64,000 nt of DNA from Arthrobacter subterraneus (GTDB lineage Bacteria; Actinomycetota; Actinomycetes; Actinomycetales; Micrococcaceae). Numbering within the stretch: position 1 is the first letter of the stretch; every line of letters begins with the position of its first letter. Both the position numbers and the translations under genes were made by a program. The notes under the pieces were generated by a model. It ran no database searches, was not told the DNA's origin, and saw nothing but the letters and a program-made list of their open reading frames with translations. Location of the stretch: NCBI RefSeq assembly GCF_900099735.1, contig NZ_FNDT01000004.1, positions 62,001 through 126,000 of the forward strand, written 5' to 3'. This document shows positions 1 to 64,000 of this stretch, piece after piece.

Positions 1-420
1 CGGAAGCTCCACGGTGAGCTGCGTCCCGTCGCGGTACTGTGCGGCGGTGGGAAACTGCGAGGGCACCGCCCTCTCAATGGGCACGACGGCGGCGGCCCCC
101 TCCGGGATCATCGCTCCGGTCATGATCGGGGCGGCGTGGCCCGGCTCGAGGGCCGCGGGCGCAGCCCCCGCCGGCACGGGCCGCGCAATGGCGAGCCGCA
201 GGGGTTCAGCACCTCCGAGGTCATCGCGGTGGACCGCATAGCCGTCCATCTGGGAGTTGTCGAACGGCGGCAGGCTGACCGGAGCCATCAGGTCTTCGGC
301 AAGCACACGCCCCCGGGCGGCTGCCAGCGGCAGCGTTTCGGCCGGCCGGTCTGCGAACGCGCTGCTGTACCGCAGCAGGCCGAGCACGGCCTGCTGGTGT
401 TCCTCGACTGTTCGTGTCAT
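1..420 (-). CDS. moeA: Molybdopterin molybdenumtransferase MoeA, N-terminal part (runs off the window)
   Basis: MoeA inserts molybdate into adenylylated molybdopterin, the last step of molybdenum cofactor synthesis in the cytoplasm. Only the first 140 codons are visible; the gene continues beyond base 1. The visible part has the conserved PPFDNSQMDGYAV stretch (about residues 51-63) and the motif PIMTGAMIPEGAAAVVPIE (about 98-116), both typical of the MoeA N-terminal domains. The ATG at 420 has a GGGG run four bases upstream. It is divergent from moaA and moaD, which supports the assignment. Subtype (MoeA versus a paralogue) cannot be decided without the C-terminus. Confidence 0.9.
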   Translation of the reverse strand, partial: MTRTVEEHQQAVLGLLRYSSAFADRPAETLPLAAARGRVLAEDLMAPVSLPPFDNSQMDGYAVHRDDLGGAEPLRLAIARPVPAGAAPAALEPGHAAPIMTGAMIPEGAAAVVPIERAVPSQFPTAAQYRDGTQLTVELP

Positions 421-554
421 TGTGCCCCGTTGTATCAACCCGCGCCGACAGTGTGTTCTGCGGCATCGAATGCTGCAGTTACCAAGACTAGCCGCGCTGA
501 CCGCCGGAACCACCCGCCCGCCGGGCCCGGATAGAGGCACCGGCGCAAAGGGCG

Positions 555-560
555 TAACCT
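555..560 (+). promoter_or_regulatory. -10 element of moaA, leaderless
   Basis: TAACCT lies exactly 6 nt upstream of the moaA ATG at 567, and no Shine-Dalgarno sequence is present. A start site about 7 nt after the -10 would coincide with the A of the ATG, giving a leaderless mRNA. No good -35 is visible. Inference from spacing only. Confidence 0.55.
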
Positions 561-566
561 CGGACT

Positions 567-1643
567 ATGGCAATCCGACTTGGCAGCCCTTACTTCCGCA
601 CGGGCGCGGACGCACAGCAGAGCGGACTGCTCGATTCCTACGGCCGCCGCGCTACCGACATGCGGCTTTCGCTCACGGACAAATGCAACCTCCGCTGTAC
701 CTATTGCATGCCGGCGGAAGGCCTCCAGTGGCTGCAGAAGGACCAGGTGCTCTCCCGCGAGGAGATCGTGCGCCTCGTCGGTATCGGAGTGGACCTGTTG
801 GGCATCCGCGAGCTGCGGCTGACGGGCGGCGAGCCGCTCGTCCGGGCAGACCTGGTGGACATCATCGCCGATATCCGCGCACGGCACCCGGAGCTTCCGG
901 TCTCGCTGACCACCAACGGGCTGGGCCTGGACAAGAAGGCACAGCGGCTCAAGGACGCCGGCCTGACCCGCATCAATGTGTCCATGGACTCGCTCCATCC
1001 CGACACCTTCGCCCAGCTGACCCGCCGTCCGTTCCTGGACCGGGTTCTCCGCGGTATTGAAGCGGCAGCCGCCGTCGGGCTCGGGCTGGTGAAAATCAAC
1101 GCTGTGCTGATGCGCGGCATCAATGACCATGAGGCGCCGGACCTGCTCGAATGGGCGGTGAGCCGTGGGTTTGAGCTGCGATTCATTGAACAGATGCCGC
1201 TGGACGCTGACCATGGGTGGACCCGTGACGGCATGATCACCGCGGCCGAAATCCGCGACCGGCTGAGCGAACGCTTCCTGCTCACCCCTGATCCGCGCAA
1301 CCGCGATGGTGCCCCGGCTGAGCGGTGGGAGGTGCGCAGGCCGGAAGCGCCCGACGTCGTTCTCGGCACGGTGGGCATCATCGCCTCGGTGACCGAGCCC
1401 TTCTGCTCCGACTGCCGGCGGACCCGCGTCACCGCGGAAGGCAAGATCATGAGCTGCCTTTTCTCACGGGAGGAAACCGATTTGAGGGACCTGCTCCGCT
1501 CCGGAGCCGACGACGACGCCATTGCCCAGCGCTGGCAGGAAGCGATGTGGGCCAAGCCCAAGGCGCACGGCATGGGCCATACGGGCCTGGGAGCACCGGA
1601 TTTTGTGCAGCCGGACCGTTCCATGAGCGCGATCGGCGGCTGA
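567..1643 (+). CDS. moaA: GTP 3',8-cyclase MoaA
   Basis: Radical SAM enzyme that, with MoaC, turns GTP into cyclic pyranopterin monophosphate, the first step of molybdenum cofactor synthesis. The 358-residue protein has the radical SAM cluster motif CNLRCTYC (C40, C44, C47), GGEP at 87-90 for SAM binding, a second cluster set C280, C283 and C297 in the C-terminal half, and the terminal GG dipeptide needed for activity in characterised MoaA. Length is normal for the family. moaD follows after a single base, so the two are cotranscribed. The ATG appears leaderless. Confidence 0.97.
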   Translation: MAIRLGSPYFRTGADAQQSGLLDSYGRRATDMRLSLTDKCNLRCTYCMPAEGLQWLQKDQVLSREEIVRLVGIGVDLLGIRELRLTGGEPLVRADLVDIIADIRARHPELPVSLTTNGLGLDKKAQRLKDAGLTRINVSMDSLHPDTFAQLTRRPFLDRVLRGIEAAAAVGLGLVKINAVLMRGINDHEAPDLLEWAVSRGFELRFIEQMPLDADHGWTRDGMITAAEIRDRLSERFLLTPDPRNRDGAPAERWEVRRPEAPDVVLGTVGIIASVTEPFCSDCRRTRVTAEGKIMSCLFSREETDLRDLLRSGADDDAIAQRWQEAMWAKPKAHGMGHTGLGAPDFVQPDRSMSAIGG

Positions 1644-1644
1644 G

Positions 1645-1896
1645 GTGCTGGTTCGATACTTCGGCGCGGCCCAGGCGGCCGCGGGCGTCGCCGAGGAACG
1701 CCTGGACCTGGACAGCGCACCCCTGGAGGAGGTTCTGCAGGAGATCCGCAGCCTCCACCCGGACGGCGACCCCTCCATGGCCCGGGTGCTGGACCGCAGC
1801 AGTTTTCTGCTCAACGAGGTTGCCCTGCGTAGCCGGACCGAGCCGATCCGGCGCGGGGACGTGCTGGATGTCCTGCCGCCGTTCGCCGGAGGCTAG
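1645..1896 (+). CDS. moaD: Molybdopterin synthase sulfur-carrier subunit MoaD
   Basis: Small ubiquitin-fold sulfur carrier (83 aa) of molybdopterin synthase. Its C-terminal Gly-Gly (82-83) would be thiocarboxylated and deliver sulfur to the MoaE subunit, which is not in this window. The start is GTG at 1645, one base after the moaA stop, which points to translational coupling. The next gene is convergent and begins only 23 bases beyond the moaD stop; a short GCAGG-ACA-CCTGC hairpin lies in that gap. A ThiS-like carrier is the alternative, but the position next to moaA favours MoaD. Confidence 0.88.
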   Translation: MLVRYFGAAQAAAGVAEERLDLDSAPLEEVLQEIRSLHPDGDPSMARVLDRSSFLLNEVALRSRTEPIRRGDVLDVLPPFAGG

Positions 1897-1919
1897 GGCG
1901 GCAGGACACCTGCGCGGGC

Positions 1920-3287
1920 CTACAGACCCAGCTCAGCCTCACTGTCAAACGGCCCGACGACGGTAATTGTCCGCGGCGCGTCCGCCAGCTGCCGCGCCAG
2001 GTCCTGTACCTGTTCAGCGGTCACTGCCCGGACCCGCTCAAGGGTCAGGTCCAGCCCGAGAAATTCACCGCTGACCAGCTCTGCGCGTCCGAGCCTGCTC
2101 ATCCGCGATCCGCTGTCCTCCAGGGACAGCACCATGCCGCCGGACAATTGGCCGACCGCGCGCCGCAGTTCCTCGTCGCTTACCGGCTCGGAGGCCAGCC
2201 GCTCCAGTTCCGAGCGCAGCAGGCCGATGACCTGCCCGGTCTTCGCCGGACTGCACCCTGCATACATGGCGAAGTAGCCGGCGTCGGCGTACGACGCCGA
2301 GAAGGAGTAGGTCGAATAGGCCAGTCCACGCTTCTCCCGGATTTCCTGGAAGAGGCGGGAGGACATGCCGCCGCCCAGCACGGCGTTAAGTACGCTCATC
2401 ACAAACCGCCGGTCATCGGTGGCAGTCAGGGCAGGGCAGCCGACCAGCACGTTGGCCTGCTCGACGGCGCGCCGGATGATGTGCACTCCCCCGGTCCCGT
2501 TCAGAACGGCCGGCTGCGGAGCACGCCGGGCCACCGGCGAGGCTTCCTCCGCCAGGTGCCAGCCTGCGCGCTCGAGCGCCTGCACCACCAGGGAGCATAC
2601 GACGTCGTGGTCGAGACCGCCGGCGGCCGTGACCACGAGTTCTTCCGGGCGGTAGTACCGGCGATAGTGCTCCAGGACCGACTCCCGGGAGATCGCCTTG
2701 ATTGCCTCCGGCGTCCCGCCGATCGGGCGGCCGAGCGGATGGGACCGGAGGACTTCCTCCACGAACTTCTCGTGGGCAACGTCGGAGGGATCATCGCTGT
2801 CCATGGCGATTTCTTCCAGGATGACGTGCCGTTCCTGCTCCAGTTCCTCCGGATCAATCACGGCGGAGGTGACCATGTCCGCAATGACGTCGATCGCCAT
2901 GGGCAGGTCCGAGTCCAGAACCCGGGCGTAATAGCAGGTGTTCTCCTTCGCCGTCGCTGCGTTGGACTCTCCGCCGACCTCGTCAAAGGCCGCCGCGATA
3001 TCGAGCGCGCTCCGACGCTGTGTTCCCTTGAAGAGCAGGTGCTCGAGGAAGTGCGTGGACCCGTGCTCGCCGTCCGCCTCGTCCCGTGATCCCACGCCCA
3101 CCCAGAACCCGATGGTTGCCGAACGCTGTCCCGGCATCGCCTCGGTAAGCACGCGCACGCCTCCGGGCAGAACCGAGCGGCGCACCACTGCCCCGCCGGG
3201 TGATCCGGCCACGAGCATGGATCCGCCGCTGGTTGCATCGGGCGTCAGCGGCAGCGTCACGGGGGCACTGTGTCCTGTGTCAGTCAT
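1920..3287 (-). CDS. M16 family zinc peptidase (insulinase/processing-peptidase type)
   Basis: A 455-residue zinc metallopeptidase of the pitrilysin/M16B group, close to mitochondrial processing peptidase beta. The inverted zinc motif HXXEH is at residues 79-83 (H79, E82, H83), and a glutamate sits exactly 76 residues later at E159, as the family requires. The C-terminal half holds the RGLAYSTY substrate-binding region. No signal peptide or membrane segment is seen, so it is probably cytoplasmic. It follows pnp, as in many Gram-positive genomes, separated by a strong hairpin. The start is ATG at 3287 with AAGGAG five bases upstream. Physiological substrate unknown. Confidence 0.92.
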   Translation of the reverse strand: MTDTGHSAPVTLPLTPDATSGGSMLVAGSPGGAVVRRSVLPGGVRVLTEAMPGQRSATIGFWVGVGSRDEADGEHGSTHFLEHLLFKGTQRRSALDIAAAFDEVGGESNAATAKENTCYYARVLDSDLPMAIDVIADMVTSAVIDPEELEQERHVILEEIAMDSDDPSDVAHEKFVEEVLRSHPLGRPIGGTPEAIKAISRESVLEHYRRYYRPEELVVTAAGGLDHDVVCSLVVQALERAGWHLAEEASPVARRAPQPAVLNGTGGVHIIRRAVEQANVLVGCPALTATDDRRFVMSVLNAVLGGGMSSRLFQEIREKRGLAYSTYSFSASYADAGYFAMYAGCSPAKTGQVIGLLRSELERLASEPVSDEELRRAVGQLSGGMVLSLEDSGSRMSRLGRAELVSGEFLGLDLTLERVRAVTAEQVQDLARQLADAPRTITVVGPFDSEAELGL

Positions 3288-3306
3288 TTATTCTCCTTCA
3301 ACGCCA

Positions 3307-3344
3307 GCGGCTCCGCGGCGAAATTCAGTTCGCCGCGGAGCCGC
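3307..3344 (-). terminator. Hairpin between pnp and the M16 peptidase gene
   Basis: A perfect 16-bp stem (arms 3307-3322 and 3329-3344) closes a 6-base ATTCAG loop. It lies 26 bases downstream of the pnp stop and just before the next start. There is no long U tract, so it may be an actinobacterial terminator, an attenuator, or a 3' end stabiliser. Confidence 0.75.
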
Positions 3345-3370
3345 CGGTTTATTCGTTGCGCGTGGTGGCG

Positions 3371-5635
3371 CTAGTTGTCATCGCCCTCAGCGGACTCCGG
3401 GGTGTCGGCGTCTGCAGCATCAGCTGCAGCGTCGGCGTCCTCGGCGACCACGGGAGACAGCGAGAGCTTTCCGCGGTCGTCGATCTTGGTGATTTCGACC
3501 TGGACCTTCTGACCCACGGAGACGACGTCGTCGACGTTGTCCACCCGCTTGCCGCCGGCCAGCTTGCGCAGCTCCGAGATGTGGAGCAGGCCGTCCTTGC
3601 CGGGGGTCAGCGAGACGAAGGCGCCGAAGGTGGTGGTCTTGACGACCGTGCCGACGTAGCGCTCACCGATCTCGGGAACCTGCGGGTTGGCGATGGCGTT
3701 CACCGCGGCGCGGGCGGCCTCAGCCGACGAGCCGTCAGTGGCGCCGATCAGCACGGTGCCGTCATCTTCGATGGAGATGTCGGCGCCGGTGTCCTCCTGG
3801 ATCTGGTTGATCATCTTGCCCTTGGGGCCGATGACCTCGCCGATCTTGTCCACGGGGATCTTGACCGAGATGATGCGCGGGGCGAACTCGGAGAGCTCAT
3901 CCGGAGCGTCGATCGCTGCCTCGAGCACGCCGAGGATGTGCAGACGTGCTTCGCGGGCCTGCTTCAGGGCTGCGGCCAGTACCGAGGCAGGGATGCCGTC
4001 CAGCTTGGTGTCGAGCTGGATGGCGGTGACGAACTCCGCGGTGCCGGCAACCTTGAAGTCCATGTCACCGAAAGCGTCTTCCGCGCCGAGGATGTCGGTC
4101 AGCGCAGCGTAGCGGGTCTCACCGTCAACCTCATCGGATACGAGGCCCATCGCGATGCCCGCGACGGGCGCCTTCAGCGGCACACCGGCGTTCAGCAGTG
4201 ACAGGGTGGAGGCGCAGACGGAACCCATTGAGGTGGAACCGTTCGAGCTGAGTGCCTCTGACACCTGGCGGATGGCGTAGGGGAACTCCTCGCGGCTGGG
4301 CAGCACCGGAACAAGGGCGCGCTCGGCCAGGGCGCCGTGACCGATTTCGCGGCGCTTCGGCGAACCGACACGGCCGGTTTCTCCGGTGGAGTACGGCGGG
4401 AAGTTGTAGTTGTGCATGTAGCGCTTGCGCGTGACCGGCGACAGCGAGTCGATCTGCTGTTCCATCTTGAGCATGTTCAGCGTGGTGACACCCATGATCT
4501 GGGTCTCACCGCGTTCGAAGATAGCCGAACCGTGGACGCGGGGAAGCACCTCGACCTCAGCGGTGAGCTTGCGGATGTCGCTGAGCCCACGGCCGTCGAT
4601 GCGTACCTGGTCGCGGAGGATCCGCTGGCGGACAACCTTCTTGGTGAGTGAGTTGAACGCCCCGGAGATTTCCTTCTCGCGGCCCTCGAACTGGCCGGAC
4701 AGGGATTCAATGACCTCGGTGCGGTAGCTGTTCGCTGCGTTCTCGCGTTCCTGCTTGTCTGCGATCGTGAAGATCTCGGACAGACGCGATCCCGCGGAGC
4801 TCTCGACAGCCGCGAAGACATCGTCCTCGTAGTCCTTGAACACGGGGAACTCGACGGTGGGCTTGGCTGCCCGGCCGGCGAGGTCGGACTGGGCTTCGCA
4901 CAGTGCACGGATGAAGGGCTTTGCTGCCTCGAGACCGTCGGCGACAACCTCCTCGGTGGGTGCGGTGGCGCCGTCGTTCTTGATCAGGGACCAGGAGTTG
5001 TCGGTGGCTTCGGCCTCGACCATCATGATGGCGACGTCGTCACCGACCACGCGGCCGGCAACAACCATGTCGAAGACGGAGTTCTCCAGCTCGGTGTGCT
5101 TCGGGAACGCGATCCACTGGTCCTGGCCGCTTCCGTCGGAGACGAGGGCAACGCGGACGCCGCCGATCGGGCCGGAGAACGGCAGGCCGGACAGCTGGGT
5201 TGACATGGATGCGGCGTTGATCGCCACGACGTCGTAGCGGACGTCAGGGTTGATCGCCAGCACGGTGACCACAATCTGGACCTCGTTGCGCAGGCCCTTT
5301 ACGAATGCGGGGCGCAGCGGACGGTCCATCAGGCGACAGGCGAGGATCGCCTCGGTGGAGGGGCGGCCTTCACGGCGGAAGAACGAGCCCGGGATGCGGC
5401 CGGCAGCGTACATGCGCTCTTCGACGTCGACCGTCAGCGGGAAGAAGTCAAAGCCCTCACGCGGGGACTTTCCGGCGGTGGTGGCGGAGAGGAGCGCGGT
5501 GTCCTCGTCGATGTAGACCATGGCAGCGCCTGCGGCCTGCTGGGCTACGCGCCCTGTTTCGAAGCGCACTGTGCGCTGGCCGAACCGGCCGTTGTCAATG
5601 ACGGCTTCGGCGAACTGGATTTCGGGACCCTCCAA
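3371..5635 (-). CDS. pnp: Polyribonucleotide nucleotidyltransferase (PNPase)
   Basis: Phosphorolytic 3'-5' exoribonuclease, central to mRNA turnover; in Actinobacteria related enzymes also degrade or make polynucleotide tails and ppGpp. Two RNase PH-like domains are followed by a KH domain (GPKG loop) and an S1 domain, with an acidic Asp/Ala-rich tail. The frame stays open upstream to 5713, but I choose TTG at 5635: a perfect GGAGGTGA Shine-Dalgarno at 5641-5648 sits five bases before it, and the protein then begins [16 protein letters not shown] (initiator Met in place of Leu), where homologues begin. That gives 754 aa. It lies downstream of rpsO, the classical rpsO-pnp order. Confidence 0.96.
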
Positions 5636-5864
5636 GAGAGTCACCTCCGTTTCTTTGGTGGCGGAGGCAGGCGGCGTTTTGCTGGTCAACGCCGTGAGGA
5701 CGGGTTGTGGCACCCGGTCTTCGATCGAGGTCCACGGGAAAGACCATCACCTGATGGTGTCCCGGAGACCACTACCGAGGACCGCGAATGCCTGCGTGTC
5801 CGCCTGGCTCCTGGTTATGAAATTACTTCCTCCAACGGCGACTGCGTGGCCGTCAAAGATGGAA

Positions 5865-5894
5865 GGCGGTCCCTTCCCGAAGGAAGGCACCGCC
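5865..5894 (-). terminator. Hairpin downstream of rpsO, before pnp
   Basis: The arms GGCGGT-C-CCTTCC and GGAAGG-C-ACCGCC form a 13-position stem with one C-C mismatch around a CGAA loop, 11 bases after the rpsO stop. On the minus strand a weakly T-rich stretch follows. It may be a terminator or an RNase processing hairpin between rpsO and pnp, as is known in other bacteria. Confidence 0.6.
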
Positions 5895-5905
5895 TCACAG
5901 TCTAT

Positions 5906-6175
5906 CTAGCGGCGCAGGCCGAGGCGCTCAATGAGCGTACGGTAGCGCGTGATGTCCGTGTCGCGCAGGTAGTCCAGCAGACGACGACGGCGTCCCACCA
6001 GCAGCAGCAGGCCACGACGCGTGTGGTGGTCGTGCTTGTGCTTCTTCAGGTGTTCGGTCAGGTCAAGAATACGGCGGGAAAGCATTGCAATCTGCACCTC
6101 AGGCGAACCGGTGTCGCCCTCGGAGGTTGCGTATTCCTTGATGATTTCCTGCTTCAGAGCGGCTTCAAGTGCCAC
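5906..6175 (-). CDS. rpsO: 30S ribosomal protein S15
   Basis: S15 binds the central domain of 16S rRNA early in 30S assembly and contributes to bridge B4 with the 50S subunit. The 89-residue protein is full length for the family, with the conserved [15 protein letters not shown] segment and the basic region [22 protein letters not shown] near the middle. It sits between ribF and pnp. No separate regulatory RNA can be shown, though the 270-base leader between rpsO and pnp carries a hairpin at 5865-5894. Confidence 0.98.
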
Positions 6176-6291
6176 AAATAACTCCTATGAGTTGTACCGT
6201 GAACAAAGTAGATGCCGGTTCCCCTCGCAGATCGAGCGGAGCTCCGGCGGCGGTCCAGCAACCACGGACTGCAGCAGGACCTCGGTCAACT

Positions 6292-7284
6292 TTACCCGTA
6301 GGTACGCTGTTCTGTCGAAAGCACGGTGCGGGTCTGCGCGACGTCCAGGCGCATCTGGTCGATGAGGGCTTCCGGCCCGCGGTAAGCCACCATTCCGCGC
6401 AACCGCCGCACGAACTCAACGATGACCGTCTGCCCGTACAGGTCAAAGACGTCGATTTCCTCCAGCGGCCGGTCGATCACGTGCGCTTCGACCTGCCTGC
6501 TGACTCCTTCGAACGTCGGGTTGGAACCGACCGAGATGGCGGCGGGCCAGCGAACCTGGCTGCTGTCGATGAGCCAGCCGGCGTAGATCCCGTCCGCGGG
6601 GATGAAGCCGGTTGATTCGGGTGCCAGGTTGGCGGTGGGGAATCCCAGTGCGCGTCCGCGGGCCGCGCCGTGGACCACCTCGCCGCGCATCCGGTGCGGC
6701 CGTCCCAGGATCCGCGCCGCGGTCGTGACGTCACCGGCCACGAGGGCCTCCCGCACCCAGGTAGAGGAACAGCGGCGCTCACCGGCCGCGGCCGTCTTGC
6801 CCTGCAGGTTGGAGCCGAAGTCGTCAATGACAATCACGTCGAAGCCAAGCTGATTGCCGAGCGCCTGCATGGTGGAGAGATCGCCCGAGTTGCCCCGCCC
6901 GAAACGTACATCGTGGCCGATGACCACCGCTTTGGCGCGCAGCCCGTCAACCAGCACGCTTCGGACGAACTCCTCCGGGGTCTGGGCTGCCAGGTCGAGG
7001 GTGTAGTGCATCATCAGGAGGCCGTCGATGCCGGTGTCGGCCAGGGTTTCCACCCTGTCCTGCAGGCCCATGATCAGTTCCGGCGCGCTTTCCGGCCGGT
7101 GGACCTGGGCGGGATGGGGCTCGAATGAGATGACGACGGCGGCGGCGTCCCGTTCCCTGGCCGCTTCGACGAGCTGCTGGAGCACGCTCTGGTGGCCGCG
7201 GTGCACACCGTCGAAGTTTCCGATGGTGACAACTGCCGGACCGAAGCCTTCCGGCACATCGGCCAGGTCTCTCCAGTAGTACAC
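6292..7284 (-). CDS. ribF: Bifunctional riboflavin kinase / FAD synthetase
   Basis: Converts riboflavin to FMN and then FAD in the cytoplasm. The N-terminal FAD synthetase domain begins with the nucleotidyltransferase motif GNFDGVHRGHQ (22-32), has HDVRFGRGNSGD near the middle, and CSSTWVREAL before the kinase domain. The C-terminal riboflavin kinase domain carries GRPHRMRGEVVHG and GFPTANL. At 330 aa it is the usual length. The GTG start at 7284 has GAGGAG five bases upstream. It is in the common truB-ribF-rpsO-pnp neighbourhood, though truB is separated here by other genes. The short gap to rpsO (6176-6291) shows no structure I can support. Confidence 0.96.
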   Translation of the reverse strand: MYYWRDLADVPEGFGPAVVTIGNFDGVHRGHQSVLQQLVEAARERDAAAVVISFEPHPAQVHRPESAPELIMGLQDRVETLADTGIDGLLMMHYTLDLAAQTPEEFVRSVLVDGLRAKAVVIGHDVRFGRGNSGDLSTMQALGNQLGFDVIVIDDFGSNLQGKTAAAGERRCSSTWVREALVAGDVTTAARILGRPHRMRGEVVHGAARGRALGFPTANLAPESTGFIPADGIYAGWLIDSSQVRWPAAISVGSNPTFEGVSRQVEAHVIDRPLEEIDVFDLYGQTVIVEFVRRLRGMVAYRGPEALIDQMRLDVAQTRTVLSTEQRTYG

Positions 7285-7534
7285 GCATCTCCTCGGCGGT
7301 TGGGCGGGCAGCGGACGCCCTTCGGTCGTTCATTCATTATGGCCGATGCTTGCCTCGGCTTCCGACGTCCGTGTCGGCAGGCACCGTCTTTTCCTCCACA
7401 TCCGAACCGGATTGGGGCGGGTTGTGCACATAGCCGCCTACCGGCACCGCCTCCGTACGCGGCGCGGTCAGAGTGGGATTCTGCGGGCAGCGCCGGTTGC
7501 AGCGCCGCCCTGAAACCTGATCTGGAGGAAAGCT

Positions 7535-9412
7535 GTGCCATTTTCATTCCACCCTGCGCGATCCGCAGGAATCTCGCGGGCCGTCAGCATCTGGCTGCTC
7601 CTCGCTGCGCTGCTGTGGATTTCACCGGCCCCTGTGGCGTATTCCGCCCCGGTGGGAGGAGGCTGGACGCGCGCGGCCGGCATCCATGCCGCGGAGCACT
7701 TCGTGGGACAGTACACGAACTCCCGCGGTCAAGCCGCCTACTGTACTGATTTCGAGCGGATGTCGCCGGAGCAGTCGACGGGGTACGACGGCGGCCACAC
7801 AGGCGCCTTCGTCCGCAGCGACGGCAGCGCGCTGACCGCTGCCGAGAATGCTGCGCTTTCCTACCTCCTGCACCGGTGGGGTGCCACGGCGGACAACGCC
7901 ACTGCGGCGTCCGTGCAGCTGGCGGTCTGGGCACTGACCTCGCCCGGCATGGCCTGGGATTCAGCGGGAATGGATTCCATCCTCCGGACGGAGAATCTGC
8001 CGGCGGACATCGTCGCGAAGGCCCGCTCCATGACTGAGACAGCCTTCAACGGCGCCGGACCCTACACGGTGGACATCAGCCTGGAAGCGCCGGCCAGTGA
8101 CGGGACCGTCACCGCCGTCGTCGGCGTCCTGGCCGCTAACGGACAGCCTGCCGCCGGGCTGGCCGCCGCGGCAGCACTCAGCGGGCCGTTTGCGCTGGCA
8201 GAGGGCTCAGCCGCCACCTGGACAAGCGCTGGAGACCGGCACCGGCTGAGCCTGCAGAGGACCGGACTTGGGAGCGGTTCCCTGAAGGTCACCGTGCCCC
8301 GAACTCCCGCCGCCGGTGTGACGTGGCTGCTTCCGGAAAGCAGCAATGTCCAGCGGCTGCTGGTTACCGCCGTCGTTGAGCCGCGCAGCGCAGCCGCGTC
8401 CATCGCCGACCTGCCCGCTTTCCAGCCGGCTGTCACCACGAGGACCTCGGCCGCCCGCACCGATGCCGGCACGGCGGTGCATGATGTCCTCTCGGTCAGC
8501 ATCGCTCCCCCGGCCGACGGCGGATCGGCGGCGTCGGCGCCCTGGCTGTCAGTGCCCGGAACCGGGGCGCCGGTATCTATCGAGGTGGTGTCCACGCTCT
8601 GGGGACCGCTTGATGCGAAACCGGTGCTTCAGGATGCAGTACCCGAGGGTACGCCGAGCGTCGGCAGTGTCTCCACCAGGGTGGACGGACCCGGCACCTA
8701 CAGCACTGAGGGGCTCGTCGTTCCGGAACCGGGGTGGTACGTCTGGACTGAATCCATCGCCGCCGCAAGCGCCCTTCCGGCTGAGGCAGCGGACTACGTG
8801 CTCGACTGGCAGGGGAAGTTCGGCATTGTGGAGGAGACCACGTTTGTCCCGTGGGCACCCGGGATCCGGACAGAAGCGCTGGTGGGTGAGCAGGTCACTG
8901 ACGCTGTGACCGGAACCGGGTTCGGGCCATCCGCTGCTCCCGTCGGAGGGACGGTCACGCTGTCGATGTACGGTCCGCTGGCGGCACCTCCCTCGCTGCA
9001 GGAATCGGTCCCCGCCGATGCTCCGCTGCACTCCGAGGTCACGGTGGCGGCCGCAAATGGAACGCTGTCCAGTGAACCGTTTGCCGCCTTCACCCTTCCA
9101 GGCTGTTACACCGTCGTAGCGACCTACCCGGGCGACGAGCTGTCCGACCCTTATGCTTCGGCGTTCGGGGAACCGTCGGAAACCGTGTGTGTCGAGGCGG
9201 CATCCTCGGCGGAATCCGACTCGGCAGCGGCCGCCGTGCCGGTACCGCCGGCTGCTCCCGTGGCGAGTGCCCCGGTGGCAGGCGCCCCGGTGTCACATGC
9301 GCCTGCGGCACGGGCGGAGTTGGCGCAGACGGGTGCCCGTCCGGAGGTTGCGGCGGGAGCGGCCCTGGTACTGCTGGGCACCGGACTTGCCTGCCTTCGA
9401 CGGCGGGTTTAG
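7535..9412 (+). CDS. Secreted cell-wall surface protein with LAQTG sortase signal and thioester-like motifs
   Basis: This 625-residue protein has an N-terminal signal peptide (hydrophobic core about 17-30, likely cleavage near AYSA 35-38). The C-terminus has LAQTG (596-600), a hydrophobic stretch and RRRV, a class E-type sortase signal of high-GC Actinobacteria. Residues 69-72 read YCTD and 127-132 read VQLAVW. These resemble the YC-x-D and TQxA motifs of Gram-positive thioester domains, in which a Cys-Gln bond (here C70 and Q128) captures host or surface amines. Ig-like beta-rich repeats appear to follow, then a Pro/Ala stalk at about 555-590. GTG start with GGAGGA upstream. The thioester assignment is inference. 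Confidence 0.75.
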   Translation: MPFSFHPARSAGISRAVSIWLLLAALLWISPAPVAYSAPVGGGWTRAAGIHAAEHFVGQYTNSRGQAAYCTDFERMSPEQSTGYDGGHTGAFVRSDGSALTAAENAALSYLLHRWGATADNATAASVQLAVWALTSPGMAWDSAGMDSILRTENLPADIVAKARSMTETAFNGAGPYTVDISLEAPASDGTVTAVVGVLAANGQPAAGLAAAAALSGPFALAEGSAATWTSAGDRHRLSLQRTGLGSGSLKVTVPRTPAAGVTWLLPESSNVQRLLVTAVVEPRSAAASIADLPAFQPAVTTRTSAARTDAGTAVHDVLSVSIAPPADGGSAASAPWLSVPGTGAPVSIEVVSTLWGPLDAKPVLQDAVPEGTPSVGSVSTRVDGPGTYSTEGLVVPEPGWYVWTESIAAASALPAEAADYVLDWQGKFGIVEETTFVPWAPGIRTEALVGEQVTDAVTGTGFGPSAAPVGGTVTLSMYGPLAAPPSLQESVPADAPLHSEVTVAAANGTLSSEPFAAFTLPGCYTVVATYPGDELSDPYASAFGEPSETVCVEAASSAESDSAAAAVPVPPAAPVASAPVAGAPVSHAPAARAELAQTGARPEVAAGAALVLLGTGLACLRRRV

Positions 9413-10008
9413 GACCGGGCGTCGTATTCGCGGCGCAGCGCGGTCGTCTTGGCGATGTACCCGTGCCACACGAGCAGCGCGGCGGGGAACGCCAGTTCCA
9501 CCACCATAAGGATGATCAGGAGGTAGTGAGGGGTGCCGGAGAAAGCCCAGGAGAGAACCCTGCCGATCCCGCCGATGAAGACCATCAGGCAGACCAGCCA
9601 CAGCATGTTTGCCCACTGGAACTTCACGGCGATGGTCACAAAAGCGGCGCCCACACCGATCATCATCGCGGCGAAGAACCGGAACTGGTTCTCGAGGGTC
9701 GGATTGACGGGACCGTCTCCGGTCTCGGGCAGTCCGGCCGTCCCGGTGATCAGGTAGTACCCACCGAACCCGGCGATGACGAGTCCAACCAGCACCACAA
9801 CGGTCCGGAATACGCTCCAGTCGCTCCCGGATTTTTTCGCCTTGGCGGGTTTCGTCGAGTCCTTTTTGGTGGTCTTGCCTGCGGGCTGGGTGGAAGGAGA
9901 CCGCCCGGAAGCGCCCGCCGGGCCGGAAGTTCCCGGCGTGCCCGGCCCTGGGGTCGGAGAAGAACTGCGACGATCCGGCTGCGTGTTGTCGGGGGTGTTG
10001 CTGCTCAT
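9409..10008 (-). CDS. DUF4345-like integral membrane protein
   Basis: Predicted 199-aa membrane protein. The first 60 or so residues are Ser/Thr/Pro/Lys-rich and probably cytoplasmic. Four hydrophobic segments follow. The pattern LENQFRFFAAMMIGVG ... FIGGIGRVLSWAFSG matches the DUF4345 family as I remember it. The ATG at 10008 is chosen because AGAGGG lies just upstream; the frame extends to 10113 without a better start. The stop overlaps the convergent surface-protein stop by four bases, with no terminator between them. Function unknown. Confidence 0.7.
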   Translation of the reverse strand: MSSNTPDNTQPDRRSSSPTPGPGTPGTSGPAGASGRSPSTQPAGKTTKKDSTKPAKAKKSGSDWSVFRTVVVLVGLVIAGFGGYYLITGTAGLPETGDGPVNPTLENQFRFFAAMMIGVGAAFVTIAVKFQWANMLWLVCLMVFIGGIGRVLSWAFSGTPHYLLIILMVVELAFPAALLVWHGYIAKTTALRREYDARS

Positions 10009-10090
10009 GGTGTTCCCTCTGTGGTCGATGATCCGCCAGGGGCCGGGCCCCTGCAGATTCATCCTCTCACCCCTGAGGGTCCGGCGCATG

Positions 10091-10549
10091 TCAGCTGACC
10101 CGGGCCACCGCACGGTGTCGGTACAACCACCAGAGGCCCAGCACCGGAAGAATCAGGGGAACAAACCCGTACCCACGCCCATACACGGACCACACCGTGT
10201 CGGCCGGAAAAAGCACCGGGTCAACAATGCTGAGCGTACCCACGGCGAGGACACCGATGAACTCCAGGCCCACAGCAGCGAAGGACAACCAGAACCAACG
10301 CGGACCTGATCGGCTCAGCGAGACGGTGGCGAAAACGTACACCAGGGCAGCGATCGCCGTCAGTGTGTAGGCCAGTGGAGCCTCAGAAAACTTGGTGGCA
10401 ATCTGGAATACGGCGCGGGCGGTCGCTGCCAGGGCGAATACTCCATAGACGGCGATCAGCAAGCGTCCGGGTCCCCGGCTGAGAGCCTCGGCAACCCCGG
10501 AACCGTCCACTTCCCGTGCTGTCCTGCCGGCTTCGGATCTCCGGGTCAT
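10091..10549 (-). CDS. Small integral membrane protein, coupled to the upstream membrane gene
   Basis: 152-residue protein of unknown function with about four hydrophobic segments and the C-terminal sequence RHRAVARVS. A conserved-looking loop reads FPADTVWSVYGRGYGFVPL before the last segment. The ATG at 10549 overlaps the TGA of the previous gene as ATGA, which favours this start over the frame's upstream extension. It is the third gene of a chain beginning with truB. Nothing in it suggests enzymatic activity. Confidence 0.7.
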   Translation of the reverse strand: MTRRSEAGRTAREVDGSGVAEALSRGPGRLLIAVYGVFALAATARAVFQIATKFSEAPLAYTLTAIAALVYVFATVSLSRSGPRWFWLSFAAVGLEFIGVLAVGTLSIVDPVLFPADTVWSVYGRGYGFVPLILPVLGLWWLYRHRAVARVS

Positions 10550-10920
10550 GCCGGAACCACCCCGTGCCAGATCTGCTCCATGCGGAACAGCATCACGAAA
10601 ATGGTCGCGCCCACGGCGCCCAGCACCAGATTGCTCCACCGGGAACGCTCAAGGATTGCCCACCAGAAGGCACCTACCGGAATCAGCAGGGCCGTCAGCA
10701 GGTACCCCCAGAACTCCCAGACCTCGCCGGCCACCGGATCCCCGCCGGCCTGCCGGATGATCCCGGCCACCAGATATACCAGGAGGAAAAGCTCCACGGC
10801 CGCCACCGCGAGGATGGTCACGTCGTTGGGAGGCTGCCGAAGAATCGCAGCACCAACGCACAACACAGTCGAGACAAGGCACACCACGGTGCCGGCCACA
10901 AAGAAACCGTCGACCACCAT
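10546..10920 (-). CDS. Small integral membrane protein immediately after truB
   Basis: 124-residue protein of unknown function with four predicted hydrophobic segments (roughly 5-27, 36-57, 66-90 and 97-116) and few charged residues. Its ATG shares one base with the truB stop (TGATG), so its translation is probably coupled to truB, and its own stop overlaps the next membrane gene. The arrangement suggests the two small proteins are made together and may form a complex. Confidence 0.75.
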   Translation of the reverse strand: MVVDGFFVAGTVVCLVSTVLCVGAAILRQPPNDVTILAVAAVELFLLVYLVAGIIRQAGGDPVAGEVWEFWGYLLTALLIPVGAFWWAILERSRWSNLVLGAVGATIFVMLFRMEQIWHGVVPA

Positions 10921-11849
10921 CAGCTGGCGGCCTCCCCCGGGGCGAAGACCAGGGCCGGTTTCGCCTCCTCGCCCCGCTGTTCCAGCAGCGCGATGAGCTC
11001 GCCGGTGGGAGCGAACGCCGCCACCGGCCGAAGCCCGTAACCTGAGGACGCGGTGTCACCGGCAGCATCATGGCGGATCCTGCGGCCGTGTGAGAGGTCC
11101 TGCGCTTCGGAAGCTGTCAGTTCACGAACCGGGAACAGTGCACGGGCGGCCTCATCAATTCCGAGGACGCGGAGATCCTGCGCGAGTTCCTCCAGTGTGG
11201 CCGCCTGGTCCAGGGTGTACGGACCCACCTCCGTGCGGCGAAGTGCCGTGAGGTGCCCGCCGACGCCGAGGGCTGCGCCGAGGTCCCGGGCCAGTGCCCT
11301 GATGTAGGTACCGGAACTGCACCGGACGGTGACGTCGAGATCCTGGATGGCTCCCCCGTCCTGGCGCCGGATATCGGTGATGTCGAAGCTGTGCACCGTG
11401 ACGGGGCGGGCCTGAAGGACCACGTCCTCACCGGAGCGCACACGGTTATAGGCCCGCTGACCGTTCACCTTGATGGCGCTCACGCTGCTGGGGACCTGCG
11501 AAATCTCGCCGGTGAGTCCGGTAACCGCGGCCCGGATCGCATCGGCCGGGATGCTGCCGGCCGGGGTTGAGGCAGTCACGTCTCCCTCGGCGTCGTCTGT
11601 GATGGTGGACTGTCCGAGGCGGATCGTGGCCGTATAGGTCTTCGGCGTACCCACAATGTAGGTCAGGAGGCGGGTTGCGCGGTTGATTCCGACGACGAGG
11701 ACGCCGGTGGCCATGGGATCGAGCGTGCCGGCATGCCCCACCTTCCGGGTGCCTGCCAGCCGCCGCATCCTGCCCACCACGTCATGGCTGGTCCAGCCCT
11801 GCGGCTTGTCCACTATTACCAGTCCAGAGTGGACCTGCCCGGAATTCAC
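10920..11849 (-). CDS. truB: tRNA pseudouridine-55 synthase TruB
   Basis: Makes the universal pseudouridine 55 in the T arm of tRNA. The 309-aa protein has the catalytic motif GHAGTLDPMATGVL with the nucleophile D44, and the N-terminal GLVIVDKPQGWTSHDVV. The C-terminal part resembles the extended TruB C-terminal domain of Actinobacteria. The start is GTG at 11849; only 53 bases separate it from the divergent aminotransferase. A TATACT -10 lies 8 bases upstream, so the transcript is probably leaderless. Two membrane genes follow with overlapping stops and starts. Confidence 0.96.
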   Translation of the reverse strand: MNSGQVHSGLVIVDKPQGWTSHDVVGRMRRLAGTRKVGHAGTLDPMATGVLVVGINRATRLLTYIVGTPKTYTATIRLGQSTITDDAEGDVTASTPAGSIPADAIRAAVTGLTGEISQVPSSVSAIKVNGQRAYNRVRSGEDVVLQARPVTVHSFDITDIRRQDGGAIQDLDVTVRCSSGTYIRALARDLGAALGVGGHLTALRRTEVGPYTLDQAATLEELAQDLRVLGIDEAARALFPVRELTASEAQDLSHGRRIRHDAAGDTASSGYGLRPVAAFAPTGELIALLEQRGEEAKPALVFAPGEAAS

Positions 11850-11857
11850 GCCTCCCA

Positions 11858-11896
11858 GTATAGGTGTCGGGAACGGGCCCTCCTCACCGCTACTAT
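11858..11896. promoter_or_regulatory. Divergent back-to-back promoters of truB and the aminotransferase
   Basis: On the minus strand TATACT (11863-11858) lies 8 nt before the truB GTG. On the plus strand TACTAT (11891-11896) lies 6 nt before the aminotransferase ATG at 11903. Neither gene has a properly spaced Shine-Dalgarno sequence, so both mRNAs are likely leaderless. The -10 elements are only 27 bases apart, so the two polymerases should compete. No strong -35 is seen. Confidence 0.55.
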
Positions 11897-11902
11897 GCCC
11901 GT

Positions 11903-13045
11903 ATGCCGTCCATCGCGAAGCACATTGAACAGCTGCCCTCCAACCAGATCCGGGAGATCACCCAGGCTGCGTGGGCCACCCCTGATGCGATTGTGCTCAG
12001 CATCGGCGAGCCGGGTTTTCCTGTTCCGCGCCACATCCTCGAAGCCGGCATGGCAGCGCTGGACCGGGACGAGACCAATTACACCCCCAACGAAGGCATT
12101 GCGGCCCTCCGGCGCAGTTTCGCCACGCGGTTCGGCAGCAGGAACGGGATGGACCTCGACCCCGCCCGGGTCTACGTCACCGCCGGCGCACAGCAGGGCC
12201 TGCACCTCGCCATGAGCATGCTGCTCAATGCCGGTGACGAGGTCCTAATTCCTAACCCCGGCTACCCGACCTTCACCATGACCGCCCAGCTGGTTCACGC
12301 CCGGCCGGTGAGCTATCCGCTCCGGCCGGACAACGGATTCCAGCCGCGGATCAGCGATCTGGAGGATCTGGTGGGACCGCGCACCAGGCTCCTCGTCGTG
12401 AACTCACCGTCCAATCCCCTGGGTGCGGTCTTCAGTGAACAGCTCACCCGTGAGCTGATGGAGTTCGCCGAACGCCACGACCTGTGGATCCTGTCGGACG
12501 AGTGCTATGAGGCGTTCACCTATGGGGTGCCCCACGTCAGTCCGGCCCGCTTCGACGCCGACCCCCAACGGGTGGTGACCTCACTGACCCTGTCGAAGAC
12601 CTTCGGCCTCACCGGCCTGCGGGTCGGCGCCCTGGTGATGCCCGACGGTCTTGGCACGGAATTCAATGCCGTGATGGAGTCAATCGTGTCCTGTGTGGGG
12701 GCGTCACCGCAGTATGCGGCTGTCGCGGCGCTGACGGGGCCCACGGACTACATCGAGACGGCAGCGCGTCACTACCGTTCCAACCGGGACGCTGCGACGG
12801 CGGTGCTCTCCTCGCTCAATATCGACTACCTGGATGCGCAGGGCGCGTTCTATCTGTGGGCCGATCTGTCCCATGCCACCGGCGGAGATGTGCGTGCCTG
12901 GGCCCACAGGTTCCTTGCTGAGGAGGGGGTGGCGGTGGCGCCCGGGACCGCGTTCGGCTCCAACGGCGAAGGGTGGATCCGGATTGCGCTCTGCACAGAC
13001 AGCGAAAGCCTGCTCACCGGAGTGGGCAGGCTTCCGAAACGCTGA
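11903..13045 (+). CDS. Class I/II PLP-dependent aminotransferase
   Basis: Fold-type I aminotransferase of the aspartate/alanine/aromatic group (380 aa). Visible residues include N171 in NSPSNPLG, D199 and Y202 in LSDECYEAF, the PLP lysine K232 in SLTLSKTFGLTGLR and R240 after it. The C-terminal GWIRIALC segment should supply the carboxylate-binding arginine. The ATG at 11903 is preferred over the frame's upstream GTG at 11864 because a -10 element sits 6 nt before it. It is the only gene on its strand here and is divergent from truB. The substrate cannot be told from sequence alone. Confidence 0.88.
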   Translation: MPSIAKHIEQLPSNQIREITQAAWATPDAIVLSIGEPGFPVPRHILEAGMAALDRDETNYTPNEGIAALRRSFATRFGSRNGMDLDPARVYVTAGAQQGLHLAMSMLLNAGDEVLIPNPGYPTFTMTAQLVHARPVSYPLRPDNGFQPRISDLEDLVGPRTRLLVVNSPSNPLGAVFSEQLTRELMEFAERHDLWILSDECYEAFTYGVPHVSPARFDADPQRVVTSLTLSKTFGLTGLRVGALVMPDGLGTEFNAVMESIVSCVGASPQYAAVAALTGPTDYIETAARHYRSNRDAATAVLSSLNIDYLDAQGAFYLWADLSHATGGDVRAWAHRFLAEEGVAVAPGTAFGSNGEGWIRIALCTDSESLLTGVGRLPKR

Positions 13046-13063
13046 CGCTCAAACCTTCGACAC

Positions 13064-13513
13064 TTACAGGGAGTCTTCGTCCCTGGTGTCTTCCTCGCCC
13101 GGCTTCCGGTAGGGGTCAGCCTCGCCGGCGAAGGCGGCCTTGCGTGCAAGCTCGGCAACCTCCGCGTCGCGTTCCTTCGCTGTGCGGAGCAGTTCCTCAA
13201 GGTGGTTTGCGTTGACCGGAATCTCGTCCGGCACAAACTCGAGGGTGGGGGTCAGGCGTGCCGTGATGTTCCGGCCCACCTCGGCCCGGAGGACTCCCCT
13301 CGCGGATTCAAGAGCGCGGTGTACCGCGTCCTGCTCCTCGGACTCGCCGAAGACCGTGTAATAGATGGTGGCATGCTGCAGGTCATTGGTGACCCGTGCA
13401 TCGGTGACCGTGACCGCTTCCAGCCGTGGGTCCTTGACCCGGCGGCGGAGGGCTTCGGCGACAATCACCTTGATGCGCTGGGCCATGCGTGCAGCGCGTG
13501 CGGCGTCTGCCAT
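13064..13513 (-). CDS. rbfA: Ribosome-binding factor A
   Basis: RbfA is a KH-like 30S maturation factor that acts late in 16S rRNA processing and cold adaptation. The 149-aa protein has the family segments RIKVIVAEALRRRVKDPRL, VTVTDARVTNDLQHATIYYTVFG and the LEFVPDEIPVNANHLEELL region. A charged Glu/Asp-rich tail extends beyond the domain. The ATG at 13513 has AAGGAG upstream. It lies downstream of infB, as in most bacteria, with a hairpin between them, and is convergent with the aminotransferase after an 18-base gap. Confidence 0.96.
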   Translation of the reverse strand: MADAARAARMAQRIKVIVAEALRRRVKDPRLEAVTVTDARVTNDLQHATIYYTVFGESEEQDAVHRALESARGVLRAEVGRNITARLTPTLEFVPDEIPVNANHLEELLRTAKERDAEVAELARKAAFAGEADPYRKPGEEDTRDEDSL

Positions 13514-13592
13514 GGCAACTCCTTACTTCCTCCCGAACGGGAGCTAAAGACTACGACGACGGCGGCATCCGCCGCTGTGCCGGTACGGGCAG

Positions 13593-13628
13593 GGGCTGGG
13601 CCGCCGCCTTGCGGCAGCGGCCCAGCCC
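13593..13628 (-). terminator. Hairpin between infB and rbfA
   Basis: Arms GGGCTGGGCCGC (13593-13604) and GCGGCCCAGCCC (13617-13628) pair perfectly over 12 bp, with an inner GCC/GGC extension and a TTGC tip. It begins 9 bases after the infB stop. There is no U tract; it may act as a partial terminator or an RNA-stability element between infB and rbfA. Confidence 0.7.
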
Positions 13629-13637
13629 GGTTCGACC

Positions 13638-16523
13638 CTAGACGCGGGGCTTTTCCCGCATCTCGAAGGTCTCGATGATGTCGCCTTCCTTGACGTCATT
13701 GAACGAACCGAGGCCGATACCGCACTCGAAGTCGGTACGGACTTCGGTGGCGTCGTCCTTGAAGCGCTTGAGCGAGTCCACGGAGAGGTTCTCTCCGATG
13801 ACCTTGCCGTCGCGCAGGACGCGGGCCTTCGTGTTGCGTCGGATGATGCCCGAGCGGACGATCGAACCGGCGATGTTGCCGAACTTGGAGGAACGGAACA
13901 CCTCGCGGACCTCTGCGGTACCGAGCTGCACCTCCTCGTACTCCGGCTTGAGCATGCCCTTGAGTGCCAGCTCAATGTCATCAATCGCGGCGTAGATGAC
14001 CGAGTAGAAGCGCATGTCCACGCCTTCACGCTCGGCGAGGTCCGCCACGCGCTCCGCCGGCTTGACGTTGAAGCCGATGATGATGGCGCTGTCGACCGTG
14101 GCCAGGTTGACGTCATTCTGCGTGATGGCACCGACGCCGCGGTGGATAACGCGCAGCTGCACGCCCTCCCCGACATCGATCTTGAGCAGCGAGTCTTCCA
14201 GTGCCTCGACGGCACCCGACACGTCACCCTTGAGGATGAGGTTGAGGGTGTCGACCTTGCCCTCGGCGACGGCCTGGTCGAAGTCTTCCAGGCTGACGCG
14301 CTTGCGGCGCTTGGCGAGGGCCGCGTTGCGGTCGGCGGCTTCGCGCTTCTCGGCAATCTGGCGTGCGGTGCGCTCATCGTCGGTGACAAAGAACGTGTCG
14401 CCGGCGCGGGGCACGTTGGACAACCCGAGCACCTGGACCGGACGTGACGGCTCGGCCTGGGTGACCACGTCGCCGTTCTCGTCGAACATGGCGCGGACGC
14501 GGCCGTGAGCCGTGCCGGCCACGATGGTGTCGCCCACGTTCAGCGTTCCCGACTGGACCAGCACGGTCGCAACCGCACCGCGGCCCTTGTCGAGGTTCGC
14601 TTCGATGGCAATACCGCGGGCGTCCTTGTTGGGGTTGGCCCGCATGTCCAGCGCCGCGTCGGCGGTGAGCAGGACGGCCTCGAGGAGGTCGTCGATGCCC
14701 ATGCCCTGGAGCGCGGAGACATGGACAAACATGGTGTCGCCGCCGTATTCCTCAGGCACGAGTCCGTATTCGGTGAGCTGACCCTTGACCTTGTCCGGGT
14801 TGGCGCCTTCCTTGTCCATCTTGTTGACGGCCACGACAATCGGCACGTTGGCCGCCTGTGCGTGGTTCAACGCCTCAACGGTCTGCGGCATGACGCCGTC
14901 ATCCGCAGCGACAACGAGTACCGCGATATCCGTGACCTTCGCACCACGGGCACGCATGGCGGTGAACGCCTCGTGACCGGGGGTGTCAATGAAGGTGATG
15001 GCACGCTGGGTGTCCTCGTGGACGTGCTGGATCTGGTACGCACCGATGTGCTGGGTGATACCACCATGCTCGCCCTCGACAACCTTGGTATTGCGGACCG
15101 CGTCAAGCAGTCGCGTCTTACCGTGGTCAACGTGGCCCATGACCGTGACTACCGGCGGGCGGGCTTCGAGTTCCTCGTCGCCTTCGGCCTCCAGTTCGGC
15201 ATCGAAGTCGATGTCGAAGCTGCTGAGGAGCTCGCGCTCCTCGTCCTCCGGCGAGACGACCTGGATCTTGTAGCCCAGCTCGGTACCCAGCACCTCGAAG
15301 GTGTCCTCGTCCAGCGACTGGGTGGCCGTTGCCATCTCACCGAGGTGGAACAGCACGGTCACCAGTGCGGCGGGGTTCGCCTCGATCTTGTCGGCAAAGT
15401 CCGTGATCGAAGAACCACGGCGCAACCGGACAACGGTGTTGCCGTCGCCGCGGGGGACGCTGACGCCGCCCAGCGACGGAGCCGACATCTGCTCAAGTTC
15501 CTGCCGCTTTGCACGCTTCGACTTGCGCTGCTTTCCGCGGCCTGCTCCACCCTTGCCGAAGGCGCCGGCTGTGCCGCCGCGACCGCGACCGCCCTTGCCG
15601 AAACCGCCGCCGACCGGGGCTCCTCCGCCTGCACCGGGTGCTCCACCGGGACCCCGGCGGGGGCCGCCGCCGGCAGCTCCGCCACGGCCCGGCGCAGCGG
15701 GACGTTCAGTGCGGTTGGGCATCATGCCCGGAGTAGGACGTGCACCACCGGCACCGCCAGCGCCGCCGGGACGCGGTGCGCCTGGTCGGGGCGCTCCCGG
15801 ACGGGGGCCACCCGAACCGGCTGCGGGGCGGGGGCCGCCTGCACCGGCGGCGGGACGGGCTCCACGGTCGTCATCGCGGCGTCCACCCGGCCGGGGCATG
15901 CCCTGCGAGGTGGCGAACGGGTTGTTACCCGGGCGGGGACCGCCGGAGCGGTCGCCGTCGCCGCCGCGACCGGACCGGGGCATGCCCTGGGAGGTCGCGA
16001 AGGGGTTGTTGCCTGGGCGGGGCGAACCGGTCCGGTCGCCGGGGCGGGCCGCTCCGGGACGTGCAGCGGACGGACGCGCAGCTGCGGGCTTCGGGCCCGG
16101 CTTGCGGTCGGACGCTGCGTCGGAACCGGAACCGGACTCGGTGCCCGTTCCGGTGTCTGTCTCGGCCTTGGGCGGCTCCGGTGCGGAGAACGCCGGGGCT
16201 GCCGGTGCCTGCTCGCGGGGAGCTTCGGGGGCCGGCGCTGCCGGCTTTTCCGGAGCGGGGGCCGGTGCGGCAGGGGCCGGACGCGGCGTTGCCGCCTTCG
16301 GTCCGGGCTGCGCGCCGCGGGCCGGCGCCGGAGGTGCTGATGCCGGTGCCTTGGCTGCTGCCGGGGCATCGGGGAAAGCGCCGCGAAGTTTCTTCACGAC
16401 GGGCGCTTCAATGGTCGAGGATGCCGACCGGACGAATTCGCCCAGTTCCTGCAGCTTTGCTACTGCATCCTTCGAGGTGATTCCGAGCTCTTTGGCGAGC
16501 TCGTGTACGCGGACCTTGGCCAC
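13638..16523 (-). CDS. infB: Translation initiation factor IF-2
   Basis: GTPase that loads fMet-tRNA onto the 30S subunit and drives subunit joining. The N-terminal 45 residues form the helical IF2_N domain ([31 protein letters not shown] region). Residues of about 60-340 are a long Pro/Ala/Gly/Arg-rich linker with two [11 protein letters not shown] repeats and GGARP/PRPG motifs, as is usual for Actinobacteria. The G domain begins with GHVDHGKT near residues 461-468. The C-terminal fMet-tRNA-binding domains are complete; 961 aa total. The GTG start at 16523 has AGGAG five bases upstream. It lies between ylxR and rbfA. Confidence 0.98.
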
Positions 16524-16710
16524 ATTTCTCCTGTCTCGGTCCGCACCGAGTCAGGAGCGAACCGTCTAATTCCTACTGCAGACCCCAGCCGCCGAAGCAG
16601 CTGACGCGCCGATTGCAGAGCTCAACAGATTGTTCATCGTTGGGCACTCATCGCTGGGTACTCATCGGGTTTCCATCAGTTTTCTGACCCGCTTTCAGGG
16701 AGGACGGTGT

Positions 16711-17007
16711 TCATGCAGGAGGTTCCGATGTCGAAACTTCCTGAAGCGTGTGCAGCCAGTGCTCAACGCCCCGCGTATCCACTGCGCCCCGAAAGGCACG
16801 GTTGAACGCTTTGCGTTTGAGCGCAAGCTCCACACAGGACGGCCGGGGGTGCAACCAGGCACCCCTGCCCATTAGCCGACGGCGGAGATCCACCTCAGCG
16901 ACGCTGACGCCGCCGTGGTTGACCGCTGACCATCGGACCAGGTTGGCTTGATCATCACGGCCTCGACAACCGATGCAGGTTCGAACCGGTTGGTGGCGTA
17001 ACGACAT
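16711..17007 (-). CDS. ylxR: YlxR-family nucleic-acid-binding protein
   Basis: Small basic protein of the YlxR/DUF448 family that sits between nusA and infB in most bacteria; members bind RNA and have been linked to transcription control and RNase P. The N-terminal motif VRTCIGCR is diagnostic, and GRGAWLHPRPSCVELALKRKAFNRAFR follows. I choose the ATG at 17007, giving 98 aa. An upstream in-frame ATG (17031) and a longer frame exist, but TAGAAT, a good -10, lies only 11 bases before 17007. The 187 bases from the ylxR stop to the infB start show no clear feature. Confidence 0.88.
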   Translation of the reverse strand: MSLRHQPVRTCIGCRGRDDQANLVRWSAVNHGGVSVAEVDLRRRLMGRGAWLHPRPSCVELALKRKAFNRAFRGAVDTRGVEHWLHTLQEVSTSEPPA

Positions 17008-17081
17008 AAGCCCTATCCATTCTAGCGCCATGCAGGTCGATATGGTGCATTGACCGATTACCGGGCAGCATGCCCGCTGTT

Positions 17082-18053
17082 TCAGGCCCCCGCCGCATCC
17101 GATGCGATATCGATCCGCCAACCGGTCAGCTTGGCGGCAAGCCGTGCGTTCTGGCCTTCCTTGCCGATGGCGAGGGACAACTGGTAGTCCGGGACGACCA
17201 CCCGTGCGCTGCGGGTCTTCTCATCGGTGATGGTGACCGACGACACCCGCGAGGGCGACAGCGAGCTGGCAATGAAGGTTGCCGGATCATCGCTGTAGTC
17301 CACGATGTCGATTTTTTCGTCGTTCAGCTCGTTCATGACCGCGCGCACCCGCGAACCCATCTCACCGATGCACGCGCCCTTCGCATTCACGCCGGGGACG
17401 TGGGCCACCACTGCGATCTTGGTGCGATGACCGGCTTCCCGCGCGAGGGCAACGATCTCGACGCTCTTGTCGGCGATCTCGGGAACCTCCAGCTCAAAAA
17501 GCTTCCGCACGAGGCCGGGGTGTGAACGCGACAGGGTGATCGACGGACCCTTCATCCCACGGTGCACATCCACCACGTAGGCGCGCAGGCGTGTTCCGTG
17601 CAGATACTTCTCACCGGGAACCTGTTCCGGCGGCGGCAGCAGTGCTTCGACCGAACCGAGGTTCACCTGGATCATGTGGGGGTTGTTGCCCTGCTGGATC
17701 ATCCCGGCGACCAGCTCGCCCTCCTTGCCGCGAAATTCACCGAGGATGTTGTCGTCCTCGGCGTCGCGCAGGCGCTGGAGGATGATCTGGCGTGCGGTGC
17801 TTGCTGCGATTCTGCCGAAACCGGTAGGGGTGTCGTCGTACTCCCCCACGGCCACGCCGTCGTCGTCCAGTTCCGTTGCCCAGATGGTGACGTGGCCGGT
17901 TCGCCGGTCAAGTTCCGCCCGGGCCGTTTCCTGCGCACCGGCAGTCTTGTGGTAGGCAACCAGCAGTGCCTGTTCGATCGTCGGGATCAGCAGATCCAGG
18001 GGGATCTCGCGTTCACGTTCAAGTAGCCGCAGAGCGCTCATATCTATGTCCAT
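17082..18053 (-). CDS. nusA: Transcription termination/antitermination factor NusA
   Basis: NusA binds RNA polymerase and nascent RNA, modulating pausing, termination and rRNA antitermination. The 323-aa protein is the short actinobacterial form: N-terminal domain, S1 domain around residues 120-190, then two KH domains with the KH1 loop around [17 protein letters not shown] and KH2 around [22 protein letters not shown]. It lacks the acidic repeats of E. coli NusA. The ATG at 18053 has GAGGAGG six bases upstream. rimP precedes it by 29 bases, so they form an operon (rimP-nusA), likely continuing into ylxR and infB. Confidence 0.97.
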
Positions 18054-18082
18054 TGGGGCCTCCTCAGCAACCAGCGGTGTAA

Positions 18083-18685
18083 TCAGTCATTGTCGCCACC
18101 GGCATCCTCGGCATCAGCGTGGGCGAATTCAACCTGGACGGTACCCTTGCGGATCCTGTCATAGGGAATCTCCCGGTCTTCGCCGAACTTCGGCTTGGTG
18201 CCCTTCCTGACGGCAACCAGCGGTGTCAGGGTAACGGATGAGTCCGTGGCGTCCGTCAGCCGGCCCTGAAGCTCCTCACCGTCGAGGAGCCTCACGGCAA
18301 CCAGCCTGCCGACATTCTTCCGCCAGTGGCGGGGCTGGGTCAGGGGGCGCGACACACCGGGAGAGGAAACCTCCAGGTTATAGGGACGCCCGTCATCTCC
18401 CGGGTCATTGTCGAGGGCATTGGAAACGCTCTGCGAGACCTCGAAAATCAGGTCCAGGCTCAGCCCCTCCGGGCCGCCCTCCGGCAGGTCCACAACAACG
18501 TGCAGCGTCCGGTGACCGCCGATGATCCGGACCTCCACGTCTTCGAGGATGAGCGAGTGCTGCTCCACGGTGGGACGCAGGAATTCCCGAAGCCGCTCAG
18601 CTTCGGCTGCCGCGTCCCGGTGCGCGGGAGCCGCGTTCCGGCGGTGTGCGCCAGTGGTGGTTTGCTTGCCGGACCGAACCGCCAT
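18083..18685 (-). CDS. rimP: Ribosome maturation factor RimP
   Basis: RimP binds free 30S precursors and aids 16S pseudoknot maturation. The 200-aa protein has the conserved core [24 protein letters not shown], and [20 protein letters not shown] around residues 110-135, then a C-terminal Sm-like half ending in acidic residues. A 30-residue basic N-terminal extension precedes the domain. The ATG at 18685 has GGGAGG upstream. It is the first gene of the rimP-nusA-ylxR-infB-rbfA group and is divergent from the DUF4439 gene. Confidence 0.95.
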
Positions 18686-18718
18686 TGCCGCCTCCCGCTC
18701 GATGATCTTGTAGCTCCT

Positions 18719-18724
18719 ACCCTA
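18719..18724 (-). promoter_or_regulatory. Candidate -10 of the rimP-nusA operon
   Basis: TAGGGT on the minus strand lies about 33 bases upstream of the rimP ATG, giving a short leader that includes the GGGAGG ribosome site. No convincing -35 is present at the expected distance. Placement is inference from the TANNNT pattern. Confidence 0.4.
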
Positions 18725-18789
18725 ACGACTTTATGACAGCTCAGTGAATGGCACACGGAACCCTTCTGCGCATGGCATGATGATCGGTT

Positions 18790-19932
18790 GTGATGCAAGC
18801 GAAGGACCGTTCCGCCTCCACCGGCAGCGGCCTCGGTGGAGCAGCCCGGCATGCCCTTAGGACGTTCACCCTTCTGCTTGTGCTTCTGCTTGTGGCGTCC
18901 ATCGGCCTGGTCATCGGCACAGGGTCTGACGAAGCCGAACCGAGTGCCACGGAGCTCGCCCTGGCAGAGGGATCCGCCGCCGCGCAGGCCCTCGCGGACA
19001 CAGCAGCGACCCTCGAAGAAGCGTCGGCATCCGCCGACGCCGGGCCTTATGGCGCTTTGTCGGAGATGCTCCATCTGCACGCTGCTGCCCTGCGTCCGCC
19101 CGGAGAGACCACTGCCGCCCCATCCCCGATCTTCTCGGCTGCCGAACCCACAGCACCCGCGTCCCCGGCCACGGCCGGCCCCCCGGCGCCGGCGGACTTC
19201 CTCGCCGACCTGGAGGATTCCTACACCGCTGCTTTCGAGGCAGCGACTATTGCGGACCCCGGTCCCGCGCGCGTCCTCGCCTCGGCGGCAACGGCCCAAT
19301 GGCTGTACAGCCGCACCCTCGCCCCTGCCGGGGATGCAGCAGTTCCTGCGATCCCCGTTCCGGAGGTCCGGTACGACGACGGCGCCCCCGATTGCGCGGC
19401 GGGCACCACCCTGGAACCTGCACCGGGTATGGACGGCGTCCGTACGGCAGTGCTGGCCGAACAGCGCGCGTCCTACGCATATGAGGTCGCTGCTGCCCGC
19501 GCAGCGGATCCCAGGCAGCTCCTGAAGCGGATGGCAGAGCACCGCGCCGCGGAGACCGGTGGCGCAGCCGTACTGGCATATCACTGCGTGGCGGAACCGT
19601 TGCCGGCGGCCGGGTATGAGCTGGCGGAGGAATTCGGTTCCGATCCGGACGGCGCCCTGCGGAAGCTTGAGGAGCAGCTCGTCGGCACCTACGCAGACCT
19701 GGTGGGTATGAGCGCTCCGGGGCCGGTTCGTGACTGGGCAATCCGGCAGCTGGCGGAAGCGGTGCACTACGTGTCCGGGTTGCCTGCCGCTGGGCCCGGG
19801 AGCGCTGCCTTCCCCGCCTTCCCCGGCATCGACCCGAGCGAGTATCCCCGGCTCATGGAGCCGGCGGCTAGTCTTGGCTCGTGGACGCACGCGATATCGA
19901 GCTCCCGCTCACCCTGGCCCGGAAGGTGCTGA
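18790..19932 (+). CDS. Membrane-anchored DUF4439 (ferritin-like) protein
   Basis: 380-aa protein with an N-terminal transmembrane or uncleaved signal anchor at about residues 24-43. A long Ala/Pro/Ser-rich linker follows. The C-terminal half (about 215-330) is helical with AVLAEQRASYAYEVAAAR and KRMAEHRAAE, as in the DUF4439 ferritin-like domain often found beside rimP in Actinobacteria. Its role is unknown. The start is GTG at 18790 or ATG at 18793. The 3' end overlaps the next gene by 52 bases. Confidence 0.72.
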   Translation: MMQAKDRSASTGSGLGGAARHALRTFTLLLVLLLVASIGLVIGTGSDEAEPSATELALAEGSAAAQALADTAATLEEASASADAGPYGALSEMLHLHAAALRPPGETTAAPSPIFSAAEPTAPASPATAGPPAPADFLADLEDSYTAAFEAATIADPGPARVLASAATAQWLYSRTLAPAGDAAVPAIPVPEVRYDDGAPDCAAGTTLEPAPGMDGVRTAVLAEQRASYAYEVAAARAADPRQLLKRMAEHRAAETGGAAVLAYHCVAEPLPAAGYELAEEFGSDPDGALRKLEEQLVGTYADLVGMSAPGPVRDWAIRQLAEAVHYVSGLPAAGPGSAAFPAFPGIDPSEYPRLMEPAASLGSWTHAISSSRSPWPGRC

Positions 19933-20885
19933 GCCTCCCGGGAGGCAGGGCCTGGCTGGACGGCTGGGCCGGCATCGCGAACCGCTACCTTGAAGAGTGG
20001 GACCTGGCTCTTGACCTCGAACCGGGAGCCGGACCATGGAGCGGGCACTGCGCCGTCGTCCTCCCTGTTGCCTGCGCGGACGGGCGGCCGGGCGCGCTGA
20101 AAATCACCGCGCCGCATCCTGAGGCAGCCCCCGAGCCGGATGCCCTGGCCCTGTGGGACGGCAACGGCGCCGTCGAACTCCTGAACAGCTCCCGGGAAGA
20201 CTTTGTGCTGCTGCTCGAACGGCTCGACGGCGACTCATCGCTGGCGGAGCTTCCGCTGGCCGAAACCACCGGTGTCTGGGGTGCGATTCTGCGCCGGTTG
20301 TCGATCACGCCAACCGGGTCGGCCGGGTCCGGGACGTTCTGGAGTTCGCTTCCGTCGGTTGCCGGGCAGGCCGAACAGTGGACCGACACGCTGCCGCTTG
20401 AGTGGGAAACCCTCGGCCGGCCCTTTGACCGCTGGTTGCTCGAATATGCGCTCGAGGTGTGCCAGGTGCACGGTGCGGTGGGCAGGCGCCGGAACGACGA
20501 CGTGCTGGTGCACTCGGACCTTCACTACCTGAACATCCTGCCGGTTCCTGAGCAGCCCCGCCGGTTCGTGGCGATCGATCCCAAGCCTGTCCTGGGGGAC
20601 GCCGAATTTGCGGTAGCCCCGATGCTCTGGAACCGGATCGGTGAACTCTCACCTGCGGACCCGGCCGCCCATCTGCGGGACCGCTGCACGGACCTGGCGT
20701 TGGCGGGCGGGCTGGATCCCATGCTTGCCCGGGACTGGTCGGTGGTCCGGGAAGTGGACAACGCGCTGGAATATCTGCGCGAGGGACTAACCGACGACGC
20801 CGCCAGATCGCTCTGGGTGGCCAGCAACCTCCTGCGCAAACCGCTGGCGGACCTTCCGCCGGCCGCCCGGCTGTCTGCGCCCTGA
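19881..20885 (+). CDS. APH(6)/hydroxyurea phosphotransferase-like kinase
   Basis: 334-aa kinase-fold protein of the aminoglycoside 6-phosphotransferase/hydroxyurea phosphotransferase family (PF04655). It has the possible ATP lysine K74 in ALKIT, the catalytic loop HSDLHYLNIL with H211, D213 and N218, and the metal-binding aspartate D233 in AIDPKPVLGD. Family members phosphorylate streptomycin-type antibiotics or hydroxyurea, but chromosomal copies in Actinobacteria are often of unknown role. It starts at GTG 19881 inside the end of the DUF4439 gene and is convergent with proS. Confidence 0.85.
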   Translation: MDARDIELPLTLARKVLSLPGGRAWLDGWAGIANRYLEEWDLALDLEPGAGPWSGHCAVVLPVACADGRPGALKITAPHPEAAPEPDALALWDGNGAVELLNSSREDFVLLLERLDGDSSLAELPLAETTGVWGAILRRLSITPTGSAGSGTFWSSLPSVAGQAEQWTDTLPLEWETLGRPFDRWLLEYALEVCQVHGAVGRRRNDDVLVHSDLHYLNILPVPEQPRRFVAIDPKPVLGDAEFAVAPMLWNRIGELSPADPAAHLRDRCTDLALAGGLDPMLARDWSVVREVDNALEYLREGLTDDAARSLWVASNLLRKPLADLPPAARLSAP

Positions 20886-20904
20886 ACCGGCGTCAGCAGC
20901 CGGT
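20886..20904. terminator. Weak bidirectional hairpin between the kinase gene and proS
   Basis: ACCGGC and GCCGGT arms (20886-20891 and 20899-20904) enclose a 7-base loop in the 24-base gap between convergent genes. The stem is only 6 bp with no T run, so this is a weak candidate. Confidence 0.35.
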
Positions 20905-20909
20905 GAACC

Positions 20910-22709
20910 TCAGGCGCTGACCAGGGCCTGCAGGTGGCCCGCGACGTCGTCCACAGGCACATTCTCGCTGGTGCCCGAAAGGCGGTCCTTGACCTCCACC
21001 ACCCCATCGGCGAGCCCGCGGCCGACCACGACGATGGTGGGCACACCGATCAGCTCAGCGTCGCCGAACTTGACCCCGGGCGAGACCTTCTGCCGGTCGT
21101 CATACAGGACGGTCAGTCCCCTGCCCTCCAGCTCACCCGCAAGCTGCTCTGCGGCCGCGAAGATTTCCTCGCCCTTGCCCGTCGCCACCAGGTGAATATC
21201 GGCGGGCGCAACATTGCGCGGCCAGAGGATTCCCTTGTCATCGCGGTTGGATTCCACCAGCGCGGCAACCGCGCGCGTGACGCCGACGCCGTAGGAGCCC
21301 ATGGTCACGGTGGTCAGTTTCCCGTTCTGGTCCAGCACCTTCAGGTGCAGGGCTTCGGCGTATTTGCGTCCGAGCTGGAAGATGTGGCCCATCTCGATTC
21401 CACGCCGGGTACGCAGCGGCCCGGAACCATCCGGTGCCTCATCCCCGGCACGCACCTCGACGGACTCGATCACGCCGTCCCAGGTGAAGTCGCGGCCCGC
21501 AACCAAGCCGAAGACGTGCTTGCCGCGGACGTTGGCCCCCGTCACCCAGGTGGTGCCGGGAACCACCCGCGGATCGACCAGGAAGGTCAATCGCGTTGAC
21601 CCCCTGGATCCCAGCACCGCCGTGTCGGCGCTCAGACCCGGCCCGATGTATCCCTTGACCAGTCCCGGGTGCTTCTTGAGGTCTTCATCGGTGGCCGCCT
21701 CCACCGACACCTCTCCGCTGACGGACAGGTGGCCGCCGATATTGGCCTCGATCCGCTTCAGGTCCACGTTCCGGTCGCCGGGTACACCGACCACTACGAG
21801 CTCGCGTTCCCCGGTGGGCAGGACGGCGACAAGTACAACGTTCTTGAGGGTGTCCGCAGCGGTCCACGCGCGGTCCGTGCGCGGCACGGCAACGTTCGCG
21901 TGGTCCACCAGCGTTTCGATGGTGGGGGTGTCCGGTGTGTCGCGGACCTCTGCGGCGGGTGCGTCGTCGTAATCCATGTGGGGAGGGACCACGGTGGTGA
22001 CCGCTTCCACATTGGCCGCGTATCCGCCGTCGGACACCACAAAGGTGTCCTCGCCGATCTCCGAAGGGTGCAGGAACTCCTCGCTCCGGGATCCCCCCAT
22101 GGCCCCTGCGGTGGCGGCAACGGGGATGACCTCGAGCCCCAGGCGGGAGAAGATGCGCAGGTACGCCTCGCGGTGCAGCTCGTAGCTGCGTTCAAGGCCG
22201 GCATCATCGATGTCGAAGGAGTAGGAGTCCTTCATGATGAACTCGCGGCCGCGCAGCAGGCCGGCGCGGGGACGGGCCTCATCGCGGTACTTGGTCTGGA
22301 TCTGGTACAGGCTGAGCGGAAGGTCCTTGTAGGAGTTGTAGAGGTCCTTGACCAACAGCGTGAACATTTCCTCGTGGGTCGGTGCGAGGAGATAGTCCGC
22401 TTCCTTCCGGTCCTTGAGACGGAAGATCCCTTCGCCGTACTCGGTCCAGCGGTTGGTGGCCTCGTAGGGTTCCTTGGGCAGGAGCGCAGGGAAATGGACC
22501 TCCTGCGCGCCGATTGCGTCCATCTCCTCGCGGATGATGGCCTCCACCCTGGCCAGGACCTTCAGGCCCAGCGGCAGCCAGCTGTAGATGCCCGGTGCGG
22601 CACGCCGGATGTAACCGGCACGCAGAAGCAGGCGGTGGCTGGCCACCTCAGCTTCGGCGGGATCTTCGCGCAGCGTGCGCAGGAAAAGAGTGGAGAGTCG
22701 AAGGACCAC
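20910..22709 (-). CDS. proS: Prolyl-tRNA synthetase (ProRS, bacterial type)
   Basis: Class II synthetase charging tRNA-Pro; 599 aa with the bacterial editing insertion in the middle (about residues 220-400). Motif 2 lies in [19 protein letters not shown] and motif 3 in the C-terminal catalytic part [16 protein letters not shown]. The anticodon-binding domain closes the protein. The frame continues upstream to 22775, but I choose GTG at 22709 because homologues begin [16 protein letters not shown]. The ribosome site is weak (GGA about nine bases upstream). Confidence 0.96.
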
Positions 22710-22819
22710 GCTTGGAATCCGTTTCTTTGGCACTTTCTGCCGCGGATCACAGGTGCTCGGCGGCAGCAACAACACCTACCAATCTAACCGGTCCGGCGGG
22801 CCGGCCGTGACACTCCCGT

Positions 22820-23620
22820 TCAGAGAACGCTGAGCTCCGCCACCACCAGGTCGGCCAGGCGCGCGGCCCGGGCGATATCGGCCTCGCGGTCGGTGGAAGC
22901 TCCCACCAACACGTCGAGGACGGTGCTGCCGACAACCGCGCGGACCGTGACCGATTCCTGGATGGTCCCGGGAACCTGTGCGGTGGTGCGCAGGGCAAGG
23001 TCAGCGTCCGCAGCGGTGTCCACCGCAATTTCGGACACGGTGGTGGTGATCTCCTGGCCCGAGACCACGATGGTGTACTCGGTGCACACGTCGAGCTGGG
23101 CCCGGATGGCTTCCACTTCCGCCCGTGCCGCCTCCTCCGAGGGGAGGCTGGCCACGGTGATGCTGTCCGGTTGCAGGGACGATTCGCCGGCGAAGGTCAT
23201 GGCGGCACCGGTGGCCTCGGCGGCGCGGTCTTCCGGCGCGGCTTCGGCGTAGACGTCGCATTCCACGGGCGTCACGTCGATCTCCTCCGCGGAGCGGGCC
23301 TTCTCCTGGGCGGCGCGGAACTCGGCGTCGGGAATCACCTGTGCGTTCAGCGCCTCGGCCTCATTGACCGATTCCAGCACCGACCGCAGCTGCTCGGTGG
23401 TCAGCTGGGGTCCAGTCCCCTCGGAAGGCCCGGGCGTCGCTGGAGCCGAGGGGGCTGCCGACTCGCTGACCGGAGCCCGCCCCGGAAGGTCATCAGCGGT
23501 CGGTCCGCCGGTGCAGCCTGTTACCACCAGGAGAGCGGCAAGCGCGCACACAAAGGACGCAATACTTCTGCCGGCCGGATTCCCGGAACGGCTGATGGTG
23601 GGGAGGTCCGGAGGTGTCAA
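22820..23620 (-). CDS. Secreted lipoprotein of unknown function
   Basis: 266-aa protein with an N-terminal lipoprotein signal: hydrophobic SFVCALAALLVVTGC with the lipobox cysteine at C36, followed by a Ser/Pro/Ala-rich linker and a folded domain resembling a sensor-like alpha/beta domain. No known family is recognised. The start is TTG at 23620, which overlaps the TGA of the upstream acetyltransferase gene as TTGA. No clear Shine-Dalgarno is visible, so an internal start is possible. Confidence 0.7.
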   Translation of the reverse strand: MTPPDLPTISRSGNPAGRSIASFVCALAALLVVTGCTGGPTADDLPGRAPVSESAAPSAPATPGPSEGTGPQLTTEQLRSVLESVNEAEALNAQVIPDAEFRAAQEKARSAEEIDVTPVECDVYAEAAPEDRAAEATGAAMTFAGESSLQPDSITVASLPSEEAARAEVEAIRAQLDVCTEYTIVVSGQEITTTVSEIAVDTAADADLALRTTAQVPGTIQESVTVRAVVGSTVLDVLVGASTDREADIARAARLADLVVAELSVL

Positions 23621-24510
23621 AAGAGCACTGTCGCAAACTCGCCTGCCCTGACAAAACCGACGGTCCGGTACAGAGCCAGGGCGCGCGTATTGAAGGAGTT
23701 GACGTAGAGGCTCGCGACGGGAGCAATTTTGAGGGCCTCGTTCACTACCGCTGACATGTAGCCGGCGGCAAGGCCCTGCCCCCGGTAGTCCGGGTTGACC
23801 CAGACACCCTGGATCTGTGCGGTGCTGGCCGAAACGGTGCCGAGTTCCGCCTTGAAAATCACCCGGCCGTCGCCGTCGAAATCCACCAGGGAGTGCCGCC
23901 GGCGGATCAGGCTTGCTACGCGCCGCCGGTAGTGTTCCCCGCCGCCCGCATACGGCGAGTACCCGACTTCTTCCTCGAACATCGCCGCACAGGCGGGCAG
24001 GATCTGCTCCAGCTCGTGCGGTTCGGTGTGCCTGAGGGTAGCGGCCGGAGGGACCGGAGAGGCCTGGCGGATTTCCAGGAGGGGCTGTTCGGCGCGGACG
24101 TCAAACGGTTCGGGGCTGAAGGTCCTCAGGGTGGACCAGAGGCCCAGCACGCTCGTGGCCGGTCCGAAGATGGAGGAGAACCGGCGTCCGCTCTCTCCGA
24201 GGAGCGCTCCGAGCGCCGCGGCGTCGTCCCCGGTCATGCCGATCGGGACGAGGTTGACGCCGGTCCAGCACGCGGAGGCCATCCGTGAGTCATGGAAGGC
24301 GCCGATCACCTCGCCGCCGGAGGACGACGGCGCGGCGGTACCGGAAGCTTCGAGGTGCGCGGCCATGAAGACATTGGCCGTGCTGTCCGAGTTCACCAGG
24401 TCCCAGAGTTGGGAGGTGTCTTTCCCGCCGAGGGTTCGAAACTCGACTCCGCCCGCGGACTGCCTAGCGGACGGTAACCACGGGGCTACCCGAGCCAGCA
24501 GTTTCGCCAT
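23617..24510 (-). CDS. GNAT-family N-acetyltransferase with DUF4081-like N-terminus
   Basis: A two-part protein of about 297 aa. The N-terminal half resembles DUF4081, and the C-terminal half is a GNAT domain with the acetyl-CoA motif [21 protein letters not shown], followed by a motif B region [25 protein letters not shown]. Its acceptor is unknown. The start is uncertain: ATG 24510 and TTG 24534 are both in frame, and each lies inside the 3' end of ispG, so the genes overlap by tens of bases. The stop overlaps the lipoprotein start. Confidence 0.8.
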
Positions 24511-25630
24511 CGGCTTCGCCCATCTCTTCGGCAATCCTCATTGCTTCCTCAATGAGTGTCTCAACAATCTGGTCTTCAGGAACAGTCTTGATGACTTCTC
24601 CCTTGACGAAGATCTGGCCCTTTCCGTTGCCGGAGGCCACCCCGAGGTCCGCTTCGCGAGCCTCTCCCGGACCGTTCACCACGCAGCCCATGACGGCGAC
24701 CCGCAGTGGAACTTCCATCCCCTCCAGGCCTGCGGTCACCTGATCCGCGAGCGTATACACATCCACCTGAGCGCGGCCGCACGAGGGGCAGGAGACGATC
24801 TCGAGTTTGCGGGGGCGGAGGTTGAGCGACTGCAGGATCTGGTTGCCGACCTTGATTTCTTCAACCGGAGGGGCTGAGAGTGACACGCGAATGGTGTCGC
24901 CGATCCCCTTGGACAGGAGCGCGCCGAAGGCCGTGGCCGACTTGATGGTGCCCTGGAAGGCGGGCCCGGCCTCAGTGACGCCAAGGTGCAGGGGCCAGTC
25001 GCCGCGTTCGGCGAGCAGTTCATAGGCACGCACCATGATCACCGGGTCATTGTGCTTGACCGAGATCTTGAAGTCATGGAAATCGTGCTCCTCGAAGAGG
25101 GACGCTTCCCAGACAGCTGACTCCACGAGCGCCTCGGGCGTTGCCTTGCCGTACTTTTCCATCAGGCGCGGGTCGAGGGAGCCTGCGTTGACGCCGATTC
25201 TGATGGATGTTCCGGCGGCCTTGGCAGCGGCGGCGATTTCCTTCACCTGGTCATCGAACTTCCGGATGTTCCCAGGGTTGACGCGGACTGCAGCGCAACC
25301 GGCGTCGATCGCCGCGAAAACATACTTGGGCTGGAAGTGGATGTCCGCGATCACCGGGATCTGCGACTTCCGCGCAATGATGGGCAGCGCTTCGGCGTCG
25401 TCGGCCGACGGGCAGGCCACCCGGACAATGTCGCAACCGGAGGCTGTCAGCTCAGCAATCTGCTGCAGGGTGGCGTTGATGTCCGTGGTGGGCGTTGTGG
25501 TCATGGACTGCACGCTGATCGGCGAGTCCGAGCCCACGCCCACGGACCCGACCTTGATCTGGCGGGTCTTCCGCCGTGGCGCCAGGGTGGGCGGCGGGGC
25601 GGCGGGCATTCCGAGGTTGACCGAGGTCAA
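24464..25630 (-). CDS. ispG: 4-hydroxy-3-methylbut-2-enyl-diphosphate synthase IspG (GcpE)
   Basis: Iron-sulfur enzyme of the MEP isoprenoid pathway; reduces MEcPP to HMBPP. The 388-aa protein has the [4Fe-4S] ligands C281 and C284 in CPSCGR, C316 in CVVNGPGE, and E323. The TIM-barrel N-terminus carries [10 protein letters not shown] (40-48). dxr, another MEP gene, lies about 3.9 kb away on the same strand. Cytoplasmic, flavodoxin- or ferredoxin-linked in other bacteria. Confidence 0.97.
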
Positions 25631-25696
25631 GGCTTCCTCCAGGGATAGATTCGTGGCCGGGCGGCACGGTGGGAATTGCTGGTTGCCGCGGTGCGG

Positions 25697-25993
25697 CTAG
25701 CGGTCCGCATGCTCGGCGAGAACCCCGATGACAGGGTTCCACTGCGTTGTCTTGACTGCTGAAATGACTCCTGCGGCAGCGAACGGGTCCTGCTTCAGGA
25801 GATCGTTCAATTCAGCTTCATTGTCCGCGACAAAGAGCAGCAGCGCTCCTGCATTGTCTACGAAGGGGCCGGAAGCGAGAACGTTTCCCCGGCTGACGAG
25901 CTCGTTCAACCATTCCCGATGTGCTGGGCGGTGCTCATCCCGATCGGCTGCGGATTCGGCACCGTAAACATACTCGACTGCGAAAACACTCAT
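25697..25993 (-). CDS. YciI-family protein
   Basis: 98-aa single-domain protein of the YciI/EthD-like fold: N-terminal FAVEYVYG, then RPAHREWLNELVSRGNVLASGPF with the conserved His and Gly-Pro, and a C-terminal DPFAAAGVISAVKTTQWNPVIG. Some family members act as small dehalogenases or hydrolases, but most have no known role. It lies just upstream of ispG. The ATG at 25993 has no Shine-Dalgarno and is preceded by a -10 at 6 nt, so it is probably leaderless. Confidence 0.88.
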   Translation of the reverse strand: MSVFAVEYVYGAESAADRDEHRPAHREWLNELVSRGNVLASGPFVDNAGALLLFVADNEAELNDLLKQDPFAAAGVISAVKTTQWNPVIGVLAEHADR

Positions 25994-25999
25994 ATATCC

Positions 26000-26005
26000 A
26001 CCCTA
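26000..26005 (-). promoter_or_regulatory. -10 element of the YciI gene, leaderless
   Basis: TAGGGT on the minus strand ends exactly 6 nt before the ATG at 25993. No Shine-Dalgarno site exists. The same spacing recurs at moaA, the aminotransferase, the SatD-like gene, the sensor kinase and the response regulator. Confidence 0.5.
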
Positions 26006-26010
26006 CGTGA

Positions 26011-26421
26011 TCAGAGCAGGTAAACGGCTGTGAGGCCCGCTACCGCGCAGGCCCACAGGAGGGACGTCAGGGTACCGATGATGAACCGTTCGGCGGCGGC
26101 GGGTGTTTCCTTCAATTCGGCGTAGCGTCCCAGACCCTTGATGGCGACAACGTAGGCGATGGCCACGGGCTCGTTCAGGAGAATCGCTAGCGCAACCGCC
26201 GTCCGTTCGAGGATGCCGATGACGAGGCCGCCTCGGAGCACCCCCGGAGTATCCGGTGCCGCCTCATCGAGTGCCGCCCCCGTCTCCGGAGCCGCCTCAT
26301 CATCGACGGCGAGGGCCTTCTGCTCATCCACCGCACGTGCCAGGCGAAGCACGGCCAGCGTGATGGGTGAGCCGAGGGCGCCTGCCACGACGAGCGCCAG
26401 GGCTCCCCAAAGAATCTCCAT
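26011..26421 (-). CDS. Small membrane protein paired with the SatD-like regulator
   Basis: 136-aa membrane protein. Hydrophobic segments lie at about residues 5-27, 64-84 and 114-135, with an Asp/Glu/Ala-rich loop between the first and second (around 35-60). The C-terminal half (ERTAVALAILLNEPVAIAYVVAIKGLGRYAELKE followed by ERFIIGTLTSLLWA) resembles the end of DUF3307 membrane proteins, which often accompany SatD; this is from memory. The ATG at 26421 shares one base with the upstream stop (TGATG), so the pair is translationally coupled. Function unknown. Confidence 0.7.
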   Translation of the reverse strand: MEILWGALALVVAGALGSPITLAVLRLARAVDEQKALAVDDEAAPETGAALDEAAPDTPGVLRGGLVIGILERTAVALAILLNEPVAIAYVVAIKGLGRYAELKETPAAAERFIIGTLTSLLWACAVAGLTAVYLL

Positions 26422-27029
26422 CAGCGTGTATCCCCGTCTTCCACCTGGTCTGCCAAGTGCAACAATACGTGGGCTGCCGGCCGGGCGGCCCATTCCTCGA
26501 TCCAGGCGGCACGGAAAACGGCCTTGCTCACCGCCTGCGGGCTGATGTCCAGCGCACGGGCCACCGCGGACTGACTCCCCCGCTGGTGCGGCTCAAGGAG
26601 ATCGAGGATGCGCCACTCCGCCTCCGACCGGTTCATGACAAAGCGTCCGATGAGCGACAGCACCCCTTCCGCCTCAGCAGCGCCGGATGGACCTTCCACG
26701 GCCAGCGGCGCGCGGTCACCGGTTTTCTTGGCGCGCTCGACGGCGGCGCGCGCCGCCACGAATGCACTCCCCCTTCCCTCGCGCGGCGTTGCGGGAAGTG
26801 GAAGCTCGACCGTTCCGATCCCGATGCCCACGTACCAGCCCCCGCCGCGCAGGCACCGCAGCGCTGCATCGACAACCTCTTCCGGCGACGCCAGCACGCC
26901 CTGTAGCTCGTCACCCACCGAGCGCTCAAAGGGAACTGCTGCGGGCACATCAGCCAGCTGCGCGAGCAGTTCCGGAACGCGGTCAGGCTCATGGGTGCTG
27001 TTCCGCTGGTCCACTGTCAGGACGTACAT
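26421..27029 (-). CDS. SatD-like protein fused to a C-terminal helix-turn-helix
   Basis: 202-aa predicted regulator. The N-terminal domain has D7 (MYVLTVDQRNS), GDELQG with D40 and E41, and VGIGIG at 67-72. This spacing is that of the SatD family and recalls the metal-binding palm of nucleotide cyclases; the latter is inference. The C-terminal part has a helix-turn-helix at about 152-176 (SQSAVARALDISPQAVSKAVF). The ATG at 27029 is 6 nt after a -10 and lies in an operator-rich promoter, so it is probably autoregulated. Cyclase activity is not shown. Its stop overlaps the membrane-protein start. Confidence 0.72.
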   Translation of the reverse strand: MYVLTVDQRNSTHEPDRVPELLAQLADVPAAVPFERSVGDELQGVLASPEEVVDAALRCLRGGGWYVGIGIGTVELPLPATPREGRGSAFVAARAAVERAKKTGDRAPLAVEGPSGAAEAEGVLSLIGRFVMNRSEAEWRILDLLEPHQRGSQSAVARALDISPQAVSKAVFRAAWIEEWAARPAAHVLLHLADQVEDGDTR

Positions 27030-27032
27030 GTT

Positions 27033-27094
27033 TCAACCTTAGAAGGTTGATTTACAAAGTTCAACCGTTTCTGGCTGAATTATGAAAGTCAACC
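27033..27094 (-). promoter_or_regulatory. Operator-rich promoter of the SatD-like gene
   Basis: Four copies of TCAACC/GGTTGA lie at 27033-27038, 27045-27050 (inverted), 27061-27066 and 27089-27094. The first two form the perfect palindrome CAACCTT-AG-AAGGTTG (27034-27049). On the minus strand TTGAAC, a 17-base spacer and TAAGGT form a promoter whose -10 lies in the palindrome and ends 6 nt before the ATG. Binding there would block transcription; the SatD-HTH protein is the obvious candidate. Confidence 0.65.
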
Positions 27095-28441
27095 TCACCC
27101 AAACAGGTCGACGGGCTTGACGATGTCGGCATAGATCAGGAGCGCCCCCATGCCCATGAGAAGGATCGCGACGACGTAGGTGACGGGCAGCAACCTGGCC
27201 ATATCGAACGGCCCGGGATCCGGCCGCTGAAAGAGTTTCGCCACACCGCGGCGGAGCCCTTCCCAGAGCGCACCGGCCACGTGACCGCCGTCGAGGGGTA
27301 GCAGCGGGATGAGGTTGAAAACGAACAACGCCAGGTTCACGCCGCCCACCAGCCCCACGAGGGTGGCCGCGCGCGCTTCGAACGGAATCTCCTCCATCGC
27401 GGAGACCTCACCGGCGATCCGCCCGACGCCGACCACGCTGATGGGGCCTTCCGGGTCGCGGGGAGCGTCGGAGAATGCCGCTTCGGCGACCTGGGCTACG
27501 CGCTGGGGCAGATTGAGCACCACGCCGGTGACCCGGACGAGGCTCTCTCCCACCGCCGGCATCACTTCGGACGCGGGCTGCGGCACCAGTTCCTGCCGGG
27601 ACCCCACGCCGATGAAACCGACGTCCTGCATGACGGGGGTGCCGTCGTCGTTCAGTTTGGCGCGGCCGTCAACGTCCGGGACCGGGCGCTCGGTCAGCAG
27701 CGGTTCAATGGTTGCGGTGATCGTGTCTCCGTCACGGAGGTAGCTGATGGACACTTCCTGCCCGGCGGCGTCACGGATCCAGGAGGACAGTTCCGTCCAG
27801 CTGGTGACCTCGCGCCCGTCGAAGGACAGGATGCGGTCCCCCGGCTGGAGGCCCGCCTCGAAGGCGGGGGCTGCCGGGTCTCCGGGTCCGCAGTCGGTTT
27901 GCCCGGTTTCCTGCTGCTGATCGGTCGGGACAACACACTTGTACACCTCCGAGACGGTGGTGGTGGGCTGTGCTGATCCGAATCCCATGATGAGGATGGC
28001 GAACATGATGATGCCGATCAGGAGGTTCATCAGTGGGCCGCCGAGCATGATCACGAAGCGCTTCCAGATGGGAAGCTTATAGAACACCCGGTTGTCATCT
28101 CCGGGTTGAAGCTGTTCGGCCGCTGCCCGGCGTGCGTCCGCGGCGAGCTGCTGGAACATGCCGGTGCTGGACTGGCGGACCGTGCCGCCGTCGGCCGTTT
28201 TTGCCGGCGGGAACATGCCGATCATCGAGACGTACCCACCCAGCGGCAGCGCTTTGACCCCGTATTCGGTTTCACCCCTGCGCCTGGAGAAGATGGTGGG
28301 CCCGAACCCGATCATGTACTGCGTGACCCGGACCCTGAAGAGCTTGGCGGGTACCAGGTGGCCCACTTCATGCAGCGCGATGGACGCCGCGATACCGACG
28401 GCCACAAACAGCACGCCGGCGATGAACAGCACAATGGTCAC
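27095..28441 (-). CDS. rseP: Site-2 intramembrane protease (RseP/Rip family, M50)
   Basis: 448-aa polytopic metalloprotease. The zinc motif HEVGH is at residues 24-28 in the first membrane helix, a PDZ domain occupies about residues 190-270 in the extracytoplasmic loop, and the second catalytic motif NLIPLLPLDGGH lies near the C-terminus. Such proteins cleave anti-sigma factors or signal-peptide remnants within the membrane. It lies directly downstream of dxr, as in many bacteria and as Rip1 is near dxr in Mycobacterium tuberculosis. The stop is right against the operator region of the SatD-like gene. Confidence 0.93.
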   Translation of the reverse strand: MTIVLFIAGVLFVAVGIAASIALHEVGHLVPAKLFRVRVTQYMIGFGPTIFSRRRGETEYGVKALPLGGYVSMIGMFPPAKTADGGTVRQSSTGMFQQLAADARRAAAEQLQPGDDNRVFYKLPIWKRFVIMLGGPLMNLLIGIIMFAILIMGFGSAQPTTTVSEVYKCVVPTDQQQETGQTDCGPGDPAAPAFEAGLQPGDRILSFDGREVTSWTELSSWIRDAAGQEVSISYLRDGDTITATIEPLLTERPVPDVDGRAKLNDDGTPVMQDVGFIGVGSRQELVPQPASEVMPAVGESLVRVTGVVLNLPQRVAQVAEAAFSDAPRDPEGPISVVGVGRIAGEVSAMEEIPFEARAATLVGLVGGVNLALFVFNLIPLLPLDGGHVAGALWEGLRRGVAKLFQRPDPGPFDMARLLPVTYVVAILLMGMGALLIYADIVKPVDLFG

Positions 28442-28468
28442 TCGTCAGTTCCTTCTCGGTGGGTAGTT

Positions 28469-29674
28469 TCAGTCCTGGAAGCCACAACGAATCCGCGCGC
28501 TGCGTCGTGCCCAGTTCTCGGCGTCGAGCACTGCCTGGAGTGTGAGGTCTGCTTCATCGGTGTGGTTTTCCACCACGGCGCGGACGGTGTCGACGATGTC
28601 CGGGAAGCCGATCCGGCCGGCGTGGAAGGCGGCCACCGCCTCTTCATTCGCCGCGTTATAGACCGCCATGAAAGTGCCGCCGCGGGCTGCCGCAGCCTTG
28701 GCGAGCGCGACGGCGGGGAACGCCTCCTGATCCAGCGGCTCGAACGTCCAGGCGGTGGCCTGGGTCCAGTCACAGCCGGCGGCGGCACCGCTCACCCGGT
28801 GTGGCCAGCCCATCCCCAGAGCGATGGGCAGCCGCATATCGGGCGGGGATGCCTGGGCGATGGTGGATCCGTCATGGAATTCAACCATCGAGTGCACTAC
28901 CGACTGGGGATGGACGACGACGTCGATCCGGTCCAGTGGAACGTCGAACAGCAGGTGCGCCTCGACCACCTCGAGGGCCTTGTTCACCATGGTGGCCGAG
29001 TTGGTGGTGACCATCAGCCCCATGTCCCAGGTGGGATGGGCGAGTGCTTCAGCCGGGGTGACCGATTCCATTTCAGCGCGGGTTCGTCCGCGGAACGGTC
29101 CGCCGGACGCGGTGAGGATCAGCCTGCGCACCTCGTCGGGAGTTCCGGATCGCAGTGCCTGGGCGATCGCGGAGTGCTCCGAGTCGACCGGCACGATCTG
29201 CCCGGGACCGGCGGCATCCTTCACCAGCTGGCCGCCGACGATGAGCGATTCCTTGTTGGCCAGCGCCAGCAGGTGGCCCTGCTTCAGTGCGGCGAGCGTC
29301 GGTGCCAGGCCTATGGAACCGGTGATGGCATTCAGTACGACGTCGGCTTCCGGGCTGGCTGCCAGGCGTGCGGAGGCGTCCGGCCCAGTGAGAATGTCCG
29401 GGCGGTAGCCGGGCTTGCCTGCTTTTTCCGCTGCTTTCGCGATGGCAGCTTCCAGCTCCTGCTCAGAACCGCTGGCCGCTGCCACTGCCGGGGCATCCGA
29501 CTCCACGGCCTGCTCTGCCAGCAGCGCCAGATTGGACCCGCCGGCGGAGAGACCTGCAACGGTGAACAAATGGGGCGACTGGGCAATGACGTCGAGGGCC
29601 TGGGCGCCGATCGAGCCGGTGGAACCGAGAATAATGACGCGGCGAGGACCGGACCGGGCTCGTGGGTAATCCAT
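28469..29674 (-). CDS. dxr: 1-deoxy-D-xylulose 5-phosphate reductoisomerase
   Basis: Second enzyme of the MEP pathway; converts DXP to MEP using NADPH and a divalent metal. The protein has the Rossmann motif [11 protein letters not shown] (17-27), VDSEHSAI with the metal/active-site Asp and Glu, and [23 protein letters not shown] further on. I choose the ATG at 29674, giving 401 aa; the frame extends to 29737 but the upstream codons overlap the hairpin region. GGAGG lies only one base before the ATG, too close to function normally. The site-2 protease gene follows after 27 bases. Confidence 0.95.
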
Positions 29675-29700
29675 ACCTCCAGTATTGCGCACCCCTCCCC

Positions 29701-29747
29701 CTGCGTTGAGTTGGCAGCGTCCGGGCGGCGCCGCCAACTCAACGCAG
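29701..29747. repeat. Large perfect hairpin upstream of dxr
   Basis: Arms CTGCGTTGAGTTGGC (29701-29715) and GCCAACTCAACGCAG (29733-29747) pair over 15 bp around a 17-base loop; a partial third copy, ACTCAACGCA, follows at 29751-29760. It lies between the citE-like stop and the dxr start, so it could end the catabolic operon, but there is no T run. A second big hairpin (38914-38978) has similar form. Confidence 0.7.
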
Positions 29748-29770
29748 CAGACTCAACGCAAAGCGGAGCC

Positions 29771-30586
29771 TCAGCCCTTGTGCCCCGCTCGCCGCAGGGT
29801 CTGCTCGGCATGCCTCAGGATCGGCCCATCGACCATCTTGCCGCGGAACGTGAAGACTCCACCCTCGTGCTGCGCTGCCGCAAGCAGCTCGCGGGCAAAC
29901 TGTTCCTCCTCAGCCGAAGGCCGGTACGCCTCGCGGATCACCGGCACCTGGCTGGGATGGATACAGGCTTTAAGGCCGAAGCCGGAAGCGACGGCGTCGC
30001 GCGCTTCGACAGCGAGCCCACCGAGGTCCGGAATATTGACGTACACGGCATCGACAGCGTGCTTGCCCGCGGCCGCGGCCGCCAGGAGCACCGTGGAACG
30101 GGCGTGCAGCGCAATATCGCGGTAGCCGCCGTCGTCCGCACGGCTGGCTGTACCGCCCAGGGAAGCAACGAGGTCCTCGGCACCCCACATGAGGGCGACG
30201 ACGTTGGGTTCCTCCGCCAGTTCCGTTGCCTTCAGCACGCCACGGGCGGTTTCACAGAGTGCCACCACATCGAACCCGCTGAGCGTCCACAGGTCCTCAC
30301 GGCCCTCAGCCTTGGCCAGCATGATGGTCCGGTAGCGAGTATCCCGAAGTGCCTGCAGATCGAGGGCGAAGTCATGGCTCTGGGCCGGATTCACCCGCAC
30401 AATGGTTTTCGCAGGGTCAAGCGGATGCGAAATCAGCGCTTCTCGCGCGGCAGCCTTGGCCCCGGGCGCCACCGCATCCTCAAGGTCAAGGATGACGGCA
30501 TCGGAACGCTCGGCTGCCTTGCTGAACCGCTCCGGACGGTCTGCAGGACAGAAGAGCAGGGCCGGTCCCATGGCGAAATCAGTCAT
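29771..30586 (-). CDS. citE: CitE-like CoA lyase (HpcH/HpaI aldolase family)
   Basis: 271-aa TIM-barrel lyase. VILDLEDAVAP with the metal-binding Glu/Asp, RVNP, MLAKAE, ALCETARGV and GAEDL are visible family motifs. In Mycobacterium tuberculosis the citE homologue Rv2498c cleaves HMG-CoA and citramalyl-CoA in leucine and itaconate breakdown, and the gene neighbours here match that region. The role is therefore inferred to be HMG-CoA lyase, replacing the canonical enzyme. The ATG at 30586 overlaps the MaoC stop by 8 bases. A citrate lyase role is unlikely, since no alpha or gamma subunit is present. Confidence 0.85.
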   Translation of the reverse strand: MTDFAMGPALLFCPADRPERFSKAAERSDAVILDLEDAVAPGAKAAAREALISHPLDPAKTIVRVNPAQSHDFALDLQALRDTRYRTIMLAKAEGREDLWTLSGFDVVALCETARGVLKATELAEEPNVVALMWGAEDLVASLGGTASRADDGGYRDIALHARSTVLLAAAAAGKHAVDAVYVNIPDLGGLAVEARDAVASGFGLKACIHPSQVPVIREAYRPSAEEEQFARELLAAAQHEGGVFTFRGKMVDGPILRHAEQTLRRAGHKG

Positions 30587-31097
30587 GGACGTGCTCTCCC
30601 TCCCCGTGGGCAACCCTGTTCCACATCAGCACCGTCCGGGTAGCCAGCGCCACCACCTCGCCGTGCTGGTTTCGGCCGGTATGGGTCATGGTCACCAGTC
30701 CCTGCCCAGGGCGGGACTTTGACGGCCGCTTCTCGGTGATCTCGGTCTCCGTATACAGGGTGTCGCCGTGGAACAGCGGCTGGGGAAAGGACACCTCCGT
30801 CAGGCCAAGCTGCGCCACAATGGTTCCCTGGGTGAGCTGGGTAACCGACTGCCCGACGACGGTGGCCAGCGTCAGCATCGAGTTCACCAGCCGCTGGCCG
30901 AAAGGCTGCTCGCCGCTCCAGGCCGCATCGAGGTGCAGGGCCTGCGTGTTCATGGTCATGGTGGTGAACAGGACATTGTCCGCCTCCGTGATCGTCCGGC
31001 CCGGACGGTGCGCATACACCACGCCGGTCTCCAGCTCGTCATAGTAGAGCCCGCGCTGTTCAACGACCCGCTGTTCAGTCACGCCGTGTTCAGTCAT
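30579..31097 (-). CDS. MaoC-family hydratase
   Basis: 172-aa hot-dog fold protein of the MaoC R-hydratase family, with [23 protein letters not shown] as the catalytic helix region, where D and H residues are spaced as in the mycobacterial Rv2499c type. Rv2499c neighbours the citE lyase and hydrates methylglutaconyl-/itaconyl-CoA, so this is the likely 3-methylglutaconyl-CoA hydratase of leucine catabolism. ATGA overlap with the end of scoB. It has no enoyl-CoA hydratase (crotonase) fold. Confidence 0.82.
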
Positions 31098-31840
31098 ACG
31101 GTCAGTTCCTGATCTTCCTCGAACAGCTCGGCGCCGGTGGCTGCCGCCACATCGTCAATGGACACGTTGGGGGCCAGCTCGCGCAGCACCAGCCTGGACT
31201 GGCCGCCCTCGGCAACGACGTCAATCACGGCGAGGTCCGTGATGATCCGGTCCACGCAGCCCTTGCCCGTAAGCGGCAGCGTGCATTGTTCCACGATCTT
31301 GGGCCTGCCGTTCCGGTCCACATGCTCCATCATCACAATGACCTTTTTGGCTCCGAAGACCAGGTCCATCGCGCCGCCCATGCCCTTGACCATCTTGCCC
31401 GGAATCATCCAGTTGGCGAGGTCCCCGTTCGCGGCCACCTCCATGGCGCCCAGCACGGCCACGTCCACGTGCCCGCCCCGGATCATGCCGAAGGACAGGG
31501 CGGAGTCGAAAAACGCCGCACCATTGTTGACGGTGACCGTCTCCTTGCCCGCGTTGATCAGGTCCGGGTCGACCTCGTCCTCGCCCGGGTAGGGTCCGAC
31601 GCCGAGGATCCCGTTCTCGGAGTGGAGCACCACTTCCACGCCGGCGGGAATGTAGTTGGGGATCAGGGTGGGCATCCCGATCCCGAGGTTGACGTACTGG
31701 CCGTTGCTGAGCTCCTGCGCCACGCGGGCGGCGAGTTCGTTCCGCGTCCAGCCCTTGCCCTCGGGATGCGACACTGCAGCGCGCCGGTACTCGGAACGGA
31801 CGCCTTCCGGGCGGGGAGCCTGCGGGCTGTTCGGATCCAT
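31094..31840 (-). CDS. scoB: 3-oxoacid CoA-transferase subunit B
   Basis: 248-aa beta subunit of succinyl-CoA:3-ketoacid CoA-transferase. The catalytic glutamate lies in [10 protein letters not shown], the site that forms the CoA-thioester intermediate. Together with scoA it transfers CoA from succinyl-CoA to acetoacetate. Its stop overlaps the MaoC start (ATGA). An N-terminal extension before the domain (about 25 residues) is basic. Neighbours put it in leucine breakdown. Confidence 0.92.
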
Positions 31841-31842
31841 GG

Positions 31843-32634
31843 TTATGCTCCTGCCTGTTCGGTGGTGCCGGCCGCCGACGGAGCGGACAGCGCCACCGTC
31901 CGCTTCTCGATGCGCTTTTCGGTGTTCGGTGCGTGGACCACACGCTGTACAAAGATGCCCGGCGTATGGATTTGCTCCGGATCGAGCTCGCCCGGCTCAA
32001 CCAGTTCCTCGACCTCGGCGATGGTGATCCGGCCGGCCTGGGCACAGAGCGGATTGAAGTTCATCGCGGTGGCGTGGAACACGAGGTTGCCGTGGCGGTC
32101 ACCCTTCCAGGCATGAACCAGCGCGAAGTCGGGGTTCACCGACTCCTCCAGCACGTAATCCTGTCCGCCGAACTCCCGCACTTCCTTGGGGGACGAGGCA
32201 ATGGCGACGTTGCCGGCGTCGTCATACTTCTGCGGCAGGCCGCCCTCGCTCACCTGCGTCCCCACCCCCGCCGTCGTGTAGAAGGCGGGGATGCCGGCCC
32301 CGCCGGCACGCAGCTTCTCCGCCAGCGTGCCCTGCGGGGTCAGCTCCACCTCGAGTTCGCCCGCAAGGTACTGGCGGGCGAACTCCTTGTTTTCGCCGAC
32401 GTAGGAGCTGATGGTGCGGCGGATCCGGTGATCGTCCAGCAGCCGTCCCAGCCCCCAACCGTCCACACCGCAGTTGTTGCTGATGGTCTCCAGCCCGGAG
32501 GTGCCCTGCTCATGCAGGGCGTCGATGAGCGCCACGGGAATACCGCAGAGCCCAAACCCGCCGACGGCCAGGGACGCCCCGTCCGGGATGTCCGCTACGG
32601 CCTCGGCTGCTGAGGCGACGACTTTGTCTATCAC
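31843..32634 (-). CDS. scoA: 3-oxoacid CoA-transferase subunit A
   Basis: 263-aa alpha subunit of the same CoA transferase: N-terminal [20 protein letters not shown], then [14 protein letters not shown]. The two-subunit bacterial form is split from the fused animal SCOT. The GTG start at 32634 has GGGAGAAG upstream. Two bases separate its stop from scoB. The pair would activate acetoacetate, the last product of leucine degradation, for thiolase. Confidence 0.92.
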
Positions 32635-32676
32635 TGCTTCTCCCTCATAAATCGATCAGCTCGGTGGGCTGGGTGA

Positions 32677-33837
32677 TCAGAGCCCAAGTTCACGGGCGAT
32701 GAGCATCAGCTGCACTTCGGTGGTTCCCTCTCCGACCTCAAGGATCTTCGAGTCACGATAGTGGCGGGACACCGTGAACTCGTTGATGAACCCGTAGCCG
32801 CCGAAAATCTGGGTGGCGTCACGGGCGTTGTCCATCGCTGCCTCGCCTGCGACCAGCTTAGCGATCGACGCCTGCGTCTTGAACGGCTTGCCTGCCAGCA
32901 TGCGCGCCGCGGCGTCGTAGTAGGCGAGGCGCGCCGTGTGCGCGCGTGCCTGCATGCGTGCGATCTTGAACTGGATGGACTGGTAGGCACCGATGTTGGA
33001 GCCGAACGCCTGCCGCTCCTTCGCATAGCGGATGGACTGCTCAACGCAGCCCTGCGCCGCACCGGTGGCAAGCGCCGCAATGGCAATGCGGCCCTCGTCC
33101 AGGATCTGGAGGAAGTTCGCGTAGCCGCGCCCCCGCGTCCCGAGCAGGTTCGCCTCCGGCACCCGGACATCCTTGAGGGTGAGGGGGTGGGTATCCGAGG
33201 CGTTCCAGCCGACCTTGTTGTAGGCCTTCTCTGCGGTGAAGCCGGGCGTGTCGGTAGGCACGAGGATGGTGGAGATCTCCTTCTTCACCGATCCGTCTTC
33301 CCGGGTGGCGGTGTCCGTGACCGCTGTGACGGTCACCAGCCGGGTGATGTCGGTCCCGGAGTTGGTGATGAACTCCTTGGTGCCGTTGATGACCCAGTCG
33401 CCGTCTACCAGCTTCGCGTTGGTCTTGGTTCCCGACGCGTCGGAGCCGGCCTCGGATTCGGTCAGCCCGAAGCCGGCGAGCGCCTCACCGCTGGTGAGGG
33501 AGGGCAGCCACTGCTGCTTCTGTTCCTCGGTGCCGAACCGGTAGATGGGCATTGCGCCCAGTGAGACGCCCGCCTCAAGGGTGATGGCCACGGACTGGTC
33601 CACGCGCGCCAGCTGCTCCAGTGCCAGGCAGAGCGCAAAGTAGTCTCCGCCCATGCCGCCGTATTCTTCGGGGAACGGAAGCCCGAACAGGCCCATCTCG
33701 CCCATCTGGGCGATCACCTCGTACGGGAAGCTGTGCTCCTCGTCGTGTTTGGCGGACACCGGTGCGACGACGCTGTCGGCGAAGTCGCGGACGGCCTCCA
33801 CCAGGTCCTGGTATTCCTGACTCAGTTCGAAATTCAT
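32677..33837 (-). CDS. Acyl-CoA dehydrogenase (isovaleryl-CoA type by context)
   Basis: 386-aa flavoprotein dehydrogenase. Signature 1 [16 protein letters not shown], about residues 125-140, and signature 2 [23 protein letters not shown] near the C-terminus are both present. The position between the biotin carboxylase and the CoA transferase suggests isovaleryl-CoA dehydrogenase, the enzyme that feeds methylcrotonyl-CoA to the carboxylase; the mycobacterial homologue is fadE19. The substrate is inference from context. The ATG at 33837 overlaps the carboxylase stop (ATGA). Confidence 0.88.
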
Positions 33838-35960
33838 GATGCGGGTTCTTCCTGTTCTGGAGGGATGGAACCGGCGGCGGCAGAATCTTCTGCGCCGTCG
33901 GACGGTTGGGGGTGGATGCGGGCGACAACCTGGTTCGCGGAGACGAGGTCGCCGGGGCCGAGGGAGATGGCGACGGTGCCCGTCACCGCGGCGGTGAGCT
34001 GGTGCTCCATCTTCATTGCTTCGACGCTGAGCAGGACCTGACCCTCCTCCACCAGATCGCCGTCGGACACGTTCACGGTGATCACCGTCCCCGGCATCGG
34101 CGAGCGCACTTCCGGGTCAGCCGCCCCCTCGCTGCGGGCAATCGAAGAAAGCTGTGCCTCAAGCACTTCCTCGCGGGCCAGCAGCCGGACGGGCTGGGAC
34201 CACCCGGCCTCGGTCAGCCAGAGTGTGGAACCGGCCCGCGTCAGCCGGGCGTCCAGGGTCACTCCGTCGACGACGGCGCGGAGCGGCTCTGTTTCCCCGC
34301 TTCCCGCCAGCCAGCTCACCTCGAAGCGCCTGCCGTCGATGTCCACGACGCTGTGCGCTCCATGGCTGTGCGCTCCATTGCGGAGGACGAGGACTGTGCG
34401 CGCCGGGCCGTTCCCGACCGCAAGATGTACCGGCATTGCGGCGTGCGCTCCGCCGACCCGCCACCCGTCCCCGGAATGCCACGGGGAAGCAGCCTCCCTA
34501 CGGCTACTCACAGCGCCGGCCGGCGCAGCACCGGACAGCACGACGGCGGCCGCGGCCACTTCCGCGTCCGTCGCCGTCCGGAACGCCAGGTCCGGCAGCT
34601 TCCGTTCGATCAGGGTGGTGTCCAGCTTTCCGTCGCGGACATCGCCGTCGTTGATCAGCAGCCGCAGGTACTCCACATTGGTGCGCAGCCCGGCAACGCG
34701 GGTCTGCGCGAGCGCCCGGTCCAGCCGGTCGAGCGCTTCTGTGCGGGTTTCCGCCCAGGCAATGACCTTGGAGAGCATCGGGTCGTAGGTCGGTGAGATT
34801 TCCAGGCCCGGCAGCAGTGCGCTGTCCACACGGACGCCTTCACCGGTGGGTTCGGAGAGGCCGGCGATGGTGCCCGCCGAGGGCAGGAACCCCGCCTCGG
34901 CGTCTTCGGCATACACCCGCGCCTCCACCGCATGGCCGGAGAGAACGACGTCGTCCTGTGCGATGGTGAGCTTCTCCCCTGCCGCGATGCGCACCTGCCA
35001 CTCCACCAGGTCGACTCCGGTGACCATCTCGGTGACCGGGTGTTCAACCTGGAGGCGGGTATTCATTTCCATGAAGAAGAACTCATCCGGCGCTTCAGCG
35101 GAAACGAGGAACTCCACCGTGCCGGCCCCGACGTAGTCGACACTGCGTGCCGCGTTGCACGCCGCCTCTCCGATCCGGGCACGGGTTGCCGGATCCAGCA
35201 GCGCTGACGGGGCTTCCTCGATGACCTTCTGGTGTCTGCGCTGGAGCGAGCATTCCCGCTCCCCCAGGTGGATCACGTTCCCGTAGGTGTCGGCGAGCAC
35301 CTGCACCTCGATGTGGCGGGGGGTGCGGATCAGCCGCTCCAGGAACAGTGTGTCGTCGCCGAACGCGGACGCGGCAACCCGTCGGGCAGTCTGGAGGCTG
35401 CCGGGCAGGTCCCCGGGACGCTCGACGGCATGCATGCCTTTCCCGCCGCCGCCTGCCGAAGGCTTGATCAGCAGCGGGTAACCCACCTCGCCGGCCGCGC
35501 GGATGAGGTCATCGTCGCTCAGGCCCGGTTCCGCAATCCCGGGCACCACCGGCACCCCGAAGCCGCTGACGTGGTTCTTGGATCGGATCTTGTCGCCCAT
35601 GATGGTAAGTGCATGAACCCTTGGCCCAATGAAAACGATCCCTGCCTCCTCGAGGGCACGCGCAAACGCCTGGTTTTCGCTGAGGAAGCCGTATCCGGGA
35701 TGGACAGCCTGCGCGCCGGTCGCTTCACAGGCGGCCACGATCGCCCCGATGTTGAGGTAGCTTTCGCTCGGGGCTGCGGGGCCGATGCGCACCGCCCGGT
35801 CAGCCTCGCGCACGTGGCGTGCACCGGCGTCGGCGTCGCTGTAGACGGCAACCGACCGGATGCCGAGGGCGCGCAGCGTCCGGATGACCCGGCAGGCGAT
35901 CTCGCCGCGGTTGGCAACAAGGACAGTGTCGAAAAGTACTCTGTTTTCCATGGAAATCAC
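33834..35960 (-). CDS. accA1: Acyl-CoA carboxylase alpha subunit (biotin carboxylase and carrier), methylcrotonyl type
   Basis: 708-aa subunit with an N-terminal biotin carboxylase ([17 protein letters not shown]-grasp region, [19 protein letters not shown]) and a C-terminal biotinyl domain, biotin attached in EAMKMEH at about residue 649. Matches the accA1 type, which pairs with AccD1 in Mycobacterium tuberculosis as methylcrotonyl-CoA carboxylase. The GTG at 35960 overlaps the carboxyltransferase stop as GTGA; an in-frame ATG at 35951 is possible. Confidence 0.9.
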
Positions 35961-37561
35961 ATCCTGAAGAGGCCGAAGGAGGTCTCCGGCAGCGGCGCGT
36001 TGGCGCAGACGTCGAGCGCGAGGCCCAGGACACGGCGGGTGTCGGCCGGGTCGATGATGCCGTCATCCCAGAGCCGCGCGGTGGAGTAGTAGGGGCTTCC
36101 CTGCGCTTCATACTGTTCACGGATGGGTGCCTTGAATGCTTCCTCCTCCTCGGCGCTCCACTCCTCGCCGCGCGCCTCGAGCTGGTCGCGCTTCACCGTA
36201 CTCAGCACCGATGAGGCCTGGTTGCCGCCCATCACGGAGATGCGGCTGGCCGGCCACATCCAGAGGAAACGCGGCGAGTAGGCACGCCCACACATCGAAT
36301 AATTGCCCGCACCGAAGGAACCGCCGACGACGACGGTCAGCTTGGGCACGCGGCACGTCGCCACCGCGGTCACCATCTTGGCCCCGTGCTTGGCGATGCC
36401 GCCCGCCTCATAATCCCGCCCAACCATGAAGCCGGACAGGTTCTGCAGGAAGATCAGCGGGATGCCGCGCTGGTCACACAGTTCGATGAAGTGGGCGCCC
36501 TTCAGCGCGGATTCACCGAAGAGGACGCCGTTGTTCGCCACGATTCCCACCTGGTGGCCATGCAGCCGGGCAAATCCGGTGACCAGCGTGCTGCCGTAGT
36601 CCTTCTTGAATTCGTGGAAACGGCTGCCGTCGACAATGCGCGCAATGATCTCGCGGGCGTCGTACGGCGCGTTGACGTCGACCGGCACCGCCCCATAGAG
36701 GCTGTCCAGATCCACAGCGGGTTCTTCGGCCTCCGCGGGCGTCCACGCCGTCTGCGGCGCCGGCAGCGTGGAGAGGATATCCCGGACGATCTCCAGCGCG
36801 TGCTGATCATTTTCGGCCAGATGGTCGACGACGCCGGAGACCTTGGCGTGTACGTCCCCTCCGCCGAGCTCCTCCGCGGTGACGATCTCGCCGATGGCCG
36901 CCTTCACGAGCGGCGGGCCGCCCAGGAAGATGGTCCCCTGGTTGCGGACGATCACCGTTTCATCGCTCATCGCGGGCACGTAGGCACCGCCGGCGGTACA
37001 GGAACCCATCACGGCCGCAATCTGGGGGATCTTGCGGGCCGACATGGTGGCCTGGTTGTAGAAGATCCGGCCGAAGTGCTCACGGTCGGGAAACACCTCA
37101 TCCTGCCGGGGAAGGAACGCTCCCCCGGAGTCCACCAGATAGACGCAGGGCAGGTTGTTCTCGAGGGCGATCTCCTGGGCGCGGAGGTGTTTCTTGACCG
37201 TCATCGGGTAATAGGTGCCGCCCTTGACCGTCGCATCATTGGAGATCACCAGGACGTGGCGGCCATGGACCAGGCCGATCCCGGCAATCACGCCGGCGCC
37301 GGGACTTTCGTCGTCATACATGCCGTTTGCGGCAAGCGGTGCAATCTCGAGGAACGGGCTTCCCGGATCCAGCAGGTGATCGATACGGTGCCGCGGCAGC
37401 AGCTTTCCGCGGCCGACATGACGCTCGCGGGACCGTTCCGGACCGCCGAGCGCCGCACCGGCAAGGCGGTCCCGGAGCTCGGCTGCCAGGGCCCGTTGGG
37501 CGGCGTCGTTCTGCCGGAACGCAGCGGCGTTCGGGTCCAGTCTCGATGCCAGGGTCTCCAT
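35957..37561 (-). CDS. accD1: Acyl-CoA carboxylase carboxyltransferase subunit, methylcrotonyl type
   Basis: 534-aa carboxyltransferase that transfers CO2 from biotin to 3-methylcrotonyl-CoA. It has the crotonase-superfamily halves with [38 protein letters not shown], and the C-terminal [25 protein letters not shown] region typical of MCC beta subunits. The ATG at 37561 has AAGGA about six bases upstream. It is the first gene of the leucine operon, transcribed away from the TetR gene; the shared region carries two palindromic operators. Confidence 0.92.
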
Positions 37562-37605
37562 TGACGTCCTTCCGGTCGGCGCACGGCGTCGTGCACAACC
37601 ACTCA

Positions 37606-37647
37606 GTTAGCGGGGATTAACTCAAATTTAGGTTAGTAGCTATTAAC
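37606..37647. promoter_or_regulatory. Twin palindromic operators between accD1 and the TetR gene
   Basis: Two copies of GTTA-N8-TAAC occur: GTTAGCGGGGATTAAC at 37606-37621 and GTTAGTAGCTATTAAC at 37632-37647, centres 26 bp apart. The minus-strand -10 candidate TAACCT (37635-37630) overlaps the second copy. The divergent TetR protein is the likely binder, repressing the carboxylase operon and itself. Confidence 0.7.
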
Positions 37648-37711
37648 CGAACTGTCCACCAGAATGGAGGCATCCCCTTCTTCTGGAATTGCTCCACTAC
37701 CAAAGGACGCC

Positions 37712-38326
37712 ATGGACGCCCCTGCTCCCACCCGGATGACCGGACGCAGCCTGGCCAAGGCCTCCCGGCGCGCGGCGTTGCTGGACGCCGCCGCGCAACT
37801 TTTCGCTGAGCGGGGTTACAACGGGGTCTCCATCGAGGATCTCGGTTCGGCGGCCGGCGTCAGCGGACCGGCTGTGTACCGGCACTTCAGCGGCAAGCCG
37901 GCAGTTCTCGCGGCACTGCTGGCGGGCGTCAGTCAGGACCTCCTCGAGGGCGGCCGCGCCGTCGTGGCTGAATCTCCCAGCCCGGAGCAGGCGCTGCGCG
38001 GTCTGATCGAGTTCCAGGTCGATTTTGCGCTCCGCAACGCCAACGTCATCCGGGTCCAGGACCGGGACCTCAGTTGGCTGACTGCGGAAGATCAGGAAAC
38101 GGTGCGTTCACTCCAGCGCACCTACGTGGAGGTCTGGGTGGATGCCCTTGCCGAGCTGGCCCAGGGAGCGGACCGGACCCACCTGCGCCGCAAGGCCCAC
38201 GCTGCCTTCGGGCTCATCAACTCCACTCCGCACTCCACCCACCGGCGACGCAGCAGCAGGGACACCGCTGAACTGCGCCAGTTGCTTGAGGAAATGGCCT
38301 GGGCAGCGTTGAGCGTGGAAGCATGA
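37712..38326 (+). CDS. TetR-family transcriptional regulator of the leucine locus
   Basis: 204-aa repressor with an N-terminal helix-turn-helix RRAALLDAAAQLFAERGYNGVSIEDLGSAAGVSGPAVYRHFSGK and a divergent ligand domain, as Rv2506 is in the homologous mycobacterial locus. I choose the ATG at 37712 because AAAGGA ends 4 bases before it; the frame also allows ATG 37664. The divergent carboxylase gene and two GTTA-N8-TAAC palindromes upstream fit autoregulation. The ligand is likely an acyl-CoA such as isovaleryl-CoA, which is inference. Confidence 0.85.
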   Translation: MDAPAPTRMTGRSLAKASRRAALLDAAAQLFAERGYNGVSIEDLGSAAGVSGPAVYRHFSGKPAVLAALLAGVSQDLLEGGRAVVAESPSPEQALRGLIEFQVDFALRNANVIRVQDRDLSWLTAEDQETVRSLQRTYVEVWVDALAELAQGADRTHLRRKAHAAFGLINSTPHSTHRRRSSRDTAELRQLLEEMAWAALSVEA

Positions 38327-38440
38327 ATCCACCAAAGAGTCCTGACGCGTTGCGTCCCTAGTACGCTGAAGAGGACGCACCACCGCGGTGCACCTGAACT
38401 TTGCTGAAAATTCCCTGTTCCGCCGACCTGAAAGCTTCCA

Positions 38441-38908
38441 GTGATCACGCTACGCGCCGTTGAACCCTCCGATCTGGACGAGTTCTTCTCCCACCAGCTC
38501 GACCCCAGCGCCAACCACATGGCCGCCTTCAGTGCCAAGAATCCGTCGGACCGCGGCGTGTTCGACCACCACTGGCAGAACATCCTCAACGATCCCACTG
38601 TCACAGTGCGCACCATTGTTGCTGACGGCGACGTGGTGGGAAGCATCCTCGCCTACCATGACGGCGAGGTCCCGGAGATCAGCTACTGGATTGACAAGGC
38701 GCGCTGGGGCCAGGGAATTACGACGGCGGCAGTGGGACTCTTCCTTGAAGAGTTCACCGACCGTCCGCTCCGTGCCCGTGCGGTCATCGACAACACCAAC
38801 TCGATCCGCATTCTTGAGCGCTACGGCTTCACCAAGGTGGGCGAGACCCAGGGTTTCGCCAACGCTCGCGGAGCCGTGATGAAGGAACTGGTCCTCGAGC
38901 TGCGCTAG
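38441..38908 (+). CDS. GNAT-family acetyltransferase (RimJ/RimL-like)
   Basis: 155-aa acetyltransferase with N-terminal MITLRAVEPSDLDEFF and the acetyl-CoA motif ISYWIDKARWGQGITTAAVGLFLE, followed by NTNSIRILERYGFTKVG. This is the ribosomal-protein or small-molecule GNAT type; the acceptor is unknown. The start is GTG at 38441. It lies downstream of the TetR gene and ends in a strong convergent hairpin. Confidence 0.85.
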   Translation: MITLRAVEPSDLDEFFSHQLDPSANHMAAFSAKNPSDRGVFDHHWQNILNDPTVTVRTIVADGDVVGSILAYHDGEVPEISYWIDKARWGQGITTAAVGLFLEEFTDRPLRARAVIDNTNSIRILERYGFTKVGETQGFANARGAVMKELVLELR

Positions 38909-38913
38909 CGAGC

Positions 38914-38978
38914 GGAACTTTTGTGCAGCTCCGGTGACCCCGACCGCGTCCAGGCCGCCGGAGCTGCACAAAAGTTCC
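38914..38978. terminator. Large perfect bidirectional hairpin
   Basis: Two arms of 21 bp (38914-38934 and 38958-38978) pair perfectly around a 23-base loop, between the acetyltransferase and the convergent bkdC gene. The arms end in TTTT and AAAA tracts inside the stem. It is a clear bidirectional terminator candidate and is much longer than needed. Confidence 0.75.
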
Positions 38979-38998
38979 TACAGGGGCGGGGCGTCGTA

Positions 38999-40459
38999 TC
39001 AGACCATCGTCAGGACCATGCCCGGGTCCTGCAGGATGGTGCCGATATCCGCAAGGAACCGCGAACCCTGTTCGCCGTCCACCAGCCGGTGGTCAAAGGA
39101 CAGGCTGAGCGTCATCACCTGACGCAGCGCAATCTCATCCTTGTACTCCCACGGCATCTTCCGCACCGACCCCATGGCGAGAATCGCTGCCTCTCCCGGA
39201 TTGAGGATGGGCGTACCCGCGTCGATGCCGAACACCCCCACATTGGTGATGGAGATGGTCCCTCCTGAAAGGTCCGCCGGACTGGTTTTCCCTGCCCGTG
39301 CGGTCTCCGTAAGGTTCTTCAGTGCGTCGGCGAGCCCGCGAAGGCCGAGCGTCTGGGCATCCTTGATGTTCGGCACCATCAGGCCCCGCGGAGTGGCCGC
39401 CGCAATCCCGAGGTTCACATAGTGGTGCTGCACAATCTCCTGTGCAGCCTCATCCCAGCGTGAATTCAGTGTCGGATTCCGGTCGAGGGCAATGCACAGC
39501 GCCTTGGCCACCAGCGCCAGCGGGGTGATGCGCACATCCGCGAACGCCCGGCTCGTCTTCAGCCGGGCCAGCAGCTCCATGGACGCCGTGACATCGACGG
39601 TCAGGAACTCGGTCACGTGCGGAGCGGTGAAGGCACTGGCCACCATGGCGGCAGCGGTGTGCTTGCGGACGCCCTTGATCGGTGTCCGCGTCTCCCGCTC
39701 CCCGGCAGCGGACGACGCCGGTGCGCCGCCTGGTTGCGACACCGCCTCCGGCGTTGCGTGCCCTTTGCCGGCCGCTCCTTCGTGGGCCGCGCCCTCCTGG
39801 GCCGCCAGCACATCCTCGCGGGTGATGAGGCCCTGGGGTCCCGTGCCGTTCACCTGCGTGAGGTCAATCCCCAGATCCCGCGCCAGCTTGCGCACCGGAG
39901 GCGTGGACCGTGGACGTTCCCGCGGGGCCTCGGCGGGAACGGACGGTTCGTCGGCCGGAGCGGACGGCACGGCCGTAACCGAAGAGACCACAGGCACCGG
40001 AGTTGCGGCGAGCCCAGGAGTTTCGGCAGGCGCAGGAGTTTCGGCAGTCACAGGAGTTTCGCTGCGCCGGGCACGGCGGGCGGGCCTGTCGGATTTTTCT
40101 AGGGCCGCACCGTAACCCACAAGGTTGGGTTCGCGTTTGGCCGGCTGCGCGTCGTCGTCGTCGGCTGTGGCCTTACCGGCGCCTGCGCCGGAACCCCCGC
40201 CGGAATCTCCGCCCGGCACATCGAAGGAAACGATTGGCGAACCGACCTCGACCACGGTTCCCGGCTGCTCATGGAGTTTCGCCACCACACCGGCATAGGG
40301 CGAGGGCAGCTCGACGACAGCCTTCGCGGTTTCGACATCGGCAATAACCTGGTTGAGCTCCACGGTGTCGCCGACGGCGACATGCCAGGCGACGATCTCC
40401 GATTCGGTCAGGCCTTCGCCGAGATCGGGCAGTCGGAATTCCTTGATCACCGGCGCCAC
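38999..40459 (-). CDS. bkdC: Branched-chain 2-oxoacid dehydrogenase E2, dihydrolipoyl acyltransferase
   Basis: 486-aa E2 core of the complex. The lipoyl domain has the lysine K46 in DVETAKA. A Pro/Ala/Thr-rich linker and an E1/E3-binding domain (about 195-230, PPVRKLARDLGIDLTQVNG) follow. The C-terminal catalytic domain ends with FDHRLVDGEQGSRFL, whose His and Asp are catalytic. The GTG start at 40459 shares one base with the bkdB stop. No E3 (lipoamide dehydrogenase) is encoded in the window, so it must be supplied elsewhere. Confidence 0.93.
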   Translation of the reverse strand: MAPVIKEFRLPDLGEGLTESEIVAWHVAVGDTVELNQVIADVETAKAVVELPSPYAGVVAKLHEQPGTVVEVGSPIVSFDVPGGDSGGGSGAGAGKATADDDDAQPAKREPNLVGYGAALEKSDRPARRARRSETPVTAETPAPAETPGLAATPVPVVSSVTAVPSAPADEPSVPAEAPRERPRSTPPVRKLARDLGIDLTQVNGTGPQGLITREDVLAAQEGAAHEGAAGKGHATPEAVSQPGGAPASSAAGERETRTPIKGVRKHTAAAMVASAFTAPHVTEFLTVDVTASMELLARLKTSRAFADVRITPLALVAKALCIALDRNPTLNSRWDEAAQEIVQHHYVNLGIAAATPRGLMVPNIKDAQTLGLRGLADALKNLTETARAGKTSPADLSGGTISITNVGVFGIDAGTPILNPGEAAILAMGSVRKMPWEYKDEIALRQVMTLSLSFDHRLVDGEQGSRFLADIGTILQDPGMVLTMV

Positions 40460-41466
40460 TATCCTTCCAGTCCGCTCAGGGAGTTGGGCCGGCCCAGGGC
40501 GCGGTCAACCCCGTCCAGTATCCGGTCCAGATCCGGAAGGTGATGGAACTCCAGCTTGGAGTACGGGTACGGGATGTCGAATCCCGTGACACGGACCGGC
40601 GCATGCTCCAGGTAGTAGAAGCAGCGCTCGGTGATGCTGGCGGCAATCTCGGCACCGAGCCCACCCGACTGCGCGGCTTCATGGGTAATGACCAGGCGGC
40701 CTGTTTTCCGGACCGACTTCTCCACGGTGGCGAAATCAATCGGCGCGAGAGAACGCAGGTCGATCACCTCGACCGAGACGCCGTCGTCGGACGCGGCAAC
40801 GGCGGCATCACGCGCCGTAGGCACCAGCGGCCCGTACGTCACCAGTGTGACGTCGCTGCCCTCGGTGACCACGCGGGCAGCACCCATGCCGGTGGCGGTG
40901 ATGTCCACGCTCTCATCGACCTCGCCCTTCAGGTGATAACGGCGCTTCGGTTCAAAGTACAGGATGGGATCGTTGCTCGCGATGGCCTGCTGGATCATCA
41001 CGTAGGCGTCCTGCGGGTTCGAGACACTGACCACCCGCAGGCCCGAGGTATGGGTGAAATAGGCCTCAGGAGACTCCGAGTGGTGCTCGGGGGAACCGAT
41101 GCCGCCGCCGAAGGGCACCCGGATGGTGATCGGCATTTTCACGTTGCCCTGGGTGCGATAGTGGAGCTTGGCCACCTGGCACACGATCTGGTCGAACGCC
41201 GGATAGATGAAACCGTCAAACTGGATCTCGACGACGGGCCGGTACCCGCGGTACGCCATGCCGACCGCCGTGCCCATGATGCCGGATTCGGCGAGGGGCG
41301 TATCCACGACGCGGTGCGGTCCGAAGTCCTTCTGGAGGCCGTCGGTGACGCGGAAGACGCCGCCCAGCTTCCCGATATCCTCTCCCATGAGGACAACCTT
41401 CGGGTCATTCTCCATGGCCCTGCGAAGACCGGCGTTGATCGCACGGCCGAATGTCATGGTTGCCAT
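40459..41466 (-). CDS. bkdB: Branched-chain 2-oxoacid dehydrogenase E1 beta subunit
   Basis: 335-aa beta subunit of the thiamine-diphosphate E1 component. It has GEDIGKLGGVFRVTDGLQKDFG, DTPLAESGIMGTAVGMA, and the C-terminal transketolase domain with EVIDLRSLAPIDF. It overlaps bkdA at one end and bkdC at the other, so the three form one operon. Together they decarboxylate the keto acids of Leu, Ile and Val to acyl-CoAs, feeding the leucine locus next to it. Confidence 0.94.
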   Translation of the reverse strand: MATMTFGRAINAGLRRAMENDPKVVLMGEDIGKLGGVFRVTDGLQKDFGPHRVVDTPLAESGIMGTAVGMAYRGYRPVVEIQFDGFIYPAFDQIVCQVAKLHYRTQGNVKMPITIRVPFGGGIGSPEHHSESPEAYFTHTSGLRVVSVSNPQDAYVMIQQAIASNDPILYFEPKRRYHLKGEVDESVDITATGMGAARVVTEGSDVTLVTYGPLVPTARDAAVAASDDGVSVEVIDLRSLAPIDFATVEKSVRKTGRLVITHEAAQSGGLGAEIAASITERCFYYLEHAPVRVTGFDIPYPYSKLEFHHLPDLDRILDGVDRALGRPNSLSGLEG

Positions 41467-42605
41467 CAGCGGCTCGCCTCCTCGGAGGAATCGGATACAG
41501 GAGATTCAAAAGAGGCCAGGTAGCGCTCGTACTGGTCCTGCTGGCGTTCAAGCCACGAGTTGGGCTCGCTGTAGACGTGCTTGAAGACGTCCTGCGCCGC
41601 CGGTTCCGGCATGGAGATGCAGCCCTCGCGGAGGCGGGCCGCGACGTCGTCGGCTGATGCCTGAACCGAGTCACTCACCTCGGCGGGCAGGAGCCCTTCG
41701 GCGTCGAGCAGCCCGGCGAGCCGCGCGATGGGGTCCTTGGCGGCCCAGTCTTCCAGCTCATTGGCGTCCCGGTAGCGGGTGGGGTCATCGGCCGTGGTGT
41801 GCGGGCCCATCCGGTAGGTCACCGCCTCAATGAACGTGGGGCCGCCGCCGGTGCGGGCCCGGTCGAGGGCCTCGCGGGTGACGGCGAGGCACGCCAGGAC
41901 GTCGTTGCCGTCGACCCGGACGGAGGGAATGCCGAACCCCGGCGCGCGCCGCGCAATGGGCACATGCGCCTGGAGCCGCACCGGCTCGGAGATGGCCCAC
42001 TGGTTGTTCTGGCAGAAGAAGATCACCGGCGCCTGGTAGCTGGCGGCGAACACCATGGCCTCATTCACATCGCCCTGGCTGGTTGCTCCGTCGCCGAAGT
42101 ACGTCACGGCGACCGAGTCAGCGCCGTCGTGCAGGATGCCCATCGCGTAGCCGGTGGCATGCAGGGTCTGCGCCCCGATGATGACCTGTGTCGGCGCCAT
42201 GTTGATGGCGAAGGGATCCCAGCCCGCAGAGGCGTTGCCCCGCCAGACCCGCATCAGGTCGGTGAGGTCCACTCCCCTGCAGTACGCGACGCCGCTCTCG
42301 CGGTAGCTGGAAAAGACAAAGTCGTCTTCCCTCAGGGCGCGGGCCGATCCGATCTGTGCGGCCTCCTGGCCGAGAAACGGCGGCCAGAGCGCCAGCTCGC
42401 CCTGACGTTGGAGGGCGGTGGCCTCCGCGTCGATCCGGCGGATCACCACCATGTCCCGGTACAGCGCCTGCAGGGCCTCGCCGTCGACGTCGGCCACCCA
42501 GCGGTCATATACCGGGTGGTGCCGGCGTTCACCGTTGGGCGCTATGAGCTGTACCAGCTCATCCTGCGCTGCGTCCGCTTCGTTGTTCAGGAGCACGTTC
42601 CTCAT
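41466..42605 (-). CDS. bkdA: Branched-chain 2-oxoacid dehydrogenase E1 alpha subunit
   Basis: 379-aa thiamine-diphosphate-binding subunit with the TPP motif GDGATSQGDVNEAMVFA and phosphorylation-loop-like YRMGPHTTADDPTRYRD. I choose the ATG at 42605 (MRNVLLNNEADAAQDE), as the frame upstream to 42773 lacks homologous sequence. AGAAGG directly precedes it and GGAAGTGAG lies a little further upstream. It is divergent from the Lrp gene; the shared region has a CRP-like site. Confidence 0.92.
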   Translation of the reverse strand: MRNVLLNNEADAAQDELVQLIAPNGERRHHPVYDRWVADVDGEALQALYRDMVVIRRIDAEATALQRQGELALWPPFLGQEAAQIGSARALREDDFVFSSYRESGVAYCRGVDLTDLMRVWRGNASAGWDPFAINMAPTQVIIGAQTLHATGYAMGILHDGADSVAVTYFGDGATSQGDVNEAMVFAASYQAPVIFFCQNNQWAISEPVRLQAHVPIARRAPGFGIPSVRVDGNDVLACLAVTREALDRARTGGGPTFIEAVTYRMGPHTTADDPTRYRDANELEDWAAKDPIARLAGLLDAEGLLPAEVSDSVQASADDVAARLREGCISMPEPAAQDVFKHVYSEPNSWLERQQDQYERYLASFESPVSDSSEEASR

Positions 42606-42700
42606 CCTTCTCACTTCCAGCGACGGCGGATGGATTACACCCGCCGACCGCAGCCACCGGCGCCGCTTCAGGGCCGTGGGCACCATTGCCCGAGGTTTAC

Positions 42701-42716
42701 TGTGACGATACTCACG
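42701..42716. promoter_or_regulatory. CRP/GlxR-like site upstream of bkdA
   Basis: TGTGACGATACTCACG matches TGTGA-N6-TCAC(A) with one changed end base. It lies about 96 bases from the bkdA start and about 85 from the Lrp start. The nearby GCACAA (42728-42733) and TTGTGC (42756-42761) and the ATTCCGGAAT palindrome (42737-42746) are possible Lrp contacts. Confidence 0.5.
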
Positions 42717-42786
42717 TAGGCAACACCGCACAACCGATTCCGGAATGGCTGAGCATTGTGCTCTATTTGGCACCTCCGCCCCGTGC

Positions 42787-42792
42787 TAGCGT
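42787..42792 (+). promoter_or_regulatory. -10 of the Lrp-family regulator gene, near-leaderless
   Basis: TAGCGT lies 8 nt before the ATG at 42801, without a Shine-Dalgarno site. TTGGCA sits 14 bases upstream of it, a poor -35 spacing. Confidence 0.45.
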
Positions 42793-42800
42793 TGCGCACT

Positions 42801-43271
42801 ATGCAGCCCCTTGACGCCACCGACACGCGGCTCCTGCTGGCACTGGCCCGGGACTCGCGGCGCACCGTCGTTGCCCTGGCCCAGAAGCTGGGACTTTCAC
42901 GCAATACCGTGCAGGCCCGCATGGCCCGCCTTGAGAAGAATTCGACCTTCCTGTCCTTCGAGCGCCGCATCAATCCGGCAGCCCTCGGCTATCCGCTGAC
43001 GGCGTTCATTCAGGTGCATGTCGACCAGCGGAAACTCAGCGCGATCACCGCCCGGCTGGCCGAAATCCCGGAGGTCCTGGAGGCCCATGGGTTGACCGGG
43101 CAGTCGGACATCATGGTGCGGGTGGTCTCGGTGGACGCGGAGGATCTCTTCCGGATCAACGGAAAGATCCTGGCGTGCGACGGCGTGGAACGCTGCGATA
43201 CCTCCCTCGCCATGCATGAGCTGATTCCCTACCGCATGGAGCCGCTGCTCCAGCGTGGTGCGGAGGAGTAG
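42801..43271 (+). CDS. Lrp/AsnC-family transcriptional regulator (bkd regulator)
   Basis: 156-aa feast/famine regulator with an N-terminal helix-turn-helix (TDTRLLLALARDSRRTVVALAQKLGLSRNTVQARMARLEK) and a C-terminal RAM domain for amino-acid binding (LTAFIQVHVDQRKLSAITARL ... VSVDAEDLFRI). Divergence from bkdA implies that it regulates the bkd operon in response to branched-chain amino acids. The start is ATG at 42801; the frame extends upstream without a better start. Effector unknown. Confidence 0.88.
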   Translation: MQPLDATDTRLLLALARDSRRTVVALAQKLGLSRNTVQARMARLEKNSTFLSFERRINPAALGYPLTAFIQVHVDQRKLSAITARLAEIPEVLEAHGLTGQSDIMVRVVSVDAEDLFRINGKILACDGVERCDTSLAMHELIPYRMEPLLQRGAEE

Positions 43272-43323
43272 CCACGCGGTTTTCCGAAGAGAACCATCCG
43301 GAACGCCGACGGACCCGAATGGT

Positions 43324-43482
43324 GTGCAGAGCTCCGCCACTGAGGGCAACGCGCTCATCATCTTCGAAGTCAACCCGCTGCACAACATCATCCACATGGC
43401 GAGCGCCGTCCTCCTGCTCGGTGTCGGTCTCTCACAGGACAAGAGCACCCACGCCTCCAAGACCCGCGCACACGCTGCGTAG
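43324..43482 (+). pseudogene. Remnant of a DUF4383-like membrane protein gene
   Basis: This stretch encodes about 52 residues, including FEVNPLHNIIHMASAVLLLG, which resembles the HN-IIH region of DUF4383 membrane proteins (usually about 140-150 aa). The N-terminal membrane segments are missing, the start has no ribosome site, and the last residues are a short polar tail. It probably is a degraded or deleted copy. The assignment rests on a short motif and is uncertain. Confidence 0.4.
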
Positions 43483-43498
43483 TCCGGGCGGTCCGGTC

Positions 43499-44137
43499 AT
43501 GCGCACTGCTGCAGCCGGAGAGCAGGTACTCCCTGTTCTCCGGCCCGGCCCAACCCAGGAGATCGCCGGCGGCGAACTCGTCCGGTTCCTGGCGGCATTC
43601 GCCGCCCTGAGCGCAGGCCTTACGTTCTTTGCGCTCGCCGCCGATAACCTGCTGGCGGCAGAAGGTCCAGCACCCATCGCGCTGGGTGCTCTCATCGGTC
43701 TCTGGGCTGTTGTCCACACACTCTGGGGCATCCTGGTATTGCGAAACCGGCCAGGTGGAAACCGACCGGAGGCCTGGCTTGTCCGGTTCGTGCCTACCGC
43801 GCTGCCTGCTGTTGGCGCGGTCGTCCTTGTTGTCCTTGCCTGGGGCGCACTGCTCGCGTCGGCAGGCAGCAGGACGTTCAATCTGACGCTTGCCTCCACT
43901 CTCGCGCTTGTCCTTCTGCAGTTGGGCGCGTCCGCCGCCCGGCGCCGGCAGACTTCAGCTGCGCGATCCGGATCCCAACCGGCGCCGGGCAGACTGCTGG
44001 TCGGCCTTTTCTTCTCAGCCGTTCTGGTGGCGGGGATTGCGACGCCCGGCCTCGCCGCGTCAACGGCCGGCGACAACGCTGTGCCGCACGGCACACATGG
44101 GACTGCGCCTGTGCCGTCAGATCACGCAGACCACTAG
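43499..44137 (+). CDS. Membrane protein with histidine-rich C-terminus
   Basis: 212-aa protein, unrecognised. About four hydrophobic segments occur in residues 25-130, and another near 165-190, with a polar tail containing HGTHGTAPVPSDHADH. The His/Asp-rich end might bind metal, which is inference. The ATG at 43499 follows the DUF4383 remnant by 16 bases. The frame extends upstream to 43319, but that part is out of register with any known protein. A strong terminator follows. Confidence 0.6.
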   Translation: MRTAAAGEQVLPVLRPGPTQEIAGGELVRFLAAFAALSAGLTFFALAADNLLAAEGPAPIALGALIGLWAVVHTLWGILVLRNRPGGNRPEAWLVRFVPTALPAVGAVVLVVLAWGALLASAGSRTFNLTLASTLALVLLQLGASAARRRQTSAARSGSQPAPGRLLVGLFFSAVLVAGIATPGLAASTAGDNAVPHGTHGTAPVPSDHADH

Positions 44138-44164
44138 GGCATTCCACTGGTCGACACACGCCGA

Positions 44165-44195
44165 AGGGGCCGGAATCACAATGATTCCGGCCCCT
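44165..44195. terminator. Strong bidirectional terminator
   Basis: A stem of 14 bp (arms 44165-44178 and 44182-44195) with a CAA loop separates the convergent membrane gene and actP. The stem is near perfect and GC-rich at its base, with no long T tract. Confidence 0.85.
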
Positions 44196-44212
44196 CTGAT
44201 GTGCCCGTGCTG

Positions 44213-45832
44213 CTAGTGGCTGGTTGCCTTCTCGGCACCCACACCGGTCAGCGAGCGGACCTCCATCTCCGCCTGCTTCTGCGGATCTTCGGTTTCTTTC
44301 GAGAGCACGGTCCCGAGCCAGCCGAGGAAGAAGGCCAGCGGAATCGAGACGATCCCGGGGTTGCTCAGCGGGAACCAGGCGAAGTCCACCGTCTGGATCA
44401 TCGACTTCTCGGCCCCCGAGACCACGGGCGAGAACGCGATCAGGATGATCGCTGAACCAAGGCCGCCGTACATGCTCCACAGCGCGCCCTGGGTATTGAA
44501 CTTCTTCCAGAACAGCGAGTAGATGATGGTCGGCAGGTTCGCACTGGCTGCGACAGCGAAGGCCAGCGCGACCAGGAAGGCCACGTTCTGCCCCTGCGCG
44601 CCGATTCCGCCGGCGATGGAGAGCAGACCGATCACGATGACCGTCCGTCGCGCCACCTTCACCTCACCGTCCGGGTCGACCTTGCCCTTGCGTACCACGT
44701 TCGCGTAGATATCGTGGGCGAACGATGCAGCAGCCGTGATGGTCAGCCCGGCGACCACCGCAAGGATGGTGGCAAAGGCGACCGCAGAGATAACTCCCAG
44801 CAACAGCGGCCCGCCGAGTTCGAAGGCGAGCAGCGGCGCCGCCGAGTTCACTCCGCCGGGAGCGCCGTTGATCCGGTCTGCGCCGATCAGCGCACCGGCA
44901 CCGTAACCGAGGACCAGGGTGAACACGTAGAACGCACCGATGAGCCAGATGGCCCAAACCACGGATCGCCGTGCCTCTTTGGCCGTCGGCACCGTGTAGA
45001 AGCGCATCAGAACGTGCGGCAACGCCGCCGTACCGAGGACCAGGGCGAGCGCCAGCGAGATGAAGTCCAGCTTGGTGGTGGCAGTAGCCCCGTACTGCAG
45101 GCCAGGTCCGACGATGTCCGGGTTGCCCGAAGTCTCAATGGCGGCCCCGAGCAGCGCGGAGAAATTGAAGCCGTAGATAGCAAGCACCCACACCGTCATG
45201 ATGAACGCACCGGCAATGAGCAGGCAGGCCTTGATGATCTGCACCCACGTGGTCCCCTTCATACCGCCGATCAGTACGTAAAGAATCATCAGCGCTCCGA
45301 CAACAACGATCACCAGCGACTGGCCGAGCTTGTCATCGATACCCAGCAGCAACGACACAAGACCGCCGGCGCCGGCCATCTGCGCCAGCAGGTAAAAGAA
45401 GCACACCGCAAGCGTGGTGGTGGCAGCCGCGATGCGCACTGGTCGCTGCTTCAGCCGAAAGGACAGCACATCGGCCATGGTGAACTTGCCCGTGTTGCGG
45501 AGCAGTTCGGCAACAAGCAGGAGCGCGACCAGCCAGGCGACCAGGAACCCGATGGAGTACAGGAATCCGTCATATCCGTTGATGGCAATGGCGCCGACAA
45601 TGCCCAGGAACGATGCCGCCGACAGGTAATCACCCGCGATGGCTGTGCCGTTCTGCGGCCCGGTGAAGGACCGGCCAGCTGCATAGTAGTCAGCAGCGGT
45701 GCTGTTGTTACGGCTGGCACGCAGCACCACGACCATGGTCACTGCTACAAAGAGCCCAAATATCAGCATGTTGAGCCACGGTTCACCGACCTGGGTCGAC
45801 TCGACGGCCTGCCGTGGTAGGGACTGGATCAT
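44213..45832 (-). CDS. actP: Sodium/solute symporter, ActP-like (acetate/monocarboxylate)
   Basis: 539-aa member of the sodium:solute symporter family with about 13 transmembrane segments. It has the motif YYAAGRSFTGPQNGTAIAGDYLSAASFLGIVG in the first helices, which closely matches acetate permease ActP. It takes up acetate or a related monocarboxylate with a cation. The upstream DUF485 gene overlaps its start by ATGA, the yjcH-actP arrangement. Substrate assignment is inference. Confidence 0.88.
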   Translation of the reverse strand: MIQSLPRQAVESTQVGEPWLNMLIFGLFVAVTMVVVLRASRNNSTAADYYAAGRSFTGPQNGTAIAGDYLSAASFLGIVGAIAINGYDGFLYSIGFLVAWLVALLLVAELLRNTGKFTMADVLSFRLKQRPVRIAAATTTLAVCFFYLLAQMAGAGGLVSLLLGIDDKLGQSLVIVVVGALMILYVLIGGMKGTTWVQIIKACLLIAGAFIMTVWVLAIYGFNFSALLGAAIETSGNPDIVGPGLQYGATATTKLDFISLALALVLGTAALPHVLMRFYTVPTAKEARRSVVWAIWLIGAFYVFTLVLGYGAGALIGADRINGAPGGVNSAAPLLAFELGGPLLLGVISAVAFATILAVVAGLTITAAASFAHDIYANVVRKGKVDPDGEVKVARRTVIVIGLLSIAGGIGAQGQNVAFLVALAFAVAASANLPTIIYSLFWKKFNTQGALWSMYGGLGSAIILIAFSPVVSGAEKSMIQTVDFAWFPLSNPGIVSIPLAFFLGWLGTVLSKETEDPQKQAEMEVRSLTGVGAEKATSH

Positions 45833-46212
45833 TTGGTTCCTCCTGCGCCGTCCTGAAACACCTCGGGTGCTTCAGACTCGAGCTCATTGCGCAACTCTTC
45901 CGCGATGGGGTCAAGGTGCTTGTTGGCATAGCTGACGTACCACATGGTGATAGCGAAAGTGCTCGCCACCTGAAGCAGCCCGAAGATCAGGCCGATGTTG
46001 ACATTCCCGAAAACCGGCGTGGACATGAACTCGTGGGCGTAATCGGCAAGCAGGACGTACAGGAAGTACCAGAGCAGGAACGCTGCTGCCATGGGGAAGA
46101 CGAAGCTGCGGTGACGCTTCCTCAGCTCCTTGAACCGTGGCCTTCCCTGGACTTCGGTGAAGTCCACCGGGGTAGCCGGCGGTGCGCCGGGTGCGGATGG
46201 GTCGTGGCCCAT
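45829..46212 (-). CDS. DUF485 small membrane protein (YjcH-like)
   Basis: 127-aa two-helix membrane protein of the DUF485 family, partner of ActP-type symporters. Residues 25-35 are basic (PRFKELRKRHR), then helices at about 38-56 and 75-94. The ATG at 46212 is chosen because AGGAGG sits six bases before it; longer in-frame starts have none. The stop overlaps actP by ATGA, so the two are translationally coupled. Confidence 0.9.
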   Translation of the reverse strand: MGHDPSAPGAPPATPVDFTEVQGRPRFKELRKRHRSFVFPMAAAFLLWYFLYVLLADYAHEFMSTPVFGNVNIGLIFGLLQVASTFAITMWYVSYANKHLDPIAEELRNELESEAPEVFQDGAGGTK

Positions 46213-46273
46213 TGAAACCTCCTCGTTTGGGGCCTCCCGCGTCTCTGCCAGACCGCGCTGGACGGCATAAAGC

Positions 46274-46296
46274 ATGGGAGTGTGACTCCCATCACT
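46274..46296. promoter_or_regulatory. CRP/GlxR-like site overlapping a second palindrome
   Basis: TGTGA-CTCCCA-TCACT at 46281-46296 fits the TGTGA-N6-TCACA consensus. It overlaps ATGGGAGT-GTG-ACTCCCAT (46274-46292), a perfect 8-bp inverted repeat with a 3-base centre. It lies about 62 bases upstream of the DUF485-actP start codon. Regulation by a cAMP-type activator is inference. Confidence 0.55.
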
Positions 46297-46341
46297 GTCC
46301 GCCACCGAGGAGCCCGCTGCCAAGCTCCAGGCCAGGCCCTT

Positions 46342-46395
46342 CGCTCAACGGACCCGGGCGTGCGATGAACGGCAGGCACCTGCGCTGAACGGTAG
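46342..46395. promoter_or_regulatory. Three phased direct repeats, LytTR-type candidate sites
   Basis: CGCTCAACGG (46342-46351), CGATGAACGG (46363-46372) and CGCTGAACGG (46383-46392) start 21 and 20 bases apart, about two helical turns. Direct repeats on one helix face are the usual binding sites of LytTR-domain response regulators. They lie between the divergent DUF485-actP and sensor-kinase genes. Confidence 0.6.
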
Positions 46396-46428
46396 CCGCA
46401 TGGTGCCGGTCATGACGCCTTGCACCGC

Positions 46429-46434
46429 TACTCT
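46429..46434 (+). promoter_or_regulatory. -10 element of the sensor kinase gene, leaderless
   Basis: TACTCT lies exactly 6 nt before the ATG at 46441. No ribosome site and no good -35 are visible, which would fit an activator-dependent, leaderless promoter. Confidence 0.5.
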
Positions 46435-46440
46435 TGACCC

Positions 46441-47634
46441 ATGCTCAGCCCCGCCGTCGACGTCACTCTTGTTGCCGCCGTCGTTCTTGTCACCCTCGTG
46501 GTGGTGGCGGTCCTGGGCTTCAGGTTTTCCCGTTCCTACCGGGATCTCGGTTCGGACGCCGACCGCGCCACCTACGCCACGCTGCACACTGTCGCCCTCG
46601 CCTCTGAGCATCTGCGGACGGGCCTGACGCCGAGCGGTGCGTCCAGGGCTGCACGCCACCTGCGGGGCCTGCTGCGCTGCCAGGCGCTGCTCATGACAGA
46701 CACCGGTGGCGTCCTGGCCTGGGACGGGACGGCACCGGAACCGGCGGACGCAATGCTCCTGGCCCGTGAGGTTCTCGCCAGCGGGCGCACCCAGATTTTC
46801 AAGCAGTCGCAACTGAAATCCGTAACCGGGCAGGGCAACGGACTCACCGAGGCCGTGATCGCACCGATCAGGGTCAACGGCAGGGTGGTAGGCACAGTCG
46901 GCGCCTTCGCGCTGTCGGTCAATGCAGGGCTGGTCCGCGCCACCAACGAGGTGGGCGCCTGGGTAGCCACCCAGGCCGAACTGGCGGAACTGGATTCGTC
47001 CCGGACCCAGCTCATGGAAGCCGAGGTCCGCGCGCTCCGGGCACAGATCAGCCCGCACTTCATCTACAACTCCCTGAACGCCATCGCCTCCTTCATCAAC
47101 ACGGACCCTGAACGCGCCCGCGAACTGGTCGTCGAGTTCGCGGACTTCACCCGCTACTCGTTCCGCAGGCACGGCGACTTCACCACGGTGGCCGAGGAAC
47201 TGAGGTCGATCGACCGGTATCTCCTGCTTGAACGGGCACGCTTCGGTGAGCGGTTGAAGGTCAGTCTCCAGATCGGCCCGGAGGTCCTCAGCACGGTGAT
47301 TCCCTTCCTCAGCCTGCAGCCGCTGGTGGAGAACGCGGTCCGTCACGGACTCGATTCGAAGGACGGGACAGGAAACATCACCATCACCGCACACGACGCC
47401 GGCGCCTACGCTGAGGTGACCGTCGAGGACGACGGCGTGGGGATGGATCCCGAACGGTTGCGCGCAGTCCTTGCCGGGCACGTGGACGGCGTGCATGTGG
47501 GACTGCGCAACGTCGACTCGAGGCTGCGCCAGGTCTACGGTGACGCCCACGGGCTCATCATCGACACGGCACCGGGCGCGGGTACGCTGATCACCCTGCG
47601 CATTCCGAAATCCCAGCCCGATCACCAGGCCTGA
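46441..47634 (+). CDS. LytS-like sensor histidine kinase with GAF domain
   Basis: 397-aa membrane kinase with a single N-terminal transmembrane segment (about 5-27), a GAF-like region (about 75-180), and the His_kinase domain with H206 in QISPHFIYNSLNAIASFIN, followed by the ATPase N-box LQPLVENAVRHGLDSK and G-box DDGVGMDPERL. It belongs to the LytS/YpdA type, which pairs with LytTR regulators; related systems sense pyruvate or similar metabolites. No obvious second membrane segment. The response regulator follows 62 bases downstream. Confidence 0.9.
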   Translation: MLSPAVDVTLVAAVVLVTLVVVAVLGFRFSRSYRDLGSDADRATYATLHTVALASEHLRTGLTPSGASRAARHLRGLLRCQALLMTDTGGVLAWDGTAPEPADAMLLAREVLASGRTQIFKQSQLKSVTGQGNGLTEAVIAPIRVNGRVVGTVGAFALSVNAGLVRATNEVGAWVATQAELAELDSSRTQLMEAEVRALRAQISPHFIYNSLNAIASFINTDPERARELVVEFADFTRYSFRRHGDFTTVAEELRSIDRYLLLERARFGERLKVSLQIGPEVLSTVIPFLSLQPLVENAVRHGLDSKDGTGNITITAHDAGAYAEVTVEDDGVGMDPERLRAVLAGHVDGVHVGLRNVDSRLRQVYGDAHGLIIDTAPGAGTLITLRIPKSQPDHQA

Positions 47635-47684
47635 GCGTCCGTGCCCGGTTGTGTCCCCGGGCAGGCCGGACGGTGAATTCCGCG

Positions 47685-47690
47685 TAATCT
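47685..47690 (+). promoter_or_regulatory. -10 element of the response regulator gene, leaderless
   Basis: TAATCT ends 6 nt before the ATG at 47697. It would give the regulator its own promoter within the kinase-regulator gap. Confidence 0.5.
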
Positions 47691-47696
47691 GGTTCC

Positions 47697-48416
47697 ATGG
47701 TCAACGTGGTCATCGTCGATGATGAGCTTCCGGCACTCGCGGAGCTGGGCTTTTTGCTGTCCCGGGATGCCCGCATCGACAGCATCCATCAGGCCTCCAG
47801 CGGCGCCGAGGCGCTCCGGATCCTGCAGAGCAACCCGATCGATGCGCTGTTCCTGGACATCCACATGCCCTCGCTCTCCGGGCTGGACATCGCCCGCGTC
47901 ATTTCCCGCTTCAGCCGTCCTCCCGCCGTCGTGTTTGTCACCGCGGACGAGGACCGGGCGCTGGAAGCGTTCGAGCTGCGCGCCGTGGACTACCTGCTCA
48001 AGCCGGTACGCACCGAGCGGCTCACCGAGTCGGTCCGGCGCATCTGTGAGCTGATGGAGGACGGCGCGGCCACACCGGAAATCATCACGGTGGACCAGGG
48101 CGGAATCAGCAAGATGATCCGCCGTGACGAAATCCGCTACGTTCAGGCGCAGGGGGACTACGCCCGGCTGCACACCGCGGAGGCCAGCTATCTCATCCGG
48201 ATTCCGCTCAATGACCTTGAGAGGCAGTGGGCCGACGCGGGGTTTGTGCGGACGCACCGCTCCTACCTTGTGGCGATGGACCAGGTGACCCAGGTGAAGC
48301 TGGCGACGGGCAAGGCGAGCGTGCTGGTCGGGGACGCTGAGCTGCCGGTCAGCCGGCGCCACCTGTCCGAGATCCGCGGCAAGCTTGAAGCCACGCGCCT
48401 CAGGCCCGGACAGTAA
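47697..48416 (+). CDS. LytTR-family response regulator
   Basis: 239-aa two-domain regulator. The receiver domain has D8 and D9, the phospho-acceptor D54 in LFLDIHMPS, and K102 in YLLKPVR. The C-terminal LytTR DNA-binding domain covers about residues 136-235 and recognises direct repeats. It probably binds the three repeats between the kinase and DUF485-actP genes. A small membrane protein gene starts four bases after its stop. It is likely a circuit for carbon-source uptake; ligand unknown. Confidence 0.9.
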   Translation: MVNVVIVDDELPALAELGFLLSRDARIDSIHQASSGAEALRILQSNPIDALFLDIHMPSLSGLDIARVISRFSRPPAVVFVTADEDRALEAFELRAVDYLLKPVRTERLTESVRRICELMEDGAATPEIITVDQGGISKMIRRDEIRYVQAQGDYARLHTAEASYLIRIPLNDLERQWADAGFVRTHRSYLVAMDQVTQVKLATGKASVLVGDAELPVSRRHLSEIRGKLEATRLRPGQ

Positions 48417-48420
48417 CACC

Positions 48421-48801
48421 GTGTCCGAACCTGTCCAGCGTCCCGAGCGTGTCCGGGTCACCGCCCCGCAATCCGCCGCCGGACCGGGAACAACCTATCC
48501 GGTGGCACGGGAGATGGCCGAGCAGTCCGACGTCGGTGAACTGTTTGTCCGCTCCCTCCTCCGTTCCCAGCTGAGGCTGGCCGTGGTGGTGGCGTCCGGC
48601 TTCCTGGTGATCCTCGTCGGCATTCCTGTTCTGTTCAGCGTGTTCCCGGTCATCCACTCCTGGACCGTCGCAAGCGTGCCCGTGCCCTGGCTGCTCCTCG
48701 GCCTCGGCATCTATCCCGTGGTGATCGGTTGCGCGGTGCTGTATGTGCGCAGCGCGGGGCGCATCGAACAGCGCTTCCGGGATCTGGTGGATGACCAGTG
48801 A
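48421..48801 (+). CDS. Small two-helix membrane protein, DUF485-like symporter partner
   Basis: 126-aa protein with two hydrophobic segments (about 52-73 and 83-106) in the same pattern as DUF485, and a basic C-terminal RSAGRIEQRFRDLVDDQ. It is not clearly homologous in sequence to the upstream DUF485 protein. The start is GTG at 48421, four bases after the regulator stop. Its stop overlaps the symporter start (GTGA). A partner role for the second symporter is inferred from position. Confidence 0.7.
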   Translation: MSEPVQRPERVRVTAPQSAAGPGTTYPVAREMAEQSDVGELFVRSLLRSQLRLAVVVASGFLVILVGIPVLFSVFPVIHSWTVASVPVPWLLLGLGIYPVVIGCAVLYVRSAGRIEQRFRDLVDDQ

Positions 48802-50273
48802 CGTTCCCCGAACTGAATCCCGCAGTCGGTTACGTTTCGCTCATCCTGGTGTCGCTCGCGACCGTCCTGATCGGCATCTACGGGCTCCGGATCTCCCGGA
48901 CTACCGGCGACTTCTATGTGGCATCGCGTACCGTCCGCCCCTGGTGGAATGCCTCCGCGATCGGCGGTGAGTACCTCTCGGCCGCGAGCTTCCTCGGGGT
49001 TGCCGGGCTGATCCTGCTCTCCGGCGTGGACGCGCTCTGGTTTCCCATCGGCTACACCGCCGGGTACCTCATGCTGCTGTTGTTCGTCGCCGCTCCCCTG
49101 CGGCGGTCGGGCGCGTACACCATCCCGGATTTCGCCGAAGCGCGCCTGGAGTCCCGGAACGTCCGCCGGGTAACCAGCCTGCTGGTGATCGCCGTGGGGT
49201 GGCTCTACATCGTTCCGCAGCTGCATGGGGCAGCCCTGACCGTCCGCATCACCACCGGCCTGCCGTCCTGGGTAGGGTCGGTCGCCGTCGTCGTTGTGGT
49301 CTGCCTGAGCGTCATCACCGGCGGCATGCGCTCCATCACCTTTGTCCAGGCGTTCCAGTACTGGCTGAAGCTGACGGCCCTGGCAGTGCCGGTGGTGTTC
49401 ATCCTGATCCAGCTGGCCGGCACCGGTGGGTCCATCACGGACAACGGCGCTGTCTTCGATTCCGGACTCAACACCACCGCTGATGCCTCGCTGTACCAGA
49501 ACATCTCGCTGGTCATCGCACTGCTCTTCGGCACGCTGGGCCTGCCCCACGTGCTGGTCCGTTTCTATACGAACCCGGACGGCGTCTCGGCCCGGCGCAC
49601 CACCCTGATAGTGCTGGGGCTGCTCTCGGTCTTCTACCTGTTCCCCACCCTGTACGGGGTCCTGGGCAGGATCCACACGCCGGAACTGGCCGTGCAGGGT
49701 GCAGCGGACGCCACCGTGCTGCTGTTGCCGAGCCGCATTTTCGACGGCGTGGGTGGGGACATTCTGTCCGCCTTCGTCACGGCCGGAGCATTCGCTGCGT
49801 TTCTTTCCACCTCCAGCGGCCTGGTGGTCTCGCTGGCCGGAGTGGTCAGCCAGGACTTTTTCCGGGCCAGCGTTTCAGGCTTCCGCTGGGCGGCGATCGT
49901 GTCGGCGCTCATTCCACTCGGTTTTGCCCTGCTGACGGACACACTCGCCCTGGCCGGCAGCGTGAGCATGGTGTTCGCCTTCACCGCCTCGACCATCTGC
50001 CCGCTGCTGGTGCTCGGCATCTGGTGGCGCGGGCTCACTGACGCCGGAGCGATTGCGGGCATGGTCTCAGGTGCGGTGTTGTGCGGCGGCTCGATTCTGC
50101 TCGCTGCCGCCCTGGGCATCGATCAGGCGCCGCAGTGGCTGAGGCTGCCCGCGCTCTGGACAGTCCCTGCCGCATTCGCGGTCACCGTGGCGGTATCGCG
50201 TTTCACCGCCGGGCGCAGGCCTTCGAGCGCCTCGCGGGTGCTCGCCCGGCTGCACACGCCGGAGCCTGCCTGA
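48798..50273 (+). CDS. Second sodium/solute symporter
   Basis: 491-aa symporter with about 13 transmembrane helices, distantly like ActP (FYVASRTVRPWWNASAIGGEYLSAASFLGVAGL near residues 40-70). Substrate unknown; an organic acid is likely. It is cotranscribed with the small membrane protein and the two-component system, so the kinase probably controls it. The start is GTG at 48798. Confidence 0.86.
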   Translation: MTFPELNPAVGYVSLILVSLATVLIGIYGLRISRTTGDFYVASRTVRPWWNASAIGGEYLSAASFLGVAGLILLSGVDALWFPIGYTAGYLMLLLFVAAPLRRSGAYTIPDFAEARLESRNVRRVTSLLVIAVGWLYIVPQLHGAALTVRITTGLPSWVGSVAVVVVVCLSVITGGMRSITFVQAFQYWLKLTALAVPVVFILIQLAGTGGSITDNGAVFDSGLNTTADASLYQNISLVIALLFGTLGLPHVLVRFYTNPDGVSARRTTLIVLGLLSVFYLFPTLYGVLGRIHTPELAVQGAADATVLLLPSRIFDGVGGDILSAFVTAGAFAAFLSTSSGLVVSLAGVVSQDFFRASVSGFRWAAIVSALIPLGFALLTDTLALAGSVSMVFAFTASTICPLLVLGIWWRGLTDAGAIAGMVSGAVLCGGSILLAAALGIDQAPQWLRLPALWTVPAAFAVTVAVSRFTAGRRPSSASRVLARLHTPEPA

Positions 50274-50292
50274 GCGCACGGGAGCGCACCGG

Positions 50293-50871
50293 TCAGTCGA
50301 TGGCCGCCATGAGCTCGACCACGCGGTCGAGGAACGCATCCACCTGGGTTTCCTCATAGCCGTCCTCGCCCACGGCCTCCCGGAACACTGCCCGGCGGAC
50401 CACGTCGACGCTGAGCGGCATGTCCCGCTCGAAGTAACCGAGTAGTTCGTCGCAGAGGGCGTCTACGTCATCAATGTCGTAGCTGGTTGCGTTCCTGCGC
50501 GACGGGCGGCGGAACCGCTCCCCCGGCGGCCGGTGCAGCCTGCCGCGCAGAACGGCGGAGATCCGCCCGATCTGCATGAGCCAGGCCTGCTCGCCGTTGG
50601 ACTCGATCAGCGCGTCCCGCTCCCGCTGGGCAAAGACATCCTCCAGACGGTCGAGGGCGGCGTCGACCGCACGCGGCTCGTAACCGCCCCGGGCCGGGTC
50701 GAAGGCCATGGTGCGCACGTCGGTGCTGGTGACGGCTTCGCCGTCGGTGCCGTCGGAGTTGTAGAAAGTGCGGGCCCGGGTCAGGAACCGGTCAACCTGC
50801 TTCGCGTTGTAGCCGTACTCCCGCCGGCCTACGCGGGCAAACGGCGAGCTGCCGTTGCGTGCTCCATCCAT
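50293..50871 (-). CDS. DivIVA-domain protein with repeated DivIVA-like segments
   Basis: 192-aa protein. Segments resembling DivIVA N-terminal motifs occur four times: FARVGRREYGYNAKQVDRFL, FDPARGGYEPRAVDAALDRL, ATSYDIDDVDALCDELL, and VFREAVGEDGYEETQVDAFL near the end. The ATG at 50871 is chosen; no strong ribosome site is visible. DivIVA-like proteins help with polar growth in Actinobacteria, but this one lacks the long coiled-coil tail, so its function is uncertain. Confidence 0.75.
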   Translation of the reverse strand: MDGARNGSSPFARVGRREYGYNAKQVDRFLTRARTFYNSDGTDGEAVTSTDVRTMAFDPARGGYEPRAVDAALDRLEDVFAQRERDALIESNGEQAWLMQIGRISAVLRGRLHRPPGERFRRPSRRNATSYDIDDVDALCDELLGYFERDMPLSVDVVRRAVFREAVGEDGYEETQVDAFLDRVVELMAAID

Positions 50872-50890
50872 GGGTGTGCGTTTCTCTTTT

Positions 50891-51877
50891 CTACAGGGTT
50901 CCGGGTACCAATGTAACCGACAGCAGGAAAGCAACCGGAGAAGCGAAAACAATCGAATCGAGCCGGTCCATGACGCCGCCGTGGCCGGGCAGGAGGCTGC
51001 TCATATCCTTCACGCCGAGCTCGCGCTTGATCATGGATTCTGCAAGGTCTCCGGCGGTGGCCGCCGCAACCACGGCAACGGCCAGGCAGATTCCCACCCA
51101 CCACGGCCGGTCCAGCAGGAACACCACCGCGAGGACTCCCACCAGCATGGCTCCCCCGATCGAACCGGCGAACCCTTCCCACGACTTCTTGGGGCTGATG
51201 CGGGGCGCCATGGCGTGCTTGCCGAAGAAGGCTCCGATCAGGTACCCGAAGGTGTCATTGGAAACCACGAGGAGGAGCAGGGTGGCCACCTTGAGCGCAC
51301 CGGAGGGTTCCTGCAGGAGCAGCATGGCGAAGCTGAGGAGGAACGGAACCCAGAGCAGCACGAAGGTGCCGGCCATGATGCTCCGTGCCGCATCCGGCGC
51401 GGGATCGAGGCTCCGCCAGAGCGCCAGCGCGGTCACCGAGACCACCGTCGCGAAGGCCAGCGCCTCGGGCCCGCCCAGATAGGCGGCGAACGGAAGTGCG
51501 ACGCCGGCCGCCAGGGCGGGCACGGTGGGCACCTTGATCTGGCGTACTTCGAGCGCCCTGCCGACTTCCCAGACCCCGACGACGCCGATCACGGTGGTCA
51601 GCGCGACGAAGGCCAGCGGCAAGAACAGCATTCCCACGAGCAGGGACACGAGCAGCGCCAGCCCGACCACGATGGCAGCCGGAAGGTTGCGCCCTGCCCG
51701 CGAGGTTTCGCCGGTCTTCGGGGACCGGGGACGACGCCTGAACAGGATCCCCGGGCCCTGCTTCGCTGCCTCGCGCAAAGCACGCCTGCCCGTAACGACG
51801 ACGCCGGCCGGCGCCTCGTGTGCAGCGTCAGCAGCAGGCGTGCGGCCAGCCTCTGAAGAAGGCTGGGTTTCGCTCAT
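50891..51877 (-). CDS. cdsA: Phosphatidate cytidylyltransferase CdsA
   Basis: 328-aa membrane enzyme making CDP-diacylglycerol from phosphatidate and CTP. Eight or more hydrophobic segments follow an Arg-rich N-terminus of about 60 residues. The C-terminal signature KRELGVKDMSSLLPGHGGVMDRLDS is complete. The start shares a base with the frr stop (TGATG). It feeds the pgsA-like synthase found further on in this window. Confidence 0.95.
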   Translation of the reverse strand: MSETQPSSEAGRTPAADAAHEAPAGVVVTGRRALREAAKQGPGILFRRRPRSPKTGETSRAGRNLPAAIVVGLALLVSLLVGMLFLPLAFVALTTVIGVVGVWEVGRALEVRQIKVPTVPALAAGVALPFAAYLGGPEALAFATVVSVTALALWRSLDPAPDAARSIMAGTFVLLWVPFLLSFAMLLLQEPSGALKVATLLLLVVSNDTFGYLIGAFFGKHAMAPRISPKKSWEGFAGSIGGAMLVGVLAVVFLLDRPWWVGICLAVAVVAAATAGDLAESMIKRELGVKDMSSLLPGHGGVMDRLDSIVFASPVAFLLSVTLVPGTL

Positions 51878-52434
51878 CAGACCTCGAGCAGCTCGGTTTC
51901 CTTGCGCTTGAGCATGTCATCGATGGTGTCCGTATGGGACTTGGTCCGGGCGTCGAGGTCCTTTTCGGCGCGCGCACCTTCGTCCTCGCCGGCGTCTCCG
52001 TCCTTCACGGCCTTGTCGATGCCGTCCTTGGCCTTGCGGCGGATGTTCCGGATCTGGATCTTGGCGTCCTCAGCCTTGCCGCGGACCAGCTTGACGTATT
52101 CCTTGCGCCGTTCCTCGGTCAGTTCGGGGAGCACCACGCGGATCACGTTGCCGTCATTGGACGGGTTGGCGCCGAGATCGGAATCACGGAGCGCCTTCTC
52201 GATCTCGCTCAGTGCGGAGCGGTCAAACGGGGTGATCAGGAGGGTCCGTGCTTCCGGGTTCTGGAAGGACGCCAGCTGCTGCAGCGGCGTGGGCGAGCCG
52301 TAGTAGTTGACGATGACCTTCGAGAACAGGGACGGGTTGGCGCGGCCGGTGCGTACGGTCGCGAAGTCTTCCTTTGCTGCCTCGACTGCCTTGTCCATGC
52401 GGGCTGTGGCGTCTGACATGGTCTCTTCGATCAC
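51877..52434 (-). CDS. frr: Ribosome recycling factor
   Basis: 185-aa factor that with EF-G splits post-termination ribosomes. It has [31 protein letters not shown] and [34 protein letters not shown]. The pyrH-frr-cdsA order is the usual one. The 109-base gap to pyrH shows no clear structure. Confidence 0.97.
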
Positions 52435-52543
52435 GATTTCTCCTTTGGTTCGAAATCCGCTGCTTTCAAGCGTCCGATTCAGTTGATAATCCTAGTTCAC
52501 AGCCGGGGTTCCGCTGGGACCGTCCAGCCGTTGCGCGCCGCGC

Positions 52544-53281
52544 TCAGGGGCTGACGATGGTACCGATCCGCTCACCCATGATGGCGCTGGTGACGTTGCC
52601 CTCGCCCTCCATGCCGAACACCACCATCGAGAGATTGTTGTCCTTGCACATGGTCATGGCGGTCTGGTCCATCACCCGGATGTCCTGGCGCAGGGCGTCG
52701 TCGTAGGACAGCGAGTCAAGCTTGCGCGCGGTCGCGTCCTTGTGCGGATCCGCCGTGTACACCCCGTCCACACCGCTCTTGGCCATCAGCACGACGTCGG
52801 CCCGGACTTCCAGCGCACGCTGGGCGGCGACGGTGTCGGTGGAGAAGTAGGGCAGGCCTGCTCCTGCACCGAAGATGACCACCCGGCCCTTTTCCAGGTG
52901 CCGGATGGCCCGCCGGGGAATGTAGGCCTCGGCGACCTGCCCCATGGTGATGGCGCTCTGGACACGGGTTTCGACGCCGGCCTGTTCCAGGAAGTCCTGC
53001 AGGGCCAGGCAGTTCATCACCGTGCCGAGCATCCCCATGTAGTCCGCACGTGAGCGGTCCATCCCGCTCTGGGACAGTTCGGCGCCGCGGAAGAAGTTCC
53101 CGCCGCCGACGACGATGGCGACCTCCACTTCGCCGACCGTCGCGGCGATCTGCTTCGCGATACCCCGCACCATTTCCGGGTCGACTCCGAGCTTGCCGCC
53201 GCCGAAGACCTCTCCGGAAAGCTTCAACAGCACCCGCCGGCGCGGGGATCCGCTGTTGCCTGCGTTGATGTGGTTGTCCAT
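52544..53281 (-). CDS. pyrH: UMP kinase
   Basis: 245-aa hexameric bacterial UMP kinase. The N-terminal [21 protein letters not shown], the GGGNFFRG substrate loop, and [16 protein letters not shown] are clear. GGGAGG sits four bases before the ATG at 53281. The upstream gap (53282-53550) has two hairpins at 53361-53398 and 53478-53509. Confidence 0.96.
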
Positions 53282-53360
53282 GATGCCTCCCGGGCTGTTC
53301 TTGCATGAGTGTCGGTTGCGTCCCTGCGCTGATGAGTCAACGCAGCTGGAGTTGCTGTCT

Positions 53361-53398
53361 GTCCTGCCCCGGCCGCATTGCCGTCCGGCGGGCAGGAC
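53361..53398. terminator. Hairpin in the tsf-pyrH gap
   Basis: GTCCTGCCC (53361-53369) and GGGCAGGAC (53390-53398) pair over 9 bp with a GC-rich interior. It could belong to the pyrH leader or be a second terminator. Function is not clear. Confidence 0.45.
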
Positions 53399-53477
53399 CG
53401 TGGTCTGGTGGGTCGATCCTGGGTCTGATGGGGTCAGTCTTGCAGGTTTCCGGCGGCTTCCCCACGCCGGACATGGC

Positions 53478-53509
53478 GGAGGGGCGGCCACCGTGGCGAC
53501 CGCCCCTCC
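53478..53509 (-). terminator. Terminator candidate after tsf
   Basis: GGAGGGGCGG and CCGCCCCTCC arms (53478-53487 and 53500-53509) form a 10-bp stem with a 12-base loop, 41 bases after the tsf stop. No U tract. Confidence 0.65.
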
Positions 53510-53550
53510 ATCATCTCAAACAATCAGCGACCCGTGAGGATCACGTGTGC

Positions 53551-54387
53551 TCAGGCACCCACCCGGAAGCGGGCGAACTGCTTGGGCTCAACGCCGGCTT
53601 CCTTGAGGACCTGTGCAACGGACTTCTTGGCGTCCTTGGCGAACGCCTGGTCAACCAGCACGCCCTCCTTGAAGAAGCCGGTCAGGCGACCTTCGACGAT
53701 CTTGGTGAGAGCGGCTTCGGGCTTGCCCTCGGCGCGTGCGGTTTCGTCAGCAATGCGGCGTTCGGTTTCGACAAGCTCTGCCGGGACATCCTCGCGGGTG
53801 AGGTAGGTCGGCGAGTAGGCGGCGATGTGAACGGCGACGTCGTGCGCAGCCTCGGCTGCAGCCTCTCCGCTGCCTTCAACGGCGAAGAGGACGCCGACCT
53901 GCGCGGGCAGGTCCTTGGAGGTCTTGTGCAGGTACGCGTCAACGATTGCACCCTCGACGCGTGCAACGCGGCGGATGTCCACCTTTTCACCGAGCAGCGC
54001 ACCGGCTTCGATGACGTGCTCCGAGACAGGCTTGCCGTCAACGGAGTGCGCGAGCAGCGACTCCACGTCGGAGGCACCGGACTCGATGGCCGCAGCGAGT
54101 ACCTTGTTGGCGAACTCGATGAACGGCCCGGCCTTGGCGACGAAGTCGGTTTCACAGTTGACCTCAACCATGACGCCGACGTTGCCATCGACCCGGGCTG
54201 CCACGAGACCTTCAGCGGTTGAACGGCCTTCACGCTTGGTGGCGCCCTTCAGACCCTTGATGCGGATGAGCTCCATGGCCTTGTCGGCATCGCCGTTGGC
54301 CTCGTCGAGAGCCTTCTTCACGTCCATCATTCCGGCGCCGGTCCGCTCGCGGAGAGCCTTGATGTCAGCGGCAGTGTAGTTTGCCAT
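53551..54387 (-). CDS. tsf: Elongation factor Ts
   Basis: 278-aa guanine-nucleotide exchange factor for EF-Tu. RTGAGMMDVKKALDEANGD is the EF-Ts signature, and the N-terminal ADIKALR region and dimerisation core are complete. Follows rpsB, separated by a strong hairpin, as is standard. Confidence 0.97.
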   Translation of the reverse strand: MANYTAADIKALRERTGAGMMDVKKALDEANGDADKAMELIRIKGLKGATKREGRSTAEGLVAARVDGNVGVMVEVNCETDFVAKAGPFIEFANKVLAAAIESGASDVESLLAHSVDGKPVSEHVIEAGALLGEKVDIRRVARVEGAIVDAYLHKTSKDLPAQVGVLFAVEGSGEAAAEAAHDVAVHIAAYSPTYLTREDVPAELVETERRIADETARAEGKPEAALTKIVEGRLTGFFKEGVLVDQAFAKDAKKSVAQVLKEAGVEPKQFARFRVGA

Positions 54388-54462
54388 TTGAACTCCTCAG
54401 ATGTGGTTTTCTCGTCAAGCTAATGTGAGTAAAAGTTCTCCGGACCAGATGTCCGGCACAAG

Positions 54463-54499
54463 CGAAAGGGTGCGGGCTTTGGAGTCCCGCACCCTTTCG
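54463..54499 (-). terminator. Attenuator hairpin between rpsB and tsf
   Basis: A perfect 14-bp stem (54463-54476 and 54486-54499) with a 9-base loop sits just after rpsB. Such an rpsB-tsf attenuator is common in bacteria and makes less tsf than rpsB. Confidence 0.75.
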
Positions 54500-54505
54500 A
54501 TGAAA

Positions 54506-55435
54506 CTACTTGCTCTCGCCGTTCGCGGCTTCCCCGGCAGGTGCTTCCTCAGCAGCAGGTGCTTCGGCAGCGGGAGCCTCTTCGGCTGCCGGTGCTTCCT
54601 CGGCTGCAGGTGCCTCTTCAGCAGGTGCGGCGTCGGCTGCCGGGGCCTCTTCGGCTGCAGGAGCGGCGCTGCCTTCAAGCAGTTCGCGCTCCCACTCGGC
54701 GAGGGGCTCCTCGGCTGCGGCAGCGTCGTTGCCCGAAGCACGGTTGTTGCGGGCGATGAGGCCTTCAGCAACGGCGTCGGCGACCACGCGGGTCAGCAGG
54801 TTGACGGCGCGGATGGCGTCGTCGTTGCCCGGGATCGGGAAGTCGACCTCGTCGGGATCGCAGTTCGTGTCCAGGATGGCAACGACCGGGATGTTGAGCT
54901 TCTTGGCCTCGTCGATTGCGAGGTGCTCTTTCTTGGTGTCGACAACCCACACGATGGAGGGAGCCTTGGTGAGGTTGCGGATGCCGCCCAGGTTGTTCTG
55001 GAGTTTGGTCAGCTCGCGCTGCAGCAGGAGGAGTTCCTTCTTGGTGTGGCCGGAACCGGCGACATCCTCGAAGTTGATTTCCTCAAGCTCCTTCATGCGC
55101 TGGATGCGCTTGGAGACGGTCTGGAAGTTGGTGAGCATGCCACCGAGCCAGCGCTGGTTCACGTACGGCTGGCCTACACGGGTGGCCTGCTCGGCGATTG
55201 CTTCCTGGGCCTGCTTCTTGGTGCCGACGAACAGTACGGTTCCGCCGTGGGCAACGGTGGCCTTGATGAACTCGTAGGCGCGGTCGATGTAGGACAGCGA
55301 CTGCTGGAGGTCAATGATGTAGATTCCGTTGCGCTCCGTGAAAATGAAGCGCTTCATCTTCGGGTTCCAGCGACGGGTCTGGTGGCCGAAGTGGACGCCG
55401 CTGTCGAGCAGCTGGCGCATGGTAACGACTGGCAT
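54506..55435 (-). CDS. rpsB: 30S ribosomal protein S2 with a long Ala/Glu-rich tail
   Basis: 309-aa S2 protein, core of about 250 residues with [38 protein letters not shown] and [49 protein letters not shown]. The last 60 residues are low-complexity Ala/Pro/Glu repeats ([10 protein letters not shown] pattern), an extension seen in several Actinobacteria. It has a long structured leader. Confidence 0.96.
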
Positions 55436-55722
55436 GTCGTTCCTTTCGTTGGGCAGCGCAGGTATTCCTGCAACTCTGCCGGTTTGACGGTTGATGTCCC
55501 GCTAGTAACGCGGGGGTCCTGGTGTCCTTCAGCCTGGCGGCCACTGCTCCAACCGGATTCCTCCGGACCGCTGGAGCAGTGTTCCCAGACGTGCGCTCTC
55601 TCAATGAAAATCTCCGGAGAACTGCCTGCGAATCGGGACACGCGTAGTCAGTAACCGTTGCCGGGCACGCCAGTGCGAAAGCTTTTATGGCATGACGGCA
55701 TACGGATAACTGCTTTCCCCAG
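55436..55722 (-). promoter_or_regulatory. Long structured rpsB leader
   Basis: The gap between rpsB and the M23 gene (55436-55860) carries no gene. On the minus strand TACACT at about 55730 is a candidate -10, giving a leader of nearly 290 nt. Inside, CACTGCTCCA (55542-55551) and TGGAGCAGTG (55572-55581) pair around an inner CCGGA-TTCC-TCCGG hairpin; CCCGC and GCGGG near 55498-55514 form another stem. This may be an S2 or other autoregulatory RNA. The rest (55723-55860) has only a weak T-rich stretch near 55800. Confidence 0.5.
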
Positions 55723-55860
55723 TGTACTACAGCCCCGCGCCGCTCCTGACGGCCGCCGCAGGGTCCATTCCGTCCTCCACAGCCTGCGGGATCCGCTGGT
55801 TTTTTCCACATCAGCGCTCGACGCCGGCCGCCGGGACCGTGGAGCCGGCACTCTCAGGAG

Positions 55861-56409
55861 ATGGCATCCCTGAAGAAACTGCTCCGCCCGCTCACCATTG
55901 CGGTGACCGCCTCCGGTGTGCTGCTCTCACAGGGTCCGCCGGTGCCGGCATCCCCGATGCCCGAGTCTCCGGCACCCGCACCAGCCTGGGAGCGGCCGCT
56001 TAGCGGCACTCCGCCGGTCCTGCGGCACTTCGACCGGCCGCCGCAACGGTGGATGGCCGGGCACCGGGGAGTCGACCTTGGTGCCGTCGACGGCACAGTC
56101 CGCAGCCCGGCTGACGGTGTGGTGGTGTTTGCCGGCACGGTGGTGGACCGCCCCGTGCTGACCATCGACCACGGCGACGGTCTCCTGTCCAGCTTCGAGC
56201 CGGTGACGGCCTCGCTCGGGAAGGGCGAGGCCGTCAGGGCCGGGCAGGCCGTCGGGCACATCAGCACCGAACCGCACTGCCCCGGCCTCTGCGTGCACTG
56301 GGGAGTCAGAAGAAACGGCGAGTACGTCAACCCGCTCCCCTTCGTCTCTGACCGGCGGCCCTCCGTCCTGCTGCCGCCGGCCACTTCCAGTGAGGGACCC
56401 GCTAGATGA
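55861..56409 (+). CDS. Secreted M23-family peptidase (LytM-like)
   Basis: 182-aa secreted protein: signal peptide about residues 1-30, then a LytM domain with H68 and D72 in HRGVDLG, and CVHWGVR with H146. The first His of the usual HxH motif is Cys144, as in other actinobacterial relatives next to rpsB. It may cleave peptidoglycan cross-links or be inactive. Start ATG at 55861 with AGGAG touching it; start not certain. Convergent with the next gene; 8-base overlap of ends. Confidence 0.82.
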   Translation: MASLKKLLRPLTIAVTASGVLLSQGPPVPASPMPESPAPAPAWERPLSGTPPVLRHFDRPPQRWMAGHRGVDLGAVDGTVRSPADGVVVFAGTVVDRPVLTIDHGDGLLSSFEPVTASLGKGEAVRAGQAVGHISTEPHCPGLCVHWGVRRNGEYVNPLPFVSDRRPSVLLPPATSSEGPAR

Positions 56410-57592
56410 AGGCGGCGATTCCCGTGATGGCGCGGCCGGCAACCAGCGAGTTGATCTCATACGTGCCCTCATAGGAGTACACGGCTTCAGCGTCAGCGAA
56501 GATCTTGGCCATCTCGTAGTCGGTGACAATGCCGTTGCCGCCCAGAATGCTGCGGCCGAGGGCGACGGTCTCCCGCATCCGGGCAGTAGTGAACGCCTTG
56601 GCGAGCGCCGACTGCTCGTCGCGTGCGCCGCCGTCGTCGGCCAGCTGGGCAAGACGGACCATCATGCCCAGCGAACTGACGGTGTTCCCCAGCATCTCCA
56701 CCAGCTGCTGCTGGATGAGCTGGAAGGAGGCCAGCGGACGGCCGAACTGCTGCCGCTCCACCGCGTACCGGCGGGCAACGTCGAAGGCCGCGAGCTGCTG
56801 ACCGACAGCCTGCCATGCCACGGAGAGCCGCGTGATGCGCAGCACCTTGTTGGTGTCCTTGAAGCTGTTGGCGCCGGCGAGCCGATAGTCGTCGCTGATC
56901 TGCAGTCCCTCAAGCAGGATGTCCGCGTTCTCGACCGTGCGCAGCGCCGTCTTGTTTTCGATCTTCGTGGCCTTATAGCCGGGCAGCGAGGTGTCCACCA
57001 GGAAACCCTTGACCTGGTTGTCCGCAACGTCGCGGGCAAAGATGACCACCCAGTCGGAGAAGGTTGCATTCCCGATCCAGCGCTTGGCGCCGTTCAGTAC
57101 CCATCCGTCCCCGTTGCGCTCTGCGGTTGTCCGGGTGCCGCCCGCGACGTCGGATCCGCCGAGTGGCTCGGTGAGGCCGAAGGCGCCGATCTTCTTCATG
57201 GCATAGATGTCCGGGAGCCACTCCGCCTGCTGTTCGGGTGAGGCGAGGGTCTCGATGGAGCCGGTGAACAGACCGTCGTGGACGCCCATGAAGGTGGCGA
57301 TTGACGTGTCCGCCCGCGTGAACTCCGCGTGCAGCAGACCCGCGAAGAGGTTCGAGTGGCCCAGGCGCTTGACCGGAGAGACGATGTCCAGCTCGGCGAT
57401 GCGCGGAATGAGCTCCGTGGGGAAGACCCCCGCGTTCCACCAGCGGGCGGCTGAAGGCCGGACTTCCGCCGCCAGCCACTCCCGGACCTCGTGGAGGCGG
57501 TTCCGCTCCTGGGGCGTGAGCAGCTGCTCGAAGAAGTAGAAGTCGCCGTCCGCGTAGGGGAGATTATCGGCGTCGAAAGCGGGTGCACCCAT
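56402..57592 (-). CDS. Acyl-CoA dehydrogenase (glutaryl-CoA dehydrogenase-like)
   Basis: 396-aa flavoprotein dehydrogenase. It has the substrate-loop motif FGLTEPLGGSDVAGGTRT, WIGNATFSDWVVIFARD and the C-terminal ILGGNGIVTDYEMAKIFADAEAVYSYEGTYEINSLVAGRAITG. This pattern is that of the glutaryl-CoA dehydrogenase subfamily. Only this gene of a possible pathway is nearby. A palindrome overlapping the promoter suggests TetR-type control. Confidence 0.87.
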   Translation of the reverse strand: MGAPAFDADNLPYADGDFYFFEQLLTPQERNRLHEVREWLAAEVRPSAARWWNAGVFPTELIPRIAELDIVSPVKRLGHSNLFAGLLHAEFTRADTSIATFMGVHDGLFTGSIETLASPEQQAEWLPDIYAMKKIGAFGLTEPLGGSDVAGGTRTTAERNGDGWVLNGAKRWIGNATFSDWVVIFARDVADNQVKGFLVDTSLPGYKATKIENKTALRTVENADILLEGLQISDDYRLAGANSFKDTNKVLRITRLSVAWQAVGQQLAAFDVARRYAVERQQFGRPLASFQLIQQQLVEMLGNTVSSLGMMVRLAQLADDGGARDEQSALAKAFTTARMRETVALGRSILGGNGIVTDYEMAKIFADAEAVYSYEGTYEINSLVAGRAITGIAAFI

Positions 57593-57674
57593 GAACGTTC
57601 CTCACCATCAGTCAGCCCGCACTCACCGGCACAGGCAGGTCCGCACCCCTGCGGCGCGGATCACCTCGACCTAT

Positions 57675-57690
57675 GTTACCCGCCAGTAAC
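57675..57690. promoter_or_regulatory. Palindromic operator of the acyl-CoA dehydrogenase gene
   Basis: GTTAC-CCGCCA-GTAAC, a 16-base inverted repeat, overlaps the minus-strand -10 candidate TAACAT. It resembles the TTAC-N6-GTAA sites of TetR-type fatty-acid regulators in Actinobacteria. The regulator is not encoded next to it. Confidence 0.55.
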
Positions 57691-57720
57691 TTTGTGCACC
57701 ACCCGGCATGGCGGACAGAG

Positions 57721-57750
57721 AAAACCCCGGTCCAGCCGGACCGGGGTTTT
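57721..57750. terminator. Strong intrinsic terminator, T-tract on both sides
   Basis: AAAACCCCGGTCC and GGACCGGGGTTTT (57721-57733 and 57738-57750) pair perfectly with an AGCC loop. On the minus strand it follows the tRNA gene and ends in TTTTCTCTG, so it ends the tRNA transcript. The T run on the plus strand makes it bidirectional. Confidence 0.9.
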
Positions 57751-57766
57751 TCTGCGCACCTTCTTG

Positions 57767-57840
57767 TAGGGCTGGTGGGGCTTGAACCCACGACAAACGG
57801 ATTATGAGTCCGCTGCTCTAACCAGCTGAGCTACAGCCCC
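57767..57840 (-). tRNA. tRNA with CAU anticodon (elongator Met or Ile2)
   Basis: A 74-base cloverleaf reads GGGGCTG TA GCTC ... GCGGA CTCATAA TCCGT ... GTGGG TTCAAGC CCCAC CAGCCCT A. The acceptor stem has a G1-U72 wobble pair, and CCA is not encoded. The anticodon CAU does not separate elongator Met from Ile2 (lysidine-modified). The initiator is unlikely because the anticodon stem lacks three G-C pairs. It sits alone, followed by a strong terminator. Confidence 0.9.
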
Positions 57841-57907
57841 TCGACGCCGACAACTCATCGGCGCACCCCATTCTAGCCAGAACCGGAGGGCGAAGAATCG
57901 CGCGTGG

Positions 57908-59104
57908 CTAGACCGTCTCCTCGGTGTGCAGCCTGCCCACGTAGAGATCCTCGAAGGTAGCCAGCGTAGCGTCGATGCTGTGCTTCTCCACCATGGAACG
58001 GCTCATCTTTCCCATCCGCTCGCGTTCAGCCTCGGGCATCGAGATGATCTCCGTGAGGCGCATGGCCAGCTCGTCGCTGTCATGGGGCGTGAAGAGGTAG
58101 CCGTTGGCGCCGTCCTCCACGAGGTGCGGCAGCGCCATCGCGTTGGCGAGCAGCACGGGCGTGGAGGCGGACATCGCTTCGAGGGTGACCAGCGACTGCA
58201 GCTCTGCGGTGCCGGGCTGGCAGAAGACCGTGGCCCGCAGGTAGGCCAGGCGCAGCTGTTCGTCGTCGATCAGTCCGTGGAAGATCACCCGGTCTCCCAA
58301 TCCCAGACGCCGGGCCTGGGCCTGCAGGGCGGGTTTGACCTCTCCCCCGCCGACGATCTCCAGGTGCAGGTTCAGCTCGCGCGGGGTCTTTGCGACTGCG
58401 TCAATGAGGACGTCCACATGCTTTTCCTCGGCGAGCCGCCCCACGAACAGCACAATGGGATAGTCGGGGCGCTCGATCCGCTCGCCCGGCTTCGGCTCGT
58501 ACGCCGTTGCGTCGATGCCGTTCGACAGTGGGAGCACCTTGCGCAGGAACGCGTGCTCGTGCATGGCCTTGGCCGCCAGCGGAGTGGGCGTGGTGACGAC
58601 GTCGGCCTTCCCCATGACGCGGCCCATGTCCCGCCAGGAGTTCTTCGCGACGATGTTCTTGAACCACTGAGGAAAGGGCAGGAACGGGTTCAGGTTTTCG
58701 GGCATGAAGTGGTTGGTTGCCACCACGCGGATGCCGCGCTTCACAGCCTCATAGAGCGCGTACTCGCCGACCATGTAGTGGCACTGGACGTGGACGACAT
58801 CGGGCTGGACCCGGTCGAAGAGCATGCTGATTTCACGCTTGATTTCCCACGGCAGGCAGATACGCCAGTACTCATGGGTCGGAACCGAGTGCGAGCGGAG
58901 CCGGTGGACGGACCACTCCCCACCCGGCTCGGTGAAGCTCTTGCCCGAGGTGCTGTTTGCGGCCAGAACGTGGACATCGTGGCCGCGGGCGGTCATTCCC
59001 TTGGCGAGCCGGTAGCCGAACTGGGCCGCCCCGTTGACATGCGGCGGGTAGGTGTCTGCGGCGATGAGGATGGTCAGCGGCGCGTCTGCTGCCGGATGGG
59101 TCAC
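57908..59104 (-). CDS. GT4-family glycosyltransferase (mannosyltransferase-like)
   Basis: 398-aa GT-B enzyme: LIAADTYPPHVNGAAQFGYRLAKGM near the N-terminus, then VGRLAEEKHVDVLIDA, and the EX7E-like region LEAMSASTPVLLANAMALPHLVE. It resembles the actinobacterial PimB/MgtA group. The acceptor is unknown. The GTG at 59104 is chosen for GAGGA seven bases before it; the frame extends to 59185, overlapping the next gene's stop. Confidence 0.85.
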   Translation of the reverse strand: MTHPAADAPLTILIAADTYPPHVNGAAQFGYRLAKGMTARGHDVHVLAANSTSGKSFTEPGGEWSVHRLRSHSVPTHEYWRICLPWEIKREISMLFDRVQPDVVHVQCHYMVGEYALYEAVKRGIRVVATNHFMPENLNPFLPFPQWFKNIVAKNSWRDMGRVMGKADVVTTPTPLAAKAMHEHAFLRKVLPLSNGIDATAYEPKPGERIERPDYPIVLFVGRLAEEKHVDVLIDAVAKTPRELNLHLEIVGGGEVKPALQAQARRLGLGDRVIFHGLIDDEQLRLAYLRATVFCQPGTAELQSLVTLEAMSASTPVLLANAMALPHLVEDGANGYLFTPHDSDELAMRLTEIISMPEAERERMGKMSRSMVEKHSIDATLATFEDLYVGRLHTEETV

Positions 59105-59147
59105 GAAGTAGTCCTCGGGTTGGCAACGGTGGGCGAAGTCACCGGCG

Positions 59148-60038
59148 TTACCGCCGTCGTGCTTCTTTCTGGCGCCTGACCACATCGGGGTGGTGGCGCG
59201 AGAGTGCTATTACTCCAACAATAGCAACGATGGCGGCCGCACCCATGGCAAGCGCGACGACCGATTCGACATTCGGCTGAAGCTCACCCAGCACCGAGAT
59301 CCCGACGGCGATTCCCACGATCGGATCCACGACCGTGAGTCCTGCGATCACCAGGTCGGGCGGACCGGTGGCATAGGCGCTCTGGACAAACCAGGAGCCA
59401 AGTCCGGCAGCAGCAATGATGGCGATGACACTGTAGACCGGCACGTTGAGCAGGAACCTGCCGTTCGGATCCAGCAGGTGGGTGGCGATGATCTTGGTCA
59501 GCACGGCAACGAATCCGAAGAGCACACCGGCACCGAGAATGTAGGTGAAGGCGTTGAGCCGTCGCTTGAAGACCGCGGCGAGGGTCCCGAAGATGGCGAC
59601 AGCGATGCAGAGCAGCAGGACGGCCGTCAGTTCCTGGTCGGGCAGGACAACGTGGTTCTTCCGGGTGACGTTCAGGGCCAGCAGCACAAACAGTGCGCTT
59701 CCGCTCACGCAGGCGGAGATTGCAACGACCGTGGCCCGGTTGATCCGCACGCCCTGGTCCCGGGAGTTGACGATTGTCGTGATCACCAGGGCAATCGCCC
59801 CGATGGGCTGGACAACGGTCAGGCTTGCGAGGCTGAGTGCGATGACGTTGCAGATGATCCCGGCAATGAGCAGGATCAGGCCGAGTATCCAGCGGGGGTT
59901 GCGCAGAAGCCGCACAAAGCCGGTGGAGTTCAGCGCGAGGCCACCGGTGTTGGAGCGTACGGCGCTACCCTGACGCTGGGCGCCGACAGCGAGGAAACAT
60001 GCGCCCAGCAGGGCCAGGAAAACCGCTACCCAGGCCAT
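59148..60038 (-). CDS. DMT-family membrane transporter
   Basis: 296-aa protein with about nine hydrophobic segments and two-fold repeat-like organisation (QPIGAIALVITTIVNSRDQGVRINRA and TVVDPIVGIAVGISVLGELQPNVESVV). It is a drug/metabolite transporter-type protein; substrate unknown. The ATG at 60038 is chosen (MAWVAVFLALLGACFLAVGAQRQ). Stop lies 43 bases from the glycosyltransferase start. Confidence 0.78.
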   Translation of the reverse strand: MAWVAVFLALLGACFLAVGAQRQGSAVRSNTGGLALNSTGFVRLLRNPRWILGLILLIAGIICNVIALSLASLTVVQPIGAIALVITTIVNSRDQGVRINRATVVAISACVSGSALFVLLALNVTRKNHVVLPDQELTAVLLLCIAVAIFGTLAAVFKRRLNAFTYILGAGVLFGFVAVLTKIIATHLLDPNGRFLLNVPVYSVIAIIAAAGLGSWFVQSAYATGPPDLVIAGLTVVDPIVGIAVGISVLGELQPNVESVVALAMGAAAIVAIVGVIALSRHHPDVVRRQKEARRR

Positions 60039-60051
60039 GCGCCCGCTTTCG

Positions 60052-60660
60052 TCATGCGGAGCGCTCCAGGCGGTACACACGGTGTGCCGCCGTGAAGTAG
60101 CCGTAGAACGCGATGAGGTGTCCGATACAGCCGAGAACCAGCAGGGTGGTGGCGGTGATCTCGAGCCAGGGCTGGTCGAACCCCTCGACGCGCTGCAGCA
60201 GCAGCAGCGGTGATCCGACCAGCAGCAGCGCGGTGCGGATCTTGCCGATGTTGGTCACCGGCAGGGAAATCGGTCCGTGGAAGAGGATCAGGGCGTTGAT
60301 GATCAGGATGGCGTCGGGAATCACGATGGTCCACACCAGCCACGCGGGCGCCACGCCGTCGACCACGAAGGTCACGGCAATGACGATCAGCGCCGTCCTG
60401 TCGGCAACCGGGTCCAGCCATTTGCCGACCGAGGAAACCTGCCCGAACCTCCGCGCAACGTAGCCGTCCACCCAGTCGGTTGAACCGAGGAGCACAAGGG
60501 TGATGACCGCAGCGGCATACTCGCGCTGGACGATGAACATGACGAACAGCGGGACGCCAAGGAACCGGACCACCGTGATGATGTTCGGCACGGTCCAGAA
60601 GGTGTCCAATTCGGCAGGGGTCTCCCCCGGCTTTCCCCCTGCGCCAATAAGTCTGATCAC
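60052..60660 (-). CDS. pgsA: CDP-alcohol phosphatidyltransferase (PgsA-like)
   Basis: 202-aa membrane enzyme with the CDP-alcohol phosphotransferase motif DWVDGYVARRFGQVSSVGKWLDPVADR (D-x2-DG-x2-AR-x8-G-x3-D-x3-D). About five transmembrane segments. Its most likely product is phosphatidylglycerophosphate, though other phospholipids are possible. The GTG start has GGAGGG upstream; a GATAAT -10 at 60681-60676 is visible. Confidence 0.85.
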   Translation of the reverse strand: MIRLIGAGGKPGETPAELDTFWTVPNIITVVRFLGVPLFVMFIVQREYAAAVITLVLLGSTDWVDGYVARRFGQVSSVGKWLDPVADRTALIVIAVTFVVDGVAPAWLVWTIVIPDAILIINALILFHGPISLPVTNIGKIRTALLLVGSPLLLLQRVEGFDQPWLEITATTLLVLGCIGHLIAFYGYFTAAHRVYRLERSA

Positions 60661-60675
60661 TGTCCCTCCGCTCCC

Positions 60676-60681
60676 ATTATC
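60676..60681 (-). promoter_or_regulatory. -10 of the pgsA-like gene
   Basis: GATAAT preceded by TG (TGTGATAAT, an extended -10) lies on the minus strand 15 bases before the GTG start. No clear -35. Confidence 0.5.
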
Positions 60682-60735
60682 ACAGCAGGCCTGCGCGGCA
60701 GCGGACAGGCGGGGGGAATGAGCCCTTGCCCCGGC

Positions 60736-61590
60736 TTATTTGGCGACGAGCCGGCGCACCATCACCGCGATCGCGGCAGCGGAGGCGGCGACCACGCTGA
60801 GCGGCTTCCAGCGGTCAGCGAGTGTCTGGGTGTGCCGGGCCGGAGCGTGCGCGGCGTGAGCGTGCGTGGCCGAAGCCGTACCGCTCCGGGTACGCCGGGC
60901 ATCGCGGGCGTGCACCGCTGAGGACTTCGCCTGGGCAGCGGCCTGACGTGCCCTTGCCGTGGTGCCGCCGAACCGGGACTTGAAATCCAGTCCCCGGCCG
61001 AGGTCCTCGCGGGTCTCGGCGATGTGGTCGCGGCGGCGGCCCGACCGGCTGCGGAGCTCAGCGTAGGACGGCGCAGGCGGCTTGGGCTCTCCGGTGTCCT
61101 TCTGTTTGGGCTTCTTCTCCTCTTTGGGCTTCTGCACATCGAGGGTTGCCGGATTGAACTTGCGGCCTTCCTTGAGCACTCCGATGTCGTACTTTACTCC
61201 GCGGATGGCGTCCTCGGGCAGGAGGGGCAGCGCCTTCTTGAACCGGGACAGGCCCATCAGCCCGGCGATGGCTGCGATGATGAGGAACAGGGCGGCAAAA
61301 CACAACGCAGCGAGCCAGGGCGGCATGATGGTGCCCAGGCCCATGATGGCCGCGACAATGAGCGCGACCACGAGGAAGGCGACGAAAACCAGCGCCACGG
61401 CGAAGAACGCGGCTGCGACGCCTGCGGTGATGCCCTTCTGCTTCAGCTGTTCGCGGGCAAGCGAGACTTCGTCGTTCAGCTGGCGTGGCGTCAGCCGCAG
61501 CAGCAATCTGATCAGGCCGATGACCGACGGCGTTCCGCCGGACCGATTCACCCGCGTGCTGGTCGAGCTTTCCATGTGCCGTGCTCCCAT
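60736..61590 (-). CDS. Phage-holin-family (DUF1469) membrane protein with basic tail
   Basis: 284-aa protein with the PF07332-like region LRLTPRQLNDEVSLAREQLKQKGITAGVAAAFF and two membrane segments (about 55-80 and 89-111), then a long Lys/Arg/Ala-rich tail with a final short helix. Such proteins are chromosomal membrane proteins, not true holins. Start is ATG 61590 (AGGA seven bases upstream) or ATG 61575 (GGGAG upstream). Confidence 0.75.
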   Translation of the reverse strand: MGARHMESSTSTRVNRSGGTPSVIGLIRLLLRLTPRQLNDEVSLAREQLKQKGITAGVAAAFFAVALVFVAFLVVALIVAAIMGLGTIMPPWLAALCFAALFLIIAAIAGLMGLSRFKKALPLLPEDAIRGVKYDIGVLKEGRKFNPATLDVQKPKEEKKPKQKDTGEPKPPAPSYAELRSRSGRRRDHIAETREDLGRGLDFKSRFGGTTARARQAAAQAKSSAVHARDARRTRSGTASATHAHAAHAPARHTQTLADRWKPLSVVAASAAAIAVMVRRLVAK

Positions 61591-61657
61591 TCGTTCATCC
61601 TGCGCGTCTGTCCCAAAATTACCACCGACGCATATTTCTCGCGCGCGGGCCACCGGC

Positions 61658-63148
61658 TCACCTGACGGGAATGAGATCCTCCCTGTCCTCCAGTTCACGG
61701 CCTGCGTATTCCTGCAGCCTCGTCTTCACGAACCAGAAGGAGACGACGGCGAATCCGGTAAACACCGCGTACATGATCCAGACACCGAGGTTCTCGCTGA
61801 CCCAGGGGAAAGCGAGCGTGACGATGAAGTTGAAGATCCAGTTCACCATGGTTGCCACTCCGAGGGCGATGGAACGGATCTTGTTGGGGAACATCTCTCC
61901 GAGCGTCACCCACATGACCGGCCCCCAGGTCGCGGCAAAGAAGACCACGAACAGGTTTGCACCGACGAGGGCAACCGGACCCCAGATTCCCGGCAGGGAC
62001 ACGTCGGCGCCGCTGCCTGTTGCCTGCGCGAAGGAGACGGTCGCAGCGAGCAGACCGGCAAACATGCCTGCCGAGCCGACCAGCAGCAGCTTGCGCCGGC
62101 CGATCCTGTCGACAAAAAAGATGGCCACGAAGGTCATTGCCACGTTGATGATCGAGGTGATCACCGACGTCGTGAATGAGTCGCTCTCGCTGAAGCCGAC
62201 CGACTGCCACAGCGTGGTGGAGTAGTAGAAGATTGCGTTGATTCCGACCAGCTGCTGCAGCGCGGCGACGGCCATGCCGACCCAGAGGATGGGCTGCAGC
62301 CCCAGCACGGACCCGCGCAGGTCCCGGAGGCTGGTCCTGTCCTCCATCCGGAGGGTGGAGCGGATTTCCGCCAGCTTGGTGGAGGTGTCCCGGATGCCCG
62401 TGACCCGGGACAGAACGTGCGCAGCCTCGGCATCCCGGCCGCCGCGGATCAGGTAATGCGGTGATTCGGGAATGGTCAGGGAGAGCACACCGTAGATGAT
62501 GGCGGGCACGACGCCGACCAGCAGCATCCAGCGCCAGGCTGACAGTCCCCACCACAGCTCGCCGGCAGCTCCGCCGGCGAGATCGGCAAGCCAGGCGTCC
62601 GACAGCAGCGCGGCGAAAATTCCGACCGTGATGGCGAGCTGCTGGATGGAGGCGAGACCGCCGCGCCATTTGGCGGGCGCGATCTCTGCGATGTAGCCCG
62701 GCGCGATCACCGAGGCCACACCGATTGCCACGCCGCCCACCAACCGCCAGAGCATCAGGTCCCACTCGCTGATGGCAAACCCGGAGCCGACGGAGTTGAC
62801 CAGGAAGAGCACTGCCGCGCCGAACATCACCCGCTTCCGGCCGAGGCGGTCCGCCAGCTCACCGGCGAACCATGCACCGGCTGCGCACCCGAGGAGGGTA
62901 ATGGCAACCGTGAAGCCGAGAACCGCCTCACCCAGCCCGAAATCCTCCTGGATGGCGTCCACCGCACCATTGACCACGGCGGTATCGAACCCGAACAGGA
63001 GTCCGCCGACGGCGGCAGCAACGCTGACTCCGATGACCTTCCCGAGGTGTGGTTGTACTTCCGGCGACGGCTGGCCGCTCTTCGGATTATTGACGGGCAC
63101 GTCTGGCGCTCCTGGATCTCGTGACTTCGCTTGCTGCCTGAACCGCAT
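61658..63148 (-). CDS. Sugar porter of the major facilitator superfamily
   Basis: 496-aa 12-helix transporter of the sugar porter family: GFDTAVVNGAVDAIQ in helix 1, DRLGRKRV and DRIGRRK loops, PESPHYLIRGGRD after helix 6 and ETRLQE-like end. It would import a sugar or polyol with protons. The ATG at 63148 is chosen; a GTG at 63100 with AGGAG upstream is an alternative. The gap to the next gene (63149-63375) shows only AT-rich promoter-like sequence. Confidence 0.9.
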   Translation of the reverse strand: MRFRQQAKSRDPGAPDVPVNNPKSGQPSPEVQPHLGKVIGVSVAAAVGGLLFGFDTAVVNGAVDAIQEDFGLGEAVLGFTVAITLLGCAAGAWFAGELADRLGRKRVMFGAAVLFLVNSVGSGFAISEWDLMLWRLVGGVAIGVASVIAPGYIAEIAPAKWRGGLASIQQLAITVGIFAALLSDAWLADLAGGAAGELWWGLSAWRWMLLVGVVPAIIYGVLSLTIPESPHYLIRGGRDAEAAHVLSRVTGIRDTSTKLAEIRSTLRMEDRTSLRDLRGSVLGLQPILWVGMAVAALQQLVGINAIFYYSTTLWQSVGFSESDSFTTSVITSIINVAMTFVAIFFVDRIGRRKLLLVGSAGMFAGLLAATVSFAQATGSGADVSLPGIWGPVALVGANLFVVFFAATWGPVMWVTLGEMFPNKIRSIALGVATMVNWIFNFIVTLAFPWVSENLGVWIMYAVFTGFAVVSFWFVKTRLQEYAGRELEDREDLIPVR

Positions 63149-63375
63149 TTCAACCTACCTCAGGGCAAAGCCCGCCGGACAACCGGGGAGTGCCCGTGCC
63201 CGGACCGGGTTTCGGTGGGCTGCGGGAGGCCTCTAAGATAGTTATTGATTCGTTGTGGCAACCACCGTTTCCCGTCGCCGGAGGCTACCGGCTGACCGGC
63301 TCTCCACCTTTTCTCCGTCTGCAGCGTCGCAGTGCGCCCTCCCCGCGCCCGAACATACGCCCAGTTAGGTATCCG

Positions 63376-64000
63376 TTGAGCACCATCACTCACCCCGGTG
63401 ACGCCCTCACCCGTCGGCAGAAGCTGATCTACGTCATCATTCTTGGCACCCTGACGGCGCTCGGTCCGTTCACCATCGATCTGTACCTGCCTGCCTTCCC
63501 GGCCCTGCAGGATGATCTCGGCGTCACCGAGGCGGCGGTCCAGCTCACCCTGACCGGGACGATCATCGGTTTTGCAACCGGCCAGCTGCTCGTGGGCCCG
63601 CTCAGCGACAAGGTGGGCCGGCGGCTTCCGTTGATCGCCGCCACCACCGTGCATGTGGTGGCTTCTCTCGGCGCGGCGCTGTCGACCGACATCGGCATGC
63701 TCATGGTTTTCCGCGTTCTGCAGGGTGTCGGCGCGGCCGGCGGCGGTGTTGTAGCCATGGCAATGATCCGGGATCTTTTCAGCGGGTACCCGCTGGTGCG
63801 GATGCTCTCCTATATGGCGCTGGTAAACGGTATGGCGCCCATCTTTGCGCCTGTCATCGGGTCACAGCTGCTGGTGGTCATGCCGTGGCCGGGCATCTTC
63901 TGGTTCCTCGCCGCCTACGGCTTCCTGGTGATTCTTGCTGTCTCGGTCTTCATCATCGAGACCCTGCCGGCGGAGCGGAGGAAGGCGTCGTCGTCGACCG
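63376..64000 (+). CDS. Bcr/CflA-family drug efflux transporter, N-terminal part
   Basis: 208 codons visible; the gene runs past the window. Six helices of an MFS transporter, with TALGPFTIDLYLPAFPALQDDLGVTEAAVQLTLTGTIIGFATGQLLVGPLSDKVGRRLPL matching the Bcr/CflA family. The start is TTG at 63376 with no strong ribosome site. Substrate unknown. Confidence 0.85.
   Translation, partial: MSTITHPGDALTRRQKLIYVIILGTLTALGPFTIDLYLPAFPALQDDLGVTEAAVQLTLTGTIIGFATGQLLVGPLSDKVGRRLPLIAATTVHVVASLGAALSTDIGMLMVFRVLQGVGAAGGGVVAMAMIRDLFSGYPLVRMLSYMALVNGMAPIFAPVIGSQLLVVMPWPGIFWFLAAYGFLVILAVSVFIIETLPAERRKASSST

Follow-up and report, generated by a model that had tools for sequence, protein, structure and literature searches.

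The 64,000-nucleotide stretch of Arthrobacter subterraneus DNA analysed here (the window) encodes, on its reverse strand, two coupled genes: P1, whose product is a SatD-like protein with a predicted palm domain and a C-terminal helix-turn-helix (HTH), and P2, whose product is a predicted membrane protein (Table 1). The initial annotation had listed a protein of 202 amino acids, coupled to its partner through TGATG and bearing D7, GDE at residues 39-41 and GIGIG at residues 68-72, and each of these was found as described. The genes upstream of P1 are, as we take them from their sequences, rseP and dxr; downstream of P2 lies a YciI-like gene identified by Pfam, and then a gene that is presumably ispG. 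Elsewhere in the window, positions 5713-5786 match the Actino-pnp RNA (Rfam RF01688) with scores above the gathering score.

Relatives of the window were collected through one peptide pattern and comprise the best 80 of 327, with a top identity of 88%. When 120 genomes of the family were sampled, 118 contained a homologue of P1, and 72 contained at least two copies; P1 profile matches were obtained in 110 of 198 genomes of the order. Within this section of the actinobacteria the module is therefore common. There are two paralogues: the A-type carries D7 and adjoins P2, and the B-type carries N7 and lacks P2. The B copy of this genome is on contig C17, where it lies (locus L031, in the region of about 2304-5870) a few kb from genes that we take to encode inorganic-pyrophosphatase-like and WXG100-like proteins. 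Gene order around the 65 named A-type loci is nearly constant (dxr, rseP, P1, P2, yciI, ispG), with RseP found in 65, Dxr in 64, P2 in 63, YciI in 62 and IspG in 61; contig ends cut three of these loci (L086, L096 and L107), and L088 is uncut. The proposed co-occurrence of the SatD-like gene with the membrane gene is thus borne out, and the two genes are adjacent or overlapping in 41 of the 63 loci with a measured gap. At four A-type loci (L080, L082, L130 and L131) about 1.4 to 3.1 kb of extra DNA separates rseP from P1, and the array of half-sites still lies before P1.

Table 1. Features of the P1-P2 locus, with positions in the window.
Feature	Position	Strand	Basis
P2, 136 aa, hydrophobic helical, predicted membrane protein with DUF3307-type tail	26011..26421	-	ORF, model, profile
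TGATG, P1 stop overlapping P2 start	26419..26423	-	sequence
P1, 202 aa, SatD-like, predicted cyclase-palm domain and C-terminal HTH	26421..27029	-	ORF, model, profile homology
P1 residues 152-173, HTH; residue 169 varies with operator base	26511..26576	-	sequence, model
P1 residues 1-133, predicted nucleotide-cyclase palm fold	26631..27029	-	predicted structure
D40 codon, in the GDE turn that links strands 2 and 3	26910..26912	-	conservation
D7 codon, at the strand 1 end; by register, equivalent to the first metal Asp of class III cyclases	27009..27011	-	conservation, hhalign register
Half-site 1, TCAACC	27033..27038	+	exact copy
-10 element TAAGGT, -12 from ATG, leaderless start	27036..27041	-	TANNNT conservation
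Half-site 2, GGTTGA; perfect palindrome with half-site 1, centred -12.5 from start codon	27045..27050	+	exact copy
-35-like TTGAAC, 17 bp upstream of -10	27059..27064	-	read from sequence
Half-site 3, TCAACC	27061..27066	+	exact copy
Half-site 4, degenerate GGCTGA	27073..27078	+	one-mismatch palindrome at G000:C25:89061
Half-site 5, TCAACC	27089..27094	+	exact copy

P1 as a member of the SatD family

Against Pfam, P1 falls below the gathering score of the SatD model (PF16264), with no match at E<=1, and 12 of 33 of its relatives match that model at E<=1 (best E 2.1e-5). Profile comparison with hhalign relates P1 to PF16264-positive proteins over the full length (99.65%, E 5.2e-25, P1 residues 2-186). 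P1 shares the complete architecture of the family, which is named after satD of the Streptococcus mutans sat operon: the D...GDE...GIGxG series followed by the HTH. It differs from SatD in having TVDQ where SatD proteins have IGD-type strand ends, in lying under Pfam detection and in its location between rseP and yciI/ispG in Micrococcaceae. The HTH is recognizable by sequence (MarR_2, E 1.6e-4), under the Pfam cut-offs (22.2 bits vs 27 for MarR_2, 14.3 vs 24.6 for MarR), and the predicted model places its helices at residues 152-159 and 164-173. The presence of both SatD and HTH parts noted in the initial annotation holds, and its description of them as a fusion does not: PF16264 itself extends through the HTH (residues 14-206 of one member, L155, align to positions 3-201 of the 211 in the model), and the combination is the normal SatD architecture and not a new fusion. 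The available text on the sat operon ties it to acid tolerance and protein translocation and not to a mechanism for SatD.

Structure prediction supports, for residues 1-133, the palm fold of the cyclase/GGDEF type that had been suggested for the SatD part. Foldseek returned no match to the P1 model at E<=0.001 (best E 0.0044), and PucR-type regulators occupy ranks 1-4 and 8. With hhalign, profiles of SatD and of SatD plus P1 align to 49 class III cyclases at 75.7-76.9% (reversed control 0.2-0.5%), and the profile of the P1 branch alone does so weakly, at 22.6%. No cyclase family was among the Pfam matches of P1 at E<=1 (PF00211 is absent), and neither PF17853 nor PF13556 was among them.

Residues of the putative metal site are unequally conserved. 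D40 and E41 are retained in all 48 aligned family homologues, as are G68, G70 and R94, the last of which sits in the helix after GIGIG. Residue 7 is D in 25 of the 48, N in 21 and T or I in 2, so conservation of the aspartates holds in all 48 for D40 and, for D7, in the copies that have the membrane gene. The hhalign alignment puts D7 and D40 in register with the two metal-binding Asp residues of class III cyclases (PF00211), with which P1 shares the predicted fold of this domain. Class III cyclases also carry a transition-state Asn in the helix (NxxxR) corresponding to P1 positions 84-104. In the P1 homologues Asn is never the commonest residue at these positions (maximum 9 of 48, at position 98), and R36 stands, by register, in place of the adenine-selecting Lys, at a position that varies in other SatD proteins. 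Because Asn is nowhere commonest in that segment, P1 is not expected, as judged from these residues, to act as a standard cyclase.

Regulators that combine a palm with an HTH are already known: in PucR-type proteins such as MabR (Rv2242) and BAD_0249, a palm domain is followed by a C-terminal HTH, as in P1, according to the available text of PMC11617747. The same text describes the MabR palm as being without a catalytic motif, whereas GDE and D7 are conserved in P1; moreover, the domains are placed differently (rmsd 14-16 A), and P1 has no match at E<=1 to the PucR-type domains PF17853 and PF13556. In the accessible parts of the literature that we searched, we came across no account of SatD as a regulator of cyclase fold, or of the P1/P2 arrangement. 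Within that literature, the claim that the layout had no described counterpart stands for the SatD system; it fails for the palm-HTH combination, which PucR-type proteins already display.

P2, its relatives and the link to D7

The P2 model is all-helical (pLDDT 87.2), and the protein ends in a conserved tail, RGGxxIGxLER...KGLGR...ERFIIGT. P2 has no Pfam match, and none of the 33 P2 members matched PF11750 (DUF3307) at E<=1. The conserved segment of P2 aligns with six SatD partners from outside the family at 97.8%, and the tail aligns with seven DUF3307 proteins at 95.7% (E 8.5e-9), as the noted resemblance to the end of DUF3307 would imply; reversed controls gave 1.9 and 0.5%. The DUF3307 signal comes mainly from two of these proteins that are themselves SatD partners, L157 and L160, which reach 97.8% alone. 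P2 and DUF3307 proteins share the C-terminal GxxIGxLER...K...R...E...GT segment, whereas the Pfam model covers the N-terminal GHxxGDFxxQ part, where P2 shows no match.

We examined the 14 DUF3307 loci found across 396 genomes of the phylum. The next upstream gene on the same strand is SatD in three of them (L196, L201 and L331, by profile) and a cNMP-binding gene in four (L194, L200 and L202 by Pfam, L332 by likeness to L202); counted by genus, SatD or a cNMP-binding gene lies upstream in 5 of 10. A class III cyclase precedes the cNMP-binding gene in L200 (1849-3304), L202 and L332. Profile searches of flanks of about 1.5 kb detected no SatD or cyclase at the other seven loci. DUF3307-type proteins are therefore placed in operons of cyclic-nucleotide type, and the arrangement suggests that SatD may take the place of the cyclase plus receptor in such operons.

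At several actinobacterial loci SatD is coupled to a membrane gene with a P2-type tail. L164 encodes both SatD proper and a window-type SatD-like protein on the same strand of one locus (1480-2163 and from 2839). At L150, L151 and L153, SatD lies beside what we take to be a fumarase-like gene (L150 and L153 presumably also have a malic-enzyme-like gene), and no membrane partner was seen there.

In order to relate residue 7 to the partner, we used P1 homologues that match the profile at E<=1e-8 with a start by position 60, counting identical rows once (189 rows), and counted as a partner any same-strand match to the partner profile no more than 1.8 kb downstream. We set aside three rows at contig ends and nine in which residue 7 is unaligned; the nine, of which four have a partner and five do not, are mostly SatD proper. 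Among the 177 rows for which both residue 7 and the neighbour are known, D occurs with the partner in 129 and without it in 6, and another residue occurs without the partner in 42 and with it in none. On the tree this D7 pattern amounts to three changes, two of them forced by supported branches; the independent pairs are too few for a test. Two rows with D7 and no adjacent partner (L025 and L218) group with N7 rows in one starred 26-row group, and three members of one clade from another family (L259, L265 and L272) lack both D7 and the partner, with D40 replaced by P in two and by R in the third. SatD proteins outside the family, in L150 and L153, retain the Asp without a partner; D7 therefore does not need P2, and it is rather P2 that is unseen without D7. 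From these sequence patterns D7 and P2 are co-conserved, and P2 may need an intact metal site.

An array of half-sites over a leaderless promoter

The P1 promoter carries the four exact TCAACC/GGTTGA copies reported in the initial annotation (starts 27033, 27045, 27061 and 27089), together with a fifth, degenerate half-site, GGCTGA, at 27073-27078; the palindrome 27033-27050 likewise covers the -10 element TAAGGT at 27036-27041, as had been claimed. The five half-sites alternate in orientation across 62 bp, with symmetry centres 14 bp apart. The four exact copies form the densest cluster among the 46 in the window, and the next-best 57-bp stretch elsewhere has two. The hexamer is over-represented in the window as a whole (46 vs a shuffle mean of 26.4), and the evidence for an operator is therefore clustering, symmetry and conservation, not hexamer count.

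This geometry is widely conserved. At 58 dereplicated A-type promoters the centres lie at -12.5, -26.5, -40.5 and -54.5 from the start codon, where 3.5-4.1 of 6 positions are complementary (maximum of 8 shuffles, 2.26). The first three centres recur unchanged at 53 D7 loci, of which 52 belong to other families of the order (3.3-3.9; maximum of 20 shuffles, 2.21), although most of the loci with a clear type use CTTG/CAAG instead. According to the available text of PMC3160421, leaderless bacterial genes are marked by a TANNNT motif some 12 bp ahead of the start. Of 65 A-type promoters, 56 have this motif starting at -12 and 7 have it at -13, and a Shine-Dalgarno (SD)-like motif was found in none of the 65; outside the family TANNNT is at -12 in 30 of 53 promoters and an SD-like motif is present in 3 of 53. 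The P1 operon itself has its -10 element about 12 bp before the start codon and no SD, as leaderless genes do.

The exact palindrome occurs once in this genome. Allowing one mismatch adds 11 places, among which are this promoter's second unit and a site ahead of the B copy. With up to two mismatches allowed there are 159 sites vs 111 for the reversed pattern, therefore weak sites elsewhere mean little and a wider regulon cannot be read from them. Of the 38 genomes of the genus, 24 contain a single exact palindrome and 14 contain none; 22 of the 24 lie 3 bases (in one case 4) before P1, and the remaining two belong to a locus without P1 nearby (L294) and to a short contig-end locus without P1 (L297). 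The reversed pattern was found in 2 of the 38 genomes, twice in each. Among 33 dereplicated B-type promoters, 24 carry the palindrome with at most two mismatches and 9 lack it. Taken together, these comparisons support an operator array specific to the P1 gene and its paralogue.

Residue 169, in the recognition helix of the HTH, is K or R in 39 of 42 loci with GTTG-type operators and neither in 28 of 29 loci of CTTG type, with 40 of the 111 rows being without a clear operator type. Residues 169 and 173 tie as the best predictors of the operator base among 204 positions. The covariation comes down to few independent changes, with 5 pairs on supported branches (mean 3.7 concordant, 0 opposite, p 0.125); it is the pattern expected if P1 reads the operator directly, weakened by shared descent.

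Putative mechanism and alternatives

We consider it probable that P1 is a SatD-type self-repressor, in which a ligand-sensing palm of cyclase fold is joined to an HTH, and that it controls the level of its partner P2. P1 would be a one-component transcription regulator whose palm presents two acidic metal-site residues, D7 and D40. Presumably as a dimer, it would bind the alternating half-sites, spaced 14 bp from centre to centre. Their array spans the -35 and -10 elements as far as the 5' end of the leaderless P1 mRNA, and judging from that position P1 would repress both itself and the coupled P2. A nucleotide or a related ligand, together with metal at the palm, may alter the DNA binding of P1. 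P2, probably a small membrane protein, would be the functional partner, with its amount set by the P1 loop. The pair thus hints at a compact signalling unit.

Binding of the array by P1 is itself predicted, and the -10 element falls inside the repeat, so P1 might not bind the palindromes, which could instead serve another regulator or be a feature of the promoter or of the mRNA. However, 22 of the 24 exact sites in the genus are at the P1 promoter, the site recurs at the unlinked paralogue, the geometry is kept while the site sequence changes in other families, and the operator base is best predicted by recognition-helix residues 169 and 173; we regard this explanation as highly improbable. 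A more serious possibility, though in our view a somewhat unlikely one, is a ligand-sensing P1 whose palm is dead, with metal residues that are structural and a P2 that only shares the operon. The GGDEF-like domain without catalytic motif in PucR/MabR (PMC11617747, in its available text) provides a precedent, the Foldseek ranking agrees with it, and D40 persists in the paralogue that lacks D7, as does the operator in 24 of 33 loci. Structural roles alone, however, do not predict the invariance of D40/E41 in 48 of 48 homologues or the absence of any D7 loss beside P2 in 129 rows.

The opposite alternative has P1 producing a signal as an active nucleotide cyclase, or as a nucleotidyl enzyme of related kind, with P2 as the membrane receptor or exporter of that signal and the HTH closing a feedback loop. 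The palm fold, the two aspartates in register with class III cyclases and the invariant R94 are consistent with such an enzyme, and DUF3307 follows a cyclase and a cNMP-binding gene (L200, L202, L332) or a cNMP-binding gene (L194) where other loci have SatD. Yet Asn is unconserved at positions 84-104, the adenine-selecting Lys is, by register, replaced by R36 at a position where other SatD proteins vary, no Pfam cyclase match was obtained, and the paralogue with N7 keeps its operator, so we find an active enzyme unlikely.

Relative to known palm-HTH regulators, the novelty of the self-repressor that we favour lies in its conserved metal site, its membrane partner and an operator array that extends across the order. 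It is conceivable, if rather doubtful, that SatD-type proteins form a widespread unrecognised family, each a metal-dependent enzyme or sensor of a nucleotide signal and also the repressor of its own operon, with the DUF3307-tail protein as dedicated effector, and that they replace a class III cyclase plus a cNMP-binding protein. The SatD family gains a predicted fold, a candidate DNA target and a putative partner together; the predicted operator is specified down to single bases, and its candidate binding protein would itself bind or make a nucleotide. That DUF3307 genes occur near SatD, cyclase and cNMP-binding genes may in turn offer a handle on that membrane family.
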